Assembly (NCBI RefSeq): GCF_900218065.1
Contig: NZ_OBMU01000001.1
Location: 667,674-731,673, forward strand
DNA from: Novosphingobium sp. Chol11
Lineage (GTDB): Bacteria > Pseudomonadota > Alphaproteobacteria > Sphingomonadales > Sphingomonadaceae
Length of the DNA stretch: 64,000 bases
Direction of reading: 5' to 3'
Positions 1-64,000 of this stretch are shown here, one piece after another (the stretch's first letter is position 1; every line of letters starts with the position of its first letter). The notes beneath the pieces are model-generated. The model saw only the letters and a program-made list of their open reading frames with translations. It ran no database searches and had not been told where the DNA came from. Made by a program: the position numbers and the translations under genes.

Positions 1-1316
1 CCCTCGGCACATTCGCCGATTTCGTGGCTCGCCAGATGCGCTTGTCCGGTCCGGATGAGCAGCCGCCCTCGACCCTCCATGGCGTCACGCGCGTTGACGC
101 ACAGGTTGAGCACGGCATTTTCCATCTGATGCTGATCAACGAAAATGCGCCAGCCCTTCGCCTGCCTGTCGATCGACACGATGATCTGATCGCCGATCGA
201 CCGGTCGATAAGCTCGCCCATGCCGCCGACCAGCATGTCGAGATCGACCGCGCTCGGCAGCAGCGGCTCTGATCGGGCAAAGGCAAGCAGGCGGCGGGTG
301 AGGGCGGCGGCACGGTTCGCCCCTTCCATCGCATTGTCCAGATGGCGCGCCGCCTCCTGCGGCTTGAGGCGCAGCCTGCGCTTGGCCAGTTCCAATCCGC
401 CGACCACCACCGCCAGCATATTGTTGAAGTCATGGGCAATGCCGCCAGTCAACTGTCCGACGGCGTCCATCTTCTGCATCTGGCGGAGATTTTCCTCTGC
501 GGCAGCGCGCTCCGACGTTTCCTTCTTCAACTGCTCGTAAGCATCCGACAGTTCGGCCGTTCGCGCCGCCACGGCTTCTTCCAACCGGTCGGCCCGCTCC
601 GCCTCCGATTCGGCCATGCGCCGCGCCATGCGCCGCTCGCTATAGGCAGCATTCGCGACCCACAGCGCGAAGAGCACGCAGACCAGCAGCACCAGTCCGA
701 ACAGCCGGGACGTACGATCGACAAATTGCGTCCGGTTGCCCGCCAGCTTCACGGCCAGGCTCCGCTCCTGCAGCCGGGCATTTTCCGCCTGGATCACCCG
801 GTCAAGCAAGGCCGTGATATGCTTCAGATCTTCCGATCGGCCCGCACGGTGAAACTGCGCCAATGCCGCCATCTTCTGGTCATAAGTGGTGCGCAGCCCG
901 ATTTCGCTCAGCGTCTTGCCCCGCTGTTGAAAGGCGTCCTGCAATTCCCGCACATTGGCGCGCTGCCAACCGGACCGGCGCGTGGCGTAGTTCAGCAGCT
1001 TGAGCTGACTGGACGCGGTGCGCCACTGATCCTGGAAAAGGCGGCCTACGTCGGGGTCCAGGCTGATGACATAGCGCGCCAAGGTCACCTCTGCGCGCGC
1101 AGTCTTGGCCTCGAACGCACGGGCGAGCGCGATGATCTCGAAGCTGCGGCGTTGTTCCTGCAGCGCCCGCTCATGATCGCGCGACGCGCTGCTGGCGCTG
1201 TAGAGCAGGGTTCCCAAGGACCCTATCAGCAATATCACGAGGACCAGCGGAAGGGAGCGTCGCACCGCAGCCCGCCAGCCAGACTCCTGGTCGTCCATGT
1301 AATAGCTGTCTGCCAT
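1..1316 (-). CDS. Membrane histidine kinase with CHASE3-like sensor, C-terminus cut off by the window edge
   Basis: Partial gene: it starts at 1316 and runs leftward out of the window, so about 438 residues are visible. One membrane helix near residues 20-40 is followed by a helical periplasmic stretch that looks like a CHASE3 sensor, then a second helix (around residue 200) and a coiled coil. The H-box reads GQLTGGIAHDFNNM, with the phospho-accepting His of the HDFNN class often found in hybrid kinases. The N-box NLCVNARDAMEG is visible near the left edge. The G-boxes and any receiver domain lie outside. It follows the serine palmitoyltransferase gene on the same strand after about 120 bp. 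The ligand cannot be told. The kinase call is firm; the CHASE3 assignment is by pattern only. Confidence 0.88.
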   Translation of the reverse strand, partial: MADSYYMDDQESGWRAAVRRSLPLVLVILLIGSLGTLLYSASSASRDHERALQEQRRSFEIIALARAFEAKTARAEVTLARYVISLDPDVGRLFQDQWRTASSQLKLLNYATRRSGWQRANVRELQDAFQQRGKTLSEIGLRTTYDQKMAALAQFHRAGRSEDLKHITALLDRVIQAENARLQERSLAVKLAGNRTQFVDRTSRLFGLVLLVCVLFALWVANAAYSERRMARRMAESEAERADRLEEAVAARTAELSDAYEQLKKETSERAAAEENLRQMQKMDAVGQLTGGIAHDFNNMLAVVVGGLELAKRRLRLKPQEAARHLDNAMEGANRAAALTRRLLAFARSEPLLPSAVDLDMLVGGMGELIDRSIGDQIIVSIDRQAKGWRIFVDQHQMENAVLNLCVNARDAMEGRGRLLIRTGQAHLASHEIGECAE

Positions 1317-1436
1317 CAACCCCTGATCTTAGACGAACAGCATTACAGCGAAAATATCAAGGCACAAAAGGTTCCAGGCGATGACCCATGTTGCCGCTCG
1401 CTCGCCTCTTTTCGCCGACGCAACGGCGTTGCGCGA

Positions 1437-2699
1437 TCAGGCGATCGCGCCTGTGGCTTTGCCCGCTGCCTCGAACATGCCGATGATCTGGCCAACCTGT
1501 TCGTCGCTATGCTCCGCGCAAAGCGAACAACGCAGCAGGAAGGTTCCTGCCGGAGTGGCCGGGGGACGCGCCATGTTGACGTAAAGTCCGAGCTCAAGGA
1601 GAGCCTGCCACATCGCCACGGCCTGCGTCTGGTCGGTCAGGATGACGGCGATGATCGCGGACTGCGGCGTTTCGGTGCCCAGCTTGAAGCCAAGATCGGT
1701 AAGGCCCTTGTGCAGCCGCTGGCTGTTCTTCCACAGATGCGCGCGCTTTTCGCCAGCATGCATCAGCTTGCGGATAGATGTCGCCGCGGTTGCAACGACG
1801 CTCGGCGGCAGCGAGGCGGTAAAGACATAAGGACGGCAGACGAGGCGCAGAACCTCGAACTTGGGATGGTTCGATACGCAGAAGCCGCCCACGGTGCCGA
1901 CCGATTTGGAGAAGGTGCCGACGACGAAATCGACATCCTTTTCTACGCCCTGCTCCTCATAGACGCCACGGCCATTTGCGCCGAAAAAGCCCATGCCATG
2001 GGCTTCGTCCACCAGGATCATGCAATTGGCGTGCTTGCGTACCGCAGCCACCATCTCGGGCAGGGGGGCGACGTCGCCCAGCATGGAGTAGACGCCTTCC
2101 AGCACCACCAGCTTCTGCGCATCCGCAGGCAGGCGGCCGAGACGCTTGTCCAGATCCTCGACGCTGTTGTGGCGGAAGCGGACGATTTCGGCGTCCCCCA
2201 GGAAGCAGCCGTCATAGATGGACGCGTGGCTGTCTGCGTCCAGCACGACATAGTCGCCCTTCCCAGCCAGCGTGGAAATCATCCCAAGGTTTGCCTGATA
2301 GCCGGTCGAAAAGACCATGGCGCCCGACGTGCCGTAAAATTCCTTCAGCGCGTCTTCGACTTCCTTGTGGCCCTGGTAGGTGCCGTTCAATACGCGGCTG
2401 CCGGTGGTTCCAGCTCCGAATTCGTCAAGCGCCTTCTTGCCCGCCGCGACGACGTCCGGGTCGAAAGTCATACCCATATAGTTATATGTGCCGAGCAGGA
2501 TCGTGTCCTTGCCCTTGATCACAGCCTGGGTAGGGGACTTCACCTCATCCATGACGATCGCGAAGGGATCACGCACCCCGGTCGCGAGCAGCGCTTCGCG
2601 CTCGGCGATCAAGGGATCGAATTTGGAAAAGAGGTCGCGCGCGCCCGGGACTTCAGCAGGCGTATGGGCGTCGGTGGCGGTCTCTACAGCGTCGGTCAT
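1437..2699 (-). CDS. spt: Serine palmitoyltransferase
   Basis: PLP-dependent alpha-oxoamine synthase that condenses L-serine with a long-chain acyl thioester to give 3-ketosphinganine, the first step of sphingolipid synthesis; soluble and homodimeric in sphingomonads. The 420 residues match the Sphingomonas paucimobilis enzyme in length. The PLP lysine is K265 in GTFSKSVGTVGGF, the ring-stacking His is H158 in DADSHASIYDG, and the cofactor-binding VDEAHGMGFFG segment is intact. The C-terminal ARPPATPAGTFLLRCS is also typical. A dedicated ACP gene lies 131 bp upstream on the same strand, suggesting an acyl-ACP donor, as proposed for Caulobacter. Distinction from 5-aminolevulinate synthase or KBL rests on overall similarity to the paucimobilis protein. 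Confidence 0.95.
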   Translation of the reverse strand: MTDAVETATDAHTPAEVPGARDLFSKFDPLIAEREALLATGVRDPFAIVMDEVKSPTQAVIKGKDTILLGTYNYMGMTFDPDVVAAGKKALDEFGAGTTGSRVLNGTYQGHKEVEDALKEFYGTSGAMVFSTGYQANLGMISTLAGKGDYVVLDADSHASIYDGCFLGDAEIVRFRHNSVEDLDKRLGRLPADAQKLVVLEGVYSMLGDVAPLPEMVAAVRKHANCMILVDEAHGMGFFGANGRGVYEEQGVEKDVDFVVGTFSKSVGTVGGFCVSNHPKFEVLRLVCRPYVFTASLPPSVVATAATSIRKLMHAGEKRAHLWKNSQRLHKGLTDLGFKLGTETPQSAIIAVILTDQTQAVAMWQALLELGLYVNMARPPATPAGTFLLRCSLCAEHSDEQVGQIIGMFEAAGKATGAIA

Positions 2700-2830
2700 C
2701 GCATATTTCCGTTAGGGTTCGAGCAGCGTCGAGCAAGTCGAGATGCGTCAGTCGAAAATTCTTGCCCGTCCTCTTCATCATCCGCCCTGCGCGAGGCACA
2801 GGAGGGGCGAAGTGAACGGAGGGGACTGGA

Positions 2831-3073
2831 TCAGCCCTTCAACTTCGCCACAGCGTCCACAAGCTGACCGATATTTTCGATCTCAGCCTGCATGTTCATG
2901 GTGATGATGATGTCGAACTCATCCTCGATCGCCGCAACGAAATCCATGACGGTCAGGCTGTCCCATTCCAGGTCGCCTGCGAAGGTCGTCGCTTCGCTGA
3001 GGTCGACGCCCTTCTTGTTGAAAGGAGCGATTTGCGCGGCGATGCTGTCGAAAATCTGCTGGCGATCCGTCAT
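2831..3073 (-). CDS. Acyl carrier protein dedicated to sphingolipid synthesis
   Basis: An 80-residue acidic acyl carrier protein. The phosphopantetheine serine is in the motif DLEWDSLTVMDF, followed by the usual acidic helix (AAIEDEFDI). A longer in-frame start exists at 3151, but 3073 (MTDRQQIFDSIAAQI) gives the normal ACP length. It sits directly upstream of serine palmitoyltransferase on the same strand, an association known in sphingolipid-producing alphaproteobacteria, where the ACP is thought to hand the acyl chain to the transferase. It differs from housekeeping AcpP, which usually has the GADSLD version of the motif. Confidence 0.9.
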   Translation of the reverse strand: MTDRQQIFDSIAAQIAPFNKKGVDLSEATTFAGDLEWDSLTVMDFVAAIEDEFDIIITMNMQAEIENIGQLVDAVAKLKG

Positions 3074-3193
3074 GATCTGTTCAAAGCTTTCCCATGAAAG
3101 GGCGGTTTTTGCCCCCAAGCCCCGCCTCTTGGCAAGGGAATAAGGCGTCAATCAGGCAGCATCGCGCCCGATTATGAGCTGCCTTGCGCGCTC

Positions 3194-3472
3194 TTACCGG
3201 AAATTGTCGGCGTAAGCCTGAATCTTCAGCGTCTTGGGCGGGGTCGGAATGAAGGTGTAGCCGATTTCATATTTGTCGGCATAGGCACGCGCCGCGTCCA
3301 GCGATGGGAAGGTCAGCTTCACCTGGCTCTGCGTATCACCAGATCCGGCCCAGCCCGTCAGCGGGTCTGGCTTCATCGCCTCGCTCGGCGCAAATTCCAA
3401 TACCCATTTGTCGGTCCGCGCCTTGCCGGACTGGAGGGCATTTTTCTGAATCTGGTAGATGCGCGCAGCCAT
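3194..3472 (-). CDS. Complex I accessory subunit, NDUFS4/ETC_C1 family
   Basis: A 92-residue protein (start MAARIYQIQKNALQSGKART) of the NDUFS4 / 18 kDa complex I subunit family. This family is an accessory part of NADH:ubiquinone oxidoreductase in alphaproteobacteria and mitochondria, on the matrix/cytoplasmic arm. The family pattern is clear: a WVLEFAP strand, the MKPDPLTGWAGSGDTQSQV segment, then a DAARAYADKYEIGY helix and a PKTLKIQAYADNF end. It stands alone, away from any nuo operon, which is usual. An upstream extension of the frame to 3604 is rejected because it is arginine-rich and overlaps hrpB. Confidence 0.9.
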   Translation of the reverse strand: MAARIYQIQKNALQSGKARTDKWVLEFAPSEAMKPDPLTGWAGSGDTQSQVKLTFPSLDAARAYADKYEIGYTFIPTPPKTLKIQAYADNFR

Positions 3473-3531
3473 TATCGCGTCAAACTCCTGGGAAGGGCGA
3501 TGGGTCCGTTGCACCAGCGTGCGCCCGGAAG

Positions 3532-5979
3532 TCAAGACTTGGAGCGGGCATCGGCGCGTTTCGTGCGGAGCGTGGCGGCGGCGCCTGCCGGATCGTCGGG
3601 CCATGGATGCCGGGGATAGCGTCCACGCATTTCCTTTGCGACCGCACTCCAGCTTCCCGCCCAGAAGCCCGGCAGGTCTCGCGTCGTCTGTATCGGTCGC
3701 CCGGCGGGAGAGGTGAGGGAGAGGACCAGCGGGATGCGCTCGCTGCCGACGACCGGATGCTCGGTAAGGCCGAACAGCGCCTGCACCCGAAGCTCCACGC
3801 GCGGCCCGCCTTCTGCTGCATAGTCGATCTCATGGCTGCTTCCGGCAGGCGATTGAAATGCCGGGGGAGCCAGGCGGTCGAGTTGTTGCTTGCCGTCCCA
3901 GCCGATGATGCCCTCAAGAACGCCGGACAATTGCGACCGGTCGATGTCCGACAGGCGCCTCTTGCCCGCGAGCAGGGGCGAAAGCCACTCGTCGATCGTC
4001 GCCAGCAACGCGGCATCCGCCAACGCCTCCACCCCCGCAAAGCCAGCCCGCATCCGCAGTGATCGCGCCGCGTCCGACCAAGGCAGCAGATCAAGTCCAC
4101 CCTGCCTGACCCCCTCCAGCAAAGCTGCTACGACAGCATCAGGGTCCGGCCGGTCATCCGATCCGGACGTCAGCCGCACCGCGCCCAGACGTCTCTCGCG
4201 TAGAGCCTCGATGCCGCCCGTTGCGGCCCGGAACCGCACCGTCCGATGCTCCTTCAGCCGCGCGCTGAACAGCCGCAGCACTTCAGTTTCACTGATCGGC
4301 GCGGCCGAAAGGATACGCGCTCCCGCCGCGCTGCCCTGTACTTCCCCCACCGCAAGCCATTCCTCACGCGCGAGCGGGCTTAGCGGATCAAGCCTAAAAC
4401 CGCGCCCGCCGACGCTGGCCCATTCCGCGCCGTCGGCAGAGCGCCGCTTGGCCACGCGGTCAGGGAAGGCCAGCGCAAGACATAGCCCCGCATCATGCTC
4501 GCCCGCCGCCATTGTTTGTCCGGAAGCCACCAGCTTCGCCCAGCGCCTGGCCATTGCCTTGGCCGCATCGGCCCGCTTTCCACTTTCCCGCCGCCAGCGT
4601 AACCGCCGTTGCGACAGGTCCACATCTTGCCCGCCAATGCCCCGCTCGCCCAACAGCACCGCGATCTCCGCCGCCACCTCGGCCAGTCCCAATTCGCCCG
4701 CGCGCACCAGCATGTGGCCGATCCGCGGCTCCACCGGCAGCCGCGCCAGCGCCTTGCCATGCGGCGTTATCCGCCCATCCTCGTCCAGCGCCTCCAAGAC
4801 CGTCAGCCGCTTGCGCGCCTCATCCAGCGCGGGGCGGGGCGGCGGGTCGAGCCAGCGCATGCTGGCCGGGTCGCTCACCCCCCACAACGCGCAATCAAGC
4901 AGCAGGCTCGATAGATCGCTTTCCAATATCTCGGGCGGATCGAAAGGCGGCATGCCCGCCGTGGCGGCCGCTTCCCACAGCCGATAAGCCACGCCCGGCC
5001 GCTGCCTTGCAGCACGCCCCGCCCGTTGGGTCGCGGCTGCCTGGCTCGCCCGTTCCGTGACCAGCCGCGTCACCCCCGCTGCCCGGTCATAGCGCGGCCT
5101 TCGAGCGAGGCCGGAGTCGATCACGATCCGCACTCCATCGATGGTCAGGCTGGTTTCAGCGATCGAGGTCGCCAGGATCACCTTGCGCTTTCCCTCCCGT
5201 GAAGGACGGATGGCGGCACGCTGCGCTGCCGGGTCCAGGCTGCCGTGCAGCCGATGCAGCTCGACGCCTATCCCCTCCAGTCGCTCCGCCGTCCGCTCGA
5301 TCTCCGCCACGCCGGGCAGGAACGCAAGCAGGTCGCCGTCGGCCTCCTCCGCCAGCGCCCGTCGCACGGCCCCGGCCATCTCATCCTCGATGCGCTTTTC
5401 CGCCGCCCGGCCGATGTGCCGCAACTCCAGCGGCTGAATCCGGCCTTCGCTCTCCAGCACCGGCGCATCGTCCAGCAACGCGGCACAGCGGGCGCCATCC
5501 AGCGTGGCCGACATGGGCACGATGCGCAGATCAGGACGCAGCGCCGCCTGCGCATCCAGCGCCAGCGCCAGCCCTAAGTCGCTGTCCAAGCTCCTCTCAT
5601 GCACTTCATCGAACAGGACCGCCGATACTCCGGCAAGCTCCGGATCATCCTGAATCCGGCGGACGAAAATCCCCTCCGTCAGGACGAGCAGGCGCGTTGC
5701 GGCCGACTGCCTGCTGTCCATCCGCGTCGCATAGCCAACGACCCCGCCCGGCACGCCGCCCATCAGCTCCGCAATCCGCTCGGCCGCCGCGCGCGCTGCC
5801 AGTCTGCGGGGAGACAGCAGCAGCACCTGCCCCGTACACCACGGCTCATTCAGCAAGGCAGGTGCGACAGCCGTCGTCTTGCCAGCGCCCGGCGGCGCAA
5901 CCAGCACCGCGCTGTTCCGGTCACGCAGGCTGCTCAGCAAATGAGGGAGAATATCGTGGATGGGCAGGGTGGCGCTCAT
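3532..5979 (-). CDS. hrpB: ATP-dependent helicase HrpB
   Basis: Superfamily 2 DEAH-type RNA/DNA helicase of the HrpB family, 815 residues, close to the roughly 810 of E. coli HrpB. Order of domains: Walker A APPGAGKTTAV near residue 35, motif II LFDEVHERS (DEVH variant), motif III PMSATLD, helicase C domain with TSIAETSLTIDGVR and the QRAGRAAR motif VI, then the helicase-associated domain and the HrpB-specific C-terminal domain. The start at 5979 is preceded by GAGGAG; a start 21 bases earlier is less likely. The substrate of HrpB is not well defined. The reading frame is intact. Confidence 0.95.
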   Translation of the reverse strand: MSATLPIHDILPHLLSSLRDRNSAVLVAPPGAGKTTAVAPALLNEPWCTGQVLLLSPRRLAARAAAERIAELMGGVPGGVVGYATRMDSRQSAATRLLVLTEGIFVRRIQDDPELAGVSAVLFDEVHERSLDSDLGLALALDAQAALRPDLRIVPMSATLDGARCAALLDDAPVLESEGRIQPLELRHIGRAAEKRIEDEMAGAVRRALAEEADGDLLAFLPGVAEIERTAERLEGIGVELHRLHGSLDPAAQRAAIRPSREGKRKVILATSIAETSLTIDGVRIVIDSGLARRPRYDRAAGVTRLVTERASQAAATQRAGRAARQRPGVAYRLWEAAATAGMPPFDPPEILESDLSSLLLDCALWGVSDPASMRWLDPPPRPALDEARKRLTVLEALDEDGRITPHGKALARLPVEPRIGHMLVRAGELGLAEVAAEIAVLLGERGIGGQDVDLSQRRLRWRRESGKRADAAKAMARRWAKLVASGQTMAAGEHDAGLCLALAFPDRVAKRRSADGAEWASVGGRGFRLDPLSPLAREEWLAVGEVQGSAAGARILSAAPISETEVLRLFSARLKEHRTVRFRAATGGIEALRERRLGAVRLTSGSDDRPDPDAVVAALLEGVRQGGLDLLPWSDAARSLRMRAGFAGVEALADAALLATIDEWLSPLLAGKRRLSDIDRSQLSGVLEGIIGWDGKQQLDRLAPPAFQSPAGSSHEIDYAAEGGPRVELRVQALFGLTEHPVVGSERIPLVLSLTSPAGRPIQTTRDLPGFWAGSWSAVAKEMRGRYPRHPWPDDPAGAAATLRTKRADARSKS

Positions 5980-6036
5980 GATTTGCTCCTCTCGCCCCAA
6001 TCGTCATCCGGTGCAATGCCGCTGCAATGCCAGGCT

Positions 6037-6822
6037 TTATCCAAACAGCAGTCTATGGACCGGGTTGTCCGGGTCGAGCAGCATCTTAGCCGTTAGCCCT
6101 AATGACATGATGATCAGCAGGGGCCGTATCAGCTTGCTGCCGAACCGCATGGCCAGGCGCGATCCGATCTGGCTGCCGGTGATGCTGCCGACAGCCATCG
6201 TCAACCCCGCGATCCAAAGCACATGACCGCCAGCGACCATCGTCAACAGGCCCGCTACATTGCTGGCAAGGTTGGCCGCCTTTGTCTGCGCCGTCGCGCG
6301 GACCAGGCCCAGTCCGCCCAATGCCAGGAAGATAGTGGCGTAAAATGCTCCCGCACCCGGTCCAAAGAAGCCGTCGTAAAAACCGATGACGCCGATAGAC
6401 AGGCTCAGCCCCGCCAGTCCCACCCGGCTGTGCCGATCCATCTCGCTTAAGCGGGGCGAGAAGGTGAAATAGCCTGCGAGCGCGATCAGCAGACCCGGCA
6501 TCAACCCCGCCAATATGCCGGGGTCCACCCGCTGAAGCAGCCAGGCGCCACCTACCGAACCAACAAATGCTGCGATAATCGGCCAGCGATAGGCCTTCAG
6601 ATCCATATGCCCGGCGCGCGCGTAAGCGACGCAGGCGCCAAATGTGCCCAGCGATGATTGCAGCTTGTTGGTGCCCACGGCTGCTACGGGCGGCACGCCT
6701 GCCGCCAGCAAGGCGGGCAGGGAAATCAGCCCGCCGCCTCCAGCCATCGCGTCGATGCATCCGGAAATCAGGGCCGCCGCCATAAGGAAGGCCAGCGTTT
6801 CAGGAGATAGGATGATGTCCAT
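6037..6822 (-). CDS. TauE/SafE (YfcA-type) membrane transporter
   Basis: A 261-residue integral membrane protein of the TSUP (TauE/SafE) family. The family's two internal halves are visible: the first begins with GCIDAMAGGGGLISLPALLAAGVPP followed by VGTNKLQSSLG, the second with GFYDGFFGPGAGAF followed by TAQTKAANLASN. This glycine-rich pattern and the spacing match YfcA. Family members export sulfite, organosulfonates or other small anions; the substrate here cannot be read from sequence. No sulfur-metabolism gene is adjacent, so a sulfur role would be guesswork. Confidence 0.9.
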   Translation of the reverse strand: MDIILSPETLAFLMAAALISGCIDAMAGGGGLISLPALLAAGVPPVAAVGTNKLQSSLGTFGACVAYARAGHMDLKAYRWPIIAAFVGSVGGAWLLQRVDPGILAGLMPGLLIALAGYFTFSPRLSEMDRHSRVGLAGLSLSIGVIGFYDGFFGPGAGAFYATIFLALGGLGLVRATAQTKAANLASNVAGLLTMVAGGHVLWIAGLTMAVGSITGSQIGSRLAMRFGSKLIRPLLIIMSLGLTAKMLLDPDNPVHRLLFG

Positions 6823-6906
6823 GCGCGTCCGCTTCAGCCTCTGCCGCGCCCTGTCGTCAGAACCACATGCGCCTGCACACCTATACGATCGGAGCGCGCC
6901 TGTTCC

Positions 6907-7947
6907 TCAATAAGCGCGAGCGATGGCGAATTCGACGGCTTCGGTCAGCGCCGCCTTGGCCTTGCCCGTGTCGAACCGGCCGAGCGCATCAATGGCGCGC
7001 TGGCCATAGAGCCTTGCCCGCGCGAGCGTATCGTTGATCGCGCCCGTCTTGCGCAGCAACCCGGTCGCATGCGCCAAATCCTCGTCGCTGACCCGATTGC
7101 CCGCGATCGCCTGCTTCCAGAAAGCGCGATCTTCTTCGGAACCGCGAGCATAGGCCAGGATCACGGGCAGCGTCACCTTGCCATCGCGGAAATCGTCGCC
7201 TGCGTCCTTGCCCATTGTGGCGCCGTCCGATTCATAATCGATCGCATCGTCGATCAGCTGGAATGCGATGCCAAGGTTCCGGCCATAGACATCCAGCGCC
7301 TTTTCCTCCGTCTCGTCCCGGTCCGCGACCACGGCGGATATGCGGCAGGCGGCGGCGAACAGCGCGGCTGTCTTCGCCCCGATGATGTCCAGATATTGCT
7401 CTTCGCTCGTGTCGATGCGGCGCTGCGCGGTCAATTGATTGACCTCACCTTCCGCGATCACCGCCGAGGCGTTGGACAGGATCTTCAGCACCTTGAGCGA
7501 TTCCGCCTCGACCATCAGCTCAAAGGCACGGGAGAAGAGGAAATCGCCCACCAGCACGCTGGCGCTGTTGCCCCAGATGATATTGGCGGTCTTGCGGCCC
7601 CGGCGCAGGCCCGATCCATCGACCACATCATCATGCAGCAGTGTTGCGGTGTGAATGAACTCGACCGCCGCTGCCAGCTTGTAGTGGCGGCTGCCCGCAT
7701 AGCCGACCAATTGAGCGCAGGCGAGGGTCAGCATCGGGCGCATCCGCTTGCCGCCGCCCGCGATCAGGTGGCCGGCCAGTTCCGGGATCAGGGGGATGCG
7801 CGACTGCATCCGGTCCAATATGACCGCATTGACCTGGTTCATGCCTTCGGCAACCAGCGCCATCATGGGGGTGAGCGAAGGCTCGCCATTGGCGCGGCCG
7901 ATGGGGTGGACATTGCCGGAGATGGGGCCGGGGGCAGGTGCGGTCAT
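6907..7947 (-). CDS. Long-chain polyprenyl diphosphate synthase
   Basis: Trans-prenyltransferase that extends farnesyl or geranyl diphosphate with isopentenyl diphosphate to make the quinone side chain (octaprenyl or decaprenyl; sphingomonads make Q-10). Both aspartate-rich motifs are intact: LLHDDVVDGSGLRRG (first) and FQLIDDAIDYESD (second), with GGGKRMRPMLTL upstream as the diphosphate-binding arginine region. Length is 346 residues from 7947; an in-frame ATG at 7971 would add 8. It is divergent from the chorismate mutase gene, with about 100 bp between the start codons. Chain length cannot be proven from the sequence alone, so ispB or ddsA would both be reasonable symbols. Confidence 0.92.
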   Translation of the reverse strand: MTAPAPGPISGNVHPIGRANGEPSLTPMMALVAEGMNQVNAVILDRMQSRIPLIPELAGHLIAGGGKRMRPMLTLACAQLVGYAGSRHYKLAAAVEFIHTATLLHDDVVDGSGLRRGRKTANIIWGNSASVLVGDFLFSRAFELMVEAESLKVLKILSNASAVIAEGEVNQLTAQRRIDTSEEQYLDIIGAKTAALFAAACRISAVVADRDETEEKALDVYGRNLGIAFQLIDDAIDYESDGATMGKDAGDDFRDGKVTLPVILAYARGSEEDRAFWKQAIAGNRVSDEDLAHATGLLRKTGAINDTLARARLYGQRAIDALGRFDTGKAKAALTEAVEFAIARAY

Positions 7948-8051
7948 GACCCGGCCCATGTGGCGGTGCAAAATGCAGATAGCAAGCGGGAATAGCTTGC
8001 ACAGAGCGACGGATGGGGCAAAAAGCGCGCGGATATTCGGAAGGGACGGGC

Positions 8052-8330
8052 GTGGACGACACTTTGAAGCGGTATCGCGAGAGCATCGACAATATTGATG
8101 CCGCCCTCGTGTTCATGCTCGCGGAACGCTTCAAGATCACCCAGGCTGTCGGCGAATATAAGGCGACTCACGCCCTGCCGCCAGCCGATCCGGGCCGGGA
8201 GGAGCGTCAGATCAGCCGCCTGCGTCAGCTGGCGACGGATGCCAATCTCGATCCCGACTTCACCGAAAAATTCCTGCGCTTCATCATCGATGAAGTGATC
8301 CGCCATCACGAACGGCTGCGGGACGCCTGA
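8052..8330 (+). CDS. Chorismate mutase, AroQ class
   Basis: Single-domain monofunctional chorismate mutase (chorismate to prephenate, phenylalanine/tyrosine pathway). The all-helical AroQ pattern is visible: RYRESIDNIDAALVFMLAER in helix 1, the KITQAVGEYKA active-site segment, and a C-terminal helix FIIDEVIRHHERL. The most likely start is GTG at 8052, preceded by GGAAGGGAC at good distance; an upstream ATG at 8013 would add a 13-residue tail atypical of the family. No secretion signal, so it acts in the cytoplasm. Confidence 0.9.
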   Translation: MDDTLKRYRESIDNIDAALVFMLAERFKITQAVGEYKATHALPPADPGREERQISRLRQLATDANLDPDFTEKFLRFIIDEVIRHHERLRDA

Positions 8331-8393
8331 GAACCTGCTACGCGAAGGAGGCAGTCGAAGGCGGCTTTTCTCCCCGCCTAATCGCCCGCTAGC

Positions 8394-9284
8394 CTAAGCT
8401 GGTTCGTTGACCGTTTCCCGCTTGCCTTGTGACCGGCCCAGCAGCACTCCGCCCAGCGCCAGCGCGAAGCCGGCCAACTGAACCGGCACCAGCTTCTCAC
8501 CAAATAGCAGCCACGCCTCCACCGCAGCAAGCGGCGGGACCAAGAGCAGCAGCATCGACATCCGCGTCGGACCTTGCGTCCGCACCAGCCATACCAGCAG
8601 CGACAGGCCGCCCGCCGACAGGCCCAGCACTGACCATGCGAGCCCCAGCCACAGAATAGGCGCGCCATCCCAGCGGGTCTCCCCAGCGATCAGGGCAGCG
8701 GCGATGGCGACGAACGCGCCGCCTGCATTTTGCACCGCGCCGGAAATCCATATGCCATCCCCTGACAGCGAGCCGCGCTGCACCAGCGTCCCTGCCGCCA
8801 TCGCTACTACCGACAGCAAGCCCGCTACCACGGGTAGCAGCGGCACCGCGCCCGCGCCCGACCGTTCGATCGCTGGCAGTAGCACGCAGACCACGCCCGC
8901 GATCGCGATCGCCAGGCCCGCCCACCCGCGCGCGAGCAGGCGGTCGCCCAGCAGGAATGCGCCTGCCACGGCCACCATCAGCGGCTGCAGCGCGCCAAGC
9001 AACGACATGATGCCCGCAGGCATTTCGCGATAGACCGCCCACCAGCTCACGGTCAGATAAACCCCATGCAGCATCGCGCCCGCCGCCAGATGCAGCATCA
9101 GCCGCTTGCCGCGGGGAAGCTTCTGCCCGGCACGCCACGCCACAAATCCCAGCAGCAGAGCCGTGAGCGTCATGCGCACGCTCAGGATCAATTCCGGCGC
9201 GCCATGCGGCACCGTGCCCCGCGCGACGATGAAGCCGGTCGACCAAATCAGGATGAATAACAGGGAGGTAGCGAATCCGATCAT
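8394..9284 (-). CDS. EamA/DMT-family transporter
   Basis: A 296-residue protein with about ten hydrophobic helices and two EamA repeats (residues roughly 5-135 and 150-285). This is the drug/metabolite transporter superfamily, inner-membrane exporters of small molecules. The start MIGFATSLLFILIWSTGF at 9284 overlaps the ccmB stop by four bases (ATGA), so it is likely co-translated with the heme-exporter genes. Substrate unknown; the coupling to ccmAB may be accidental. A much longer open frame upstream in the same phase is not coding, because it lies inside ccmB. Confidence 0.88.
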   Translation of the reverse strand: MIGFATSLLFILIWSTGFIVARGTVPHGAPELILSVRMTLTALLLGFVAWRAGQKLPRGKRLMLHLAAGAMLHGVYLTVSWWAVYREMPAGIMSLLGALQPLMVAVAGAFLLGDRLLARGWAGLAIAIAGVVCVLLPAIERSGAGAVPLLPVVAGLLSVVAMAAGTLVQRGSLSGDGIWISGAVQNAGGAFVAIAAALIAGETRWDGAPILWLGLAWSVLGLSAGGLSLLVWLVRTQGPTRMSMLLLLVPPLAAVEAWLLFGEKLVPVQLAGFALALGGVLLGRSQGKRETVNEPA

Positions 9285-9928
9285 TCGCGCCCGGCTCGTA
9301 TGGCCGCGCCCGCCGCGAAGGGCGTGATCGCGACCAGCAGCAGCGACGCCGCGCCCAGGAACTTCAGCGCTGCTCCGCTCCCGTCGCCCAACGTCCCTGC
9401 GCCAAATATCAGCAGCGGCACCGCGAGCGGCAGCGCGAGCAGCCCGGCCAGCGCCCCGCTCGACCGCAGCCCCGCAGTCAGGCTCGCCACCAGCAATCCC
9501 AAAGCCGCGAGCGCAGGCGTGCCGATCAGCAGACCTAGTTCCAGCATCCACACCGTCGCGCCGTCCAGCTTCAGGAGCGCGCTCGCGGGCAGGGTTGCGA
9601 TCATCAGCGCCGGGCCAAAACCCAGCCAATGCGCGATCAGCCGCGCCAGCATCAGCGTTTCCTCGCCTACGCCCCGCAACGCGATCTGGTCGAGCACCCC
9701 TGCGTCCCGGTCAGGCGCGATTAGCCGGTCCACGGGCAACAGGCTCGCCAGCAGCGCCGCGATCCACAGCATGCCGCCACCCGACCGCCGTAACAGCGCC
9801 GCGTCAGGCCCCACGGCAAAGGGATACAGGCTCGCCACCAGCAGCAGGAATGCCACAGGGAGCCACAGCCCCGCCGATTGCCACGCCTGCCGCAAATCCC
9901 GCGCCACCAGCAGCGCCATCACCCTCAC
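9281..9928 (-). CDS. ccmB: Heme exporter protein CcmB
   Basis: Permease subunit of the CcmABCD complex needed for cytochrome c maturation; with CcmA it drives release of holo-CcmE from CcmC in the inner membrane. 215 residues, six hydrophobic segments, N-terminal MALLVARDLRQAWQS and the FPFAVG-like LYPFAVGPD element typical of the family. Its start overlaps the ccmA stop (ATGA) and its stop overlaps the start of the EamA transporter gene. ccmC, D, E and F are not in this window. Confidence 0.93.
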   Translation of the reverse strand: MRVMALLVARDLRQAWQSAGLWLPVAFLLLVASLYPFAVGPDAALLRRSGGGMLWIAALLASLLPVDRLIAPDRDAGVLDQIALRGVGEETLMLARLIAHWLGFGPALMIATLPASALLKLDGATVWMLELGLLIGTPALAALGLLVASLTAGLRSSGALAGLLALPLAVPLLIFGAGTLGDGSGAALKFLGAASLLLVAITPFAAGAAIRAGRE

Positions 9929-10527
9929 GCCGCCTCCTCCGCGACGTAGGCGGCAAGGTCGATCACCACGGGCGATTTCATGGGCAGCGGCTGATGCGAA
10001 GCCGCCAGCACGATCCCCCCCCGCGCCAGATGCGCCGCCACCGCCGCGCCGAGCAGTTCGAGCGACGCATCGTCCAGCCCATTGCCCGGTTCATCCAGCA
10101 GCCACAGCTCAGCGCCGCTCGCAATCACCCGCGCCAGCGCGGCCCGCTTGCGCTGCCCGGTCGACAGCATCCGCACCGGAATCCCCACAAGCGGCCCCAG
10201 CGCCATAGCTTCCAATGCACCATCAAGCGCATGTCCGTCCGCACCATCCAGCCGCGCCCAAAAGCCGAGAGCTTGCGCCAAAGGCTCTTCCAGATCGAGC
10301 GCCAGCCGCTCGTCCGCCAGTGCGATCCTGCCGCGCCGCTCGATCGTCCCCGCTATCGGCCGCAGCAGCCCCGCGCAAATGCGCATCAGGCTCGACTTGC
10401 CGATCCCGTTCGGCCCCCGAAGCAGAGCGCTCTCCCCCTGTTCCAGCGCCAGGTCCACGCCCCGGAACAGCAACCGCCCGCCACGCGCGCAGGCGATGCC
10501 CGACAACCGCAGCGCCACGCCGCTCAT
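9925..10527 (-). CDS. ccmA: Heme exporter ATP-binding protein CcmA
   Basis: ABC ATPase of the cytochrome c maturation complex, 200 residues. Walker A is LRGPNGIGKSSLMRICAGLL, the signature is MLSTGQRKRAALARV, Walker B LWLLDEPGNGLDD, and the H-loop follows at LAASHQP. STGQ in place of LSGGQ is a normal CcmA feature. The gene is short, as usual for CcmA. It is joined to the upstream metallopeptidase gene and the downstream ccmB gene by four-base ATGA overlaps. Confidence 0.94.
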   Translation of the reverse strand: MSGVALRLSGIACARGGRLLFRGVDLALEQGESALLRGPNGIGKSSLMRICAGLLRPIAGTIERRGRIALADERLALDLEEPLAQALGFWARLDGADGHALDGALEAMALGPLVGIPVRMLSTGQRKRAALARVIASGAELWLLDEPGNGLDDASLELLGAAVAAHLARGGIVLAASHQPLPMKSPVVIDLAAYVAEEAA

Positions 10528-10949
10528 GACGCGACCATGTCCTCCAGCACCTGCATGTCCACGTCGGAAAGCCCGAAATGGTGGCCGATCTCATGCACCA
10601 CCACATGGGTAATCAGCGCATCGAGCGGCACGCCCGTCTCCACCCATTCATCCAGCAGTGGCCGCCGGAAAAGATGCACGGTAGGCGGGCTGTCCCCCGT
10701 CTGCTCGGCTTCCCCCAGGGGCCGCCCGCTGTAAAGCCCGGTCAGCCCGAACGGATCATCGATCTCCATCTCCTTCAATATCCGGTCGTCGGCAAATTCC
10801 TCAACGAACAGGACGACATTGGACAGATGGGATCGGAAAGGGTCCGGCAAACGCCCCAGCGCCTCAAGCGCCAGTCGTTCGATCTGCGCCACGGTTGGCG
10901 CGAAAAGAGGGGGTTGACCGGCGTCTGACATGGCTGCGACATAGGCCAT
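10524..10949 (-). CDS. Putative zinc metallopeptidase (zincin-like, HExxH)
   Basis: A 141-residue protein of the metallopeptidase-like family widespread in bacteria as a small single domain (proteobacterial acidic neutral metalloprotease-like family). The metal motif [13 protein letters not shown] has HExxH plus a downstream Asp within reach, and FVEEFAD and GLYSGRPL are the other conserved blocks. No signal peptide, so cytoplasmic. A second ATG at 10931 gives a 135-residue form and is about equally plausible. It is the first gene of a chain with ccmA, ccmB and an EamA transporter linked by ATGA overlaps. Substrates are unknown for the family. Confidence 0.82.
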
Positions 10950-10971
10950 ACAATATTATGAGGATAGAGCC

Positions 10972-11265
10972 ATGATTGGTAAACTGTCCGGCGATGAACG
11001 GGCGCAGGAGCTCGCTTCCCTCCCGGAATGGACGCTGGTGGCGGAGCCGGAGGGCATCAAGCGGCGCTTCACCTTTTCCGACTTCAGCGAAGCGTTCGGT
11101 TTCATGACTAGAGTGGCGCTGCTCGCCGAACAGGCGAACCACCATCCCGAATGGTTCAACGTCTATAATCGCGTCGATATCACCTTGACCACCCATGACG
11201 CCGATGGCCTGTCGCGCCGTGACATAGACCTTGCAAAGGCTATCGACGCACTACTTACCGCCTGA
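10972..11265 (+). CDS. phhB: Pterin-4a-carbinolamine dehydratase
   Basis: 4a-hydroxytetrahydrobiopterin dehydratase (PCD/DCoH family), which regenerates the pterin cofactor of phenylalanine hydroxylase. The 97 residues show the family motif [20 protein letters not shown] with the catalytic histidines, and the LPEWTLV start of the fold. No phenylalanine hydroxylase gene is adjacent. It is divergent from the metallopeptidase-ccm chain, with only about 20-40 bp between the start codons, so the two promoters must overlap. Confidence 0.92.
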
Positions 11266-11273
11266 TCGGTTGA

Positions 11274-11804
11274 TCAGGGTTGCCCCTCGATGCGATCCTC
11301 ATAGCCATGCAGCGCCGCGATCACGGCCGAATCTCCAGCATAGCGGCGGCGCAGCATGGCGAGTTTCGCGTCGGTGCCGGTGCATAGTTCGGCGATGCTC
11401 TCCATCAGGAACACGCGCCTTTCCCCATCATAGGGCTCTTCCCCCCGGAAATGGTCGCAGCTGTCGCGATCGACCATGAAGCTGGTGACTTCCTGCGGGA
11501 AAGCCGTCGCCAGAGCGGCATCGGGAGAAGGGGGCAGGTCGAGCGATCCGTGCGGCGCGGGCTGCGCCTGCACGGTCACTTGCGCAGACGGGCGCTGCGG
11601 CGCGGCGACCACTTCGATCGGCTCGCCTTCGATCGCGTTGGCGGAAAGCACGGGCTGAGGGATGGAGGCGTTCTCCGAGGACGCAGCATCGCCAGACGCA
11701 TCACGGCAGCCGGCGGTCAGCGCCAGCATCACCATCAATGGAAACAGCCCCACCCGTGCGCCCACCGATTTCCTCCCGCAAAATGGCAATGAGATCAGCG
11801 ACAT
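11274..11804 (-). CDS. Hypothetical lipoprotein
   Basis: Unrecognised protein of about 176 residues. A hydrophobic stretch LFPLMVMLALTAGC ends in a lipobox-type LTAGC (Cys near residue 33 from this start), followed by a low-complexity Ala/Ser/Pro linker and a C-terminal domain with SCDHFRGEEPYDGERR and RRRYAGDSAVIAALHGYE. It is likely a lipid-anchored periplasmic protein. The start is uncertain: at 11804 the gene overlaps the end of the patatin gene by about 100 bases, while a start at 11735 would shorten the signal peptide. It lies just downstream of the patatin gene on the same strand. Confidence 0.6.
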   Translation of the reverse strand: MSLISLPFCGRKSVGARVGLFPLMVMLALTAGCRDASGDAASSENASIPQPVLSANAIEGEPIEVVAAPQRPSAQVTVQAQPAPHGSLDLPPSPDAALATAFPQEVTSFMVDRDSCDHFRGEEPYDGERRVFLMESIAELCTGTDAKLAMLRRRYAGDSAVIAALHGYEDRIEGQP

Positions 11805-14094
11805 GCGGCAGTCGCTGTTCCTCCTCATCGAGAATCGCCAAGAATGCGGCTTGCCTATAATCGCGCACACAGTCTTCCGAAAGGCGGCTTGCCGCGGGTA
11901 ATGTGGAAATTACGATATCCAGCAGCCGCTCGACACCATGAAGGCGTCCCCACAAATAGTCGTTTTCACGATAAGCCCTGCTGAAAAATGCACCAAAGTT
12001 GTTGAATTCAATGCCTTTTAATGTGGCGTCCGCACCTCCCGGCCGAATAGCGCTGCAATCTTCCGGAGAAATACGGTCCACCTTCACCGGATCATATTCT
12101 TCCATGGCGTGGCCTTGGAGCAACGGTAGGGTGGCGATGTCGTAAAAGGGAAAGCCAAGATAGGAGAGCAGCATGATCCGCCGCTCCGCTTTCGGCAGCC
12201 CGGCGAGCGCTTCGGCCAGCACCATGTCGGCCACGTCGTCCCGGGCCTTCAAATCGCGTGCCTGCGCGATCGCTTCCAGCGCGGCGGCAGGATCGGACGG
12301 CACGTCCCTGGCTGCGGCCCGGATCGCGCCGTTATAGAAATCCGTGCCCTCGCATTCCGTATAATGCGCCATCGATTGGTAGATGGCGTCATGCATCTTC
12401 TGGATCGCCGCTGCATCAGCCTGCGAATCAATCTCCAATGTTTCCGCGAGCCGCCGCGCCAGAAAGCGCAGGCGGCGAATGCGGAAACTGAGGTCATGGG
12501 TGCGAAAGAAGGCGACAGGTGGCGAGGTCGGCCCCACATCCTCGATCAGCTTGTCCGCACCAATCGCCCGGACATGGGACCACAAGGCCTGACGAAAATT
12601 CTCCCGCATCATCGGGCTGTCTTCGCCGCTGAGGCGGAACAGCAGGACGGCAAGATCCTCGACGATGCCCGACAGCTTCAAATGGCCATAGGCGGGGAAA
12701 GCGAAACCAGCCGAATTCGCGGCGCGCATTTGCGCCTTCGCGCGCCACGCGGACAAACGAGCGGGCGTCGGACGGTCGAGGAACAGCATGCCGCCGATCG
12801 TATTTTCGACCTCCGCCTCGATCCCGGGCCTCAGCGCGTTCAAAATCCGGACCATCCGTCGAATGCGCGACGAATGACGGTCGATCGCTTCCAGATTGTC
12901 GCGGATCGGCTGCTCGCGCGGAATATCGCTGAGCGCCCCGAAAATGGTGCGGAAAAAGCCGGGCAATTGCGCCTTTTCCTCTGGCGTGGCGTCTTCCTGC
13001 TCACCCTCCCGGTTCAGCCGGATGGATCGATGGCCGGGCTTGGGATCGATATAGACGAAACGCCGGTCGACCTCGCGCCGTGATGGGCGGTTCCGCAACG
13101 CCCCGATCGCCTGAGCAAAGGGCGCGTTCGCCAGCACCGACCCATCGATCAGGATCGCGTCTTCCGCATTGCCGCGCGCCCAGTGGCGGGGCAGGGCATG
13201 GGCCAGAAAAGCGTCGCGGGTCGGCCAGGCACGGTGACGCTGCTTCAGCACCCGATCCAGTTCCCGCACGGTGAAGGGCGGGAAGGCACCAGGGAAGCTC
13301 GCCGTCGCGCGCGCGGCGAATACCAGCTCCGCCGGGTCGGCGAAGAGGCGGTCGCCGCGTCCCCGCGCCCGGAAGCCGACGGACAGGCGATGTTCGGTTT
13401 CCACCACCTGGGGCGGGCTGTTGAGGTTCAGGCTTTGGGGGTGTCCCTCAAAATCAGTGACCGTGACGAACAGGTCGAGCGGGTGCCCGTCCGGCAGCAA
13501 GGGCGGTCCGCGCTCGGCCGCCTCCATCGCATCGAAGGCATCCAACAGCATCGCCGTGAAGATTTCGCCGCCAAAGGGAGGCTCGAACCATCTCGACCGA
13601 ATGAAGTGGGACAGCTTCTGCCGCACCTCCTCGCGCGTATCGGGGGCGACGGTGCGCTCGACCGTGTCGCCCGGCCGCCGCGCTGCCATCCACACCAGCG
13701 GGGTTGCCCAGAATTTGCTGATGCGCCTTGCTGGACGGGCATCAGGGTCCAGCAGCCGCTCAACATCGGCATTTTCCAACCACAGATCGGTGAGCGGCTC
13801 CAGCGATTGCCCCGTTTCGATCGCCTGTGCGAGGAAGATCCCGTTGATCCCGCCAGCGCTTGCTCCGGCGATGATGTCTGGCATCACCCGCAACCGTACG
13901 CCGCTTGCCGCCTCCAGATCCTCCAGCAGCTTCCTGTAAACCGCCTCGCTTCCCTCGCTGCTCGGGGTGCCGTCATGAAACGCCCGGCTCGCCCGCGCCA
14001 GCCGCCAGATTTCCTTGGTGATGCCGTGCATGTAGACGGCAAGGCTGATCCCCCCATAGCAGACCAGCGCAAGCCGAAGTTCGCGCTCCTTCAT
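11701..14094 (-). CDS. Patatin-like phospholipase with DUF3376 domain
   Basis: A 797-residue patatin-family protein, the long type with a DUF3376 C-terminal half. Ser-Asp dyad features are visible: the glycine-rich oxyanion segment LVCYGGISLAVYMHG at the N-terminus, nucleophile elbow GASAGGING (Ser 79), and the Asp in LIDGSVLANAPF. Family members hydrolyse acyl ester bonds of lipids. There is no signal peptide and no clear membrane helix in the first half. The C-terminal region of about 400 residues is mostly helical with no recognised catalytic motif. Physiological role unknown. Confidence 0.88.
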   Translation of the reverse strand: MKERELRLALVCYGGISLAVYMHGITKEIWRLARASRAFHDGTPSSEGSEAVYRKLLEDLEAASGVRLRVMPDIIAGASAGGINGIFLAQAIETGQSLEPLTDLWLENADVERLLDPDARPARRISKFWATPLVWMAARRPGDTVERTVAPDTREEVRQKLSHFIRSRWFEPPFGGEIFTAMLLDAFDAMEAAERGPPLLPDGHPLDLFVTVTDFEGHPQSLNLNSPPQVVETEHRLSVGFRARGRGDRLFADPAELVFAARATASFPGAFPPFTVRELDRVLKQRHRAWPTRDAFLAHALPRHWARGNAEDAILIDGSVLANAPFAQAIGALRNRPSRREVDRRFVYIDPKPGHRSIRLNREGEQEDATPEEKAQLPGFFRTIFGALSDIPREQPIRDNLEAIDRHSSRIRRMVRILNALRPGIEAEVENTIGGMLFLDRPTPARLSAWRAKAQMRAANSAGFAFPAYGHLKLSGIVEDLAVLLFRLSGEDSPMMRENFRQALWSHVRAIGADKLIEDVGPTSPPVAFFRTHDLSFRIRRLRFLARRLAETLEIDSQADAAAIQKMHDAIYQSMAHYTECEGTDFYNGAIRAAARDVPSDPAAALEAIAQARDLKARDDVADMVLAEALAGLPKAERRIMLLSYLGFPFYDIATLPLLQGHAMEEYDPVKVDRISPEDCSAIRPGGADATLKGIEFNNFGAFFSRAYRENDYLWGRLHGVERLLDIVISTLPAASRLSEDCVRDYRQAAFLAILDEEEQRLPHVADLIAILREEIGGRTGGAVSIDGDAGADRRLP

Positions 14095-14132
14095 GCGGCG
14101 CAGCCCCCCGGCCCTAAACCTCTCCTCCGTTC

Positions 14133-14153
14133 GCCCTGAGCTTGTCGAAGGGC
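14133..14153. repeat. Short intergenic palindromic repeat (CTGAGCTTGTCGAAG type)
   Basis: The core CCTGAGCTTGTCGAAGG, with GCCCT/AGGGC arms, sits between the patatin gene and the next gene. This exact core is a very common dispersed element in sphingomonad and other proteobacterial genomes. No other copy was noticed in this window. It could form a small hairpin at the 5' side of the patatin gene, but it is not followed by a T-run, so it is not called as a terminator. Confidence 0.7.
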
Positions 14154-14218
14154 TCTACTTTTCCTCGAGGCGAGCGGGCGATGTTTTTGCACTTTCACCC
14201 CCATGAAAACGCGCCACC

Positions 14219-14914
14219 TCACAACCGAAACTCCGCCCAGATCGGCAGATGATCCGAAGCTTTTCTTGACGCCGCGCTGTCATGCACGCCGCTGTCCACC
14301 AGCTTCAACTGACCGCAATGCATGATCCGGTCGAGCCGCGCCACGGGCCGCCGCGCGTGAAAGCTCCGCCCGCACGGAGCGAAATTATAGTGCCGAGCAA
14401 AGTCCGCCAGACATCCCCGGTTGGCGCTCCATTCATTCAGGTCGCCCATCAATACCGTGGGCATCGCGTCCCGCTGCGCCGCCGCGTGAATGACCGCAGC
14501 CGCCTGCTTGCGCCGCCACAGGCCCGACAGGTCGAGATGCATGCCAAAGATGCGCAGCTTCGCCTTGCCCAGCTCCACCTCCGCCATGGTCGCGCCGCGC
14601 GGCTCCAGACAGGGCAGGTGCAGCACGTCATGAGTGCCGATCTCGGCCTCCTTCCGCACCAGGATCGCGTTGCCATGCCATCCCATTGAATCGACCTGCA
14701 CATTCAGGGGCACAGGCTTGTAGGGGCTCATCGATTCCAGCAGCCAGGGCGGGATGGCGGCGGTGCGCACGCCAAAGCGTCGATCCGCTTCCTGAAGTGC
14801 GATGACGTCCGCATTCAGTTCTCCCAGCACCTCCAATACTCGCTCGGGGCTGCGGCGGCGGTCGGTGCCAATGGCTTTGCGGATATTGTAGCTGGCGACG
14901 CGAAAGGACTTCAT
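14219..14914 (-). CDS. Endonuclease/exonuclease/phosphatase family protein
   Basis: A 231-residue EEP-fold metal-dependent phosphodiesterase. Active-site blocks: VASYNIRKAIG (Asn), ALQEADRRFG (Glu), a GMHLDLSG strand, LMGDLNEWS (Asp/Asn pair), RLDRIMHCG and KASDHLPIWAEF at the C-terminus (Asp-His). No signal peptide. The start at 14914 (MKSFRVASYNIRK) is preferred over 14932 because it places the first strand at the N-terminus. The family covers DNA-repair nucleases, sphingomyelinase-like enzymes and inositol phosphatases, so the substrate cannot be assigned. Confidence 0.85.
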   Translation of the reverse strand: MKSFRVASYNIRKAIGTDRRRSPERVLEVLGELNADVIALQEADRRFGVRTAAIPPWLLESMSPYKPVPLNVQVDSMGWHGNAILVRKEAEIGTHDVLHLPCLEPRGATMAEVELGKAKLRIFGMHLDLSGLWRRKQAAAVIHAAAQRDAMPTVLMGDLNEWSANRGCLADFARHYNFAPCGRSFHARRPVARLDRIMHCGQLKLVDSGVHDSAASRKASDHLPIWAEFRL

Positions 14915-15060
14915 GGCGAAACAATGCGCCACATCAGCATGAGTTTCCAGCGCCCTCGGGCAGGTTCATCATGTCCATGCCGCACCGCGGGCAAAGGGAG
15001 GAGCGATCCAGGCGCTTCTTTGTTCTTGAAACGTTCACCGTGGCAAGCCATAGCTCGCAG

Positions 15061-16428
15061 ATGGCCAAGGCAAAGCGCAAATTCGTCTGCCAGCAGTGCG
15101 GCACCCTTTCTTCCCGGTGGCAGGGGCAGTGCGACGACTGCGGCGAATGGAACAGCATTGTCGAGGAGGCGGCAGAGACAATCTTTTCCGCGCGTCACGA
15201 TCTGCAAACCGGCGGGCGCGCGCTGACGCTTGTCGGGCTGAACAGCCAGGTCGAACTGCCCCAGCGGACGAGCACCGGGATTGCCGAGTTCGATCGCGCC
15301 CTGGGCGGCGGCATCGTTCCCGGATCAGCCATGCTGATTGGCGGTGATCCCGGCATCGGCAAATCGACCCTGCTGCTTCAGGCCGCTGCCCGCATCGCCG
15401 CGCGCGGTCTTTCCGTCGCCTATATCAGCGGTGAGGAAGCGGCGGACCAGGTCCGCCTCCGGGCGCAGCGCCTCGGCCTTGGCAACGCGCCGGTTCAGCT
15501 CGCCAGCGCAACCTCTGTCCGGGACATATTGACCACCTTGGGGGAGGGGGAGTCGCCTGCGCTGCTCGTCATCGATTCGATCCAGACGATGCACAGCGAC
15601 CTGATCGAAGGCGCGCCGGGCACCGTCAGTCAGGTGCGTGCGTCCAGCCAGGAACTGATCCGCTTCGCCAAGCAGCGCGGCACCGCTGTCATCCTGGTCG
15701 GCCATGTCACCAAGGATGGCAGCATCGCCGGGCCGCGCGTGCTGGAGCATATGGTCGATACCGTGCTGAGCTTCGAAGGCGAGCGCAGTCACCAATATCG
15801 CATCCTGCGCGCGATCAAGAATCGCTTTGGCGGCACGGATGAGATCGGCGTTTTCGCGATGGTGGCGGAGGGGTTGGAAGAAGTCGCGAACCCTTCGGCC
15901 TTGTTTCTTACCCATCGCGACGAAACCGTGACCGGCGCAACCGTCTTTCCCGCGCTGGAGGGCACTAGACCAGTGCTGGTCGAGATACAGGCGCTCGTCG
16001 TTCGCCTATCCAGCGGCGCCACGCCCCGGCGTGCGGTGGTGGGATGGGACAGCGGCCGCCTCGCCATGATCCTCGCCGTGCTGGAGGCGCGCTGCGGCCT
16101 CAGCTTCTCGACCTGCGAAGTCTATTTGAACGTCGCGGGCGGCTATCGCTTGTCCGACCCTGCCGCTGACCTTGCCGTGGCCGCCGCGCTCATATCGGCG
16201 CTCGCGGAACGGCCGGTGCCCGCTGATCTGGTCCTGTTCGGAGAAATCGCGCTCTCCGGGGAAATCCGCCCGGTCGCCCATGCGCCGCTTCGCCTGCGCG
16301 AATCGGCAAAGCTCGGCTTCGAACGCGCCCATGTTCCTTCCGCGGTCGCCGATGGGGTGAAGGGGATCGCCGTCAGCGGCTATCGCGCCTTAAGCCAACT
16401 GGTTGACCAGATGCTCGGCCGCGGATAG
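15061..16428 (+). CDS. radA: DNA repair protein RadA
   Basis: RadA (Sms), the RecA-like helicase that processes recombination intermediates. 455 residues from 15061, the normal length. N-terminal four-cysteine zinc finger (CQQCGTLSSRWQGQCDDCGEW), Walker A GGDPGIGKSTLL, Walker B LLVIDSIQTM, the family-specific KNRFG motif, and a C-terminal Lon-like domain (VAGGYRLSDPAADLAVAAAL). An in-frame ATG 90 bases upstream would place extra residues before the zinc finger and is rejected. The cvpA gene follows after 10 bp. Confidence 0.96.
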   Translation: MAKAKRKFVCQQCGTLSSRWQGQCDDCGEWNSIVEEAAETIFSARHDLQTGGRALTLVGLNSQVELPQRTSTGIAEFDRALGGGIVPGSAMLIGGDPGIGKSTLLLQAAARIAARGLSVAYISGEEAADQVRLRAQRLGLGNAPVQLASATSVRDILTTLGEGESPALLVIDSIQTMHSDLIEGAPGTVSQVRASSQELIRFAKQRGTAVILVGHVTKDGSIAGPRVLEHMVDTVLSFEGERSHQYRILRAIKNRFGGTDEIGVFAMVAEGLEEVANPSALFLTHRDETVTGATVFPALEGTRPVLVEIQALVVRLSSGATPRRAVVGWDSGRLAMILAVLEARCGLSFSTCEVYLNVAGGYRLSDPAADLAVAAALISALAERPVPADLVLFGEIALSGEIRPVAHAPLRLRESAKLGFERAHVPSAVADGVKGIAVSGYRALSQLVDQMLGRG

Positions 16429-16438
16429 CCCGGCCCAC

Positions 16439-16960
16439 ATGAACGCCGTCGATATCCTCGTCCTTCTCGCCATCGGCGGTTGCACAGTCTTGGGCTTGCT
16501 TCGTGGTTTCGTTCTTGAAACCCTGTCGCTGATCGCCTGGGTCCTGGGCATCTTCGCCATCCGCCTCTTCCATCCTTCAGCGACCGAACTCCTCGCCCCC
16601 TTCGTCGGTACGACCGGAGGCGCGGCAATTCTTGCATTCATTCTGGTTTTCGGCGTCACTTTCGGCGCAGGAAAACTCCTCGCCCACGCCATCGGCCGCC
16701 GCACGCGCCAATCCATCCTTGGCCCCGTCGATCGCGTTCTGGGCGGCGGCTTTGGCGCGATAAAGGGATTAATCGGCGCAACTCTCGTCTTCCTGGCATT
16801 CAGCCTGGTCTACGACACTTTCTACGGCAGCGGTGAACGCCGCCCGGATTGGCTGTCCGACGCGCGCACCTATCCGCTGCTCAACGCCAGCGGCCAAGCC
16901 ATCAGTGAATTCGTAGCCGAACGCCGCTCCAGAAAGCCTTCAATCCAAAGCGATCAGTGA
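16439..16960 (+). CDS. CvpA family inner-membrane protein
   Basis: A 173-residue protein with four hydrophobic helices in the first two thirds and a basic, soluble tail. The pattern AVDILVLLAIGGCTVLGLLRGFV and the GRRTRQSILGPVDRVLGGGFGAIKGLI block are typical of the CvpA/colicin V production family, linked in enterobacteria to envelope homeostasis and, historically, colicin V secretion. It follows radA closely on the same strand; in alphaproteobacteria the radA-cvpA(-purF) order is common. It converges with the next gene, leaving four bases between the two stop codons. Confidence 0.9.
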   Translation: MNAVDILVLLAIGGCTVLGLLRGFVLETLSLIAWVLGIFAIRLFHPSATELLAPFVGTTGGAAILAFILVFGVTFGAGKLLAHAIGRRTRQSILGPVDRVLGGGFGAIKGLIGATLVFLAFSLVYDTFYGSGERRPDWLSDARTYPLLNASGQAISEFVAERRSRKPSIQSDQ

Positions 16961-16964
16961 TGGT

Positions 16965-17879
16965 TCATAGCCAACCTTTGACCCGATAGGCTTCGGCGGT
17001 CGCCTTGAGGCCTTCCTCGGTAGACACTTGGGGCACCCACAGCTTCTTGGGAGGCTGCTTGCGCTTCGTTACTACCCAGTCGGGATGGCAGAAATAGCTG
17101 ACACGATCTTGTGTGAGCTTTGCACCCTTGCCCCGTAAAATGCGGTCCAGCCGGGCACCCAGGCCCAATGCCCAGTTCGGGGTGGCAAAGGTTCGCACAT
17201 CCTTGCCGACCGCCCGGCCAACAGCCTGCCCAAAGTCCAGATGGTCCCACCCTCCGGGCGTGCCATCATCCGCCTCGTAACAGTGGGCGAGACTGATTTC
17301 CGTTTCGCCAGCAAGCCGCAGCAGCAACCGGCCAAGATCGCTCACCTCGATCAGCGACAGCCGTCCGCCGGGAGGCAGCAGCATGATGCCGCGCTTGGCC
17401 ATGCGGAACAGTTCCAGCATTTCCCGATCGCCAGGCCCGTAAATCGCGGGCGGCCGCACGATCGTCCAATCAAGGCCGCTAGCCTTGACGTGACGCTCCG
17501 CCAAAGCCTTCGACCAGCCATAGTCAGACAGCTTCGGTTCGCGCGCGGCCAAGGACGAAACATGCACCAGCCGCCGCACACCCCGCTGCCGCATGGCGTC
17601 GACCACCGCCATGGTGCCACGAGCGTTGCCAGCCTCGAACCCGTCGCGGTCCGGGGCGTTCACGACACCTGCAATATGGATCACCACATCAGCGTCCCGC
17701 ACAAGCGTGTTGAGCGCCGCGCGATCTTCAAGCGAGCCATGCACCCATTTCAGCCGGGCGCGAGGCGGCTGCGCCTTTCGGGTGATAGCCGTCACATGAT
17801 GACCAGCTTCAAGAGCCTGATTCAGCGTTTCGGCGCCGACGAAACCTGTCGCGCCCGTCATGGCAATACGTAATTTCAT
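16965..17879 (-). CDS. NAD(P)-dependent epimerase/dehydratase family protein
   Basis: Extended short-chain dehydrogenase, 304 residues. Rossmann motif TGATGFVG at the N-terminus, then VHVSSLAAREP and the catalytic DYGWSKALAE (YxxxK), and a VRPPAIYGPGD substrate-side loop. This set is typical of the atypical extended SDR group (complex I NDUFA9-like and sugar epimerase-like). Substrate unknown. It follows proB by six bases on the same strand, so it is probably the last gene of the obgE-proB transcript. Confidence 0.85.
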   Translation of the reverse strand: MKLRIAMTGATGFVGAETLNQALEAGHHVTAITRKAQPPRARLKWVHGSLEDRAALNTLVRDADVVIHIAGVVNAPDRDGFEAGNARGTMAVVDAMRQRGVRRLVHVSSLAAREPKLSDYGWSKALAERHVKASGLDWTIVRPPAIYGPGDREMLELFRMAKRGIMLLPPGGRLSLIEVSDLGRLLLRLAGETEISLAHCYEADDGTPGGWDHLDFGQAVGRAVGKDVRTFATPNWALGLGARLDRILRGKGAKLTQDRVSYFCHPDWVVTKRKQPPKKLWVPQVSTEEGLKATAEAYRVKGWL

Positions 17880-17885
17880 GGGATG

Positions 17886-19016
17886 TCAGACCATCGCCAT
17901 CTGATCGCGATGAACAAGCACTGATCGCGGGAGATGCCCAAGCAGCGCCGCGATATCCTCGCTCCGCTTGCCCGCGATCCGCGCCGCTTCCTCGCTGTCA
18001 TATTCGCTGAGTCCCCGGGCGATCACCCGACCATCGGGCGCGACGATGTCGACAACATCCCCCCGCACGAAGCTGCCTTCAATCTGGGCCACACCGGCGG
18101 GCAGCAAGCTGTTGCCGCGATCCAAAGCCTTTTCCGCGCCGGCGTCAACGACAATGCGGCCGCGAACGGTGAGCCGCCCCGCCAGCCATCCCTTCCGGGC
18201 TCGCTTTGCTGGCGCGGCAACGAAGATCGATCCCTTGCCGCCATTCGACCAATGAGACAGCGGTGCATCGACCTTCCCGGATATGATCGCGAGATGGGCC
18301 CCAGCCCCGGTCGCGATCCGCGCCGCCTCTATTTTGGACGTCATGCCCCCGGACCCCATTCCTGAGGCTGAACCGCTGTCCGCCATTCCCGCGATCCGCG
18401 CATCGATGCGCTCGATTGTCTCTATCAGCATGGCGCTCGCATCGACATGCGGATTGGCGGTGTAAAGCCCGTCAACGTCGGAAAGCAGCACGACTGCGTC
18501 AGCCCGTGCTGCCTGTCCGATGCGCGCTGCCAGACGATCATTGTCGCCGAAACGGATTTCGGCCGTCGCGACGCTGTCATTTTCATTGACGACTGGTACG
18601 ACGTCCAGCGTGATCAGCCGTTCCAGAGTTGCCGACGCGTTGAGATAGCGCCGCCGATGTTCAAGGTCGTCCAGCGTCACCAGCATCTGGGCGGCAGTGA
18701 TGCCTTTATCCTGCAACAGGCGCGCCCAGCATTGAGATAGCGCAATCTGGCCCGTCGCCGCTGCGGCCTGCGCATCCTCCAGGCTGCCGCGCCCGCCCTT
18801 AGGCAGCTTTAGCCGCCGCGCGCCCAGGGCGATGGCGCCCGACGATACGATGATGATCTGCTGCCCCGCAGCCTTGCGCGCAGCCACATCTTCCACCAGC
18901 GTGCGGAGCCAAGCCTCGCGGACCTCTCCGTTTCCATCCACGAGCAAGGCCGAACCGATCTTGATGACCAGCCGCCTTATCTGGGAGGGAGGGAAACCTG
19001 ACGAAGGGGGAGTCAC
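17886..19016 (-). CDS. proB: Glutamate 5-kinase
   Basis: First enzyme of proline synthesis (glutamate to glutamyl 5-phosphate). 376 residues: amino-acid kinase domain starting RRLVIKIGSALLVDGNG, with VSSGAIALGARRL, VVPVVNENDSVATAEIRFGDND and SGMGSGGMTSKIEAARIA; then a C-terminal PUA domain. This is the long PUA-bearing form, usually inhibited by proline. It follows obgE on the same strand, a standard alphaproteobacterial order; proA is not adjacent. Confidence 0.96.
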   Translation of the reverse strand: MTPPSSGFPPSQIRRLVIKIGSALLVDGNGEVREAWLRTLVEDVAARKAAGQQIIIVSSGAIALGARRLKLPKGGRGSLEDAQAAAATGQIALSQCWARLLQDKGITAAQMLVTLDDLEHRRRYLNASATLERLITLDVVPVVNENDSVATAEIRFGDNDRLAARIGQAARADAVVLLSDVDGLYTANPHVDASAMLIETIERIDARIAGMADSGSASGMGSGGMTSKIEAARIATGAGAHLAIISGKVDAPLSHWSNGGKGSIFVAAPAKRARKGWLAGRLTVRGRIVVDAGAEKALDRGNSLLPAGVAQIEGSFVRGDVVDIVAPDGRVIARGLSEYDSEEAARIAGKRSEDIAALLGHLPRSVLVHRDQMAMV

Positions 19017-19067
19017 TGGATCAGTTCCGTTCGGTAACGCTAGGAGGAAATGCGGAACAATGGGCTG

Positions 19068-20165
19068 TCAAATCGGCGACCATGTGGAGTCGCCTTCATC
19101 GCCCGTCTCCTCCTCCTTGTCCGGCTTGTCCTGTTGCAGCAGCGGCAGCACGGCATCCAACAGTGGCTGCACACCTTCGCCGGTGGCGCCGGAGATGATA
19201 AATATCTTCTCAACGCCAGCCTCGCGGTGAAGCTGAGCTGCGAGGTCGTCCATCAACTCCTGTCCGAGAAGATCGCCTTTGTTGAGCGCTACGATCTGCG
19301 GCTTGTCGGCCAGCCCTTCGCCATAGGCCTCCAGTTCGTCCTGCACGATGCGGAATTGTTCCACCGGATCGTCTCCGGTGGCATCGATCAGATGCAGCAG
19401 CACCCGGCAGCGCTCTATATGGCCCAGAAACCGGTCGCCAATGCCCGCGCCTTCCGCCGCGCCCTCGATCAGGCCGGGGATATCCGCCAGCACGAATTCG
19501 CGGTCACGATGTGTGACGACTCCAAGCTGTGGCTTGGTCGTGGTGAAAGCGTAAGCGCCAACCTTCGCCTTGGTATTAGTCACCTGATTGATAAAGGTCG
19601 ACTTGCCCGCATTCGGCATGCCGACCAAGCCGACATCAGCGAGCAGTTTGAGGCGCAGCCACACCCACATTTCCTGCCCCGGCCAACCGGTTCCATGCTG
19701 TCGCGGCGCACGGTTAGTGCTTGTTTTGTAGGACAGGTTGCCACGGCCGCCGTCGCCGCCGCGCAAAAAGACGAGGCGCTGCCCTACCTCGGTGAAGTCG
19801 GCGAGCAGTTCCTGTTCCTCATATTCCGGATAACCATCCTCGTCCTCCGTCCCCTCTATGGGCTGGGGATCGGACAGGATTTGCGTTCCGACAGGCACTT
19901 TGATGACCAGATCATTACCGCCCGCGCCGTAACGATTCTTGCCTGCGCCCGGCAGGCCGCGCTGTGCCTTGAAATGCTGTGTGTAGCGGAAGTCGATCAG
20001 GGTGTTGAGGCCGGCTACCGCTTCGAAAATAATATCTCCACCCTTGCCGCCGTTGCCGCCGTCGGGCCCGCCATATTCGACATATTTCTCACGCCGGAAA
20101 CTAACCGCGCCGGGGCCGCCCCAGCCGGACTTGATGTAAATCTTCGCCTGATCCAGAAAATGCAT
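19068..20165 (-). CDS. obgE: GTPase Obg/CgtA
   Basis: Essential ribosome-associated GTPase. 365 residues from MHFLDQAKIYIKSG at 20165, a start that fits the glycine-rich Obg fold better than the one four codons upstream. Obg domain with GGPGAVSFRREKYVEYGGPDG and GGDGGRGN; G1 GMPNAGKSTFI, G3 DIPGLIEGAAEGAG, G4 ALNKGD; acidic variable C-terminus (DKEEETGDEGD). Sits between the GNAT gene and proB, downstream of rplU-rpmA. Confidence 0.96.
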   Translation of the reverse strand: MHFLDQAKIYIKSGWGGPGAVSFRREKYVEYGGPDGGNGGKGGDIIFEAVAGLNTLIDFRYTQHFKAQRGLPGAGKNRYGAGGNDLVIKVPVGTQILSDPQPIEGTEDEDGYPEYEEQELLADFTEVGQRLVFLRGGDGGRGNLSYKTSTNRAPRQHGTGWPGQEMWVWLRLKLLADVGLVGMPNAGKSTFINQVTNTKAKVGAYAFTTTKPQLGVVTHRDREFVLADIPGLIEGAAEGAGIGDRFLGHIERCRVLLHLIDATGDDPVEQFRIVQDELEAYGEGLADKPQIVALNKGDLLGQELMDDLAAQLHREAGVEKIFIISGATGEGVQPLLDAVLPLLQQDKPDKEEETGDEGDSTWSPI

Positions 20166-20280
20166 GGGCTGGCCCATAGCCGCTTATGGTGCGGAATTAA
20201 ACCTCGCCGTCTGCTGTCGACCTCAAACTGACAATTCACCAGCGTGGACGGCGTATAGAAACGCCGTCCACGCCTTTCAT

Positions 20281-20856
20281 TCAGGCCGCGAGTGCGGGCA
20301 GTGCATCCTCATAAAGGTCCATGGCCGGGTCGATCGTCATTCGTCCGGCCACACCTTCTTCGAAGATCAGGCAATCGGCGATTGTGCCCCGCGCGGGACT
20401 ATAGCGTTGCTCGACCCGGCCCGTATGGCGGAAACCGATCTTGCGGAGGACGTTGCCCGATGCAGGGTTATCGGCAAAATGCACGGCCTGAATTCCACTG
20501 ACGCCCGCAGCCCGTGCCATACTGAATACAGCGCGCGCCGCCTCGGTCGCGAAGCCGAGGCCCCAATAGGGTCGTGCTATCCAGTAACCCAGCTCCGGCG
20601 TGCCATCTTCGCCCAATTGAACGCCGCAGCCGCCGACAAGACGCGGTGCGCCGCGAGTACGGGAAAAGGCCAGAAGACTCGGCAGGCAGTTGTCCTGGGG
20701 AAGCGAGAGGAAGTGGCGCGCGTCATCAATGCCGTAGGACGCCGGGGCCCGGGTCAAGTTGCGCAGAACCGCCGGATCGCCGAACGCCTCGGCCAGCGCG
20801 GATGCGTCTTCCATCCAACCGGGTCTCAGGAGCAAACGGGGGGTGCGGGCGAACAT
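20281..20856 (-). CDS. GNAT family N-acetyltransferase (RimJ/RimL-like)
   Basis: 191 residues with the RimJ-like acetyltransferase pattern: N-terminal TPRLLLRPGWMEDA, LGYWIARPYWGLGFATEAARAV as the acetyl-CoA pyrophosphate loop region, and the late VHFADNPASGNVLRKIGFRHTG block. It lies between rpmA and obgE, a position where alphaproteobacteria often carry a GNAT gene. The target (ribosomal protein N-terminus or small molecule) is not known. Confidence 0.9.
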   Translation of the reverse strand: MFARTPRLLLRPGWMEDASALAEAFGDPAVLRNLTRAPASYGIDDARHFLSLPQDNCLPSLLAFSRTRGAPRLVGGCGVQLGEDGTPELGYWIARPYWGLGFATEAARAVFSMARAAGVSGIQAVHFADNPASGNVLRKIGFRHTGRVEQRYSPARGTIADCLIFEEGVAGRMTIDPAMDLYEDALPALAA

Positions 20857-21007
20857 TTTAAAATCTCTCCTCTGATCGACACGCCAATGGCCGCAAAAAG
20901 TTACGGCTTGACGACTTCTTCCTCTGGCTGAGCCCCGCCCGCATGACGCGCGAGAAGCCCCAGGGTTCCAGAGGTTTGAGGGAAAATGAGGGGAGGTGCC
21001 GCCGAAC

Positions 21008-21043
21008 AGAAAAAGGGGCGCTCCCTGATGGGGCGCCCCTTAT
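21008..21043 (-). terminator. Rho-independent terminator of rplU-rpmA
   Basis: On the minus strand an 8-bp stem AGGGGCGC/GCGCCCCT (positions 21014-21021 with 21033-21040) is followed by five T residues, 90 bp past the rpmA stop. The rest of the roughly 270-bp space up to the GNAT gene holds no recognised gene. It implies that obgE and the GNAT gene are read mainly from another promoter. Confidence 0.8.
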
Positions 21044-21129
21044 TTCCCTCGGATTACCGGAGACGGCTTGAAACCATTCTCCGGAAGGATCGCCCCGATG
21101 ATGAGGGACGATCCGTCATTGATCGTCCG

Positions 21130-21399
21130 TTATTCGGCTGCTTCAGCCATCGCATCGACCGACACATATTTGCGGCCGAGCTTGCCAGTGTGGAATACCA
21201 CGCGACCTTCGCCAAGGGCGAAGAGGGTATGGTCCTTACCCATGCCGACATTGCGGCCAGGATATACGCGGGTGCCACGCTGGCGGATGATGATGTTGCC
21301 GCCGATCACTTCCTGACCGCCGAACTTCTTCACGCCAAGGCGCTTCGATTCTGAATCGCGACCGTTACGCGATGAACCGCCAGCTTTTTTATGTGCCAT
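21130..21399 (-). CDS. rpmA: 50S ribosomal protein L27
   Basis: 89 residues starting [20 protein letters not shown], with the conserved [22 protein letters not shown] block. The N-terminus reaches the peptidyl-transferase centre. It begins MAHKKAG directly, without the cleaved leader seen in Firmicutes. Downstream of rplU by about 30 bp. Confidence 0.98.
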
Positions 21400-21429
21400 G
21401 ACTCAAACTCCTCGAAACTGGACTGCGGC

Positions 21430-21726
21430 TCAGGCGATCGACACGATCTTCAGGATCGTGTGATTCTGGCGGTGGCCGTTGCGACGGCGGTAGTTATGCC
21501 GACGACGCTTCTTGAAAACGATAACCTTTTCGCCCTTCGCCTGCGCGATGATCTCCGCGGCGACGGTCAGCTTGCTGGCATCCTTCACGTCGCTGCCTTC
21601 GCCGGCGAACAGGACGTCATCCAACGTCACCTTGTCACCAGCCTCACCGGCCAGCTTCTCGACGACGATCTTGTCTCCGGCGGCGACGCGATACTGCTTG
21701 CCGCCCGTGCGCACGACTGCGAACAT
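21430..21726 (-). CDS. rplU: 50S ribosomal protein L21
   Basis: 98 residues from [18 protein letters not shown] at 21726. An upstream in-frame start (21747) would add MNEKRRA and is less typical. Conserved core with [24 protein letters not shown] and [10 protein letters not shown] at the C-terminus. First gene of the rplU-rpmA pair. Confidence 0.97.
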
Positions 21727-21944
21727 GGCTCTTCTCTTCTCGTTCAAATCTGCTTTACGCAGATCGTCGAGGACATGAAGTCCTGTTGACCCGCGCGGGA
21801 ATGTGGCCCGGTAGTGGACTGACTCGCTTCTGTCAACCGGGATGCCCCATTCTAGGGGGTGGTTTTTGCGCGGGCTAGAGCCTATCTTCCGTCCCGGAAG
21901 GAAACTCGCCGCGCATGATGCCCCGATCTGACAGGACAGAAAGC

Positions 21945-22316
21945 ATGAGCGGCAGGCTGCTCTTCATGCTGACCCTGTGGATGGCGATCAGCGTCGCGTT
22001 GTTGAGCGCCCTTACCCCCCTAGGCCCCCCGTCCAGCAAGATAACTGGTTCCGCCTTCAATCCAGCGACTACGGACGTGGTTTTGAAAGCGCGGGCTCTG
22101 TCGATCCCGCCTGGCGAGCGCGTGAACGCCCCAGGCGACAATGACAGCATTGCGCCCATGACTTCGGTCATACAATGGGTGGTCTTCGCTACGGCCATAT
22201 TGGTCGTCGCCTGGCTGTTGCGCCCGCTTCCCGTAGCCAGTCCTGCCATCACGCAACGCGTGCAAAGGCACTTTCCTAATGGCTTTCACGCCCGCGCGCC
22301 ACCTGCCCTGATCTAA
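21945..22316 (+). CDS. Hypothetical membrane protein
   Basis: Unrecognised, about 123 residues from [20 protein letters not shown]. Two hydrophobic helices, one at the N-terminus and one near residues 75-95 ([14 protein letters not shown]), separated by a polar, proline-rich loop that would face the periplasm. Start chosen at the second ATG because it begins the first helix directly; the first ATG is at 21915. Codon use looks coding, but no family is recognised. Confidence 0.5.
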
Positions 22317-22355
22317 CGCATATTCCGTTAAATCGTCAGGACAGGAGATATTTTG

Positions 22356-22481
22356 ATGGTCCGGAGACGGTCGCGCCGCAGCAAACGCCGTCCGCCATGG
22401 TGGTTCATGCCCACAGTATTGGCTGGACTGGGTGCTGCTGGAGCCTTGTTGTCGGCCGCCATGCTGGCGGTTGCAGAATGA
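22356..22481 (+). CDS. Small single-helix membrane protein (41 aa)
   Basis: A short open frame with an AGGAGA ribosome-binding site 7 bases upstream. The N-terminus is strongly basic (MVRRRSRRSKRRPPWWFM), followed by one hydrophobic helix rich in Ala, Leu and Gly, and ends AVAE. It would make a small inner-membrane protein with its basic end in the cytoplasm. Position between two + strand genes and the good start site support it; no family is recognised. Confidence 0.5.
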   Translation: MVRRRSRRSKRRPPWWFMPTVLAGLGAAGALLSAAMLAVAE

Positions 22482-22543
22482 AAATATGATATGCTGCCGG
22501 TGGAGGCGATAAACGCTCCGCCGGCAGACAGGGAAGGACGTTT

Positions 22544-24184
22544 ATGCCTCACCACACGCCCCTGATCGGAACAATCGTCGCGGGCCTTGTTGTTGCTTTC
22601 ATAATGGGCGCCATTGCGCATCGCCTCAAATTATCGCCACTCGTCGGCTATCTCATCGCCGGGATCATGGTTGGCCCCTTCACGCCAGGCTTTGTAGCCA
22701 ACACCAGCTTGGCTAACGAACTGGCCGAGATTGGCGTCATCCTTTTGATGTTCGGGGTCGGGCTACATTTTTCTCTGCGTGACCTGCTGTCGGTTAAGAA
22801 TATCGCGGTGCCCGGAGCCATAGGGCAGATCGCGGTCGCGACGCTGCTTGGCCTGGGGCTATCGCACTATATGGGCTGGCCAGTTATGGGCGGTATCGTG
22901 TTCGGCCTTGCCCTATCGGTGGCGAGCACGGTCGTGCTGCTGCGCGCCCTACAGGGAGCCGACCTTGTCGAAACGCGACGCGGACGCATAGCCGTGGGCT
23001 GGCTGATCGTGGAAGACCTGGTGATGGTGCTGGCGCTTGTGCTGCTGCCCGCGCTGGCAAAGGTAATGAACAACGCTGATGCTTCAGCCGGAATGGGCGA
23101 TCTGTTGGCGCCTCTCCTCAGCACCTTGCTGAAGGTTGCCGGGTTCGTGGCTTTGATGCTGCTAGTGGGCCGCCGGGTCATTCCCTGGGCGCTGCATTGG
23201 GTGGTTCACACGGGGTCGCGCGAGCTGTTTCGTTTGGCTGTGCTTGCCATCGCTCTGGGCGTGGCCTTCGGCGCAGCGGTTGCGTTTGACGTGTCGTTCG
23301 CTCTTGGCGCCTTCTTCGCAGGCATGATCCTGGGTGAGACGCCGCTCAGCCGCCGGGCGACGGAGGAGACATTGCCATTACGCGATGCATTCGCCGTGCT
23401 GTTCTTCGTATCGGTTGGCATGCTGTTCAACCCGGCGGTGCTGATCGAGCAGCCTCTACCGCTGCTCGCCACCGTGGCGATCATCATCGTCGGCAAGTCC
23501 ATTGCCGCCTTTGCGATCGTGCGTGCGTTTGGATATCCGGGTGACACGGCTCTGACCATTGCAGCAAGCCTGGCTCAGATCGGCGAGTTTTCGTTCATCC
23601 TCGCGACGCTCGGCACGGGGCTTGGTGTGCTTCCGGCGGAGGGACGCGACCTGATTCTCGCGGGGGCGATCGTGTCGATCTTCCTTAACCCCTTCATCTT
23701 CTCGATGATCGTGCGGGGACATAAAAAGGAGGAAATCGAGGAGGAAGAAGAAGCGGAAAAGGCACGCCAACGGCCGCATATCGGCCATGTCATCCTGGTC
23801 GGCTATGGACGTGTCGGCAAGTTGATCGCGGAACGGCTGGCCGAACGCAAAGCGCATTTCGTGGTTCTGGAGGCGGATGCCGAGCGAGCAGAGGAGGCCG
23901 AGGAAGCCGGGCACCCTGTCGTGCGGGGAAGCGCGCTGGAGGACCGCCATCTGATGGCGGCAGGCATTTGCGAGGCGCGGCGATTGCTGATCGCAGTACC
24001 CGAAGGGTTCGAGGGCGGTGCGATCCATGAGCATGCGCGGCATCTTAACCCGAAGCTGCAGGTGATCGCTCGGGCACACAGCGATGCGGAGGTCGCGCAT
24101 CTCGAAGGGATGGGCGTGCCGCATGTCGTGATGGGTGAACGAGAATTGGCGGCGCGGATGCTCCAGCTTTCCGGCGCGGGCTGA
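22544..24184 (+). CDS. YbaL/KefB-type monovalent cation:proton antiporter with TrkA-N domain
   Basis: CPA2-family transporter, 546 residues. Around 12 membrane helices fill residues 5-385 (LSPLVGYLIAGIMVGPF, FDVSFALGAFFAGMILGETP). A charged linker (KKEEIEEEEEAEKARQRP) leads to a C-terminal Rossmann domain HVILVGYGRVGKLIAERL that binds NAD(H)/nucleotides and gates the channel. The order and length match YbaL-like K+/H+ antiporters rather than glutathione-gated KefB/C, though the distinction is not firm. Convergent with the photolyase gene. Confidence 0.92.
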   Translation: MPHHTPLIGTIVAGLVVAFIMGAIAHRLKLSPLVGYLIAGIMVGPFTPGFVANTSLANELAEIGVILLMFGVGLHFSLRDLLSVKNIAVPGAIGQIAVATLLGLGLSHYMGWPVMGGIVFGLALSVASTVVLLRALQGADLVETRRGRIAVGWLIVEDLVMVLALVLLPALAKVMNNADASAGMGDLLAPLLSTLLKVAGFVALMLLVGRRVIPWALHWVVHTGSRELFRLAVLAIALGVAFGAAVAFDVSFALGAFFAGMILGETPLSRRATEETLPLRDAFAVLFFVSVGMLFNPAVLIEQPLPLLATVAIIIVGKSIAAFAIVRAFGYPGDTALTIAASLAQIGEFSFILATLGTGLGVLPAEGRDLILAGAIVSIFLNPFIFSMIVRGHKKEEIEEEEEAEKARQRPHIGHVILVGYGRVGKLIAERLAERKAHFVVLEADAERAEEAEEAGHPVVRGSALEDRHLMAAGICEARRLLIAVPEGFEGGAIHEHARHLNPKLQVIARAHSDAEVAHLEGMGVPHVVMGERELAARMLQLSGAG

Positions 24185-24187
24185 ACG

Positions 24188-25723
24188 TCAACCTAAGCTT
24201 TTGAGGAACCGTGCCGCCTGATCCCGGATGGCGGCGCGGTCTTCCTCGGTCATTTTTTCCCAATTGCGATAAGGCATGCCGAGGCGCGGGTTCTGGCGAA
24301 GCTTGCGTTCGTTACGCGCGAGGAAGTCCCAGTACAGGGCGTTGAAGGGGCAGGCGTCCTGGCCCACCCGCTGCTTCACGTCATAGCGGCAATGGCGGCA
24401 ATAGTCCGACATGCGGTTGATATAGGCTCCGCCCGCCGCGTAGGGCTTCGATCCCAATAGCCCTCCGTCAGCGAAAAGCGCCATGCCGAGCGTGTTGGGT
24501 ATCTCGACCCACTCATAGGCGTCGGCATAAACCTCCAAATACCAGACATGGACCTGGATTGGCTCGATTCCGGCGAGCAGCGCGAAGTTGCCCGTGATCA
24601 TCAGCCGCTGAATATGATGGGCATAGGCGTGGTCGATGGTCTGGCCAATCGCCTGGGCCATGCAATGCATATCGGTGTCGCCAGTCCAGTAAAAGCCGGG
24701 CAGATCGCGTCGGGCTTCCAAGGCATTGCGGCTGCCATAATCCGGCCCTTCATGCCAATAAACGCCGCGCACATATTCGCGCCAGCCGATGATCTGGCGG
24801 ATGAAGCCTTCCGCAGCGTTCAGCGGCACCTTGCCTGCTTGATAGCGCTGCTCCACCTCCTTCACCAAGGCCAACGGATCGAGCAGGCCGTTGTTGATAT
24901 AGGGGGACAATATGGAGTGCCACAGGAAAGGCTCTCCGGTGAGCATCGCGTCCTGATAATCGCCGAACCGGGGGAGTGCTTCGTCTAGAAAGCGCGCCTG
25001 CTGCCGTTGGGCGTCTTCGTGGGTGACGGCAAAGGCGAAATGGTCGAGCGAGCCGATGTGATTGGCGAAACGCTCCGCAACCAATGCAATGACCTCCCGG
25101 GTGATTGCGTCCGGTTTGAAGGCGAGAGGGCGGGGCATCAGTAGATCGCGTTGGGGCGGAGGCTTGCGGTTTTCGGCGTCGAAATTCCACTGGCCGCCTT
25201 CAGGTTGGCCCTCTTCGTCAACTAACAGGCCGGTCTTGCGGCGCATGTCGCGGTAGAAGAATTCCATGCGGAGTTGCTTGCGCGCGGCTGCCCAGCTGTC
25301 GAACTCGGCATGGAAGCAAAGGAAGCGATCGTCCTCATGAATGGTGACGGGCAGGGCGAAGCGGCCCTCCCATTCCTCCAGCATCGCACGGACGCGCCAT
25401 TCGCCTGCTTCGGTGACGTGGATGGCGCGGGGCTGGTGACGATCGATTGCGCGGGCGGTTTCGCCGGTGAAGCTGCCGCTGTTTGCCGGGTCGTCGACGC
25501 GGACATAATCGACGGTCCAACCAAGTGCGCGCATCCGTTCGGCATGATGGCGCATGGCCGAGAGGATGTAGGCAATCTTGGCCTTGTGATGGCGAACATA
25601 GGTGGTTTCGTCCGCCACCTCCATCATCAGAAGGACGCTGTCTCCTGGATCAGCCTCGGCAAGCGAGGATATGTCGGGCGTCAGCTGATCGCCCAGGATC
25701 GGGATGAGGATAGGGCGCTTCAT
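24188..25723 (-). CDS. Fe-S cluster cryptochrome/photolyase (PhrB-like, probable (6-4) photolyase)
   Basis: 511 residues of the FeS-BCP / deoxyribodipyrimidine photolyase-related family, flavoproteins that use light to repair UV lesions. N-terminal ILIPILGDQLTPDISSL, then GWTVDYVRVDD; C-terminal catalytic domain with FIRQIIGWREYVRGVYWH, FYWTGDTDMHCM, and HHIQRLMITGNFALL. The cysteines expected for the 4Fe-4S cluster are present: MHCMAQ, YCRHCRY and DACPFN. Start at 25723 (MKRPILIPILGDQL); a longer form at 25765 overlaps the intergenic space before the helicase gene. Activity on (6-4) products is by family analogy. Confidence 0.93.
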   Translation of the reverse strand: MKRPILIPILGDQLTPDISSLAEADPGDSVLLMMEVADETTYVRHHKAKIAYILSAMRHHAERMRALGWTVDYVRVDDPANSGSFTGETARAIDRHQPRAIHVTEAGEWRVRAMLEEWEGRFALPVTIHEDDRFLCFHAEFDSWAAARKQLRMEFFYRDMRRKTGLLVDEEGQPEGGQWNFDAENRKPPPQRDLLMPRPLAFKPDAITREVIALVAERFANHIGSLDHFAFAVTHEDAQRQQARFLDEALPRFGDYQDAMLTGEPFLWHSILSPYINNGLLDPLALVKEVEQRYQAGKVPLNAAEGFIRQIIGWREYVRGVYWHEGPDYGSRNALEARRDLPGFYWTGDTDMHCMAQAIGQTIDHAYAHHIQRLMITGNFALLAGIEPIQVHVWYLEVYADAYEWVEIPNTLGMALFADGGLLGSKPYAAGGAYINRMSDYCRHCRYDVKQRVGQDACPFNALYWDFLARNERKLRQNPRLGMPYRNWEKMTEEDRAAIRDQAARFLKSLG

Positions 25724-25765
25724 TATGGCGCTAATGCGTGAAGCCCCCATCCGTGTCCGTGGCAA

Positions 25766-27511
25766 CTATCCGCGGGGTTTGCGGGGGCCTCCCTTGCGCG
25801 GACCGCCCTTGAACGGGCGGGCGCCATAAGCGGGCTTGGGTCCGCGTCCTTCGTTGGGGCGGCCCTTGCCGCGTGGGCCTTCGCGGCGGTTTTCGCGAGC
25901 AGCCTCCCGCGGTGCGCCCTCGATCTGTTCGAAAGCGACGTCCGCGCCCTCGTCATTCGCTTCCCCGGTACGCTTGACCGCGCCGATGAAGCGCGAAACG
26001 ATAGCGGACGGGATTTCGAACATCGTCTCGTTTGCGGCGATACGGATGGCGCCAATGTCCTGGCGCGAAACGTGACCGCGGCGGCAGATCAGCGGCAGAA
26101 TCCAGCGCGGATCGGCGTTCTGGCGGCGGCCGATGTCCATGCGGAACCAGACGGTGTCCTCGAAGCCGGGGCGCGGGCCGTCGCGCCGGGGAGGGGCTTC
26201 GCTGGCGTCGAGCAATTCTTCGGGCGCGGGCAGGGCGGCGCGAGCGCTCTTCACCAGCATGGCGGCGATTTCCTTGGGGCTCTTTTCGGCGAGAAGCTCG
26301 GCACCGAGCGCCCAGTCCTGCTCGTCCAGCTCGGCACGCTCCATCAGGCGCTCGCGCAGGCGGGCATTGTCCTGCTGCTGGATCGCCTCCTTGCTGGGCG
26401 GGGTGCCCCATTCGACCGGGATCTTCGCACCACGCAGCATGGATTCAACGCGGCGGCGGCGGGGATAGGGGACGATGAGGACAGCCGTTCCCTTCTTGCC
26501 CGCGCGGCCAGTGCGGCCGGATCGGTGCTGCATCGTTTCGGCATCACGCGGGATTTCGACATGGACGACAAGGCTGAGGTTGGGCAGGTCGATGCCACGC
26601 GCCGCGACGTCGGTGGCTACGCAGACGCGGGCGCGGCGGTCGCGGAGCGCCTGAAGGGCGTGGTTGCGCTCGTTCTGGCTATGCTCGCCAGACAAGGCGA
26701 CCGCTGCGAAGCCGCGTTCGGTAAGGCTGGCGTGGAGGTGACGGACATTGTCGCGGGTGGCGCAGAAGAGGATCGCGGTTTCCGCTTCATGATAACGCAG
26801 CAGGTTGACCACCGCGTTCTCGATATCGGCGGGCGCTACGGTCACGGCCTGATAGCTGATGTCGCCATGGCCGCGTTCGTCGCTGACGGTGGAGATGCGC
26901 AGCGCGTCCTTCTGGTAGCGCTTGGCCAGCGCCACGATGGGCTTGGGCATGGTGGCGGAGAAGAGCAGCGTGCGGCGGCCTTCCGGCGCGCCGTCGAGGA
27001 TTTCCTCCAGATCTTCGCGGAAGCCCATGTCGAGCATCTCGTCCGCTTCATCGAGGATCACGGTCTTGAGGCCGGAGAGGTCCAGCGCGCCGCGTTCAAG
27101 ATGGTCGCGCAGGCGGCCGGGGGTGCCGACGACGATGTGCGCGCCGTGGGACAGGGCGCGGCGTTCCTTGGCGGCGTCCATGCCGCCGACGCAGGTGGCG
27201 ATGCGGGCGCGGGCTTCACCGTAGAGCCATTCCAGTTCGCGGCTGACCTGCAGCGCCAGTTCGCGGGTGGGGGCTATGGCGAGGGCAAGCGGCTTTCCGG
27301 CCACGGGCAGGCGCATCTGTTCGCCGAGCAGTTCGCCCGCCATGGCGAGGCCGAAAGCGACCGTCTTGCCCGAGCCGGTCTGCGCTGAAACGATGAGATC
27401 GCGCCCTTCGGCTTCGGGTTGGGTGACTTCGGCCTGGACGGGGGTCAGGCTTTCATAGCCTTTCCGCGTCAGCGCGTCCGAGAGGAGAGGGGGTAGATGT
27501 TCAAAAGACAT
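25766..27511 (-). CDS. DEAD-box RNA helicase
   Basis: 581 residues. RecA-like core with Q-motif region (GYESLTPVQAEV), SAQTGSGKTVAF, PTRELALQ, VILDEADEMLDMGF, SATMP, and HRSGRTGRAGKKG. After the core comes a domain resembling the DbpA/CsdA RNA-binding fold (RRQNADPRWILPLICRRGHV ending VSRFIG), then a basic RG/PK-rich tail (GKGRPNEGRGPKPAYGARP). This layout fits CsdA/DeaD-like helicases that act on structured RNA and ribosome assembly, often at low temperature. Assignment to a named subfamily is not certain. Confidence 0.92.
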   Translation of the reverse strand: MSFEHLPPLLSDALTRKGYESLTPVQAEVTQPEAEGRDLIVSAQTGSGKTVAFGLAMAGELLGEQMRLPVAGKPLALAIAPTRELALQVSRELEWLYGEARARIATCVGGMDAAKERRALSHGAHIVVGTPGRLRDHLERGALDLSGLKTVILDEADEMLDMGFREDLEEILDGAPEGRRTLLFSATMPKPIVALAKRYQKDALRISTVSDERGHGDISYQAVTVAPADIENAVVNLLRYHEAETAILFCATRDNVRHLHASLTERGFAAVALSGEHSQNERNHALQALRDRRARVCVATDVAARGIDLPNLSLVVHVEIPRDAETMQHRSGRTGRAGKKGTAVLIVPYPRRRRVESMLRGAKIPVEWGTPPSKEAIQQQDNARLRERLMERAELDEQDWALGAELLAEKSPKEIAAMLVKSARAALPAPEELLDASEAPPRRDGPRPGFEDTVWFRMDIGRRQNADPRWILPLICRRGHVSRQDIGAIRIAANETMFEIPSAIVSRFIGAVKRTGEANDEGADVAFEQIEGAPREAARENRREGPRGKGRPNEGRGPKPAYGARPFKGGPRKGGPRKPRG

Positions 27512-27685
27512 TATATTTTCCGTCGGTAAAGCGACCCGCCATTCCCGACGGATACATGGATGACCTGATGTGCTCCAGCTGCTGCTGGAGCCCGGAGTGC
27601 AGGTCGCACACCCCGAAGTTCACACCGTTGTTGGGGTCGTTCAAGGCGACTGAAATCCCCGGTGGCGGGATACCCAAAATAAGAA

Positions 27686-27718
27686 GGCCGCCTTCCCCCG
27701 CAAAGAGGGAAGGCGGCC
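27686..27718 (-). terminator. Rho-independent terminator after rplA
   Basis: A perfect 12-bp stem GGCCGCCTTCCC/GGGAAGGCGGCC (27686-27697 with 27707-27718) about 25 bp past the rplA stop, followed on the minus strand by TTCTTATTTT. It closes the secE-nusG-rplK-rplA unit. The rest of the space up to the helicase gene shows no gene. Confidence 0.8.
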
Positions 27719-27741
27719 CCTTTATTGCTTGTCAGCGAGAA

Positions 27742-28440
27742 TCAGACCGAAGCGACTTCCGCCACGTCGACCTTCACGCCCGGGCCCATCGAGGACGACA
27801 GGGCGATCTTGCGGACATACTTGCCCTTCGAACCCGACGGCTTCGCCTTGACGATCGCGTCGACGAAAGCGTCGAAATTCTTGCGCAGGTCTTCGGCCGA
27901 GAAGCTCGCCTTGCCGAGGCCGGCGTGGATGATGCCGGCCTTTTCGACGCGGAACTCGATCTGACCGCCCTTGGCAGCCTTGACCGCTTCGGCGACGTTC
28001 GGGGTGACAGTGCCGAGCTTCGGGTTCGGCATCAGGCCCTTGGGACCCAGAACCTTACCAAGACGGCCGACCAGACCCATCATGTCGGGGGTGGCGATCA
28101 CGCGCTGGAAGTCGATGTTGCCAGCCTGGATGCTGTCGAGCAGATCCTCGGCACCTACGATGTCGGCGCCAGCGGCAGTCGCGGCTTCAGCCTTGTCGCC
28201 ACGGGCGAACACGGCGACGCGGACGTCCTTGCCGGTGCCTGCGGGCAGGGTGACGACGCCACGGACCATCTGGTCGGCATGACGCGGGTCAACGCCCAGG
28301 TTGATCGCAATTTCGACGCTTTCGTCGAACTTGGCGGTTGCGTGGGTCTTGATCAGGCCCAGCGCTTCATCGACGCCGTGCAGCTTTTCACGGTCAACGG
28401 CAGCGGCGAGAGCCTTCGCCTTCTTCGTCAGCTTTGCCAT
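27742..28440 (-). CDS. rplA: 50S ribosomal protein L1
   Basis: 232 residues; [20 protein letters not shown] start, [33 protein letters not shown] and a C-terminal [12 protein letters not shown]1 binds the ribosome stalk region of 23S rRNA and, in other bacteria, represses its own rplK-rplA mRNA. Three bases separate it from rplK. Confidence 0.98.
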
Positions 28441-28443
28441 GTC

Positions 28444-28875
28444 TTAGCCCTCCACCACTTCGAGGCCCATCGCGCGAGCGGAGCCTTCGATGATCTTCGT
28501 CGCTGCGTCGATGTCGTTCGCGTTCAGGTCAACCATCTTGGTCTGCGCGATTTCAGCGAGCTGTGCGCGGGTGATCTTTCCAGCGGTCACCTTGCCCGGC
28601 TCCTTCGAGCCCGACTTCAGGTTGACGGCCTTCTTGATGAGATAGGTGGCGGGCGGCTGCTTCGTGACGAAGCTGAACGAACGGTCCGCATAGACGGTGA
28701 TGATGGTCGGCAGCGGCGTGCCCTTGTCCATCTTTTCCGTCGAGGCGTTGAACGCCTTGCAGAATTCCATGATGTTCACACCGCGCTGACCCAGCGCCGG
28801 ACCGATCGGCGGCGAGGGGTTGGCGGCTCCAGCGGGCACCTGGAGCTTGATATAGCCCGTAATCTTCTTGGCCAT
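28444..28875 (-). CDS. rplK: 50S ribosomal protein L11
   Basis: 143 residues from [20 protein letters not shown] at 28875 (an in-frame start two codons earlier is possible). Conserved [22 protein letters not shown] and the C-terminal RNA-binding [21 protein letters not shown]. About 250 bp separate it from nusG, which is unusually wide for this operon because the space is filled with palindromic repeats. Confidence 0.98.
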
Positions 28876-28972
28876 TTTCACTCACTCTGTTGCTGGCGGA
28901 TTTGCGGGCAAATCCACCGGTTCAAGTTTAGCGGTCAGACAGCTTGCTGAGAGCAAGCCTCCCGCACTGCAT

Positions 28973-29118
28973 TATCCTCGCCCCTTCAGGGGAGAGGATA
29001 CCGTAGCTTGCCAGTTTTCTGGCTAGCGTAGGTTGGAGAGGGGCTATGCCCTCTCCCGCTGCGACTAGGCGGCTGAGCCGCCAAGTCTCGCTGCCCTCTC
29101 CCGCCTGCGGGAGAGGGG
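28973..29118. repeat. Block of REP-like palindromes between nusG and rplK
   Basis: At least four strong inverted repeats follow one another in about 145 bp: CCCCTTCAGGGG flanked by ATCCTC/GAGGAT, GGAGAGGGGC/GCCCTCTCC, GGCGGC/GCCGCC around TGA, and CCCTCTCCCGC/GCGGGAGAGGG around CT. The last has the composition of other repeats in this window (around 48.8, 50.5 and 52.4 kb). Their position inside a co-directional ribosomal operon suggests an effect on mRNA stability or partial termination; this is inference. Confidence 0.75.
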
Positions 29119-29123
29119 AATAG

Positions 29124-29660
29124 TTACTTCGACAGTTCGACCTGTTCGAAGTCCAGTTCCACCGGCGTGGCGCGGCCGAAGATCGACACGGACACCTTGA
29201 CGCGGTTCTTTTCGAAATCCAGTTCCTCGACCGTGCCGTTGAAGCTGGCGAAGGGGCCGTCCAGCACCTTGACGCTGTCGCCGATTTCGTAATCGACATT
29301 GACCTTGTGCTTGGGCGCGGCTTCGGCGGCCTTCTGCGCACCGAAATAGCGGGCGGCTTCGGTTTCGCTGATCGCCTGCGGCTTGCCTGAGCTACCCAGG
29401 AAACCAGTCACCTTCGGCGTATTCTTGACGAGGTGGTAGATGTCGTCGTTCATCGCCAGCTTGGCAAGGACATAGCCGGGCATGAACTTGCGTTCGACCT
29501 GCACCTTCTTGCCGCGCTTCACTTCAGTGACGGTCTCGGTGGGGACTTCCACCTGCTCGACCAGCTGGGAGAGGCCCATGCGCTCGGCTTCGGACAGGAT
29601 CGATTCCTTGACCTTGTTTTCGAAGCCCGAATAGGCGTGGATGATGTACCAGCGCGCCAT
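29124..29660 (-). CDS. nusG: Transcription termination/antitermination protein NusG
   Basis: 178 residues. NGN domain begins [20 protein letters not shown], with [21 protein letters not shown] and [10 protein letters not shown]; the C-terminal KOW domain has [23 protein letters not shown] and [24 protein letters not shown]. NusG binds RNA polymerase and couples it to Rho or the ribosome. Downstream of secE by about 57 bp. Confidence 0.98.
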
Positions 29661-29717
29661 GTTACCGTTTCAAACTCCCACAAGCGATTTCCCGGGAAAT
29701 CGCGGCAGATAAAAAAC

Positions 29718-29924
29718 TCAAGCCTGTCCGGCAGCGAAGCTCAGCAGCCACTGAACGACCGCGCCGAAGAAGGTGTCGATGCCGAAGAAGAAGAGGCCGA
29801 GCAGCGTGGTCATGATCCCGACCATGACCGCGGTCATGACCGTTTCGCGGCCGGTGGGCCACACGATCTTAGACGCTTCGGTCTTCACCTGATTGACGAA
29901 TTCGCCCGGAGAAACCTTCGCCAT
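29718..29924 (-). CDS. secE: Protein translocase subunit SecE
   Basis: 68 residues from MAKVSPGEFVNQVKTEASKI at 29924. Short alphaproteobacterial SecE with one transmembrane helix (VMVGIMTTLLGLFFFGIDTFFG) preceded by the conserved amphipathic segment KIVWPTGRETVMT. It clamps SecY in the inner-membrane translocon. A longer open frame upstream overlaps the tRNA gene and is not coding. Confidence 0.96.
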   Translation of the reverse strand: MAKVSPGEFVNQVKTEASKIVWPTGRETVMTAVMVGIMTTLLGLFFFGIDTFFGAVVQWLLSFAAGQA

Positions 29925-30092
29925 CACTGCCTCAAAAAACGTTCGAACAAACACCAAAGCGCGAAGCAACAGTCCGCCCTCCGGACCCCGCCATGTCGGC
30001 GTCCCGGGGTGCGGCCGCTGGCTTCGCGACCCATCTTCGCTCGGGCAGCTAGCCGCGAACCGTTGAGAAATCAAGGATCGCGACCAGTTGCT

Positions 30093-30168
30093 TGGCAGGA
30101 GTGGAGGGACTCGAACCCCCGGCATTCGGTTTTGGAGACCGACGCTCTACCAGCTGAGCTACACTCCT
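30093..30168 (-). tRNA. tRNA-Trp (CCA anticodon)
   Basis: A complete cloverleaf on the minus strand: 7-bp acceptor stem AGGAGTG/CACTCCT, D-arm with GCTCAGCTGGTAGAGC, anticodon stem TCGGT/ACCGA with loop CTCCAAA giving anticodon CCA, T-arm GGGGGTTCGAACCCC, and discriminator G followed by an encoded CCA. Its place just upstream of secE-nusG is the usual bacterial location of tRNA-Trp. Confidence 0.97.
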
Positions 30169-30225
30169 GTGCCGGCGAAGGAGGGCGCTTTAGCGTGGCA
30201 TGCGTGGGAGGGCAAGCAGGAAACT

Positions 30226-31449
30226 TTAGAGGAAAAGCCCGCCCTTCATGACCCGGCGGGCGCGGCCCTGCACGGGCATGCGATTGAAGGGGGTGTTGCC
30301 TGCCTGCGCAGCCATCCTGGCGGAATCCACGATCCAGGGTGCGCCGGGATCGATGAAGATGAGGTCGGCCGCGCTGCCGCTTGCGAAACTGCCCGCGTCG
30401 ATGCCCAGGATGCGGGCCGGATTGGCGCTGAGCAACGTCATCAGGCGCGTCATCGAGAGATGGCCTTCGCGCACGAGGTTGAGCGACAGGGCGAGCAATG
30501 TCTCGGCGCCCGCCATGCCGGGGGCGGCGTCGGCGAAGGGGAGCCTCTTGTCCTCCGGGCCGCGCGGGTCGTGGCTGGAGGTGATGACGTCGATGGTGCC
30601 GTCAGCCACCGCCGCGATGGCTGCTTTGCGGTCATCCTCCGATCGTAGCGGAGGGGACAGGCGGGCAAAGGTGCGGAAATCAGTGACGGCATTGTCCGCA
30701 AGGTAGAGATAAGCGGGGCTGATCCCGCAGCTGATCCTCAGCCCCTCTGCCTTCGCCGCCCTGATGAGGTCGAAGCCTGCCTTCGTCGTCACCAGCCGGA
30801 AGTGGACCGCAGCGCCGGTTTCCCGCGCGAGCATGATGTCGCGGGCAATCGCGATGGCTTCGGCGCAGGCGGGAGCGTGGGACAGGCCAAGCCGTGTCGC
30901 GGTTTCGCCGCTCGTCGCCACGGCCTTGCCAGCAAGACCGCTATCCTCGGCATGGGTGATGACGGTGAGGCCGAGGCCCGATGCATAGGCAAGGACGCGC
31001 ATCATGACGCCTGAATCGGCGATCCACTGACGCCCGGTGGCCACGGCCTTTGCACCCGCCGCCTGCATCATGCCGATTTCAGCGAGTTCGATGCCCTTGA
31101 GGCCGCGTGTGGCGGCGGCGATGGGGTGGACCCAGAAGTCGGGCTTGCCTGCGCGCGCGGCCTGGCGGATGAGCCCGGCTTCGTCGAGTATGGAGGACTG
31201 GTCGGGCATCAGCGCCGCCCGGGTGATGCCGCCGAAATGGAAGGCGGGCTTGTCCGTTGCGAACACGCCCAGGTCGATGAGGCCGGGCGCGACTACCAGG
31301 CCTGCGGCATCGACCTGTTCCGCGTCGCCGGGTACATCGATATTGCCTGCGGCCAGGATGCGATCGCCTTCTATGAGGATCGTGCCGGGACAGAGGTCGG
31401 CGGTGGCGGGGTCAGCCAGCTGTCCGTTGATGATGGCGATCTTTGTCAT
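30226..31449 (-). CDS. Dihydroorotase-like protein lacking catalytic residues (PyrC'/PyrX type)
   Basis: 407 residues of the amidohydrolase/dihydroorotase family, start overlapping the pyrB stop by ATGA, so made together with aspartate carbamoyltransferase. The metal ligands of active dihydroorotase are missing. Where HxH is expected after GLID the sequence reads [13 protein letters not shown]; the mid-protein HxxHvS block reads VHFRLVTT; the PHHL block reads SPAYLYL; and the catalytic Asp of the DHAP block is Ser ([17 protein letters not shown]). It is therefore probably inactive. In Pseudomonas a comparable inactive protein is needed to assemble the aspartate carbamoyltransferase complex; the same role is inferred here, with active PyrC expected elsewhere. 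Confidence 0.88.
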
Positions 31450-32441
31450 ACCCAACCCTCCACGCCGCGCGCGCTCCGCGTCAGAACATCGAGGCAGGCC
31501 ATGCGGATGGCGACGCCCATTTCAACCTGCTCCGTGATGGCCGAGCGTTCCGGATGGTCGGCGACCACGCTCGAGATTTCGACGCCCCGGTTCATGGGAC
31601 CAGGATGCATGACCAGCGCGTCGGGCTTGGCGATGGCGAGGCGTTCCGGCGTCAAGCCGTAGAGCATATGATATTCCCGCGGCGAGGGTATGAAGGCGCC
31701 GTCCATCCGCTCATTTTGAAGGCGCAGCATCATCACGACGTCGGCGCCGTCCAGACCTTCGTCCATGCGGTTACAGGGCGTGGCGCCGAGCATTTCGACT
31801 TCCGGCGGCATCAGCGTGGGGGGCGCGACCGCGCGCACCTGTGCGCCCAAAGCCGCCAAGCATAGCATGTTGGAGCGCGCGACGCGGCTGTGCAGCACAT
31901 CGCCGCAAATGGCGACGACCAGGCCTTCAAACCCGCCCTTGCGGCGGCGGATGGTGAGTGCATCCAGCAGCGCTTGCGTCGGATGCTGGTGCCAGCCGTC
32001 GCCCGCGTTCAGGACCGGACAGTCGACCTTGTCGGCAATCAGCGCCACCGCGCCCGAGCTGGCGTGACGGATGACGATGACGTCGGCGGCCATGGCGTTC
32101 AGCGTCATGGCCGTGTCGATCAGCGTTTCGCCTTTCTTCACGCTCGACTGCCCGGCATGCATGTTCACGACGTCCGCGCCCAAACGCTTGCCTGCGATCT
32201 CGAAGGACAGGAGGGTGCGGGTGCTGTTTTCGAAGAAGGCGTTGATCTGCGTCATGCCCGCCAGCCGATCGTCATGCTTGCGCGCGCCGCCCCTGTTGCT
32301 CTTCGCCCAATGTTCCGCCTCGTCCAGCAGGAAGCGGATTTCCCAAGGCTTCAAGTCGGCGATGGAGAGAAGATGCCGATGCGGGAACAACGCCCGGCCA
32401 GTCAGGTCGGGCGAGGCGGATGGAACGGTGATGTCGGGCAT
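31446..32441 (-). CDS. pyrB: Aspartate carbamoyltransferase catalytic subunit
   Basis: Condenses carbamoyl phosphate with aspartate in pyrimidine synthesis. 331 residues from [20 protein letters not shown] at 32441; the N-terminus is slightly extended compared with the E. coli chain. Carbamoyl-phosphate site [31 protein letters not shown], and the aspartate-side loop [13 protein letters not shown], ending with [12 protein letters not shown]. Divergent from the DUF488 gene. It is followed without a gap by the inactive dihydroorotase-like gene, as in Pseudomonas-type dodecameric ATCase. Confidence 0.95.
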
Positions 32442-32522
32442 GAACGGACCCTTTAGGCGAGGGCAGGAAAGAGGGCAAGGCACGAAGCTTGGAAGTCGCT
32501 GCCGCCTTCCTATCTCAATGTC

Positions 32523-32954
32523 ATGCGCATTTTCACGATCGGGTATGAAGGGGCTACGCAGGCCGAGCTGATAGCGGCGTTGCAGGAGGCGGGCGTCACG
32601 CTGCTGGCGGACATAAGGGCGGTTCCGCTGTCGCGGCGGCCGGGCTTTTCCAAGAACATCCTGGCGGCGGGGTTGAAGGAGGCAGGGATCGACTATGTCG
32701 GGCTGAAGGCGCTGGGCACGCCTGCCGAGGGCCGGGAAGCAGCGCGCAAGGGCAATCATGCGAAGCTGCGGGAGATTTACTCGGGCCAGCTCGACCTGCC
32801 TGAAGCCATCGTACAGGCGGAGCAACTGCGTGAGATGGCGGGAGAGCGGCCTACTGCTCTGCTATGTTTCGAGCGGGAGGCGGATGGATGCCATCGCTCC
32901 TTGCTGCTGGAATATCTTTTCCCCGACGATGAGCGGGTGGACCTGAAGCCCTGA
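32523..32954 (+). CDS. DUF488 family protein
   Basis: 143-residue protein of the DUF488 family: N-terminal [47 protein letters not shown], and a C-terminal [21 protein letters not shown] with the conserved Cys-His pair. Cytoplasmic. The biochemical function of the family is not established. It lies between the pyrB promoter region and the convergent TIGR02186 gene. Confidence 0.9.
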
Positions 32955-32957
32955 TTT

Positions 32958-33722
32958 TCAGAGGCGCCGGGCAATGGCTCCAGCGGTCCAGCCCATGCCA
33001 ACGGCCAGCAGGATCGCGGTGAGGCCGTAGAGGGAGGACCATCGTTCGGCGGCGACAGCCATGAAGCGCTCGAACCCCGATTTGCGTATGGTGATGTCGC
33101 GGACGGCAGCGGCAACGACCCTGCCGTCCTGCACAAGGAAGGTTTCCGCCGTGTAGTCGCCAACAATGACGCGTGCCGGGAGCGGGATGCGCGCGCGGTA
33201 CAGCACGCCTTCGGTGATTTCGACCGAACCCTGATGCTCGGCGAAGAGGCCGGTGCGTTCGCGCAGGTCGATCAACCCGGCCTGGAAGCGGTTCAGCTCC
33301 GCGCTGTCGTTGAGAGAGGACGGGGATAATTGCAGCTTGTCCACGCCGAGTTCGTAGATGGCGGCCGTTCGTTCATCGACCAGCTTCGCGATGGGGCGCG
33401 ACGAAGCGACCGCGTAGAAGCTGGGCGCGGATCGGAAACGGGCGCTGTCGGCATTGACCCAGATGCCAGCGACCTTTTGCTTTTCGCGCATGGTAATGGA
33501 CTGGTCGGGCCCTTTGAGGACCACCAATATATCCGCCGGCTTGCTGGGCATTCGCCCGTCCGGATAGACGATCGCGCCGAATAGCAACAGGTCGGCTCCG
33601 GTGAAGCTGTACTGGATTTCGACTTCCCGTTGCGAGACGTCGGGCACGAGCATCGGCTCTCCGGCCGCGCCGAGCAGCATTGATAGGGCAGGAAGAAGAG
33701 CGAGACGGACGGGCGATCTCAA
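32958..33722 (-). CDS. TIGR02186 family protein (membrane-anchored, partner of TauE-type permease)
   Basis: A 254-residue protein matching the TIGR02186 family of alphaproteobacteria, regularly found next to a TauE/SafE permease, as here. N-terminal signal peptide (LALLPALSMLLGAAG), a periplasmic domain with IQYSFTGADLLLFGAIVYPDG and GIWVNADSARF, and a C-terminal membrane helix (LYGLTAILLAVGMGWTAG). Start chosen at TTG 33722, because it begins the signal peptide at once and overlaps the permease stop as TTGA; no suitable ATG lies before the mature part. Function unknown; a role in export of a sulfur anion is only suggested by the partner. Confidence 0.82.
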   Translation of the reverse strand: MRSPVRLALLPALSMLLGAAGEPMLVPDVSQREVEIQYSFTGADLLLFGAIVYPDGRMPSKPADILVVLKGPDQSITMREKQKVAGIWVNADSARFRSAPSFYAVASSRPIAKLVDERTAAIYELGVDKLQLSPSSLNDSAELNRFQAGLIDLRERTGLFAEHQGSVEITEGVLYRARIPLPARVIVGDYTAETFLVQDGRVVAAAVRDITIRKSGFERFMAVAAERWSSLYGLTAILLAVGMGWTAGAIARRL

Positions 33723-34633
33723 CGCACTTCCACCGTGTAGATTTCGTCGGGGCGAAAGCCCAGGCCAAGCGCCATGCGCGCGGCGACCAGCAGCACGATC
33801 ACCGACAATAATATGCGCAGATATTCCGGCCGCACCGTCATCGAGATGCGGGTGCCGATCTGCGCGCCCGTCACGCTGCCGATCAGCAGCAGCAGGGCAA
33901 GGACAAGATCGACCGCCTTGGTGGTCATGGCGTGCATCATGGTGGTCGCCATGGTGACGAAAAGGATCTGGAACAGCGACGTGCCGACGACCGACTGCGT
34001 CGTCATGCCGAGCAGGTACAACATCGCGGGCACAAGGATAAAGCCGCCGCCGACTCCAAGCAGGGTGGTCAATATCCCTGTCGCGACGCCGAGCAGCAAA
34101 GGCGCGAGCGGGGAGATGTAAAGTCCGGACCGGTAAAAGCGCCACCGCATGGGCAGCGCCGCGACCAGGGGGTGATGGCGGCGCTTGCGCGCTTGCAAAC
34201 GCTTGCCAGTTTTCAGCATGATGAGCGCCTGGATCGATTCCTTCGCCATCAAGATGCCGATGCCGCCGAGCATCAGCACATAGAGGATGCCGATCGCCGT
34301 ATCGATCTGCCCGATGGACTGGAGTAGCCGGAACAGCAGCACGCCAATGCCAGCGCCGATGACGCCGCCCCCGATGAGGACGCCGCCCATCCGGAAATCC
34401 ACCGTGCCTCTGGCCATGTGGGTGACCACGCCTGAAACGCTCGCGCCGGTGACTTGAGAGGCGGCAGATGCAGCCGCGACGGTGGGCGGGATGCCATAGA
34501 AGATGAGCAGCGGCGTCGTCAGGAACCCGCCGCCGACGCCGAACATGCCGGAAAGCAGGCCGACCACACCGCCAAGGGCTATGATCACCAACGCGTTCAC
34601 CGATAGATTGGCGATAGGCAGGTAGAGATCCAT
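33719..34633 (-). CDS. TauE/SafE family permease
   Basis: 304-residue TSUP-family membrane protein with two homologous halves: GLLSGMFGVGGGFLTTPLLIFYGIPP with SQVTGAS, and GILTTLLGVGGGFILVPAMLYLLGM with GTSLFQIL. A longer cytoplasmic loop (GKRLQARKRRHHPL) separates them, unlike the shorter YfcA-type permease at 6.0-6.8 kb. It is translationally coupled to the TIGR02186 gene. Substrate not known; sulfite or sulfonate export is the family default. Confidence 0.9.
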   Translation of the reverse strand: MDLYLPIANLSVNALVIIALGGVVGLLSGMFGVGGGFLTTPLLIFYGIPPTVAAASAASQVTGASVSGVVTHMARGTVDFRMGGVLIGGGVIGAGIGVLLFRLLQSIGQIDTAIGILYVLMLGGIGILMAKESIQALIMLKTGKRLQARKRRHHPLVAALPMRWRFYRSGLYISPLAPLLLGVATGILTTLLGVGGGFILVPAMLYLLGMTTQSVVGTSLFQILFVTMATTMMHAMTTKAVDLVLALLLLIGSVTGAQIGTRISMTVRPEYLRILLSVIVLLVAARMALGLGFRPDEIYTVEVR

Positions 34634-34693
34634 GTGCCTGCAGGGTTAGGCTGATCGGGTGGCAAGATAAAGGTGTAGAGGGCTGGATCGGCC

Positions 34694-35737
34694 TTAAAAA
34701 TCGCCGCCGAGCGTCACCGCGAGGCCGGATGAGGGTGAGGCTTTGCCAGCTACGCGCCCCCGCCACTCTATGCTGAGCCGCGATGCTGCGCGAGGCATTG
34801 GCAGGCGGAGCTGTACTTCGGGCCCGATGTCGAGCCGTTCCACTTGAGGCTGCGCGCCTCCTGAAAGACTGATCCCCGTACGCACCGGCGTCCGGGTCAC
34901 AGGTGCCAGCAGGGAGAGTTTGCCGTCGGCGAAAAGATCGCGCCGGTTGAACCCCACCATGCCTGCCTGGGCATAGGCTTGGGCTTCCACCTTGCCGAGC
35001 AGGGGCCGGGGGCCGAAGCCGCCCACCGCAAATACCGCGTTAGCATTGCGCGCGCCGTCTCCCAATGCAATGCGCCGTTCCGCAGCGATCGTAAGCGGGA
35101 CAGACCTTGCAGGCTGCCAGGCGACACCCACCGCGCCTTCAGGCGACGCGGGGCGATTGAGGGCGCTGCTCAGGCGGCCGTAGAAGGCGGTGCGGCTGAT
35201 GCTCGCTGGCGTTATGTCATAGTCGAGGCGAAGGCCAGCCTGCGATCCGCCGAGCCTGCCAGCGGTGACAAGGTCCTGGGGATTTCCGCTGCCTTCGCGC
35301 CAGAGGATCCAAGCGCTGGCACGCCAGCGATCACCCTTTGCGCTTGCCGGGGAAGACATGGGAAATGCGGGCGGCGCCGGTTGATCAGGTGAAGGGGATT
35401 GGCCGGGCTGAGCGGCTTCTACCATCAGCGGTGCAAAGCTTGCTTCGGGCCGTGGCCCGATGCTTTCAGCCCTTGTGATCGGAGCCTTTTCCGCAGCGAC
35501 GAACACCTTGCTCACCGCCGATCGCGCAGAATATGGGCGGGCTGGTAACGAGGTCGTCAATACCTTTCGTTGCAGCGGAGGCGTGACCAGTTCGGCGGCA
35601 GCGACCGCTTCCAGCTGCAATGGTGAGGGTGGTGCCGTATCTCCGCCCATCACGGTGCTGGCGATGCGCAATGATACCCAGCCGGCCATGAGGATCGCAA
35701 AAAAACGGACGGGTCGTCCGCGTGTCATACTGTGCAT
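34694..35737 (-). CDS. NfrA-like C-terminal domain protein, probable outer-membrane partner of the NfrB-like enzyme
   Basis: About 347 residues. A short hydrophobic N-terminus (RFFAILMAGWVSLRIAST) may be a signal peptide or anchor. A variable Pro/Ala-rich region follows, then from about residue 140 a block resembling the C-terminal domain of N4 adsorption protein A: WRASAWILWREGSG, LGGSQAGLRLDYDI, FYGRLSSAL, IAAERRIAL and alternating beta-strand pattern to the end (SGLAVTLGGDF, with terminal Phe as in beta-barrels). Starts at 35737 or 35728; TTG at 35749 overlaps the preceding stop. The TPR region of full NfrA is missing. Translated right after the NfrB-like gene. Confidence 0.65.
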   Translation of the reverse strand: MHSMTRGRPVRFFAILMAGWVSLRIASTVMGGDTAPPSPLQLEAVAAAELVTPPLQRKVLTTSLPARPYSARSAVSKVFVAAEKAPITRAESIGPRPEASFAPLMVEAAQPGQSPSPDQPAPPAFPMSSPASAKGDRWRASAWILWREGSGNPQDLVTAGRLGGSQAGLRLDYDITPASISRTAFYGRLSSALNRPASPEGAVGVAWQPARSVPLTIAAERRIALGDGARNANAVFAVGGFGPRPLLGKVEAQAYAQAGMVGFNRRDLFADGKLSLLAPVTRTPVRTGISLSGGAQPQVERLDIGPEVQLRLPMPRAASRLSIEWRGRVAGKASPSSGLAVTLGGDF

Positions 35738-35745
35738 GATGACCG

Positions 35746-37131
35746 TCAAAGATTGGGAAAACGATGCTGCGTCTTGTCCCAGACCAGCGGCTTTCCGAAC
35801 AAGGATTTGAGGTAGAGAAACACTGCGCGCCGTGCTGCGAGCATCGCGATCAGGTTGGCAATGATCGCGCGGGGGATGGCTCCGACGCCGTGCATCCAGC
35901 CATAGCTACGGCCCACGAAGATGGCACGCATGGCTGCACGCCAAGTCATGAAGGCGAAGTTCAGCCAGAGGAGCAACTCTACAGCGGAGGATGGCCGGTG
36001 GTCGGCCTCAAGCCCCAGCCAGCGTGCCACGACGAGCAAGCCCCAGAGCAGGAATGCGACATAGGCAGCAAAGAGAATGACGGCGGCAATCGCCGCCCGC
36101 CGGTCGCGGACGCGCATCCACCACTCTGCAAGGCCGCCTTGCCAGCCCATGCGGTCCCACCCGGCGAGCGAAATTCCCACCATCCAGCGCGCCTTTTGCC
36201 GCACGGCGCCGTCCAGGCTGTCCGGGAAATATTCCCGGGTGGCGACAAGCTCTCCTGCTGCGTCGCGCATCCGTACGAAGACGCCGCGCCCGCCCATATT
36301 CCTGATGCGCAGGCCGACTTCATAGTCTTCCGTGAGGGAGTCGGGATCGAAGGGCCCGCCATTTGCCGGATTTACGAGGCGTTCGAGCATCAGCCGTTCA
36401 AACGCGCAAGCGACGCCGGCCGAGGGGACGGACGCGCCCATGGCTTCGCGAATGGTCAGATATTTTCCGTGGCTCTCGGCGAACTCATCGCAGTAATGGT
36501 TGGCGATCGCGCGCGACCACCACCCGCCTTCGCCCGTCAGCGGAAGGACCGGCAGCTGTACCAGTTGAAACCGGTCGATCATCAGGTCGAACAGGCGGAT
36601 TTCGTCGGCGTGCACGACGTCTTCCGCATCGTGGAGAACAATCGCCTTGAACTTCGTGCCTGTGCGCTCTTCCTCTTCCAGCATGGTCCGCCACAGGACG
36701 TTGAGGCAATCCGCCTTCGTCGTCGGGCCGGGGCGTTCATTGACGCATATGACCAGCCGGTCATCCTGATCCGCTATCGGGTTGACTGCCGCGAGGGTAG
36801 CAAGGTCGTTGGGATAGACGCCAACGAAGATGCGATAGCGTCCGATCGACCATTGGCTGAGCGCATTGCGCAGCATCGGCCCGATCACGTCCGCTTCGCC
36901 CCAGGCAGGGACGAAGACGGCGATGGTCCCGGGCCTTGACGAGGCTGGCAGCGTGGCGGTCGTCATGCGTGGATGACGCGAATACACCGCGATGTTCCTC
37001 CACCAGCGGCGCGCGAGAAACATGATATCGACCAGAAAATCGTCGATGCCGCCAATGGTTAGCCCGACAACCGCAAACAGCAAAATCTCCTGGTAGATGA
37101 CCACTAAAACCGTGGCCAGCGATTGCGCCAT
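35746..37131 (-). CDS. NfrB-like membrane glycosyltransferase
   Basis: 461 residues closely following the N-terminal catalytic half of E. coli NfrB: first membrane helix and IGGIDDFLVDIMFLARRWW, VYSRHPRM, VPAWGEADVIGPML, VYPNDLATL, RPGPTTKADCLN, LHDAEDVVHADEIRLF (DxD-like), SLTEDYEVGLR, REYFPDSLDGAVRQKARWM (Q/RxxRW) and three C-terminal helices ending WDKTQHRFPNL. A family 2-type processive glycosyltransferase that would polymerise and pass a glycan across the inner membrane. It lacks the C-terminal regulatory extension of E. coli NfrB, so it may not be regulated by that route. Confidence 0.88.
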   Translation of the reverse strand: MAQSLATVLVVIYQEILLFAVVGLTIGGIDDFLVDIMFLARRWWRNIAVYSRHPRMTTATLPASSRPGTIAVFVPAWGEADVIGPMLRNALSQWSIGRYRIFVGVYPNDLATLAAVNPIADQDDRLVICVNERPGPTTKADCLNVLWRTMLEEEERTGTKFKAIVLHDAEDVVHADEIRLFDLMIDRFQLVQLPVLPLTGEGGWWSRAIANHYCDEFAESHGKYLTIREAMGASVPSAGVACAFERLMLERLVNPANGGPFDPDSLTEDYEVGLRIRNMGGRGVFVRMRDAAGELVATREYFPDSLDGAVRQKARWMVGISLAGWDRMGWQGGLAEWWMRVRDRRAAIAAVILFAAYVAFLLWGLLVVARWLGLEADHRPSSAVELLLWLNFAFMTWRAAMRAIFVGRSYGWMHGVGAIPRAIIANLIAMLAARRAVFLYLKSLFGKPLVWDKTQHRFPNL

Positions 37132-37404
37132 GATGAGAAACCCCCGAGTTGGCGCAGGGGATTGGCAAAATAGCGTTACATTTCATAGACCTTTGTCAAC
37201 ATTTTTTCAGAAAGGCTGAAAGAGTGGCGCCATTCCCTTGAACGAGCATCGTTCGTGTGTTTTCCGCCAAGCTGCTCCAAGGATGCGTTGGATGGAATCG
37301 TCGCATCGCTCGGGGGATGCTATCGTCCCAACTGCCGGAAAGACGACTCGACAAGAGTTGCGGCACCCCAGCCAGTCTCGTGAGCGATAGGTAGGAGGGC
37401 GTGA

Positions 37405-37584
37405 ATGACCGGAGAGATGGATGTCAACTACCTGCTGCACAGGCAGCAGGTGTCACTGATACGCGCGCAGATGAGCCGGTCCAAAAAGGGCCGGGCGGCG
37501 TATGAAGGCCTGGCTCGTGGCTATGGCGACCAGATCGACGCATATCGCGAAGAGAATGCGCGCTTGGTTAACCCCGCGCATTGA
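37405..37584 (+). CDS. Small conserved-looking cytoplasmic protein (59 aa)
   Basis: A short frame with a strong ribosome-binding site (AGGAGGGC, about 6 bases before ATG). The protein MTGEMDVNYLLHRQQVSLIR continues as charged helix with no membrane segment and ends REENARLVNPAH. The length, helical pattern and start site look real. No family is recognised. About 270 bp upstream of it, back to the NfrB-like gene, shows no gene. Confidence 0.6.
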   Translation: MTGEMDVNYLLHRQQVSLIRAQMSRSKKGRAAYEGLARGYGDQIDAYREENARLVNPAH

Positions 37585-37598
37585 CTGGTGTGGTAGGC

Positions 37599-37997
37599 TT
37601 ATCGCCGTCGGATCAATCGCTCCAGCGCTTGGTGGTGCGCGGCGTCGGGTCCGCATTCCTTCTCAAGCGCGGTCTTGATCCGCTCAAGGTCAGCTTCGGT
37701 CAGATGTTCGATGCCGATGAAGTCGTTGCGCGCGTCCGTGACTGCGCGGATGAGTTCGTCCAGCTTTGCCTGAATGGCTGATCCATCCCTGTTTTGGGCG
37801 TTTTGAATCAGGAACACCATCAGAAAGGTCACGATCGTCGTGCTCGTGTTGATTATGAGCTGCCACGTGTCGGAATAGTGGAAGAATGGGCCCGTCACTA
37901 TCCAGCCGATGATGACCGCGGATGCCAGGATGAAAGCGAGGGGTTGGCCGGACCAGCTGGCGATTCGATGCGCGAAGATTCCGAAAATCCTGTCCAT
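37599..37997 (-). CDS. Low-affinity iron permease family protein
   Basis: 132 residues. Two membrane helices (LAFILASAVIIGWIVTGPFF and TTIVTFLMVFLIQNAQNRD) followed by a soluble helical tail with the family pattern QAKLDELIRAV, NDFIGIEHL, and LERIK. Matches the bacterial branch named after yeast Fet4, though iron transport by these short proteins is not proven. Confidence 0.88.
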   Translation of the reverse strand: MDRIFGIFAHRIASWSGQPLAFILASAVIIGWIVTGPFFHYSDTWQLIINTSTTIVTFLMVFLIQNAQNRDGSAIQAKLDELIRAVTDARNDFIGIEHLTEADLERIKTALEKECGPDAAHHQALERLIRRR

Positions 37998-38060
37998 GAA
38001 TGGCTACCCCGTTTCGATCTATTTACCCTGTGTTCAGGCAGTGATTGCCATGAAGTAGCG

Positions 38061-38396
38061 ATGACGGCCATATCGCTCCGCGCCTTTGCGCTCACCTTGC
38101 CCGCAGCGGCTCTGTTCTTGTCCTCTTGCGCGACGGTATCGCCCGAATCGAAAGTGCGGGCGGGGCTGATCGAAGCGGGGCTTTCCCCAAGGATGGCCAG
38201 CTGCATGGCAGAGCGGATGGTGGATCGGTTGAGCTTGGTGCAACTGCGGCGGGTCCAGTCGCTTGCCTCGATCCGCAATTCGCACATTGGCGATCTGACG
38301 GTCGATCGGTTCCTTTACAAGCTGCGCGCGCTGGAGGATCCGGAGATATTCGCGGTGACCAGCAAGGCTGCGGTCGCCTGTGCCCTGCTCGACTGA
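38061..38396 (+). CDS. Hypothetical lipoprotein
   Basis: 111 residues starting MTAISLRAFALTLPAAALFL, with lipobox LSSC (Cys 23), so probably lipid-anchored in the periplasm. The mature part is helical (AGLIEAGLSPRMASCMAERMVDRLSLVQLRRVQSL in two turns) and contains a second Cys. It resembles short sphingomonad lipoproteins of unknown function. Divergent from the iron-permease-family gene. Confidence 0.75.
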   Translation: MTAISLRAFALTLPAAALFLSSCATVSPESKVRAGLIEAGLSPRMASCMAERMVDRLSLVQLRRVQSLASIRNSHIGDLTVDRFLYKLRALEDPEIFAVTSKAAVACALLD

Positions 38397-38427
38397 TCCT
38401 CCTGCCGGGATTATATCGGTTCAGCAG

Positions 38428-38458
38428 CTTTGCAATTTTGCAAAGTGGTTTTGCGAAA
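38428..38458 (+). promoter_or_regulatory. Operator-like palindrome upstream of sucC
   Basis: CTTTGCAATTTTGCAAAG is a perfect 8-2-8 inverted repeat (38428-38445), and a third similar unit, TTTGCGAA (38450-38457), follows in the same orientation as TTTGCAAA. It lies about 75-105 bp upstream of the sucC start. TTTGCAAA units are known binding sites of XRE-type acyl-metabolism regulators of the RamB/PccR kind. That family link is a suggestion; the palindrome itself is seen directly. Confidence 0.6.
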
Positions 38459-38533
38459 TGATGCTGGAGTGACAGGGCTCCATGTGCTTTAGCCCCTCCA
38501 ATAGCTTTTCAGGCGAAAGGACGGGCCGAGCCC

Positions 38534-39733
38534 ATGAACATTCACGAATATCAGGCGAAGGAATTGCTGGCGAAATATGGCGCGCCGATCGCGCAGGGTT
38601 TCGCGGCATTCTCGGTCGATGAGGCCGTCGAAGCTGCCAAGAAGCTGCCTGGGCCGCTTTATGTCGTGAAGTCGCAGATCCACGCTGGTGGCCGCGGCAA
38701 GGGCAAGTTCAAGGAACTGGCCCCTGAAGCGAAGGGCGGCGTCCGTCTGGCGTTCAACCTGGATGAAGTGAAGGCCCATTCGACCGACATGCTCGGCAAT
38801 ACGCTGGTTACCATTCAGACAGGCGAAGCGGGCAAGCAGGTCAACCGTCTTTACATTACCGACGGTGCCGACATTGCGAAGGAATTCTACCTCGCCCTGC
38901 TGGTCGATCGCGCTACCAGCCGCATCGCTTTTGTCGTTTCGACCGAAGGTGGCATGGACATTGAAGAGGTCGCTCATTCGACCCCGGAGAAGATCCACAC
39001 CTTCACCGTCGACCCTGCAACCGGTTTCCAGCCGCACCATGGCCGCTCGGTCGCGGCCGCTCTGGGCCTGACCGGCGATCAGGCGAAGCAGGCCGCCAAG
39101 GTCGCCTCGTCGCTCTACGCCGCGTTTCTCGACACCGACGCCGAGCAGATCGAAGTCAATCCGCTGGCGCTGACCGAGCAGGGCAACCTGCTGGTGCTGG
39201 ACGCCAAGGTCGGCTTCGACGGCAACGCCATGTTCCGCCACAAGGACATTGCCGAACTGCGCGACCTGACCGAGGAAGATCCAGCCGAAGTTGAAGCTTC
39301 GGAATATGACCTTGCCTACATCAAGCTGGACGGCAATATCGGCTGCATGGTGAACGGCGCTGGCCTGGCCATGGCGACGATGGACATCATCAAGCTGAAC
39401 GGCGAATTCCCCGCCAACTTCCTGGACGTCGGTGGCGGCGCTTCCAAGGAGAAGGTGACCGCGGCCTTCAAGATCATCCTGAAGGACCCGGCGGTGAAGG
39501 GCATTCTCGTCAACATCTTCGGTGGCATCATGAAGTGCGACATCATTGCCGAGGGCATTGTTGCCGCCGCCAAGGAAGTTGACCTCTCGGTCCCGCTGGT
39601 CGTGCGCCTCGAAGGCACCAACGTCCAGCAGGGCAAGGACATTCTGGCCTCGTCGGGCCTGGCGATCGTCCCTGCGGACGACCTGGGCGACGCAGCCAAG
39701 AAGATCGTGGCGGAAGTGAGGAAGGCAGCCTGA
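38534..39733 (+). CDS. sucC: Succinyl-CoA synthetase beta subunit (ADP-forming)
   Basis: TCA-cycle enzyme subunit, 399 residues. ATP-grasp N-terminal region [20 protein letters not shown] and [18 protein letters not shown], the [20 protein letters not shown] metal-binding block, and the ligase domain [18 protein letters not shown] with [10 protein letters not shown]. Its usual neighbour, sucD for the alpha subunit, is not next to it; instead etfB and etfA follow. A hairpin follows the stop codon. Confidence 0.96.
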
Positions 39734-39768
39734 GGCACTTTCCAGCCATTTGAACAAACACCATGGGG

Positions 39769-39798
39769 CGCAGGCGGTCTTTTTAAGGGCCGCCTGCG
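39769..39798 (+). terminator. Hairpin between sucC and etfB
   Basis: Nine-base stem CGCAGGCGG/CCGCCTGCG with a 12-base loop that contains TTTTT. There is no T-run after the stem on the + strand, so it may be a weak terminator or an mRNA-stability stem rather than a full stop. It separates sucC from etfBA. Confidence 0.5.
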
Positions 39799-39846
39799 TC
39801 CTTGTCCGCATATGCGGGCTGTGGCGTGAAACGAAAGGATGTTGCG

Positions 39847-40596
39847 ATGAAGATCCTTGTGCCCGTGAAGCGGGTCATTGACTATAATGTGAAGCCGCGG
39901 GTGAAGGCGGATGGGACGGGCGTTGATCTGGCGAACGTCAAGATGAGCATGAACCCGTTCGACGAGATCGCGGTCGAAGAAGCCATCCGCCTGAAGGAAA
40001 AGGGCGTGGCGACCGAGGTGGTGGCGGTGTCGATCGGCGTTGCCAAGGCGCAGGAAACGCTGCGCACGGCGCTGGCCATGGGTGCGGACCGTGCGATCCT
40101 GATCCAGACCGATGACGAGGTTGAACCGCTGGGCGTGGCCAAGCTGCTCGCCAAGGTGCAGGAAGAGGAAGGCGCTGGCCTGATCATCCTGGGCAAGCAG
40201 GCGATCGACGATGACAGCAACCAGACTGGTCAGATGCTGGCCGCTCTGCTGAACCTGCCGCAGGGCACCTTCGCTTCGAAGGTCGAGGTAGAGGGTGACA
40301 AGGTCAGCGTGACCCGCGAAGTCGATGGCGGCCTGGAGACGGTGAAGCTGAACGTTCCGGCGATCGTCACCACCGACTTGCGTTTGAACGAGCCGCGCTA
40401 TGCTTCGCTGCCCAACATCATGAAGGCGAAGAGCAAGCCGCTTAGCACCAAGACGCCTGCCGACTATGGTGTCGATATCGCGCCGCGCCTGGAGACGGTG
40501 AGGGTCACCGAGCCGCCCAAGCGTTCGGCTGGCGTCAAGGTTGCCGATGTCGATGAACTGGTCGCGAAGCTCAAGGCTCTGGGAGTTGCCGCATGA
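39847..40596 (+). CDS. etfB: Electron transfer flavoprotein beta subunit
   Basis: 249 residues from [20 protein letters not shown] at 39847 with AAAGGATG upstream. Contains the AMP-binding/recognition region [20 protein letters not shown] and the recognition loop [20 protein letters not shown]. With EtfA it accepts electrons from acyl-CoA dehydrogenases and passes them to ETF:quinone oxidoreductase. Its stop overlaps the etfA start. Confidence 0.96.
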
Positions 40597-41522
40597 AGAC
40601 GCTCGTTTGGGTTGAACATGAGGGCGGCGCCGTCAAGGACGCAACCCTTTCCGCCGTTACCGCCGCTGCAAAGCTGGGTGAAGTGCATCTGCTGGTCGCT
40701 GGCGCTGGCGTCGGCGGCGTGGGCGAGGCTGCCGCGAAGATTGCGGGCGTGGGCAAGGTCCATGTCGCCGATGACGCGGCGTTCGGTCATGCGCTCGCCG
40801 AAAACGTCGCACCGTTGATCGTCGAACTGATGGGCCATCATGACGCGTTCGTCGCGCCCGCCACCAGCAACGGCAAGAATATCGCGCCGCGCGTGGCGGC
40901 TCTGCTGGACGTCATGCAGATCAGCGACATTCTGTCGGTGGAGAGCGAAGACACGTTCACGCGTCCGATCTATGCGGGTAACGCAATTGCGACCGTGAAG
41001 TCGAAGGATGCGAAGAAGGTCATCACCGTTCGTGGCACTGCTTTTGAAAAGGCGGCGCGCGAGGGTGGTTCGGGTGCGGTGGAAGCGGTTGCTTCGACCG
41101 GTGACAAGGGTCTCAGCAGCTTTGTCGGCGCGGAGATCGCCAAGCAGGAGCGTCCGGAACTGACCTCTGCCAAGATCATCGTGTCGGGTGGCCGTGCACT
41201 GAAGGATGGGCCGACCTTTGAAGAGGTGATCTATCCGCTGGCGGACAAGCTCGGTGCAGCGGTCGGCGCTTCGCGTGCGGCGGTGGACGCTGGCTATGTG
41301 CCGAATGACTATCAGGTCGGGCAGACGGGCAAGATCGTGGCGCCGGAAGTTTACATCGCTGTGGGCATTTCCGGGGCGATCCAGCATCTGGCGGGGATGA
41401 AGGATAGCAAGACCATCATCGCCATCAACAAGGATGAGGACGCGCCGATCTTCCAGGTGGCGGACATCGGACTGGTCGGTGACCTGTTCAAGGTCGTGCC
41501 GGAGTTGACTGGCAAGCTGTGA
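40593..41522 (+). CDS. etfA: Electron transfer flavoprotein alpha subunit
   Basis: 309 residues. N-terminal [19 protein letters not shown] and the C-terminal FAD domain with [60 protein letters not shown] and [20 protein letters not shown], all intact. ATGA overlap with etfB. Followed by a good terminator. Confidence 0.96.
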
Positions 41523-41572
41523 TTATGGTGCCGGAGGGAGCTTGCTCTCTCCGGTCGCTGTTGCGGCATTGA

Positions 41573-41601
41573 AAGGGCGTGGCGGGGCTGCGCCCTTTTT
41601 T
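41573..41601 (+). terminator. Rho-independent terminator after etfA
   Basis: Stem AAGGGCG/CGCCCTT (41573-41579 with 41591-41597) with an 11-base loop and a run of six T residues overlapping the stem end. About 50 bp past the etfA stop; ends the sucC-etfBA unit. Confidence 0.85.
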
Positions 41602-41845
41602 GCGTTCGGAAAGGATGGCATCGCGCGATTGCGGAGAGGCGGACATTAGTCCGCCCGCCACAGCGCCGCGAAAGGGGGGAGAACGCGGGGCCGGGCGGGC
41701 GGTGGCCAGCGGCCAGAGGGATGAGCCGCCGGAAGAGAATTTTTGAAAGCGTCAGCTTTCGACGTGACGTCGACCAGCGGTTTTGCCGCCGGTCAGCCAG
41801 CGCCGCGCCGTTGGTATGTAACGGCGCGGCGGAACGCTGTTCCGT
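41602..41845. other. Intergenic stretch with several small hairpins, no gene
   Basis: Between the etfA terminator and the next gene no convincing coding frame is seen. It holds several inverted repeats: GAAAGC/GCTTTC around GTCA (about 41750), CGCGCCGTT/AACGGCGCG around a seven-base loop (about 41805-41830) and GGAAC/GTTCC. None has a clear T-run facing a gene end. They may end the 41.8-42.1 kb minus-strand gene by another route; unassigned. Confidence 0.4.
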
Positions 41846-42085
41846 TCAGCTGACGAGGGGCGAGCTGGACGGCGTCTGGCGCGGGGCGGTGGGGGTGACC
41901 GCGGGGGACATGTCACTGCCGCTGAGGCTGCTGCTGCTAGAGCTGCTGGTGCGGCTGGAAAGGTCGCCGCGTACCTGATTGTAGCGGCCGACGAGGTCGT
42001 CCTTGAACTCGGTCAGCTTGCCTTCGTCATACAGTTTCTTGCCGACATAACCGGCGATGGCGCCGAAAATCAGAGTGCGGATCAT
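41846..42085 (-). CDS. Conserved-looking hypothetical protein with Ser-rich tail
   Basis: 79 residues starting MIRTLIFGAIAGYVGKKLYD. One N-terminal hydrophobic segment, a charged helix (EGKLTEFKDDLVGRYNQVRG) and a serine-repeat tail. Resembles small sphingomonad proteins of unknown function; probably membrane-attached by its N-terminus. Start at 42085, chosen because the upstream frame is low-complexity. Confidence 0.7.
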   Translation of the reverse strand: MIRTLIFGAIAGYVGKKLYDEGKLTEFKDDLVGRYNQVRGDLSSRTSSSSSSSLSGSDMSPAVTPTAPRQTPSSSPLVS

Positions 42086-42387
42086 TTGGTGTAGCTCCTT
42101 ACCGGATAATATCTGCGAGGTTCGCGGGGATAACCGGTCAGGAGGCGTCGAGTTCCGGGTGCTTTGGGAGTAATCGACAAGATGAGCGGCTGTGGCGATT
42201 TCCGGATGGGCGATTGCGAGCGGCTTGAGCGCAATGGCGGAAAAGCGCGATTTCGGGAGGCTGTTGCCAGCATCGCCGCCATCATCGGGAGCGGCGGGGT
42301 GAGGCGTCGCTCGGTGGCCAGCGATGCTCAAGAGGTGCGCCCTGCCTTCGCCGGCCAGGGGAGGTTGGCAGCATGGCCCCGCTATGA
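42086..42387. other. About 300 bp without a recognised gene
   Basis: Open frames on both strands cross this stretch, but none has a good start site, a family resemblance or codon use like the neighbours. No tRNA, strong terminator or repeat is seen. It probably contains the promoter of the 79-residue minus-strand gene. Confidence 0.5.
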
Positions 42388-42648
42388 TCAGGCGTCGGCG
42401 GGGGCCTGCTGGGCCTGCAATTCGTTAGAGGCGTCGTCGGACGGCGCAGCGGCAGCATTTTCTTCAGCGAGCGCGGCGGCGGCGGCTTCGCGACGGGCGC
42501 GGTTGCGGTCGGCGAGATCCTGCCGCTCTGCCATGGCGAGGAAGCCAGCCTCCGATCGGAGGCAGCGGTCGCGGACATTGGCGAGAGTGGCGGCGTCCGC
42601 TTCGCTGCGGGCCTGGGCGGCGAGGGCGCGATAGTCGGGGTGGGTCAT
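42388..42648 (-). CDS. Hypothetical Ala-rich helical protein
   Basis: 86 residues starting MTHPDYRALAAQARSEADAA. Mostly alpha-helical and Ala/Arg/Glu-rich, with ATLANVRDRCLRSEAGFLAMAERQDLADRNRARRE and a low-complexity C-terminus. An AAAGGAG ribosome-binding site precedes the start. Resembles short sphingomonad hypothetical proteins; function unknown. Seventy bases downstream of the cold-shock gene on the same strand. Confidence 0.65.
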   Translation of the reverse strand: MTHPDYRALAAQARSEADAATLANVRDRCLRSEAGFLAMAERQDLADRNRARREAAAAALAEENAAAAPSDDASNELQAQQAPADA

Positions 42649-42718
42649 GGGCGCTCCTTTCTCGAAAAATGGTGCCCGGGCGCTGCTGAAAGCCGCGCCC
42701 GGACGGTTCGGCAGAGGC

Positions 42719-42931
42719 TTATTCAGCGTGCTGAAGGTTGACGGCCGCCATCTTGCCGCGGCGGTCCTGTTCCAAATCATAGGATACGCGGTCCTTTTCG
42801 CGCAGCGTGGCAAGGCCAGCGCGCTCGACAGCGGTGATGTGGACGAACGCGTCGGGGGTGCCGTCGTCAGGGGCGATGAAGCCATAGCCCTTGTCGGCGT
42901 TGAAGAATTTGACGGTTCCGGTGATGCTCAT
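42719..42931 (-). CDS. Cold-shock domain protein
   Basis: 70 residues, MSITGTVKFFNADKGYGFIA start, with the RNP1 motif KGYGFI and RNP2 motif DAFVHI. Single-stranded nucleic-acid binder acting as RNA chaperone. Ends RRGKMAAVNLQHAE. Cold induction cannot be judged from the sequence; many Csp paralogues are constitutive. Confidence 0.95.
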   Translation of the reverse strand: MSITGTVKFFNADKGYGFIAPDDGTPDAFVHITAVERAGLATLREKDRVSYDLEQDRRGKMAAVNLQHAE

Positions 42932-43123
42932 GGTAGTTCCTTCGTTCGTACGGCCCATCCAGCGTGGACGGACCGGTCGCTAGAGGGGCAGGGAAAGAAG
43001 GAAGTTTGGTGCCGCAAAGCGCCGAAAGACCGTCGATTTGCGTCTGTAGCAGTGAAGATGTGGGGAGGGGGTGGGCGGATTGCAAGGGTGGGGGATTGCT
43101 GGGGTGCTGAAATGGTAGAGCGT

Positions 43124-43203
43124 GTTCCTGCGAAGGCAGGAACCCAGTTCCGCCCTTGTTTGGAAACTCAGCGTCTGGACTAGGCTCCTGCCTACGCAGG
43201 AGC
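43124..43203. repeat. Pair of REP-like hairpins
   Basis: Two 20-base palindromes, GTTCCTGCGAAGGCAGGAAC (43124-43143) and GCTCCTGCCTACGCAGGAGC (43184-43203), 40 bases apart. Both have the CCTGC/GCAGG core with a four-base loop, in opposite sense (GAAG loop versus CTAC loop). This is the classic sphingomonad REP pair. It fills the space between the cold-shock gene and the 345-residue hypothetical gene. Confidence 0.85.
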
Positions 43204-43237
43204 ACGGTGAATTTGCCGCAAGCCTCCTGCCATCCCA

Positions 43238-44275
43238 TCACCCCGCCTGTTCCAACGCCGTGAAGCCGAAAAAGGCGTCGCGCGCCGATGCGGCGGCGGC
43301 TTCATAGGGGCGGCGCTGGGCTTCCTCCAGTGCGGCCAGGGCTTCGCTTTCCTGTGGAGTCAGGTCGCGCTCATAGGCGTCTATGTCGTAGATGTTGCCG
43401 CTCTCTTCGCCGTCGAAGCCGGGCGGGGCGGGATAGTCGGTGCGCCAGGCTTCGCGCTCCTCATCCCACCATGTGCCGCGCAGGCGGGCGGCGGCTTCGT
43501 CGGGCGGAAGGGTGGCGCGATCGACCAGCGGAGGGCGAAGTTCACACCGTTCATGGGAGGGGTGGGAGTGACCCGCATTGGCGGCCCTTTTGCCCTCATG
43601 CAGTGCCATGCGGGCGGCGATGAAGAGCGCGGCGGAAGCGCCGGGGGAGAGGGCGGTGGCGGTGGCTTCGATGCAGGCCCCAAGCGCGGGATCGCGCAGG
43701 CGGGCGTCGTGTGAGGAGGATTCGTCCATGTCCGGCGCGATGAGGGTTGAGGGCGGAGTGAGGCCGGGCTGGTCCTGCTGCGCCGGGGCTTGTTCGGGCG
43801 CAGATTGGCCTGACGGCTCATCCGGGCAGAGCATGTCGAGATAGGCGGCGAAATCCTGCGCGACGACGCGGGCGAGGGCGGCGTCACTGCCTTCGGGTGG
43901 ACTGTCGGCCATGCGGTCGAGGCGGGAGAGCATCGACATGGCGAGGCGGTTGTCGTGGCGGCGGCGGGTGATGGTGTCTTCGTCCTTGTGGATCACTTCC
44001 TCATGGCCGGTGAGGGCGCGGGCGAGCAATTCGTCGGCGAGGCGCGCGCGGGCGATGAGGATGGCCGCGTCCCAGCCAAGGCGAAAGGCCGCGCCGTCGC
44101 GGCGGATGCGTAAGGCATAGGCGGCGCGGGGGGAGATGTGGACGGCGTCGCAGGCCGTGGTGATGACGCCGGTGGCGGCGAGGGTTTCAAGGAAGTGCCG
44201 CTGCCGCACGGGGCTCCAGCCGTCGGCGCGGACTTGCTCGGCGGCGGTGGGGAGCGGGGGGAAGTGGTAGGACAT
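43238..44275 (-). CDS. Hypothetical protein with N-terminal helix-turn-helix-like region
   Basis: 345 residues from MSYHFPPLPTAAEQVRADGW, with AGGAG 8 bases upstream. The N-terminal 80 residues (WSPVRQRHFLETLAATGVIT, ACDAVHISPRAAYALR) look like a helix-turn-helix of the phage terminase small-subunit kind, but no other terminase feature is seen and no phage gene is near. The middle is Pro/Ala-rich, and the end is DEEREAWRTDYPAPPGFDGE and a helical tail. Base composition matches the chromosome. Function unknown. Confidence 0.65.
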   Translation of the reverse strand: MSYHFPPLPTAAEQVRADGWSPVRQRHFLETLAATGVITTACDAVHISPRAAYALRIRRDGAAFRLGWDAAILIARARLADELLARALTGHEEVIHKDEDTITRRRHDNRLAMSMLSRLDRMADSPPEGSDAALARVVAQDFAAYLDMLCPDEPSGQSAPEQAPAQQDQPGLTPPSTLIAPDMDESSSHDARLRDPALGACIEATATALSPGASAALFIAARMALHEGKRAANAGHSHPSHERCELRPPLVDRATLPPDEAAARLRGTWWDEEREAWRTDYPAPPGFDGEESGNIYDIDAYERDLTPQESEALAALEEAQRRPYEAAAASARDAFFGFTALEQAG

Positions 44276-44389
44276 GGGCAAAGCTCCTGTTTAGGGGAGG
44301 GTTTGCCGGGACGGTATCAAAGGTGAGGGGCTGTAGGACAGAACAAAATGGGAACAGCGGTGGGAGGCTGAAACGACCGCTCTCAGAAT

Positions 44390-44417
44390 TTTAACTTGTT
44401 AGTAATAAATGTATATT
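44390..44417 (+). promoter_or_regulatory. Possible promoter of the AAA/DUF4435 module
   Basis: In the AT-rich leader of the module, TTTAAC (44390-44395) and TATATT (44412-44417) are separated by 16 bases and lie about 25 bp before the start codon. They agree moderately with a sigma-70 promoter. The ATPase gene then has AAGGGG five bases before its ATG. Unverified. Confidence 0.35.
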
Positions 44418-44442
44418 TTACCGTGGCACTCAAGGGGTGATC

Positions 44443-45739
44443 ATGCATACAATAAAATCGATAGAGGTATTGGGGTTCAGGGGCCAAAGTAAGCCCATTT
44501 ATATTGAGCTGTCCCGGGACGCTAATTTCATAATTGGCCGCAATGGCGCTGGAAAAACCACGCTTATCCATCTGATAAACGCTGTTCTCGCGAATGACAT
44601 CGCGGCTTTGAGTCGCGGAAAATTTAAAAGTGTAACTATTAAGTTTCAACGGGATGACGATCGTAAGGTTCCGTCGGTAAGAGTTGAGCGCTTAGATGAG
44701 TCTGTCGGTGGTGGCATTAACTATTATATTAAAGACTCATCTCGCGCTGATGAACATGAATATCCAGTTTTAAGGAGGGAAGTTCGCCGCATTAGGATCG
44801 GGCCAAGTGGAAGAATAGTGAACTCGGTGCGCGATGTACCACCGGTTGCTAACAGTAGTGGTGTTCCACTCACTGAAAGACTGAAATCACTGTATAACTT
44901 TACTTGGCTGTCTCTTCAGAGGCGACAGGAAAGTGAAGTTGATGATGAATTTGATACGGTCGATGAATACTCTAACGATGTAGATCGGAAGCTGAACCAG
45001 GTATTCAATGACCTGGTAAGGTATTTCTCAAGATTGGATCGTCGTGTATCTGATGAAACTCAGAATTTTCAAAAGAAATGGTTCTTATCCTTCTTGTCGT
45101 CTGAACGAAAATTTGATCCTTCTTCTATATCAAAGCTTGACATTGAGTCTGAGAAAAATTCTTTGGCATCAATATTTGAAAAATTTGAGATGGAAAAGAG
45201 GACGTATGAGAAAAACCTTGAAAATCATTTTGATTGAGTAAAAAAAAATTAGAGGAAGAAAAGAGGAAAGCCTTCGCAGCCTGAGTGACTTATTTATTCT
45301 TTTTGATTCGGTAAGGCTTCATTCTCTAGTTGAGCAATGGCAAGAACTTCAACACGCTCAGAAGTTGACTTATACACCTAAGACTAAGTTCGTTGATATA
45401 TGTTCATCAATGTTGTTTAGGAAAAGCGTAGTAGTAAATAGGAGTAATCAGACTCAGATACTATCGCGTGACGGATCGGTAATACCCATTGAAAGCCTGT
45501 CGTCTGGTGAAAAGCAACTTCTGATATTTTTATCAGAAACATTGCTGCAGGAAGAAGAAACAAATATATTTTTAGCTGATGAGCCAGAATTATCTCTTCA
45601 TGTTCAGTGGCAAGAGGATCTTGTGCCCAATCTTTTGAGCACCAATCCAAATGCTCAGGTGATATTTGCTACGCATTCACCTGACATCGTTGGCGGATAT
45701 CAAAAGAATATAATAAAAATGGAAGAGATTATAGAATGA
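44443..45739 (+). pseudogene. PARIS-like AAA family ATPase (AriA-like), interrupted by frameshift and stop
   Basis: Two parts of one SMC/ABC-like ATPase. Part one, 44443-45237 (264 residues): GFRGQSKPIYIEL, Walker A GRNGAGKTT (residues 32-40), a coiled middle, stop TGA at 45235. Part two, open in another frame from 45242 to 45739: SLRSLSDLFILFDSVRLHSL, signature LSSGEKQLLIFLSE, Walker B NIFLADEPELSLH, H-loop FATHSPDIVGGY. Joining them needs at least two changes between 45228 and 45290, beside a run of nine A. Either the gene is dead or the homopolymer is a sequencing error. Its end overlaps the DUF4435 gene by ATGA. The pairing matches PARIS AriA/AriB; the low GC suggests transfer. Confidence 0.8.
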
Positions 45740-46599
45740 CATTTGAGAGGACGGGGAGCGGTCAGTCTAATCGGTCCATTTTTTTCGGTGTCGATTATAT
45801 CTGTTATGTCGAAGGATCTACGGAGAATGACTTTGGTCCAGATGTAGTTTTCTGGAAGAACGTTTTCGCGGCTTTGCAGCCGACGAAGAAAATTCATTTT
45901 TCCTGTAGGGGTGGAAAACCGGTCCTGGAGCGGTTGGCCATGGAGGTTGTTGAGCAAGACGTCGAAAAGACGATTGTGGCGATGGATGCTGATTACGCAG
46001 AATTTTTAACAGGCAGATATATAAATCATCGCTGCGTCTTCTACACCTTTGGCTACAGCTTCGAAAACGACATATTTTCTTTTGACAATGTCCTCGAGAC
46101 ATTTCGCGTATTATCACGAATGCACAGCGTCTCCAGCGACGTCCAAAGCTTTTTACGGGCGGCATTTGATAAAACCTTCAAAGAGCTTAGAGTGCCTATG
46201 CTCGCAGACTTTCATGCCCTTCGAGCTGGTAGCTCAGTTTTGCCTAGAGATAAGCCTGGCCGAATAATTAGCAGAGATCAGACCACTAATCTTCCAATGG
46301 TAAATAAGTCTGAGTGCGCCAAGATCATTTCGTTGGTGAATGTGGCAACTAAGCCGCGGACGTTTGCAGATTATTCACGCATGCCTAATGCTGTCGCAAA
46401 ATCCTGTGTCGGGCACATACTGGAACTAGTAGTTCATTACACCATAAATGCAGCCATCAAGAACTTTGTATCCAATAAGAATATTGCAAAAGATCAGCTT
46501 AAAGATGTGGCAATCCAGTGCTTTAAAGACTTGCTTAAATCGGAAAACAACAATGATGTGCTGGAGCATCATCGCATGCAGTGCGGTCGGCTGGTATAA
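45736..46599 (+). CDS. DUF4435 (TOPRIM-like) protein, AriB-like effector of a PARIS-type module
   Basis: 287 residues, frame intact. The DUF4435 layout is visible: YVEGSTENDFG with the catalytic-type Glu 26, CRGGKPVLERLAMEV, then IVAMDADYAEFL with Asp 84 and Asp 86 (the DxD of TOPRIM), and FGYSFENDIFSFDN, the usual Y-S-x-E-N block. In PARIS, AriB is a nuclease released when AriA senses a phage anti-restriction protein, and it cleaves a host tRNA. All key acids are kept here. Because the ATPase gene upstream is broken, the effector may be silent, orphaned or kept for another reason. AT-rich, like its partner. Confidence 0.85.
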   Translation: MTFERTGSGQSNRSIFFGVDYICYVEGSTENDFGPDVVFWKNVFAALQPTKKIHFSCRGGKPVLERLAMEVVEQDVEKTIVAMDADYAEFLTGRYINHRCVFYTFGYSFENDIFSFDNVLETFRVLSRMHSVSSDVQSFLRAAFDKTFKELRVPMLADFHALRAGSSVLPRDKPGRIISRDQTTNLPMVNKSECAKIISLVNVATKPRTFADYSRMPNAVAKSCVGHILELVVHYTINAAIKNFVSNKNIAKDQLKDVAIQCFKDLLKSENNNDVLEHHRMQCGRLV

Positions 46600-46608
46600 T
46601 CTGATCTC

Positions 46609-49557
46609 TCACTCCGCCGCCACAGCCTCCAACCCCAATAACGGCGCAAGATAGCGCCCGGTAAAGCTCCGCGCGTTCTTTGCGACCTTCTCCGGTGTGC
46701 CTTCCGCTACCACTTCGCCGCCTTTGACGCCGCCTTCGGGGCCCATGTCGATGATCCAGTCGGCGGTCTTGATGACATCCAGATTGTGCTCGATCACGAC
46801 CACGCTGTTGCCCTGTTCGACCAGGGCGTGGAGGACTTCGAGCAGTTTGCGCACGTCTTCGAAGTGGAGGCCGGTGGTGGGCTCGTCCAAGATATAGAGG
46901 GTCTGGCCGGTGGCGCGGCGGGAAAGTTCCTTGGCGAGCTTGACGCGCTGGGCTTCGCCGCCGGACAGGGTGGTGGCCTGCTGGCCGACCTTGATATAGC
47001 CGAGACCGACTTCGGCGAGCATGGCCATCTTGTCGCGGATGGGGGGGACGGCCTTGAAGAATTCGACCGCGTCCTCGACCGTCATGTCGAGCACGTCGGC
47101 GATGCTGTGGCCCTTGAACTTTACCTCCAGCGTTTCACGATTGTAGCGCGCGCCGTGGCAGACGTCGCAGGTGACATAGACGTCGGGGAGGAAGTGCATC
47201 TCGATCTTGAGCACGCCGTCGCCTTGGCAGGCTTCGCAGCGGCCGCCCTTGACGTTGAAGCTGAAGCGGCCGGGCTTGTAGCCGCGCGCCTGCGCTTCGG
47301 GGAGGCCGGCGAACCAGTCGCGGATGTTGGTGAAGGCGCCGGTATAGGTCGCCGGGTTGGAGCGCGGGGTGCGGCCGATGGGCGACTGGTCGATGTCGAT
47401 CACCTTGTCGCAATGTTCAAGGCCGGTGACCTTGTCATGCGGGCCCGCGACGATGCGCGCTCCGTTTAGGGTGCGGGCGGACGCGGCGTAGAGGGTGTCG
47501 ATGGTGAAGCTGGACTTGCCCGAGCCCGAGACGCCGGTGATGCAGGTGAAGGTGCCGAGCGGGATGCTGGCGGTGACGTTTTGCAGGTTGTTGGCGCGGG
47601 CGTTGTGGACGGTGAGCTTCTTGCCATTGCCCTTGCGGCGCTTACTGGGGACTTCGATGCGGCGGGTGCCGTTGAGATAGTCCGCGGTCAGGCTGTCCTT
47701 GTGGGCGAGCAGTTCGTTGAGGGTGCCTTGGGCTACGATGGTGCCGCCGTGGACGCCTGCGCCCGGTCCCATGTCGACGATATAGTCGGCCATGCGGATC
47801 GCGTCCTCGTCATGCTCCACGACGATGACGGTGTTGCCGAGGTCGCGCAGGCGCTTCAAGGTCACGAGCAGGCGGTCATTGTCGCGCTGGTGCAGGCCGA
47901 TGCTGGGCTCGTCGAGGACGTAGAGGACGCCCGATAGGCCGCTGCCGATCTGGGACGCGAGGCGGATGCGCTGGGACTCGCCGCCCGACAGGGTGCCGCT
48001 GGTGCGGTCGAGGTTCAGATAGTCGAGGCCGACATTGTTGAGGAAGCCGAGGCGCTCGACAATTTCCTTGAGGATGGCCTTGGCGATCTGGTTTTGCTGG
48101 TCGGTGAGCTGGGCGGGGAGGGTGGAGAAGAAGCCGAGCGCGTCCACCACCGAGCGGCGGGTGGACATGGAGATGTCCTCGCCCGCGATCTTGACGGCGC
48201 GGGCTTCGGGCTTGAGGCGAGCGCCGTGGCAGGTCTCGCACGGCATGGCGGTCTGGTATTTGCTGAGTTCCTCGCGCATCCAGGCGGAGTCCGTCTGGAG
48301 GAGGCGACGGTTCAGGTTGCCGATGACGCCTTCGAAGGGTTTCTTGACCTCGTAGGATTTTTTGCCGTCGACGAATTTGAGCGTGACGGGCTTGCCTGCG
48401 GTGCCGTGGAGGATGATGATTTTGACTTCCGCGGGGAGCGCTTCCCAAGGGGTTTCCAGGTTGAAGCCGAACTCCTTGGCGAGGGAGCCGAGGACTTGCA
48501 TATAATAGGGGCTGGGCGGGTTGGACTTGGCCCAGGGGACGATCGCGCCCTTCTTGAGGGTGAGATGCTCGTTGGGGACTACGAGTTCGGGGTCGAATTC
48601 CTGGCGTTCTCCGAGGCCGTCGCAGGCTGGGCAGGCGCCTTGCGGGGCGTTGAAGGAGAAGAGGCGGGGCTCGATTTCCGGGATGGTGAAGCCGCTGACG
48701 GGGCAGGCGAATTTTTCGGAGAAGACTATGCGGTTGGGGGGGACTTCGGCGCCTTTCAAGGTGCCTTCGCGCTTGGGGATAGCCCCCACCCCCGGCCCCT
48801 CCCCTGAAGGGGAGGGGAGAATGTCGGCCACGGTCCCGTCCGCCAGGTCCACATAAGCCAAGCCATCGGCGAGCTTCAGGGCTTGTTCGAAGCTGTCGGC
48901 CAAGCGGGTGCCCATGTCGGCATCTACGGCCAGGCGGTCGACGACGACTTCGATGTCATGCTTGTATTTCTTGTCGAGGGCGGGGGCGTCCTCGATCAGG
49001 TACATTTCGCCGTCGATGCGGACGCGGGTGTAGCCCGCCTTCTGCCATTCCAGCAGTTCCTTCTTATACTCGCCCTTGCGGCCGCGCACGACGGGGGCGA
49101 GGAGGTAGAAGCGGGTGCCTTGCGGAAGTTGCATCACGCGGTCGACCATCTGGCTGACGGTCTGGGCGCTGATCGGTTCTCCGGTCGCGGGGGAGTAGGG
49201 GATGCCGACACGCGCCCAGAGGAGGCGCATATAGTCGTATATTTCAGTGACGGTCGCGACGGTGGAGCGCGGGTTGCGGCTGGTCGTCTTCTGTTCGATC
49301 GAGATGGCGGGGGAGAGGCCGTCGATATGCTCGACATCCGGCTTCTGCATCATCTCAAGGAACTGGCGCGCATAGGCGGAGAGGGACTCCACATAGCGGC
49401 GCTGACCCTCGGCATAGATGGTGTCGAAGGCGAGGGAGGATTTGCCCGAGCCCGAAAGGCCGGTGATGACGATCAGGCTGTCGCGGGGGAGGTCGACGTC
49501 CACGCCCTTGAGATTATGCTCGCGCGCGCCGCGTACGGAGATTGTGGTCAGACTCAT
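46609..49557 (-). CDS. uvrA: Excinuclease ABC subunit A with an in-frame repeat insertion
   Basis: Damage-recognition ATPase of nucleotide excision repair, 982 residues. First ABC domain [20 protein letters not shown], zinc fingers [11 protein letters not shown] and [17 protein letters not shown], signatures [13 protein letters not shown] and [13 protein letters not shown], Walker [12 protein letters not shown], second Walker [18 protein letters not shown]. Around residues 245-258 the sequence reads [17 protein letters not shown], where related UvrAs have a short unrelated linker; the DNA there is a near-perfect palindrome. The next block [18 protein letters not shown] is normal, so the reading frame is kept and the protein is probably functional. 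It converges with the DUF4435 gene, the stop codons ten bases apart. Confidence 0.96.
48796..48817. repeat. REP-like palindrome inside uvrA
   Basis: CCCCTCCCCT-GA-AGGGGAGGGG, ten-base arms with a two-base centre, preceded by CCCCCACCCCCGG. The same G/C-rich palindrome type occurs between genes at about 28.98-29.12, 50.45 and 52.39 kb. Here it lies within the coding frame and adds the peptide PSPSGEGPG. Confidence 0.85.
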
Positions 49558-49689
49558 GGGGGCGTGTTGTTCCAGATTTGTTCTGATGGGGCAAGTTTAT
49601 CGCGCGGATATGGGATAGCGGATGGCGGCTCGCAAGCGGGGCATGCCTTCCGGCGCGAGCGTGCGGCGGATCGTCGAAAGAGAAAGCGA

Positions 49690-49832
49690 AATTAACCTGT
49701 TTAGGTGTATAAGGAACTTCATGGGAAGGCCGTAACGGCGGCGTCTTCCGAGTCCAGAGACATGAGAAATCCCGGATAGCCCGACAGCATCCCGGATACG
49801 CCCCCGGCCATCCCTTGCGCCGGGGGCGTTTT
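49690..49832 (+). ncRNA. Candidate small RNA ending at a strong terminator
   Basis: The 470 bp between uvrA and the UrcA gene has no convincing protein gene on the + strand, yet it ends with a strong + strand terminator: 11-bp stem ACGCCCCCGGC/GCCGGGGGCGT (49798-49808 with 49819-49829) followed by TTTT. Upstream there is an AT-rich stretch suitable for a promoter (about 49690-49720), very short reading frames (four and five codons), and a direct repeat ATCCCGGATA at 49769-49778 and 49789-49798. An sRNA, or a leader that attenuates the UrcA gene 200 bp downstream, would both explain it. The 5' end is a guess. Confidence 0.5.
49798..49832 (+). terminator. Strong Rho-independent terminator with no protein gene before it
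   Basis: Eleven-base perfect stem, ten-base loop, four T residues. On the opposite strand there is no T-run, so it works rightward only. The nearest upstream protein gene, uvrA, points the other way. Confidence 0.8.
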
Positions 49833-50026
49833 ACTGTTCACGCCGATTTCGGTGAACGGTGTTTTACGCTACGACAACAAGGCTTTTCCGGGTCGACAGC
49901 TGCGGCTGTCGGGGGTATTTCGGCACTCGCCGGAAGGACTGACGGGTCCCAGCCCTCCGGTGGATCGCGGGCAAGGTCGCCTGAAGAGCGACAAGGTCGC
50001 AGCAGTTTAGTTGAGGGGGACCAATC

Positions 50027-50389
50027 ATGACTTTTTTTGCCAAGCGCAGCGGCGCGTTGCTCGCCGCTTTGTCCGCGACCCTGTTCATGGGCGCGGCGGC
50101 ACAGGCTGGCGCTATTCCGTTCGAATCCAACGGCCGTACCGTGGAGGTGCGCTATGGCGATCTGGACCTGTCGAAGAAGTCGGGTCAGCGGGAGCTGACC
50201 GCGCGTGTCCGCCGCGCTGCCGTGAAGGTGTGTCCGGGGCGTACGATGAAGGATCTGCGCGCCTGCCAGATCGCGGCGGTGGATCATGTCCGTGAGCCGA
50301 TGGCTATCGCGATCGCAAAGGCGCAGGGCCAGGACGGGAGCCGCTTTGCTGAGGTGGGCAAGGACAAGGTGCCGGGCGCGGGGAATTGA
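50027..50389 (+). CDS. UrcA family protein
   Basis: 120 residues, secreted: signal peptide ending MGAAAQAGA, then the UrcA pattern VEVRYGDLDLSKKSGQRELTARVRRAAVKVC and CQIAAVDHVREPMA with two cysteines that could pair. UrcA proteins are common, small periplasmic proteins of alphaproteobacteria with unknown function. Confidence 0.88.
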   Translation: MTFFAKRSGALLAALSATLFMGAAAQAGAIPFESNGRTVEVRYGDLDLSKKSGQRELTARVRRAAVKVCPGRTMKDLRACQIAAVDHVREPMAIAIAKAQGQDGSRFAEVGKDKVPGAGN

Positions 50390-50451
50390 GCGTCCGCGTT
50401 TAAAGGGTGACCAGCTTTTCGTCGCTGGCGTTGCGCTGGCCCACCCCCTAA

Positions 50452-50475
50452 CCCCCTCCCGCCTGCGGGAGGGGG
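50452..50475. repeat. REP-like palindrome
   Basis: CCCCCTCCCGC-CT-GCGGGAGGGGG, eleven-base arms. Same type as the copy inside the nusG-rplK space (around CCCTCTCCCGC/GCGGGAGAGGG). Lies downstream of the UrcA gene. Confidence 0.85.
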
Positions 50476-50590
50476 GACAATGAAGCTCGTCTGAAGCTGT
50501 CTGTATGAAGATGCTCCCTTGGAACCGGCCATCGGGAATGGCCGTTGATCCTGCGTGGCGCGCGGTGTTCGCTGCGCCAGGGAGAGCAAG

Positions 50591-50824
50591 ATGAGCGACA
50601 AGACCGATATTCGTCCCAACAGCCGTGAAGAGGCGCATGATGAGCGCCCCACGGATGCGCAGGACCATGCCGTCACCACCGAGGAGCAGCTGGAAGAAGG
50701 ATTGATGGACAGCATGGATGCATCCGATCCGCCATCGGCGACCAAGCCGGGCGATCATGGCGATCCGGTTCCTTCATCGGGCTTCCAGGAAGAAGATGAT
50801 GAGGATGAGAAGGCCGGGCGATAG
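50591..50824 (+). CDS. Small acidic hypothetical protein
   Basis: 77 residues, MSDKTDIRPNSREEAHDERP start, very rich in Asp and Glu, probably disordered (EEQLEEGLMDSMDASDPPSA, GFQEEDDEDEKAGR). GGGAGAG precedes the start. Resembles short acidic sphingomonad proteins of unknown function. Confidence 0.65.
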   Translation: MSDKTDIRPNSREEAHDERPTDAQDHAVTTEEQLEEGLMDSMDASDPPSATKPGDHGDPVPSSGFQEEDDEDEKAGR

Positions 50825-50933
50825 ACGGCGGCGATATTGATGATATGATCGATGGGCGAGGCGAACCGGATCGGCGGTGGCCGGGCGGTTCGCCAAGCGC
50901 ACGACGCTGCAAAAGGTGAGAGGAGCCTTATTG

Positions 50934-51182
50934 ATGCCGACTTCCGCTACTCCCGCGATCGAACGCATTGCCCGGGTGCTGGCCGGACGCCAGCTGAGCC
51001 TGAATGGCGAGGGCAGCGATCCGCACGCGTCGAGCGCGGTGGATGCGAGCTGGCAGGACCATGTGGATGATGCCTATGCGATCCTCCACACGCTGCGCGA
51101 ACCTGATGAGCAGATGGCGCAGGCGGGCGACGTTGCCGTGTGGCGCAGCATGATCGGCGCGGTTCTCGAACGGCGGCCCTGA
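50934..51182 (+). CDS. Hypothetical protein
   Basis: 82 residues starting MPTSATPAIERIARVLAGRQ, with AGGAG 8 bases before ATG. Helical, no signal peptide; conserved-looking WQDHVDDAYAILHTLREPDEQM. A longer frame starting at 50877 lacks a ribosome-binding site. Function unknown; it precedes a ModE-like gene by about 40 bp. Confidence 0.68.
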   Translation: MPTSATPAIERIARVLAGRQLSLNGEGSDPHASSAVDASWQDHVDDAYAILHTLREPDEQMAQAGDVAVWRSMIGAVLERRP

Positions 51183-51224
51183 CGCGGCATTGGCGGTGCG
51201 GCCCGCCCATGCCATAGAGTGCGG

Positions 51225-51587
51225 ATGAGCGGGCCGGGCCTCAAGATCAAGATACAGCTTTATTGTGGCGACGAGATCGCCATGGGGCCGGGCAAGGCCG
51301 ACCTGCTCGACGCGATCGTCAGCGAGGGATCGATTTCGGCGGCCGGGCGGAAGCTGAAGATGAGCTATCGCCGCTGTTGGATGCTGGTGGACGTGATGAA
51401 CCGGTGCTGGTCTGCGCCGCTGGTGGCGACGTCGAGCGAGGGCGCGGTGCTGACGGAGCTGGGGCTTAGCGTGCTTTCCCAATATCGCGGATTGCAGAAG
51501 GCCGCGGCGAGCGCGGCGGGACGGTCGCACTGGCCCGACCTGGCGCGGGAGTTGCGGGGCGCGCCGCTGCCGATGAGGGAAAATTAA
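51225..51587 (+). CDS. ModE-type winged helix-turn-helix protein
   Basis: About 120 residues with the N-terminal domain of ModE-type regulators: KADLLDAIVSEGSISAAGRKLKMSYRRCWMLVDVMN, followed by the wing TSSEGAVLTELGLSVLSQYR. It has no molybdate-binding (MOP) domain, so it is the short LysR/ModE-HTH form whose signal is unknown. ATG at 51225 or 51219. No molybdenum gene is adjacent. Confidence 0.85.
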   Translation: MSGPGLKIKIQLYCGDEIAMGPGKADLLDAIVSEGSISAAGRKLKMSYRRCWMLVDVMNRCWSAPLVATSSEGAVLTELGLSVLSQYRGLQKAAASAAGRSHWPDLARELRGAPLPMREN

Positions 51588-51793
51588 CTGTCTGCGCTAT
51601 CCTATCTTTCGTCGCTGGGATGAACGGAGAGGATGCCCACGCGTTTCCATTCGGCGCATTCACAAAAATTACATGTTGCAGCGCACAAAGAAACGTGATT
51701 CCTTATAGTTGTCGGCAGAACCGGCGCTTAATCTTTCAGTAACCATGAAAGGCGCATGATCTGCCGATCGACTTGAAGTCGGAGGGCAAGAGC

Positions 51794-52342
51794 ATGGGCA
51801 CCAATGCAAGACCGGCTGACGGGGCAATCACCCTGGCTGAATTGCGCGAATTCGCCAGTTTCCCGTCTGCCACGCAGCGCTACATCCGCAGATCGCTGGA
51901 CATCGGCCTCCACCGCCGCGACGCCATGAAACTATGGTCGCGTGACATGGTGGAGGAAGCGAGCATCCGTGCGCAGGCCCGCATTTACGGGCGGCTGGAC
52001 GAGATCAAGGCGCGAGTGCCCGACGATAGCGGCCTGGACCAAATGGAGCCGTTCATGGCGCCGCTGGTGACGATATCGGCATTCGACCTGGGGCAGGACC
52101 GGCTGAGCAGCTTTTCCGCCTATCGCTTCCTGTATGAGCGGCTGTTGGGGGCGGGGGCCCGGCCATGGTTGCCAGGCGCCTTCTGCGCGGCGGCGAGCCT
52201 GCCGCATCTCCATCCGGAGAAACGCCGGGCGTTGTTGCAGTCGATCAGCGAGGCTGCGGCTACGGCGGTGGGCTGGTCGAACCGGGAGCCGACATTCTAC
52301 CCTGAGTGGGTGGAGAAGGTGGATTTGAGCAAGGCGAACTGA
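51794..52342 (+). CDS. Hypothetical protein
   Basis: 182 residues from MGTNARPADGAITLAELREF. All soluble and probably helical: ATQRYIRRSLDIGLHRRDAM, DMVEEASIRAQARIYGRLDE, AYRFLYERLLGAGARPWLPG. No family recognised. Starts ATG at 51794; codons upstream (from TTG 51773) are possible but have no better site. Followed by REP-like repeats. Confidence 0.6.
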   Translation: MGTNARPADGAITLAELREFASFPSATQRYIRRSLDIGLHRRDAMKLWSRDMVEEASIRAQARIYGRLDEIKARVPDDSGLDQMEPFMAPLVTISAFDLGQDRLSSFSAYRFLYERLLGAGARPWLPGAFCAAASLPHLHPEKRRALLQSISEAAATAVGWSNREPTFYPEWVEKVDLSKAN

Positions 52343-52387
52343 TCTTCTGTTTCCCCTCCCGCTGGCGGAGGTCGCTGGCCTTCTCCT

Positions 52388-52514
52388 TCTCCCCTTTAGG
52401 GGAGAGGGCTGGGGAGAGGGGGCGACGGATGTGCTTTGTGTTCCCCTCTCCCGCCTTCGCTACGCTCGGCACCTCGGCCAGAGTCACGTGCCTCTAGCCG
52501 ACCCCTAAAGGGGA
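52388..52514. repeat. REP-like repeats between a hypothetical gene and an SDR gene
   Basis: Two palindromes flank about 95 bp: TCTCCCCT-TT-AGGGGAGA at 52388-52405 and CCCCTAAAGGGG at about 52502-52513, each beside GGGAGAGG-like runs. They are of the same type as those at 28.98-29.12, 48.80 and 50.45 kb. The space lies between the ends of two convergent genes. Confidence 0.75.
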
Positions 52515-52535
52515 GAGGGAAATGTTGTATCTCAC

Positions 52536-53402
52536 TCACCCATTCACGATCGTGCCGCCATTGGGGTGCAGGACTTGTCCCGACATGTAGCTGGAGTCCT
52601 CGCAGGCGAGGAAGAGGAAGGCGGGGGCGACTTCGTTGGGTTGGCCGGGGCGGCCCATGGGTACGGATTCGCCGAAATGTTCGAGCTTTTCCGGGCTTGC
52701 GCCGCCTGATGGGTTGAGCGGGGTCCAGATGGGGCCGGGGGCGACGGCGTTGACGCGGATGCCGTCTTTCACGAGATTTTCCGACAGGCTGCGGGTGAAG
52801 GCGGTGATCGCGCCCTTGGTGCTCGAATAATCGAGCAGTTCCGATGAGCCCTGATACATGGTAACGCTGGTGCTGTTGACGATCGCCGCGCCTTTTTTGA
52901 GGTGCGGTCGGGCAGCTTGCGTCAGGAAGAACATGCCGAAGATGTTGGTTTGGAAGGTGCGGCGCAGCTGTTCCTCGGTAATGTCGGTGATGTCCTGATC
53001 GGGATGCTGTTCACCGGCATTGTTGACGAGGATGTCGAGGCGGCCGAAGCGGTCGATGATTTGTTTCACGGCATCGTCGCAGAAGGATTTTTCGCCAATG
53101 TCTCCGGCGATGGTGAGGGCCTGTTGTCCTTCGCCTTCGACGATCTGGGCGGTTTTCTTCGCGTCGTCATGTTCGCAGAGGTAGAGGATAGCGATGTCCG
53201 CGCCTTCGCGGGCGTAGAGGGCGGCGACCGCGCGGCCGATGCCGCTGTCCGCGCCGGTGATCAGGGCGACCTTTCCTGCGAGGCGGCCGGAGCCGGGATA
53301 GCGGGGTTCCCATTCGGGCTTGGGCTCCAGCTTGCTTTCGTGACCGGGCAAGCCGTCTTCGTGGATCATCTCTTCATGATTGTCGGATTGGGTGTCGGGC
53401 AT
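52536..53402 (-). CDS. SDR family oxidoreductase (YghA/YhdF-like)
   Basis: 288 residues. NAD(P)-binding TGADSGIGRAVA, NNAG in VNNAGEQHPDQDI, catalytic Ser in NSTSVTMYQGS and YSSTKGAI, then PGPIWTPLNPSGG. The N-terminal extension of about 40 residues (PDTQSDNHEEMIHEDGLPGH) is typical of the YghA/YhdF group. AGGAGATG ribosome-binding site before the ATG at 53402. Substrate unknown; members often respond to stress. Confidence 0.92.
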   Translation of the reverse strand: MPDTQSDNHEEMIHEDGLPGHESKLEPKPEWEPRYPGSGRLAGKVALITGADSGIGRAVAALYAREGADIAILYLCEHDDAKKTAQIVEGEGQQALTIAGDIGEKSFCDDAVKQIIDRFGRLDILVNNAGEQHPDQDITDITEEQLRRTFQTNIFGMFFLTQAARPHLKKGAAIVNSTSVTMYQGSSELLDYSSTKGAITAFTRSLSENLVKDGIRVNAVAPGPIWTPLNPSGGASPEKLEHFGESVPMGRPGQPNEVAPAFLFLACEDSSYMSGQVLHPNGGTIVNG

Positions 53403-53494
53403 GGCGCATCTCCTTTTCCCGGCCAACACTTTGGCAGGGGAGATGGTTCATGGCGTTGCGCGCCGGAGCGCGAGATCGGGTGAACGGGTGGCTT

Positions 53495-54373
53495 TCAGTG
53501 CCCGGCCGAGCCCGCCGCGCCGCGATTTTCCCAGATGGCGAGCGGTGCGTCGGCGCCCGGCATTTCCATGCGCACTTCGCGCAAGGAGACGGCGACGACG
53601 CAGGCGGGGCGCTGTTCCACGCCTGCCGGCTGGACGCAGTGGACGGGGCCGTTGCCCGGCACCTGCTCGATCCGGCCGATGAGGCGGAGCCTGAGACCAC
53701 GGGAGGCGGCGAAATCTTCCGGGGCGAGGCGCAGCACCTTCTCGAAAGGGCGGCCCTGGCGCCAGAGGTCGTTGCCGTCATTCTGGCCGAATTGGGCGAG
53801 GGCGAGGGTCTGGTCGGGTGCTGGCGCAGGGGCTTGCTGATCGGGAGAGGCTGTCCTGGGCGCGGCGGGGCATTCGTCGCTGGTGGACCACGGACGCTCC
53901 ATCCAGAACCCCTCGGCATCATAGCCATCGCCGCCGGGGGGAAGTTCGAAGTCGGCGGCCTTCCACGCGACCGGCATGGCATGGACGCGCAAGACTCCGG
54001 CCCCCTCATCATAGCGCCAGCGCATGGGGGCGGCGCTATCCTTGTCCGCCTCCCCGGAGCAGCCGAAGGGAAGGGAAAGCTCGAACCGCTGCCCTACCGC
54101 CCCGGCGATGTCGGCGGGCAGCGGCTTGCCCGACGACAGGGCATCGGCGGCGCGGCGGGCGAGATCGGCGATCTCCGCACGGCCCCAGAGGCGGGGCGAT
54201 TGCGGCAGGACGGGGATGGGCGGCGGAATGACCGCGACGGGCGCGGGGGCGGGCGGCGGAGCCTTGGGCGCGGTGACACGGCCCAGCAGGAATCCGCCCG
54301 CGCCGATGGCGATGAAAGCGGCCAACCCCGCGGCTATGGCGAGCCGGCTGGTCCGGGCACTGGGTTCACGCAT
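53495..54373 (-). CDS. Hypothetical single-pass membrane protein
   Basis: 292 residues from MREPSARTSRLAIAAGLAAF, one N-terminal helix (residues 9-30), then a Pro-rich linker and a periplasmic domain with LSLPFGCSGEADKDSAAPMRW, GFWMERPWSTSDECPAA and VHCVQPAGVEQRPACVVAV, containing four cysteines. No family recognised. Divergent from the SLC13 permease gene. Confidence 0.68.
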   Translation of the reverse strand: MREPSARTSRLAIAAGLAAFIAIGAGGFLLGRVTAPKAPPPAPAPVAVIPPPIPVLPQSPRLWGRAEIADLARRAADALSSGKPLPADIAGAVGQRFELSLPFGCSGEADKDSAAPMRWRYDEGAGVLRVHAMPVAWKAADFELPPGGDGYDAEGFWMERPWSTSDECPAAPRTASPDQQAPAPAPDQTLALAQFGQNDGNDLWRQGRPFEKVLRLAPEDFAASRGLRLRLIGRIEQVPGNGPVHCVQPAGVEQRPACVVAVSLREVRMEMPGADAPLAIWENRGAAGSAGH

Positions 54374-54476
54374 AAGCCTTTGATAGCAAAAAAGTCCTCC
54401 TTCTCCAGAGGATAATCGCCCTTTTTCCGCCTTGCTGCGTTGACAGGGGCGGCAGCAGGCACGAGGCAGGGGGCGC

Positions 54477-55787
54477 ATGACGATTGACCAAGTTCTGACG
54501 CTGCTGGTGCTGGCCGCCGTCGTCGCCGCGCTGATATGGGACAAGGTGCGCGCCGATGTCGTCGCCCTGTCCGGCGCGGCGGTGCTGCTGATGACCGGCG
54601 TCGTGCGGCCCGTCGATGTGCAGGGCGCTTTTGCGAGCCCGGCGATCATCGCGCTCGCGTCGCTGTTCGTCATTGCCTATGCGCTGGAGCTGTCGGGCCT
54701 GCTCGACCGGGCGATCGCCATGGCGGTGTCGATGTGCAAGCGGATGGGCGCGACCGGCATGTGGCTGCTGCTGTCGATGATCGGCGCGGTGTCCTGCTTC
54801 CTTAATTCGACGCCGATCGTCGTGCTGGGCGCGCCGGTGGTGCGCGACGTCGCCAATGCGCTGCGCCTGTCGCCCAAGCGGTTCCTGATGCCGCTGTCCT
54901 ACATCACCATATTGACCGGATGCTGCACCCTGATCGGGACGTCCACCAACCTGCTGGTCGATGATATGGCCAGCGTGGCCGGGCAGCCGCGCTTCGGCAT
55001 TTTCGAAATTACGCCGGTGGGCGTGCCGATGGCGCTGGCGGGCGGGCTGTACCTGTTCCTGTTCAGCAAGAGGCTGCTGGGCGGACGGCATGAAGCGGAT
55101 GAGCGGGAAGGCGAAGCGCAGCCGATCGACGCGTCCCATGTGTACAGCGCGCAGGTGGGCGACCCGGCGGTGTTCGCCGAGCCCCGGCCGCTGAACCCCG
55201 CAAAGGCGGCGATCGCACTCAGCGTGTTCGCGGCGGCGGTCGGGCTGGCGGCGATCGATGTCGCGCCGATCGCGGCGAGCGCCTTTGCAGGGGCGGTGTT
55301 GCTGATCCTGCTGCGGGTGATCAGCGCGGACGAGGCCTATAGCGGGCTGCGGCCGCAGATCCTGATCCTGATCGCGGGGATGGTGGTGATCGGGATCGCG
55401 ATGGAACAGAGCGGGCTGGCGGCGGATGCCTCGCGCATGCTGATCGGCAGCGTTCACGGGCTGAGCCCGCTGATCGCGCTGGTGGTGCTGTATCTTGTCA
55501 CGATGGTGCTGACGGAGCTGCTCTCGAACGCGACGGTGGCGGTGCTGGTGACGCCGGTCGCGGTGGCGCTGGCCGACAGCCTGGCGGTCAGCCCACGCCC
55601 GTTCCTGGTCGCGGTGATGATGTCGGCGAGCGCGGCCTTCGCCACGCCCTTTGGCTATCAGACCAATGTCATCGTCTATCAGATGGGCGGATATCGCTAC
55701 ATGGATTTCGTGCGGGTGGGCCTGCCGCTCAACATCATCACCTGTGTCGTCGCGATTGCTGCGATCAGCGTGTTTTTTCCGTTCTGA
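54477..55787 (+). CDS. SLC13-family permease
   Basis: 436 residues, about 11 membrane helices. Family motifs: [17 protein letters not shown] and [20 protein letters not shown], with the second-half counterpart [18 protein letters not shown] and [14 protein letters not shown]. The TrkA_C domains found between halves in many SLC13/SAC1-like permeases are absent. Substrates of the family include dicarboxylates, sulfate and phosphate. Its last 23 bases overlap the end of the convergent nhaA gene. Confidence 0.88.
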
Positions 55788-56961
55788 TCGGGCCGGGCGC
55801 CAACCGTAGCAGGAGGTAACCGGCGGTGGCGGACGCAAGCGAGCCCAGCAGGATGCCGAGCTTGGCGGCGTCGCTTTCATGGGGGTGCGCGGCAAAGGCG
55901 AGGCCGCCGATGAAGAGGCTCATGGTGAAGCCGATGCCGCAGAGCAGGGCGACGCCATAGACCTGCGTCCAGCTGGCATGCGCCGGGCGGCTGACCCAGC
56001 CGAGGCGGGACAGGAGCCAGACCGCGCCGAAGATGCCGACCTGCTTGCCCGCGAACAGGCCGAGCGCGATGCCGAGCGGCACAGGCGCTGCAAGGTCGGG
56101 CAAGGAAAAGCCGGTCAATGCCACGCCCGCATTGGCGAAGCCGAACAGCGGCACGATGGCATAGGCGACCCAGGGATGCAGGCCATGTTCCAGCCGGGAC
56201 AGGGGCGAATGCTGGTCGTCGGGCGCGGCGGGCGTGCGCGCCAAGGGGATGGTCATCGCGACGGCGACGCCTGCCAGCGTGGCATGGATGCCGGATTGAA
56301 GGACGCAGAACCAGACGAAGAGGCCGATCAGCAGATAAGGCCAAAGCTGGTTGACCCCAGCGCGATTGCAGAGGGCGAGGCAGACGAGGCCCGCTGCGGC
56401 CAGGGCGAGGGGCAGGAGGCTCAGTTGTTCGCTGTAGAAAAGCGCGATGATGAGGACGGCGATCAGGTCGTCGATGATCGCGACGGCGGTCAGGAAAATC
56501 TTGAGCGACCCCGGCACGCGGCGGCCGAGCAGGGCCAGCACGCCGAGCGCAAAGGCGATGTCGGTCGCAGCGGGAATCGCCCAGCCGCGCATGCCGATCG
56601 CGTCCCCCCGATTGACGGCGATGTAGATGAGGGCGGGGACGACGACGCCCGCAGCCGCCGCGAGCCCCGGCAGCAGGCGATCGGGCCATCGGGCGAGCTG
56701 TCCGTCCAGAACCTCCCGCTTGATCTCCAGCCCCACCACCACGAAGAAGAGCGCCATCAAGCCATCGTTGATCCAGTGCAGCAGGCTGAGCCCGCCGATA
56801 TCGATGTGGAGCGCATGGAAATAAGTGGCCGATTGGGCGGAGTTGGCGATCAGCATTCCCAAAGCCGCCGCGCCTATCAGGATGATGCCGCCCGCCGCTT
56901 CCGCCGCAAGGAAAGCGCGCATCATGGAGAGGGGGCGGGCGACAAGGGAAGGAACGCTCAT
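55765..56961 (-). CDS. nhaA: Na+/H+ antiporter NhaA
   Basis: 398 residues. [65 protein letters not shown] and [22 protein letters not shown] with the paired Asp of the ion site, [11 protein letters not shown] near the end. It exchanges two protons per sodium and supports pH and salt balance. Convergent with the SLC13 gene, the two overlapping by 23 bases. Confidence 0.95.
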
Positions 56962-57151
56962 GGGAGGTTCCTAGAGCATCGTGCGCAAAGGTGGGAACCG
57001 GTTTCGCGCTTGAAAGGATGCGATAACAAAACTGGAGCGCGCGACCTGCGTCCGATTGAAGGCAGCGCGCTCTAGCGGCCAATGTGGAGGAGGGCCGCCC
57101 GTCTGCGAGAGGACGAGCGAGCATTGTGCCAGCCGATCCTTGCTGAAAAGA

Positions 57152-57592
57152 TCAGGCCGGGCCCGGCCCCAGCACTTCGATGCTGCCGATATGGGCGCGG
57201 TTCAGTTTCGTGCGGTGAACCATCTGCCAGTGACCGTCCACCTTCTGCCAGCGATCATGATATTCGCCGAGGGTGGAGAAGGTCAGGTGACCCTTGTCGC
57301 CCATGCCTTTGTGCATGTCGGTGACATAGCAGCGGCTGGTCGCCTGATCCCCGGTGACATCGATGACGAGGTTGCCCAGAAGATGCTGGGTCGGCCCGCA
57401 ATCGTCGAGGAAGGAGCGCATCAGCGCGATCACCTCCTCACGACCGTTGAGCGGGCCTGTTCCCATGTCGGCGGTTGCATCCTCTGCCATGACCGAGCCG
57501 ATTGCCTGCCAGTCGCGCTCATCCATGGCGCGGGCGAAGGCATAGAGCGCGCGTCCGATCTCCCGCTCCGCCAGCAAGCTTTCCAGGTTCAT
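57152..57592 (-). CDS. NTF2-like (SnoaL-type) protein
   Basis: 146 residues from MNLESLLAEREIGRALYAFA. The cone-shaped fold pattern is clear: RALYAFARAMDERDWQAIGSVMAEDATADMG, ALMRSFLDDCGPTQHLLGNL, and YHDRWQKVDGHWQMVHRTK. The group includes dehydratases, isomerases and ring-hydroxylating dioxygenase beta-type chains; no oxygenase alpha gene is adjacent, so no reaction is assigned. Confidence 0.85.
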   Translation of the reverse strand: MNLESLLAEREIGRALYAFARAMDERDWQAIGSVMAEDATADMGTGPLNGREEVIALMRSFLDDCGPTQHLLGNLVIDVTGDQATSRCYVTDMHKGMGDKGHLTFSTLGEYHDRWQKVDGHWQMVHRTKLNRAHIGSIEVLGPGPA

Positions 57593-57702
57593 CGGCAATC
57601 CTTTCCTTCAGCATCCTCTCCAATGGAATCGAGCATAGGCGGAGGATCGGCCTTCGCAAGCAGCGTCGTAAATGCGTGTTGCGCGATCGTGGAGCGCAGC
57701 CG

Positions 57703-57960
57703 TCAGTGCGTTTCGGTGCGCAACCGGTCGGCCAACTGCTCGATTTCGAAGGGCTCAAGGACCCAGGTGCGCGTCTTGCGGCCGATCCGATGGATAGGCT
57801 GGGTAAGAAGGACGCGCGCTTGTTCCCGCGCATGCGGTTTGAACATGGCGAAATGTTGGGCGCAGTCGCGGATCGTGCCGATGAGCGGCGCCCGTCCTTC
57901 AAGGTCGATCAAGGTTGCAGGCAGATCCCAGGGAATGGCGGATGTGGGATGATCGGTCAT
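57703..57960 (-). CDS. Conserved-looking hypothetical protein
   Basis: 85 residues, MTDHPTSAIPWDLPATLIDL start, then CAQHFAMFKPHAREQARVLL and a Trp-containing end TWVLEPFEIEQLADRLRTET. No signal or membrane segment. No family recognised. It is near the curli regulator gene but separated from it by about 130 bp on its downstream side relative to transcription. Confidence 0.6.
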   Translation of the reverse strand: MTDHPTSAIPWDLPATLIDLEGRAPLIGTIRDCAQHFAMFKPHAREQARVLLTQPIHRIGRKTRTWVLEPFEIEQLADRLRTETH

Positions 57961-58091
57961 GGAACAGCTCCAGTTTGATCATCGTCCCTATCGGATTTGG
58001 GAAGAATGGGAAGGAGGAAAGCGGACCTTCGCCAAGCCAGGGCAGGCGCATCGGGCGATAAACGGCCCGGGAGAACAGATATGGCCGCTGA

Positions 58092-58670
58092 TCAGGTGAT
58101 ACGGAAGGGCATCAGCATCTTGAAGAGTTTCTCGCGGGACTGGGCGCCGATCTTTCCGTATAATTTTCGGACCTGGGTGCGAACCGTGTCGACCGATACG
58201 TTCCTGTCCTGCGCGATTTCAACGACTGTCTTGCCCCGAAACAGCGCCAGAGCCGCTTGCGTTTCGCTTTCGGTCAATCCGTAGATACTTCCGAAATCGG
58301 CGAACATGATGCGCTTTTCGGCATGGGAGCAGCTGACTTCGAGGCAGAACATGCCGGTCGAGGGTTCATGATGACCAAACATCACGAAATGGCCGTCGCC
58401 ATCCTTGACGGTCAGTATTCCGGTTTCGGCTTGCGATTTGAGATCGGACAAAAAGGATGACAATTTGGTGCGGAGGCTGGCGTCGACTAGCAGTTGTCCT
58501 GCTTCTTCGTGCAATATCTCACTGGCTTCTATCGCGCGTCTGCCCTCATCATTCCACCATTGGATGTGATATAGTGAATCGATGATGAGACGTCCTCTGA
58601 AATCAGCGGAGATCCACCCGAGGGCGAGCGCATCGAAAGGCTCAAGACTGGTTTGCAGCATCCCCACCAT
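58092..58670 (-). CDS. LuxR-type transcription regulator next to the curli genes
   Basis: 192 residues. The N-terminal part is PAS-like (IDSLYHIQWWNDEGRRAIEA), and the C-terminal HTH reads LTESETQAALALFRGKTVVE and VSVDTVRTQVRKLYGKIGAQ, the LuxR recognition-helix pattern. There is no receiver-domain Asp motif. Start at 58670 or 58661. It lies at the end of the curlin gene run, 245 bp from the last curlin gene, in the same direction. A CsgD-like role in amyloid control is inferred from position only. Confidence 0.82.
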   Translation of the reverse strand: MVGMLQTSLEPFDALALGWISADFRGRLIIDSLYHIQWWNDEGRRAIEASEILHEEAGQLLVDASLRTKLSSFLSDLKSQAETGILTVKDGDGHFVMFGHHEPSTGMFCLEVSCSHAEKRIMFADFGSIYGLTESETQAALALFRGKTVVEIAQDRNVSVDTVRTQVRKLYGKIGAQSREKLFKMLMPFRIT

Positions 58671-58915
58671 AGCCGAACAGTAAAAACTGAAGACGGAAAT
58701 GCCCTAAAAGGTAAAAAGATGCGTGGCAATATCTTAACGATTGGGACCAATTCTATATTTGAATTTCAAGAAAATGACCGGGCGGTAATATTTCAGAGAT
58801 CTGGAAAATCTTCTACTAGGATCCGGCCTTACTTGATCTAGCTCGTCCAAGTGGGCTCAGTTGCTCCCCTCACGAAAGCAGCTGAGCCCATTTGCCGTGG
58901 ACGGTTATGCGGCGT

Positions 58916-59614
58916 TTATTGGCGGATCGCGACGATGTTCGCGATGCCGCTTTGCGAGACGCTGGCGAAACTGGCCGCTGTTCCCTGGACGATCGTGGCG
59001 CTGTTGCGGTCGCCGGATTGCAGCAATGTGGCGACGCCCTGCGTCGAGGATTGCAGGATTTCGCCGACATTGCCGGTGCCGCGCTGAAGCAGGACGGAGA
59101 CGTTGCCGACGCCATATTGCTGTTGGACGGCGCGGTTGTTCGAGCCTTCCTGCGAGGCGAACTGGATATTGCCTTCGCCGCGCCAATCCTGCTGCAGGCT
59201 GTTGCCCTGCGCGTCCGTAGCTTCGTAGGAGCCGGTGCCGCTGCGCAGATACCGTCCCAGATCCAGGCCGTAGCCCAGGAAAGCCATTTCGACGGGCGCG
59301 CCCGATGAGGAGAGATTTTGAGAAAGCTGGTCAGCACTCGCAGCCTGAGCGAAGGACAGGCCGCCCGAATTGGCCTGGAAAGCGGCGTCGATCGCCTGCT
59401 GTTGCGGCTGAGCCTGCGACACGAACGCGTTTCCAGCCGTGGGCGAAACGATCTGGCCGACGATCGGGGAAGACCAGGCAGGGCGCTGGCCGATCTGATC
59501 GATCAATATATCCGATTGCGCGGCGAAAGCGGATCCCTGGTAAAGAAGCGCGGCCGACAGGCCCAAAATCGCGAGGCACTTCCTGCCATCAACCCGTCCA
59601 TATGTGTGCGCCAT
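58916..59614 (-). CDS. Curlin-repeat protein, CsgB-like minor subunit
   Basis: 232 residues, signal peptide ending in GSAFA-AQS. The first half lacks clear repeats; the second half has curlin-like units such as GNIQFASQEGSNNRAVQQQ, GNVSVLLQRGTGN, and a last unit SFASVSQSGIANIVAIRQ that fits the S-x5-Q-x-G-x2-N-x5-Q curlin pattern. Only about four units, so a nucleator or cap type (CsgB-like) is more likely than a main fibre protein. Placed after the CsgH-like gene, separated by about 105 bp. Confidence 0.75.
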   Translation of the reverse strand: MAHTYGRVDGRKCLAILGLSAALLYQGSAFAAQSDILIDQIGQRPAWSSPIVGQIVSPTAGNAFVSQAQPQQQAIDAAFQANSGGLSFAQAASADQLSQNLSSSGAPVEMAFLGYGLDLGRYLRSGTGSYEATDAQGNSLQQDWRGEGNIQFASQEGSNNRAVQQQYGVGNVSVLLQRGTGNVGEILQSSTQGVATLLQSGDRNSATIVQGTAASFASVSQSGIANIVAIRQ

Positions 59615-59719
59615 TACGTCCTCCGGCATATGTCCCCGGAGGTAGGTTTATGGGCTGGGCCGTGAAGATATCGTTAGTTCAGCGTTAGTAGGCTGTTATG
59701 CATAACAAAGTGTTAGCGG

Positions 59720-60082
59720 CTATTTGACGATCTGGTCCTGGGCGGCCAAGTCCTTGCCGCGATAGATTTTGAGCTGGATCGTATAATGGTCGTCCGCCGC
59801 GATCGAACCGAAAGCCAGATGGGAAAGGCGCACCAGTTGATGCGGGGCAGCCTTTACCACGCCTGCCTGCTTGACCTTTGCATTGCCGGCAACGCCCTTC
59901 TTTTCACCGACCAGTTCATAGCGGCCTTCGAACGGTTGTTGCGCCGTGACATAGCCCACGAACCGCTTGGCGGCATTAGGCGCGTCCTCGACCAGGATGC
60001 GCGCCTTCAGTTCGGGTTCGGCGGCGTGGGCGGAGACGGTCATCATCATTCCGGCAATGAGGGGCAGGATGGTGCGGATCAT
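59720..60082 (-). CDS. csgH: CsgH-like curli assembly protein
   Basis: 120 residues with signal peptide (MIRTILPLIAGMMMTVSAHA). The mature part is an all-beta domain with the pattern of the CsgC/CsgH family: ELKARILVE, FVGYVTAQQPFEGRYELVGE, KVKQAGVVKAAPHQLVRLSH, YTIQLKIYRGKDLAAQDQ. CsgH-type periplasmic proteins of alphaproteobacteria act to hold curlin unfolded and keep it from aggregating before export. Two bases downstream of the unknown secreted protein's gene, so probably coupled to it. Confidence 0.75.
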   Translation of the reverse strand: MIRTILPLIAGMMMTVSAHAAEPELKARILVEDAPNAAKRFVGYVTAQQPFEGRYELVGEKKGVAGNAKVKQAGVVKAAPHQLVRLSHLAFGSIAADDHYTIQLKIYRGKDLAAQDQIVK

Positions 60083-60084
60083 CG

Positions 60085-60768
60085 TCAGTTCCTTCCCGGC
60101 ACGACGACGGAACCGCCGCCGGGCACGATGACGGGCTGACCATTGGGGGCAGGCGTCGAGTTGGCGATCGAGTCCGAGGCCGCCTGCGCCGCGACGGCCT
60201 GCGCGACGGGCGAATTGGAAACATCGCCGGAGCTCAGCCGCCGCGCGACCTCTCCGGCATCGGGCGCGCGACCGCGTGACTGCTGTTCGCTGGCGACGCG
60301 CTGCGACGCCCGCTCTTCATCGCTTGTGAGCAGGGCTTCTTCCGCGGATATCGGCGGCGGGGGCGGTGCAGCCTCGATCACGCTGTTGCAGTCCACGCCC
60401 TTGGGCGGTTCGCCCCTGCCTTCGGCCGCGCGGGCACAGGCGTCGACCAGCCCCGGGGGCAGGGCGTTTATGCGGGGGTTCACGTTGCGGTCGGCAAGCT
60501 GAGACGTGGGGGCAGATCCGGCGGCGCGGGGGGCAATCTGGCGCAATGCTGGCTCGCGGCCGGTGCGCGATGAGGAGAGCTGGCCCTGAAGCGCGGGGGC
60601 CTGGGAGGCGCTCGACGAGATCTGGTCCGAGGCGCTTGCCGCGCCGACCTGCGGCACCGCGCGGCCTGAGGAATGGGTCGGCAGCTGCTCAACCGCCAGG
60701 TCACTGCGCTGGGCGAGCGCGGATGTTCCCCCGGCCAGAAGAACCGTGATCAACAATAGGGTTCGCAT
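60085..60768 (-). CDS. Secreted protein of unknown function in the curli locus
   Basis: About 227 residues (three close ATG codons, 60783, 60774 and 60768, make the start uncertain). Signal peptide TLLLITVLLAGGTSALA, then a Ser/Gln/Ala-rich region (SASDQISSSASQAPALQGQL), one pair of cysteines (VDACARAAEGRGEPPKGVDC), a proline run, and a Gly/Pro end. No curlin repeat is present. Adjacent to csgH with two bases between, so it likely serves the same fibre system, perhaps in export or anchoring. No family recognised. Confidence 0.65.
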   Translation of the reverse strand: MRTLLLITVLLAGGTSALAQRSDLAVEQLPTHSSGRAVPQVGAASASDQISSSASQAPALQGQLSSSRTGREPALRQIAPRAAGSAPTSQLADRNVNPRINALPPGLVDACARAAEGRGEPPKGVDCNSVIEAAPPPPPISAEEALLTSDEERASQRVASEQQSRGRAPDAGEVARRLSSGDVSNSPVAQAVAAQAASDSIANSTPAPNGQPVIVPGGGSVVVPGRN

Positions 60769-60816
60769 AGACATTTCGCTCACGGTTCAGGACGCAGGGT
60801 GCCGCTTCAATATAGC

Positions 60817-62166
60817 CTATTGCCGGACCTGCGCAAAATTGCGGTCGCCGGTCTGGGCGACGCTGCTGTAGCTGCCGGCGGTGCGTTGCGACACAAAGGC
60901 TTCGTTGCTGGCGCCGGTCTGGGAGATCAGGCTGACTACCGCCATGTCGACGGTGCCCGCGACGGCGCTTTGCAGGACGCTGGCGTAATTGCCGTTGCCG
61001 CCGCCCTGCTCGATCGTGGATTTGGCATAGCCGGACTCGGCGGTCTGGTAGACATGGGCGTCATTGCCGTTGCTGTTCTGGCGGATGGTCGATTCCTGAA
61101 GGATACCGCGCTGGAACACGGAGGCGAAGTTGCCCGACACATCGCCATTTTCCAGGCGGCCCTGTTCGATCAGGCTGTATTGGCCGCCATCGACGACATC
61201 GCCATCCTGCCGGACGAAGGCGAGATTGTCGGAGCCATATTGATGGGTGATGGCGTTGGCGTCGTCTTCCTGAAGAATGACGCCCCGGTTGCCATAGCCG
61301 ACCTGCCGGACGATGGCGCGATTGTTTCGGCCGATCGTGTCGCCGACTTCGAAGGCGAAGGTGTTGGGGCTTTCCGCGCCCTGCTGGATGACGGCGTCGT
61401 TTTCCGCACCCTCCTGCTCGATCAGGGCGTCGTTGCGCGCGGCGACGGCGTTGAACTGCACCGGGACTTCGCGCAGGCTGATGTCGCGGAAGCCGCCCTG
61501 CTGAATGGTCGCATTGTTGGCGAGGTTGTTGCCGCTGAACGCGCCTGCCGACAGGTCGAAGCTGCGATGGGTCTGCTGGATGCGGCCATAGTTGGAATAA
61601 AGCAGGCCGCCCGAGCCGATCGCCGAGCCCACTTGCCCGACATAAGCGCGGTTGAGCGAGCGCTGGCCCGGCGCGCGGGTGTCGGCCTGTTCAATAAGGG
61701 TCGCATTGTCCTCACCCGCCTGGTTGACGACGGACCAGCCTGCATTGCCCGCAGCCTGGTTGATATTGGCGAGGTTGCGCAGGCCATCCTGCTCGACCGC
61801 CGCCTTGTTGCCTGGGGTATCGAACTGGAGCCCAGGCACCTCATCAAGGTTGAAATTGCCGATGATCGACGATGCGCTGGAGTTGAAGGCCGAGATGATG
61901 GCGCCGCGAACATCGCCCTTGTTGAAGCCGCGCACGTCGCTGCGGTCAGGCACATTGTCGCTGACGAGCCCGGCGTCCTGCGACTTGCCGAGCGCGTTGG
62001 CGAGGACCTGATCCTGGATGAAGCTTTGCGGCGTGTCGGCGATCTGGATGTCGGTCACGAGGATGCCGTCGCCTGCGGTGATGGTTTGAGCGGCGGCGTG
62101 GATGGCCAGCGGCAGGCTCAAGGAAACAGCCGCGCCGAGCAGCCAGAGATCGTTCCTTTTGCGCAT
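60817..62166 (-). CDS. Large curlin-repeat protein (449 aa)
   Basis: Secreted (MRKRNDLWLLGAAVSLSLPL, signal peptide, cleavage near AAAQ). Residues 35-130 form a non-repeat head (VTDIQIADTPQSFIQDQVLA); from about 130 to the end there are roughly a dozen curlin-like units such as AIVRQVGYGNRGVILQEDDA, AITHQYGSDNLAFVRQ, SLIEQGRL, and the last, SYSSVAQTGDRNFAQVRQ, which fits the canonical pattern. Three times the size of E. coli CsgA/CsgB. Proposed as a fibre component or a long nucleator. Units are far apart in places, with inserted loops. Confidence 0.78.
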   Translation of the reverse strand: MRKRNDLWLLGAAVSLSLPLAIHAAAQTITAGDGILVTDIQIADTPQSFIQDQVLANALGKSQDAGLVSDNVPDRSDVRGFNKGDVRGAIISAFNSSASSIIGNFNLDEVPGLQFDTPGNKAAVEQDGLRNLANINQAAGNAGWSVVNQAGEDNATLIEQADTRAPGQRSLNRAYVGQVGSAIGSGGLLYSNYGRIQQTHRSFDLSAGAFSGNNLANNATIQQGGFRDISLREVPVQFNAVAARNDALIEQEGAENDAVIQQGAESPNTFAFEVGDTIGRNNRAIVRQVGYGNRGVILQEDDANAITHQYGSDNLAFVRQDGDVVDGGQYSLIEQGRLENGDVSGNFASVFQRGILQESTIRQNSNGNDAHVYQTAESGYAKSTIEQGGGNGNYASVLQSAVAGTVDMAVVSLISQTGASNEAFVSQRTAGSYSSVAQTGDRNFAQVRQ

Positions 62167-62226
62167 CTTGTTGCTCCTGAGCCCGTAGCGGTTGGATGAG
62201 CTGGCCCGTCAGACCGGGCCGAGCGG

Positions 62227-63363
62227 TCAATATTGGGTGACGCTGATCGCGCTTACGCCGTTGGTGCCGGCCTGCTGTTCTATGCCGATGCTATGATTGT
62301 TGCCGATCTGAGTGATGGCGGCAGTCGCATTGCCCGGCTGGCGCAGGGCGATGCTGTTGTTGTCGCCGAACTGGCCGAGCAGGGCAATATTGTTGTCGTC
62401 ATTCTGCTGAAGCGTGATGCTGTTTTTCGTGCCATTGCCGCGCGCACTGTAGCTGGCGAGCACCGCTTCGGCCGACTGGGTGTAATTGGCGTTGCCCGCA
62501 GCCGCGCCGAGCGTACCGGCGGAGGCTAGCGCGGTTTCCGCCCATGCTTCGGTAGTCCCGCCATTTCCGGCCTGGACCTGTACGGCGATATTGTTGTTAC
62601 CGGCCTGGTGCGCATAGGCCGAGTTGAAGCCGCCGTGCTGAACCTGGACGGCGCTGTTGCCGCTGCCGGTCGCGCCATTGGGCGTGCCCTGCACGATGGC
62701 GGCCTGATTGAACGCGCCGGAGACGGCCTGCGCCGCCTTGTTGTCGTTGCCCAGCTGCGACACGTGGAAGTCGTTGCTGTCGCCCTTGATCAGAACGCCT
62801 GCAAAGTTGCGCTCGCCCGACTGGCGGATAACGCCGGATTCGAGGTTGGCGAGTGGGGTGAGGGTGGCGGATGATCGAAGCGCTTTGAGCCCTGCATTGC
62901 CGTTCTCGCCATCGTTGCCGTTATTGCTCTCGCACGGGTTCCCAACGCCACGGCCATGCCCCTCACCGCAGGGATCGCCTTGGCCGTTGTTGGCGTGCTT
63001 AACCTTGAAACTGCCTCGAGCGAATCCGGTTAGTTTCTTCGGTTCAAAAGCCATCGTGCGGCCAATTCCTCCTACGACATCCCCCCTCCCGTTGCGGTTG
63101 CCGGTGACCGACACGACCGCGCGATTGCCTTGGCCGCTCTGGGTCAGGTCGAGAAGGTTCTCAGACCCCTTCGTCTGAGCCCGCGCCGTCGATCCGGTCG
63201 CGCCGCTCTGGTCGATGCTGGTTTGATTATAGTCGCCCACCTGCTCGATAAAGGCGACCGACTGGGCTTTCGCGCCGGAGCATGTGGCGACCGCAGCCAT
63301 CGTTGCTGAACCCAGCGCCGCGATCAAGCGCGCCTTGCGCGTCCAACTGCCTGTCATCCGCAT
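62227..63363 (-). CDS. Curlin-repeat protein with a Gly/Asn-rich insert (378 aa)
   Basis: Start MRMTGSWTRKARLIAALGSA at 63363 with AAGGAG upstream; signal peptide cleaved near SGAKAQS. First curlin units: VAFIEQVGDYNQTSIDQSGA, LLDLTQSGQGNRAVVSVTGN. Then residues about 90-155 form an insert rich in Gly and Asn with two cysteines (GDPCGEGHGRGVGNPCESNN). The second half is regular: GVIRQSGERNFAGVLIKGDS, AAIVQGTPN, AVQVQHGGFNSAYAHQAGN, ending SIGIEQQAGTNGVSAISVTQ. Part of the same operon. Confidence 0.78.
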   Translation of the reverse strand: MRMTGSWTRKARLIAALGSATMAAVATCSGAKAQSVAFIEQVGDYNQTSIDQSGATGSTARAQTKGSENLLDLTQSGQGNRAVVSVTGNRNGRGDVVGGIGRTMAFEPKKLTGFARGSFKVKHANNGQGDPCGEGHGRGVGNPCESNNGNDGENGNAGLKALRSSATLTPLANLESGVIRQSGERNFAGVLIKGDSNDFHVSQLGNDNKAAQAVSGAFNQAAIVQGTPNGATGSGNSAVQVQHGGFNSAYAHQAGNNNIAVQVQAGNGGTTEAWAETALASAGTLGAAAGNANYTQSAEAVLASYSARGNGTKNSITLQQNDDNNIALLGQFGDNNSIALRQPGNATAAITQIGNNHSIGIEQQAGTNGVSAISVTQY

Positions 63364-63489
63364 GTCATGCTCCTTCTCGGCATTCTGGCCCTTGGCTGGC
63401 CGATCATCCTTCACCTGAACAAAGCCGCCGCTTTGCTGAGGAGAAGGATGCGGGACGGCATGACGCCGCCCCGCACTTCTTGTGCGCGA

Positions 63490-64000
63490 TTACTGCGAGA
63501 CGTTGGCGACGTTGCCGTTGCCGTTCTGCGAGATCGTGCTGTAGGACAAGTTGTTGGTGTTCTGCAGCACGGTTGCGGTGTTCAGATCACCTGCCTGCTT
63601 GACGATGCTGTCGACGTTCAGGGCGTTCTGAGTGACGAACGACTTGTTGTTGTCACCCGTCTGGTTGATCAGGCTGTTGGCACTGAGGCCGCCCTGGGTA
63701 ACTTCAGCCGTGTTGGTGTAGCCGTTCTGGGTCACATTGCTGAGTGCGCCAGTGGCATCCAGGTTCTGCGTGACGGTCGCAGCGTTGCCGTTGCCGCCAA
63801 ACTGGCGAACATTGCTAGTGGCTACCGCATACTGAGTGACGGTCGCGCGGTGCTGATTGCCAACCTGATCGACGGTACTGGAAGCGAAGTTCGTGCCAGT
63901 TCCGTTCGCCGTCTGCGTAACAGTGGCGGTGTTACGCGAGCCATTCTGGTCTACGTCGCTCGAAGCAAATGCGCCAGACTGGTTGAGGGTGGCGTTGTTG
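63490..64000 (-). CDS. Curlin-repeat protein, N-terminus beyond the right edge
   Basis: The frame is open to the end of the window. At least seven units are visible: SDVDQNGSRNTATVTQ, STVDQVGNQHRATVTQ, SNVRQFGGNGNAATVTQ, SNVTQNGYTNTAEVTQ, SLINQTGDNNKSFVTQ, SIVKQAGDLNTATVLQ and, as the C-terminal unit, YSTISQNGNGNVANVSQ, which matches the E. coli consensus S-x5-Q-x-G-x-G-N-x-A-x3-Q exactly if the preceding Ser is counted. The most regular of the four, so probably the main fibre subunit (CsgA-like). It is the 5'-most curlin gene visible in the run. Confidence 0.85.
   Translation of the reverse strand, partial: NNATLNQSGAFASSDVDQNGSRNTATVTQTANGTGTNFASSTVDQVGNQHRATVTQYAVATSNVRQFGGNGNAATVTQNLDATGALSNVTQNGYTNTAEVTQGGLSANSLINQTGDNNKSFVTQNALNVDSIVKQAGDLNTATVLQNTNNLSYSTISQNGNGNVANVSQ

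Follow-up and report, generated by a model that had tools for sequence, protein, structure and literature searches.

A putative CsgE-less curli cluster with four curlin-repeat proteins and an undescribed secreted protein in Novosphingobium sp. Chol11

Curli are adhesive protein fibres that contribute to the cohesion of bacterial biofilms, and how such a fibre is started and how its subunits share the work are known mainly from the two-subunit curli of E. coli. A locus in Novosphingobium sp. Chol11 with four different curlin-repeat proteins raises the question of whether these form part of a curli system and what each of them might do there. It lies at the right end of the window, the whole 64,000-nucleotide stretch of DNA that was analysed, and an earlier note had described it as a curli-type locus in which the four proteins share one direction with a CsgH-like protein, a secreted protein of unknown family and a LuxR-type regulator. 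Every one of these genes was found, all on the minus strand. When the sequence was extended to the right, where the note had proposed to look for csgG, csgF and csgE, the first two were met directly outside the window, upstream of the curlins, and the cluster became a string of nine genes, csgF-csgG-CurD-CurC-CurB-Sec232-csgH-CurA-luxR (Table 1).

Table 1. Positions of the cluster's genes and related features (window numbering)
Feature	Position	Strand	Basis
Stretch without counterpart in sister genome G477, about 14.7 kb to trmB	53448..64000 (window part; ends at window-equivalent 68170)	.	
LuxR-type (GerE) regulator, last gene of the cluster	58092..58670	-	Pfam GerE 3.2e-6
CurA, 232-aa curlin	58916..59614	-	Curlin_rpt 1.7e-5, single stretch only
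csgH	59720..60082	-	PF21112 31.1 bits (vs 27); NCBIfam NF041112 46.6 bits (vs 35)
Sec232, secreted protein of no known family	60085..60783	-	ORF; signal peptide by eye
CurB, 449-aa curlin	60817..62166	-	Curlin_rpt 1.7e-17
CurC, 378-aa curlin	62227..63363	-	Curlin_rpt 4.5e-22, 6 stretches
CurC insert, two-cysteine, glycine/asparagine-rich, ends GNPC-x-x-NNGN	62914..62979	-	Translation
CurD, 742-aa curlin, 3' part	63490..64000 (gene on to window-equivalent 65718, L003 9392)	-	Curlin_rpt 5.4e-38, 18 stretches
csgG then csgF, beyond CurD	up to window-equivalent 67462 (L003 11136)	-	Pfam

Both outside genes match their families strongly, CsgG as the secretion pore (PF03783, 1.2e-57) and CsgF (PF10614, 8.2e-29). 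The note had held that the lack of a pore gene nearby would speak against its reading; csgG adjoins the curlins, as does csgF, which rules out an orphan locus without a pore. For csgE, the whole genome gave no match to PF10627 at E<=1, with a positive E. coli control, in agreement with the published absence of this gene from Alphaproteobacteria. All 30 curlin-repeat matches in the genome (E<=1) fall inside this single cluster. Another gene of the CsgG family, at C10:260113, matches weakly and lacks curlin matches in its vicinity; it was set aside. The CsgH-like protein passes both of its family profiles, and the helix-turn-helix of the LuxR-type regulator passes Pfam GerE (27.1 vs 23.5); this gene holds the same place in the clusters of S. 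bisphenolivorans (L041) and of a plasmid (L115). Promoters and terminators predicted in the cluster did not exceed the level of shuffled sequence.

The curlin repeats themselves were put to the tests that the note had proposed. Pfam Curlin_rpt (PF07012) scores above its cut-off in all four proteins, and the QxGxxN motif far exceeds the counts in 2000 residue shuffles of each: 16 in CurD (shuffle mean 0.89, maximum 5), 7 in CurC (0.40, 3), 7 in CurB (0.37, 4) and 5 in CurA (0.17, 3), so that random Asn/Gln-rich sequence, the comparison that the note had set, is excluded. The protein of which some 170 residues had been visible does carry genuine repeats, but the piece proved to be the C-terminal part of a protein of 742 aa. 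A signal peptide is apparent by eye in each curlin. The repeats do not fill every subunit, since the N-terminal 118 or so residues of CurB are without them and those that follow are irregularly spaced in the alignment, and CurA has no clear repeats in its N-terminal half (about 120 mature residues) and bears them in its C-terminal third. CurC and CurA were each aligned with their relatives, and the motif that ends the CurC insert is common to the small curlins of some other clusters (12 of 60 loci).

CurB, the one curlin of the four that was modelled, is predicted by AlphaFold2 to form 23 solenoid strands after the low-confidence N-terminal part (mean pLDDT 60.9, from a 5-row alignment). The solved structure that it matches best is the CsgA of Pontibacter korlensis (8c50_A; PMC10192328), with a Z-score of 27.2 against 16.2 for the next entry and an rmsd of 8.4 A over 258 residues; CurB differs from that protein, as far as the source describes it, in its non-repeat N-terminal part and irregular repeat spacing. 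A sequence-profile search with CurB returned the same entry at 2.7e-13 as the sole solved match at E<=1. Foldseek put it first as well, though weakly (E 0.15, probability 0.13), so that the beta-solenoid prediction, whose failure the note had named as a second ground for doubt, stands for CurB and is weak by Foldseek alone. SufD-like and right-handed beta-helix proteins (Z 16 and below against the model) were not taken as relatives.

That the cluster is a curli system can be regarded as very nearly certain, and from its sequence it is predicted to be a complete curli (type VIII secretion) set that lacks CsgE and belongs to a distinct sphingomonad clade. With the curli of E. coli (CsgBAC/CsgDEFG) it shares the CsgG pore, CsgF, curlin-repeat subunits and a CsgC-like chaperone; unlike there, no CsgE was found, the regulator is not CsgD by family score (13.8 bits vs a cut-off of 250), CsgH replaces CsgC, Sec232 is added, and there are four subunits of up to 742 aa in place of the two of about 150 given in PMC3521004. 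The alphaproteobacterial csgH-type curli, as described by Dueholm et al. 2012 (PMC3521004), likewise lack csgC, csgD and csgE, have csgH beside the curlins and carry several curlins, certain genera having as many as six csgA/B homologues; the longest CsgA given there has 529 aa and 22 repeats, and no Sec232-like gene figures in the clusters as that account presents them. The system is of a kind already known, and Sec232 is an undescribed secreted protein.

The earlier note had set the large and multiple subunits against the two small curlins of E. coli; a survey of other alphaproteobacterial clusters did not support their being exceptional. Among 59 CsgG loci, nine with less than 7 kb available downstream of csgG were dropped and 50 kept, and a curlin was counted as any frame on the same strand that is 90 aa or longer and has at least three QxGxxN motifs, read from the first possible start, which may make lengths slightly high. 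Three curlins per alphaproteobacterial locus were commonest, frames reached 1110 aa, and 15 of the 50 loci (this one included) had four or five, so that uniqueness through four large curlins is rejected; as far as their accounts go, published surveys (PMC3521004, PMC10192328) have already recorded numerous CsgA-like proteins in single genomes. Attempts to assign the small curlins of other clusters to CurC or CurA by profile score split 25 to 26 over 51 of 56 (five from the Sec232-bearing clade were left out), which does not discriminate between the two.

What sets the cluster apart is the company of its pore. Its CsgG falls in a clade of its own that is marked by Sec232 (7 of 7, support 100/98). 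In the tree with all 60 rows long branches meet near this group; the group was kept when seven long rows were removed, with L045 still a long branch. The gene set is preserved in full (9/9) in S. bisphenolivorans and in plasmid L115, and in Novosphingobium L042 and L043 at 8/9 and 7/9 (the first curlin counted as CurD by position); the same set occurs on 60-kb plasmids of other Sphingobium. Ordinary sphingomonad clusters, such as those of Sphingobium naphthae (L058) and S. lactosutens (L062), also run csgF-csgG followed by three curlins and have a LuxR-type gene in the neighbouring stretch (18 of 59 loci overall), but their CsgG belongs to a separate clade and the profiles built here found neither Sec232 nor csgH in these two. 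In the present genome it lies in a stretch beside trmB that the sister genome G477 lacks: there (L149), the match to trmB stops at 2469, and a full-length match to frame 52539-53447 follows from 2473. The cluster seems to have moved between strains.

Sec232 has 232 aa, with C116 and C132 invariant in five homologues, and the note's view of it as a secreted protein of unknown family was upheld, there being no match in Pfam (E<=1) or NCBIfam (E<=0.1). Its model (mean pLDDT 50.7, pTM 0.21) averages above 70 only at about residues 111-140, which suggests a mostly disordered protein, and neither by fold (best E 8.5) nor by sequence did the PDB yield a useful match. It is not a curlin, as it has no repeats, and a shared N-terminus with CurA was rejected (40% profile-comparison probability over 26 columns, largely signal peptide). 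Matches occur in 6 of the 50 CsgG loci, in one case only weakly, and in curli clusters on both plasmid records viewed, of three with matches; all convincing matches with surroundings viewed lie inside such clusters. Three weak matches (G117, G392 and G462, in frames of 530, 483 and 215 codons) were not counted, at E 1e-4 to 7e-4 over short stretches, of which that in G462 could be a distant relative.

Here csgH starts 2 nt past the stop of Sec232, and the gap is 2 to 6 nt in all five loci with both genes (this one, L041, L042, L043 and L115). The pairing is not universal, because L044 and L045 have Sec232 and no csgH found with the profile built here. That profile detects CsgH in 10 of 50 loci, some weakly (down to E 0.006), and may over- or undercount, given that CsgH exceeds its own cut-off in just 2 of 149 family genomes. 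The cluster's CsgH has no cysteines, and as PMC4838910 defines CsgH by two distant cysteines that form a disulphide, it is a CsgH-profile protein without the disulphide rather than a CsgH in that source's terms. Sec232 is quite likely a true curli accessory; that it serves as a periplasmic holding or fibre-end partner is a more tentative suggestion.

The subunits are unevenly constrained. In comparisons with L041 and L115, respectively, dN/dS was 0.11 and 0.11 for CurB, 0.10 and 0.09 for CsgG, and 0.08 and 0.04 for CsgF, against 0.23 and 0.25 for CurC and 0.43 and 0.41 for CurD, so that in these two close relatives CurB is conserved nearly as well as the pore and CurD drifts. Recombination may add to the likeness of CsgG and CurB, whose dS is below that of other genes, and CurD repeat alignments may be out of register, which would inflate dN. 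Among more remote relatives CurB stands out less: in L042, L043 and L044 its identity falls to 66, 59 and 46% (CsgG 74, 73 and 68%), and in L044 CurC (45.5%) ties with it.

From this unequal constraint we infer a division of labour. The curlins would enter the periplasm by their signal peptides, be kept from aggregating by CsgH, leave unfolded through the CsgG-CsgF pore and, at the cell surface, build one fibre by end-to-end stacking of their beta-solenoids. CurD, long and fast-drifting, would be the bulk CsgA-like subunit and CurB, with its non-repeat N-terminal part, a specialised one, serving at the pore to anchor or nucleate the fibre, an assignment of these two that is evenly poised; CurC would be a minor curlin, found in other clusters too, CurA an extra cap or minor subunit, and Sec232 a secreted accessory acting with CsgH. 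A composite fibre is plausible on these sequence grounds, and nothing in the analysis points to the multi-layer fibre that the note had also proposed. As a whole, fibre assembly and shared labour included, this explanation is the best available and moderately probable.

Each curlin might instead form a homopolymer fibre of its own under different conditions, with only the pore shared, as the apparent signal peptide and Pfam-passing repeats of each would allow; additional copies that sit in operons of their own may be under separate regulation according to Dueholm et al. 2012 (PMC3521004, as far as that account goes). Here, however, all curlins stand in a single gene string whose members are conserved together in L041 and L115, and a scan for sigma-70-type promoters gave one site against 2.2 in shuffles and none between curlin genes, which leaves separate fibres rather unlikely. 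Less probable still is that CurA, CurB and Sec232 are not built into the fibre and instead use the pore to reach the surface as adhesins: the repeat-poor N-terminal parts of the two curlins and the repeat-free Sec232 would suit such a role, but the predicted CurB solenoid is closest to CsgA. A decaying or silent cluster, gained by transfer and unused, would be consistent with the patchy spread (csgF in 13 of 149 genomes of the family, counting this one) and with its not lying beside trmB in any of 29 congeners examined, yet none of the nine frames is broken, dN/dS stays under 0.5 for every gene against both L041 and L115, and we hold it very improbable.

A bolder extension, which we think doubtful, would make Sec232 a new accessory class and let the CurB anchor and drifting CurD define a transferable subtype. 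Sec232 would then be secreted and largely disordered, with one cysteine-linked mini-domain and a lone curlin-like strand (S-D-L-x-V-x-Q) directly behind its signal peptide, would be made with CsgH and would hold or cap curlin ends; if so, the identity of the fibre could change while its assembly site stays fixed. The unusual part of the locus is its clade-specific Sec232 curli set, found also on plasmids, and not its several large curlins. Four unequally constrained subunits and a csgH-coupled partner offer a natural test of anchor, elongating and variable subunits, and the plasmid-borne cluster places curli among the surface traits able to move between sphingomonads.

Extension of the sequence to 12.2 kb right of the window edge (the window being C10:667674-731673 within a 3.7-Mb genome) brought csgF and csgG into view, upstream of CurD. 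The earlier note, which had none of csgG, csgF and csgE in view, was right that this is a real curlin-repeat locus, as the repeats are more than chance, and each of the 30 curlin matches found genome-wide (30/30) falls inside the cluster. It comprises nine genes, among them four curlins here named CurA to CurD and Sec232, a secreted protein of no known family. From the coordinates, csgF and csgG are separated by 1 nt, Sec232 and csgH by 2 nt, and the remaining junctions as far as CurA by 33-147 nt, a spacing that suggests a single transcription unit from csgF through CurA; the gap from CurA to the LuxR-type gene is 245 nt. Upstream of csgF are genes that, going by their sequence, we take to be trmB, metK and lnt, and the gene past the regulator is presumably an NhaA-like antiporter.

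Genes of the curli cluster in order of transcription, with amino acid identity to the loci of S. bisphenolivorans YL23 (L041) and plasmid pTomMM7Ab (L115)
Gene	Strand	Length (aa)	Identity to L041 (%)	Identity to L115 (%)
csgF	minus	174	89	92
csgG	minus	356	92	94
CurD	minus	742	52	50
CurC	minus	378	73	76
CurB	minus	449	87	92
Sec232	minus	232	75	75
csgH	minus	120	66	72
CurA	minus	232	64	64
LuxR-type regulator	minus	192	65	70

A genome-wide search for CsgE, with E. coli as the positive control, gave no match at E<=1. This agrees with Dueholm et al. 2012 (PMC3521004), where Alphaproteobacteria are reported to be without csgC, csgD and csgE, and many to have csgH. Elsewhere in the genome there is a weak second CsgG-family protein, a glycine-rich frame of 295 codons (C10:260113-260625), near which no curlin matches were found. 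A plus-strand open frame of 753 codons that runs antisense to the CurD gene (7041-9302 of L003, the window locus with its rightward extension) probably arises artefactually, from codon repetition in DNA of high G+C.

The earlier note had called the locus expanded. Scanning named genomes with the window CsgG returned 58 loci, or 59 with the window, and curlins were counted in the 50 whose sequence continues for 7 kb or more on the downstream side of csgG; these loci are the closer relatives of the window CsgG, which seeded the scan, and not curli at large. One curlin was present in 1 locus, two in 14, three in 20, four in 12 and five in 3, and a curlin frame of at least 742 aa occurred in 12 of the 50, the longest being 1110 aa. 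Published surveys, too, describe numerous CsgA-like proteins in single genomes (PMC3521004; Sleutel et al., PMC10192328). Judged by these numbers and lengths, the expanded set is ordinary in this lineage; the observation itself was right, and its rarity was somewhat oversold, with four or five curlins in 15/50 loci.

The four subunits are not equally conserved (table), and CurD varies in length across loci (742, 759, 652, 723 and 383 aa). This would fit CurD as the bulk subunit and CurB as a constrained, specialised one, a reading to which we give an even chance; the contrast between the two weakens at greater distance. The CurB model, built on a 5-row alignment, has a mean pLDDT of 60.9 and a pTM of 0.67, with 23 strands spanning residues 121 to 448, preceded by 118 N-terminal residues that are modelled at low confidence. 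Its best solved chain by structure is P. korlensis CsgA (Z 27.2 against 16.2 for the runner-up; rmsd 8.4 over 258 residues), also the only solved chain to match CurB by profile (2.7e-13); Foldseek alone placed it first, though weakly (E 0.15). CurC has an insert with two cysteines whose end reads GNPC-x-x-NNGN, a motif found in curlins of 12/60 loci, mostly small ones and including a Caulobacteraceae bin. The motif connects CurC with the minor subunit in other clusters, although whole-protein scores did not decide whether those small curlins are CurC-like.

Sec232 was convincing in 2/396 genomes of the order, that of the window and a congener (G412). Besides the loci with full or partial gene sets described below, it was found in L044 and, weakly (E 0.0049), in L045, where its position behind the curlins is unchanged. 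Common to five homologues are a block with two cysteines, P-x4-DAC...GVDC, and, towards the C-terminus, the stretch P-x-A-x2-VA-x2-L-x2-GD. Confidence in the model is low, and the protein is probably disordered except for the cysteine block. After the presumed signal peptide, SDLAVEQ looks like the opening half of a curlin repeat, but the profile link to CurA is weak. In the five loci with both genes, the Sec232 stop lies 2 (window), 3 (L041), 4 and 6 (L042 and L043, Novosphingobium sp. JCM 18896) and 2 nt (L115) before the csgH start, and our guess is therefore that Sec232 may be a secreted protein that partners CsgH or the fibre ends. The window CsgH has no cysteines and so differs from the CsgH described, in PMC4838910, by a disulphide joining its terminal strands; the same paper reports that a CsgC cysteine mutant lost little potency.

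CsgF occurs in 13/149 genomes of the family, the window genome counted. In a CsgG tree of 60 rows, the sequences from Sec232-bearing loci form a single group (7/7 rows, support 100/98; 100/100 in 53 rows, with seven long-branched rows removed), and the ordinary Sphingobium clusters L058, L061, L062 and L064 lie outside it. In the same tree, CsgG from two metagenome bins labelled Acidobacteriota (L088, L091) is nested among Hyphomonas sequences, reflecting either transfer or mis-binned contigs. All nine genes are also present in S. bisphenolivorans and on pTomMM7Ab of Sphingobium sp. TomMM7A, where 9/9 are annotated as hypothetical proteins. Plasmid pTomTYG42b has the same gene string; unlike in pTomMM7Ab, its csgF-csgG part (L151 2530-4181) is annotated as three pieces that overlap or abut. 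Two partial sets occur in Novosphingobium sp. JCM 18896, both without the LuxR-type gene and L043 also without CurA; their csgF and csgG are near-identical, whereas the curlins differ strongly, the first being 383 aa in L042 and 723 aa in L043.

Five congeners were fetched for comparison of the site beside trmB. In G477, the trmB match directly adjoins a full-length match to window frame 52539-53447, with only the trmB stop codon between; in the window genome about 14.7 kb separates the two (53448-68170, in window numbering continued past the edge). At this site G470 carries a different stretch of DNA, about 9 kb long, G519 gave only more distant matches, and in G476 and G512 the left-hand window frames were not found within the 20 kb taken. 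A wider trmB survey matched 60/61 genomes and returned 30 loci including the window's own; csgF was beside trmB in 0/29 other congeners (flank about 1.5 kb, about 0.25 kb in one). Sec232 was found in 3 of 72,556 plasmid records. The differences at the trmB site, together with these plasmid records, point to horizontal movement of the cluster. Since the stretch beside trmB is empty in G477 and filled with other DNA in G470, it is possibly an insertion hot spot in Sphingobium. Further genes of G477 are collinear with the window down to 40000, the exception being an interval from 44.4 to 46.6 kb (window 44395-46596) whose three frames have no match there; G+C in this interval drops to 0.39 at 45-46 kb, where the surrounding DNA has about 0.6, and it is possibly another foreign piece.

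No description of the cluster or of Sec232 was found among the listed titles and abstract beginnings on curli, curlins, CsgH/CsgC and sphingomonads, an absence that weighs little in a set mostly outside subscription journals. The cluster represents a sphingomonad curli subtype, apparently transferable and with an undescribed accessory gene, the novelty of which is real but modest.
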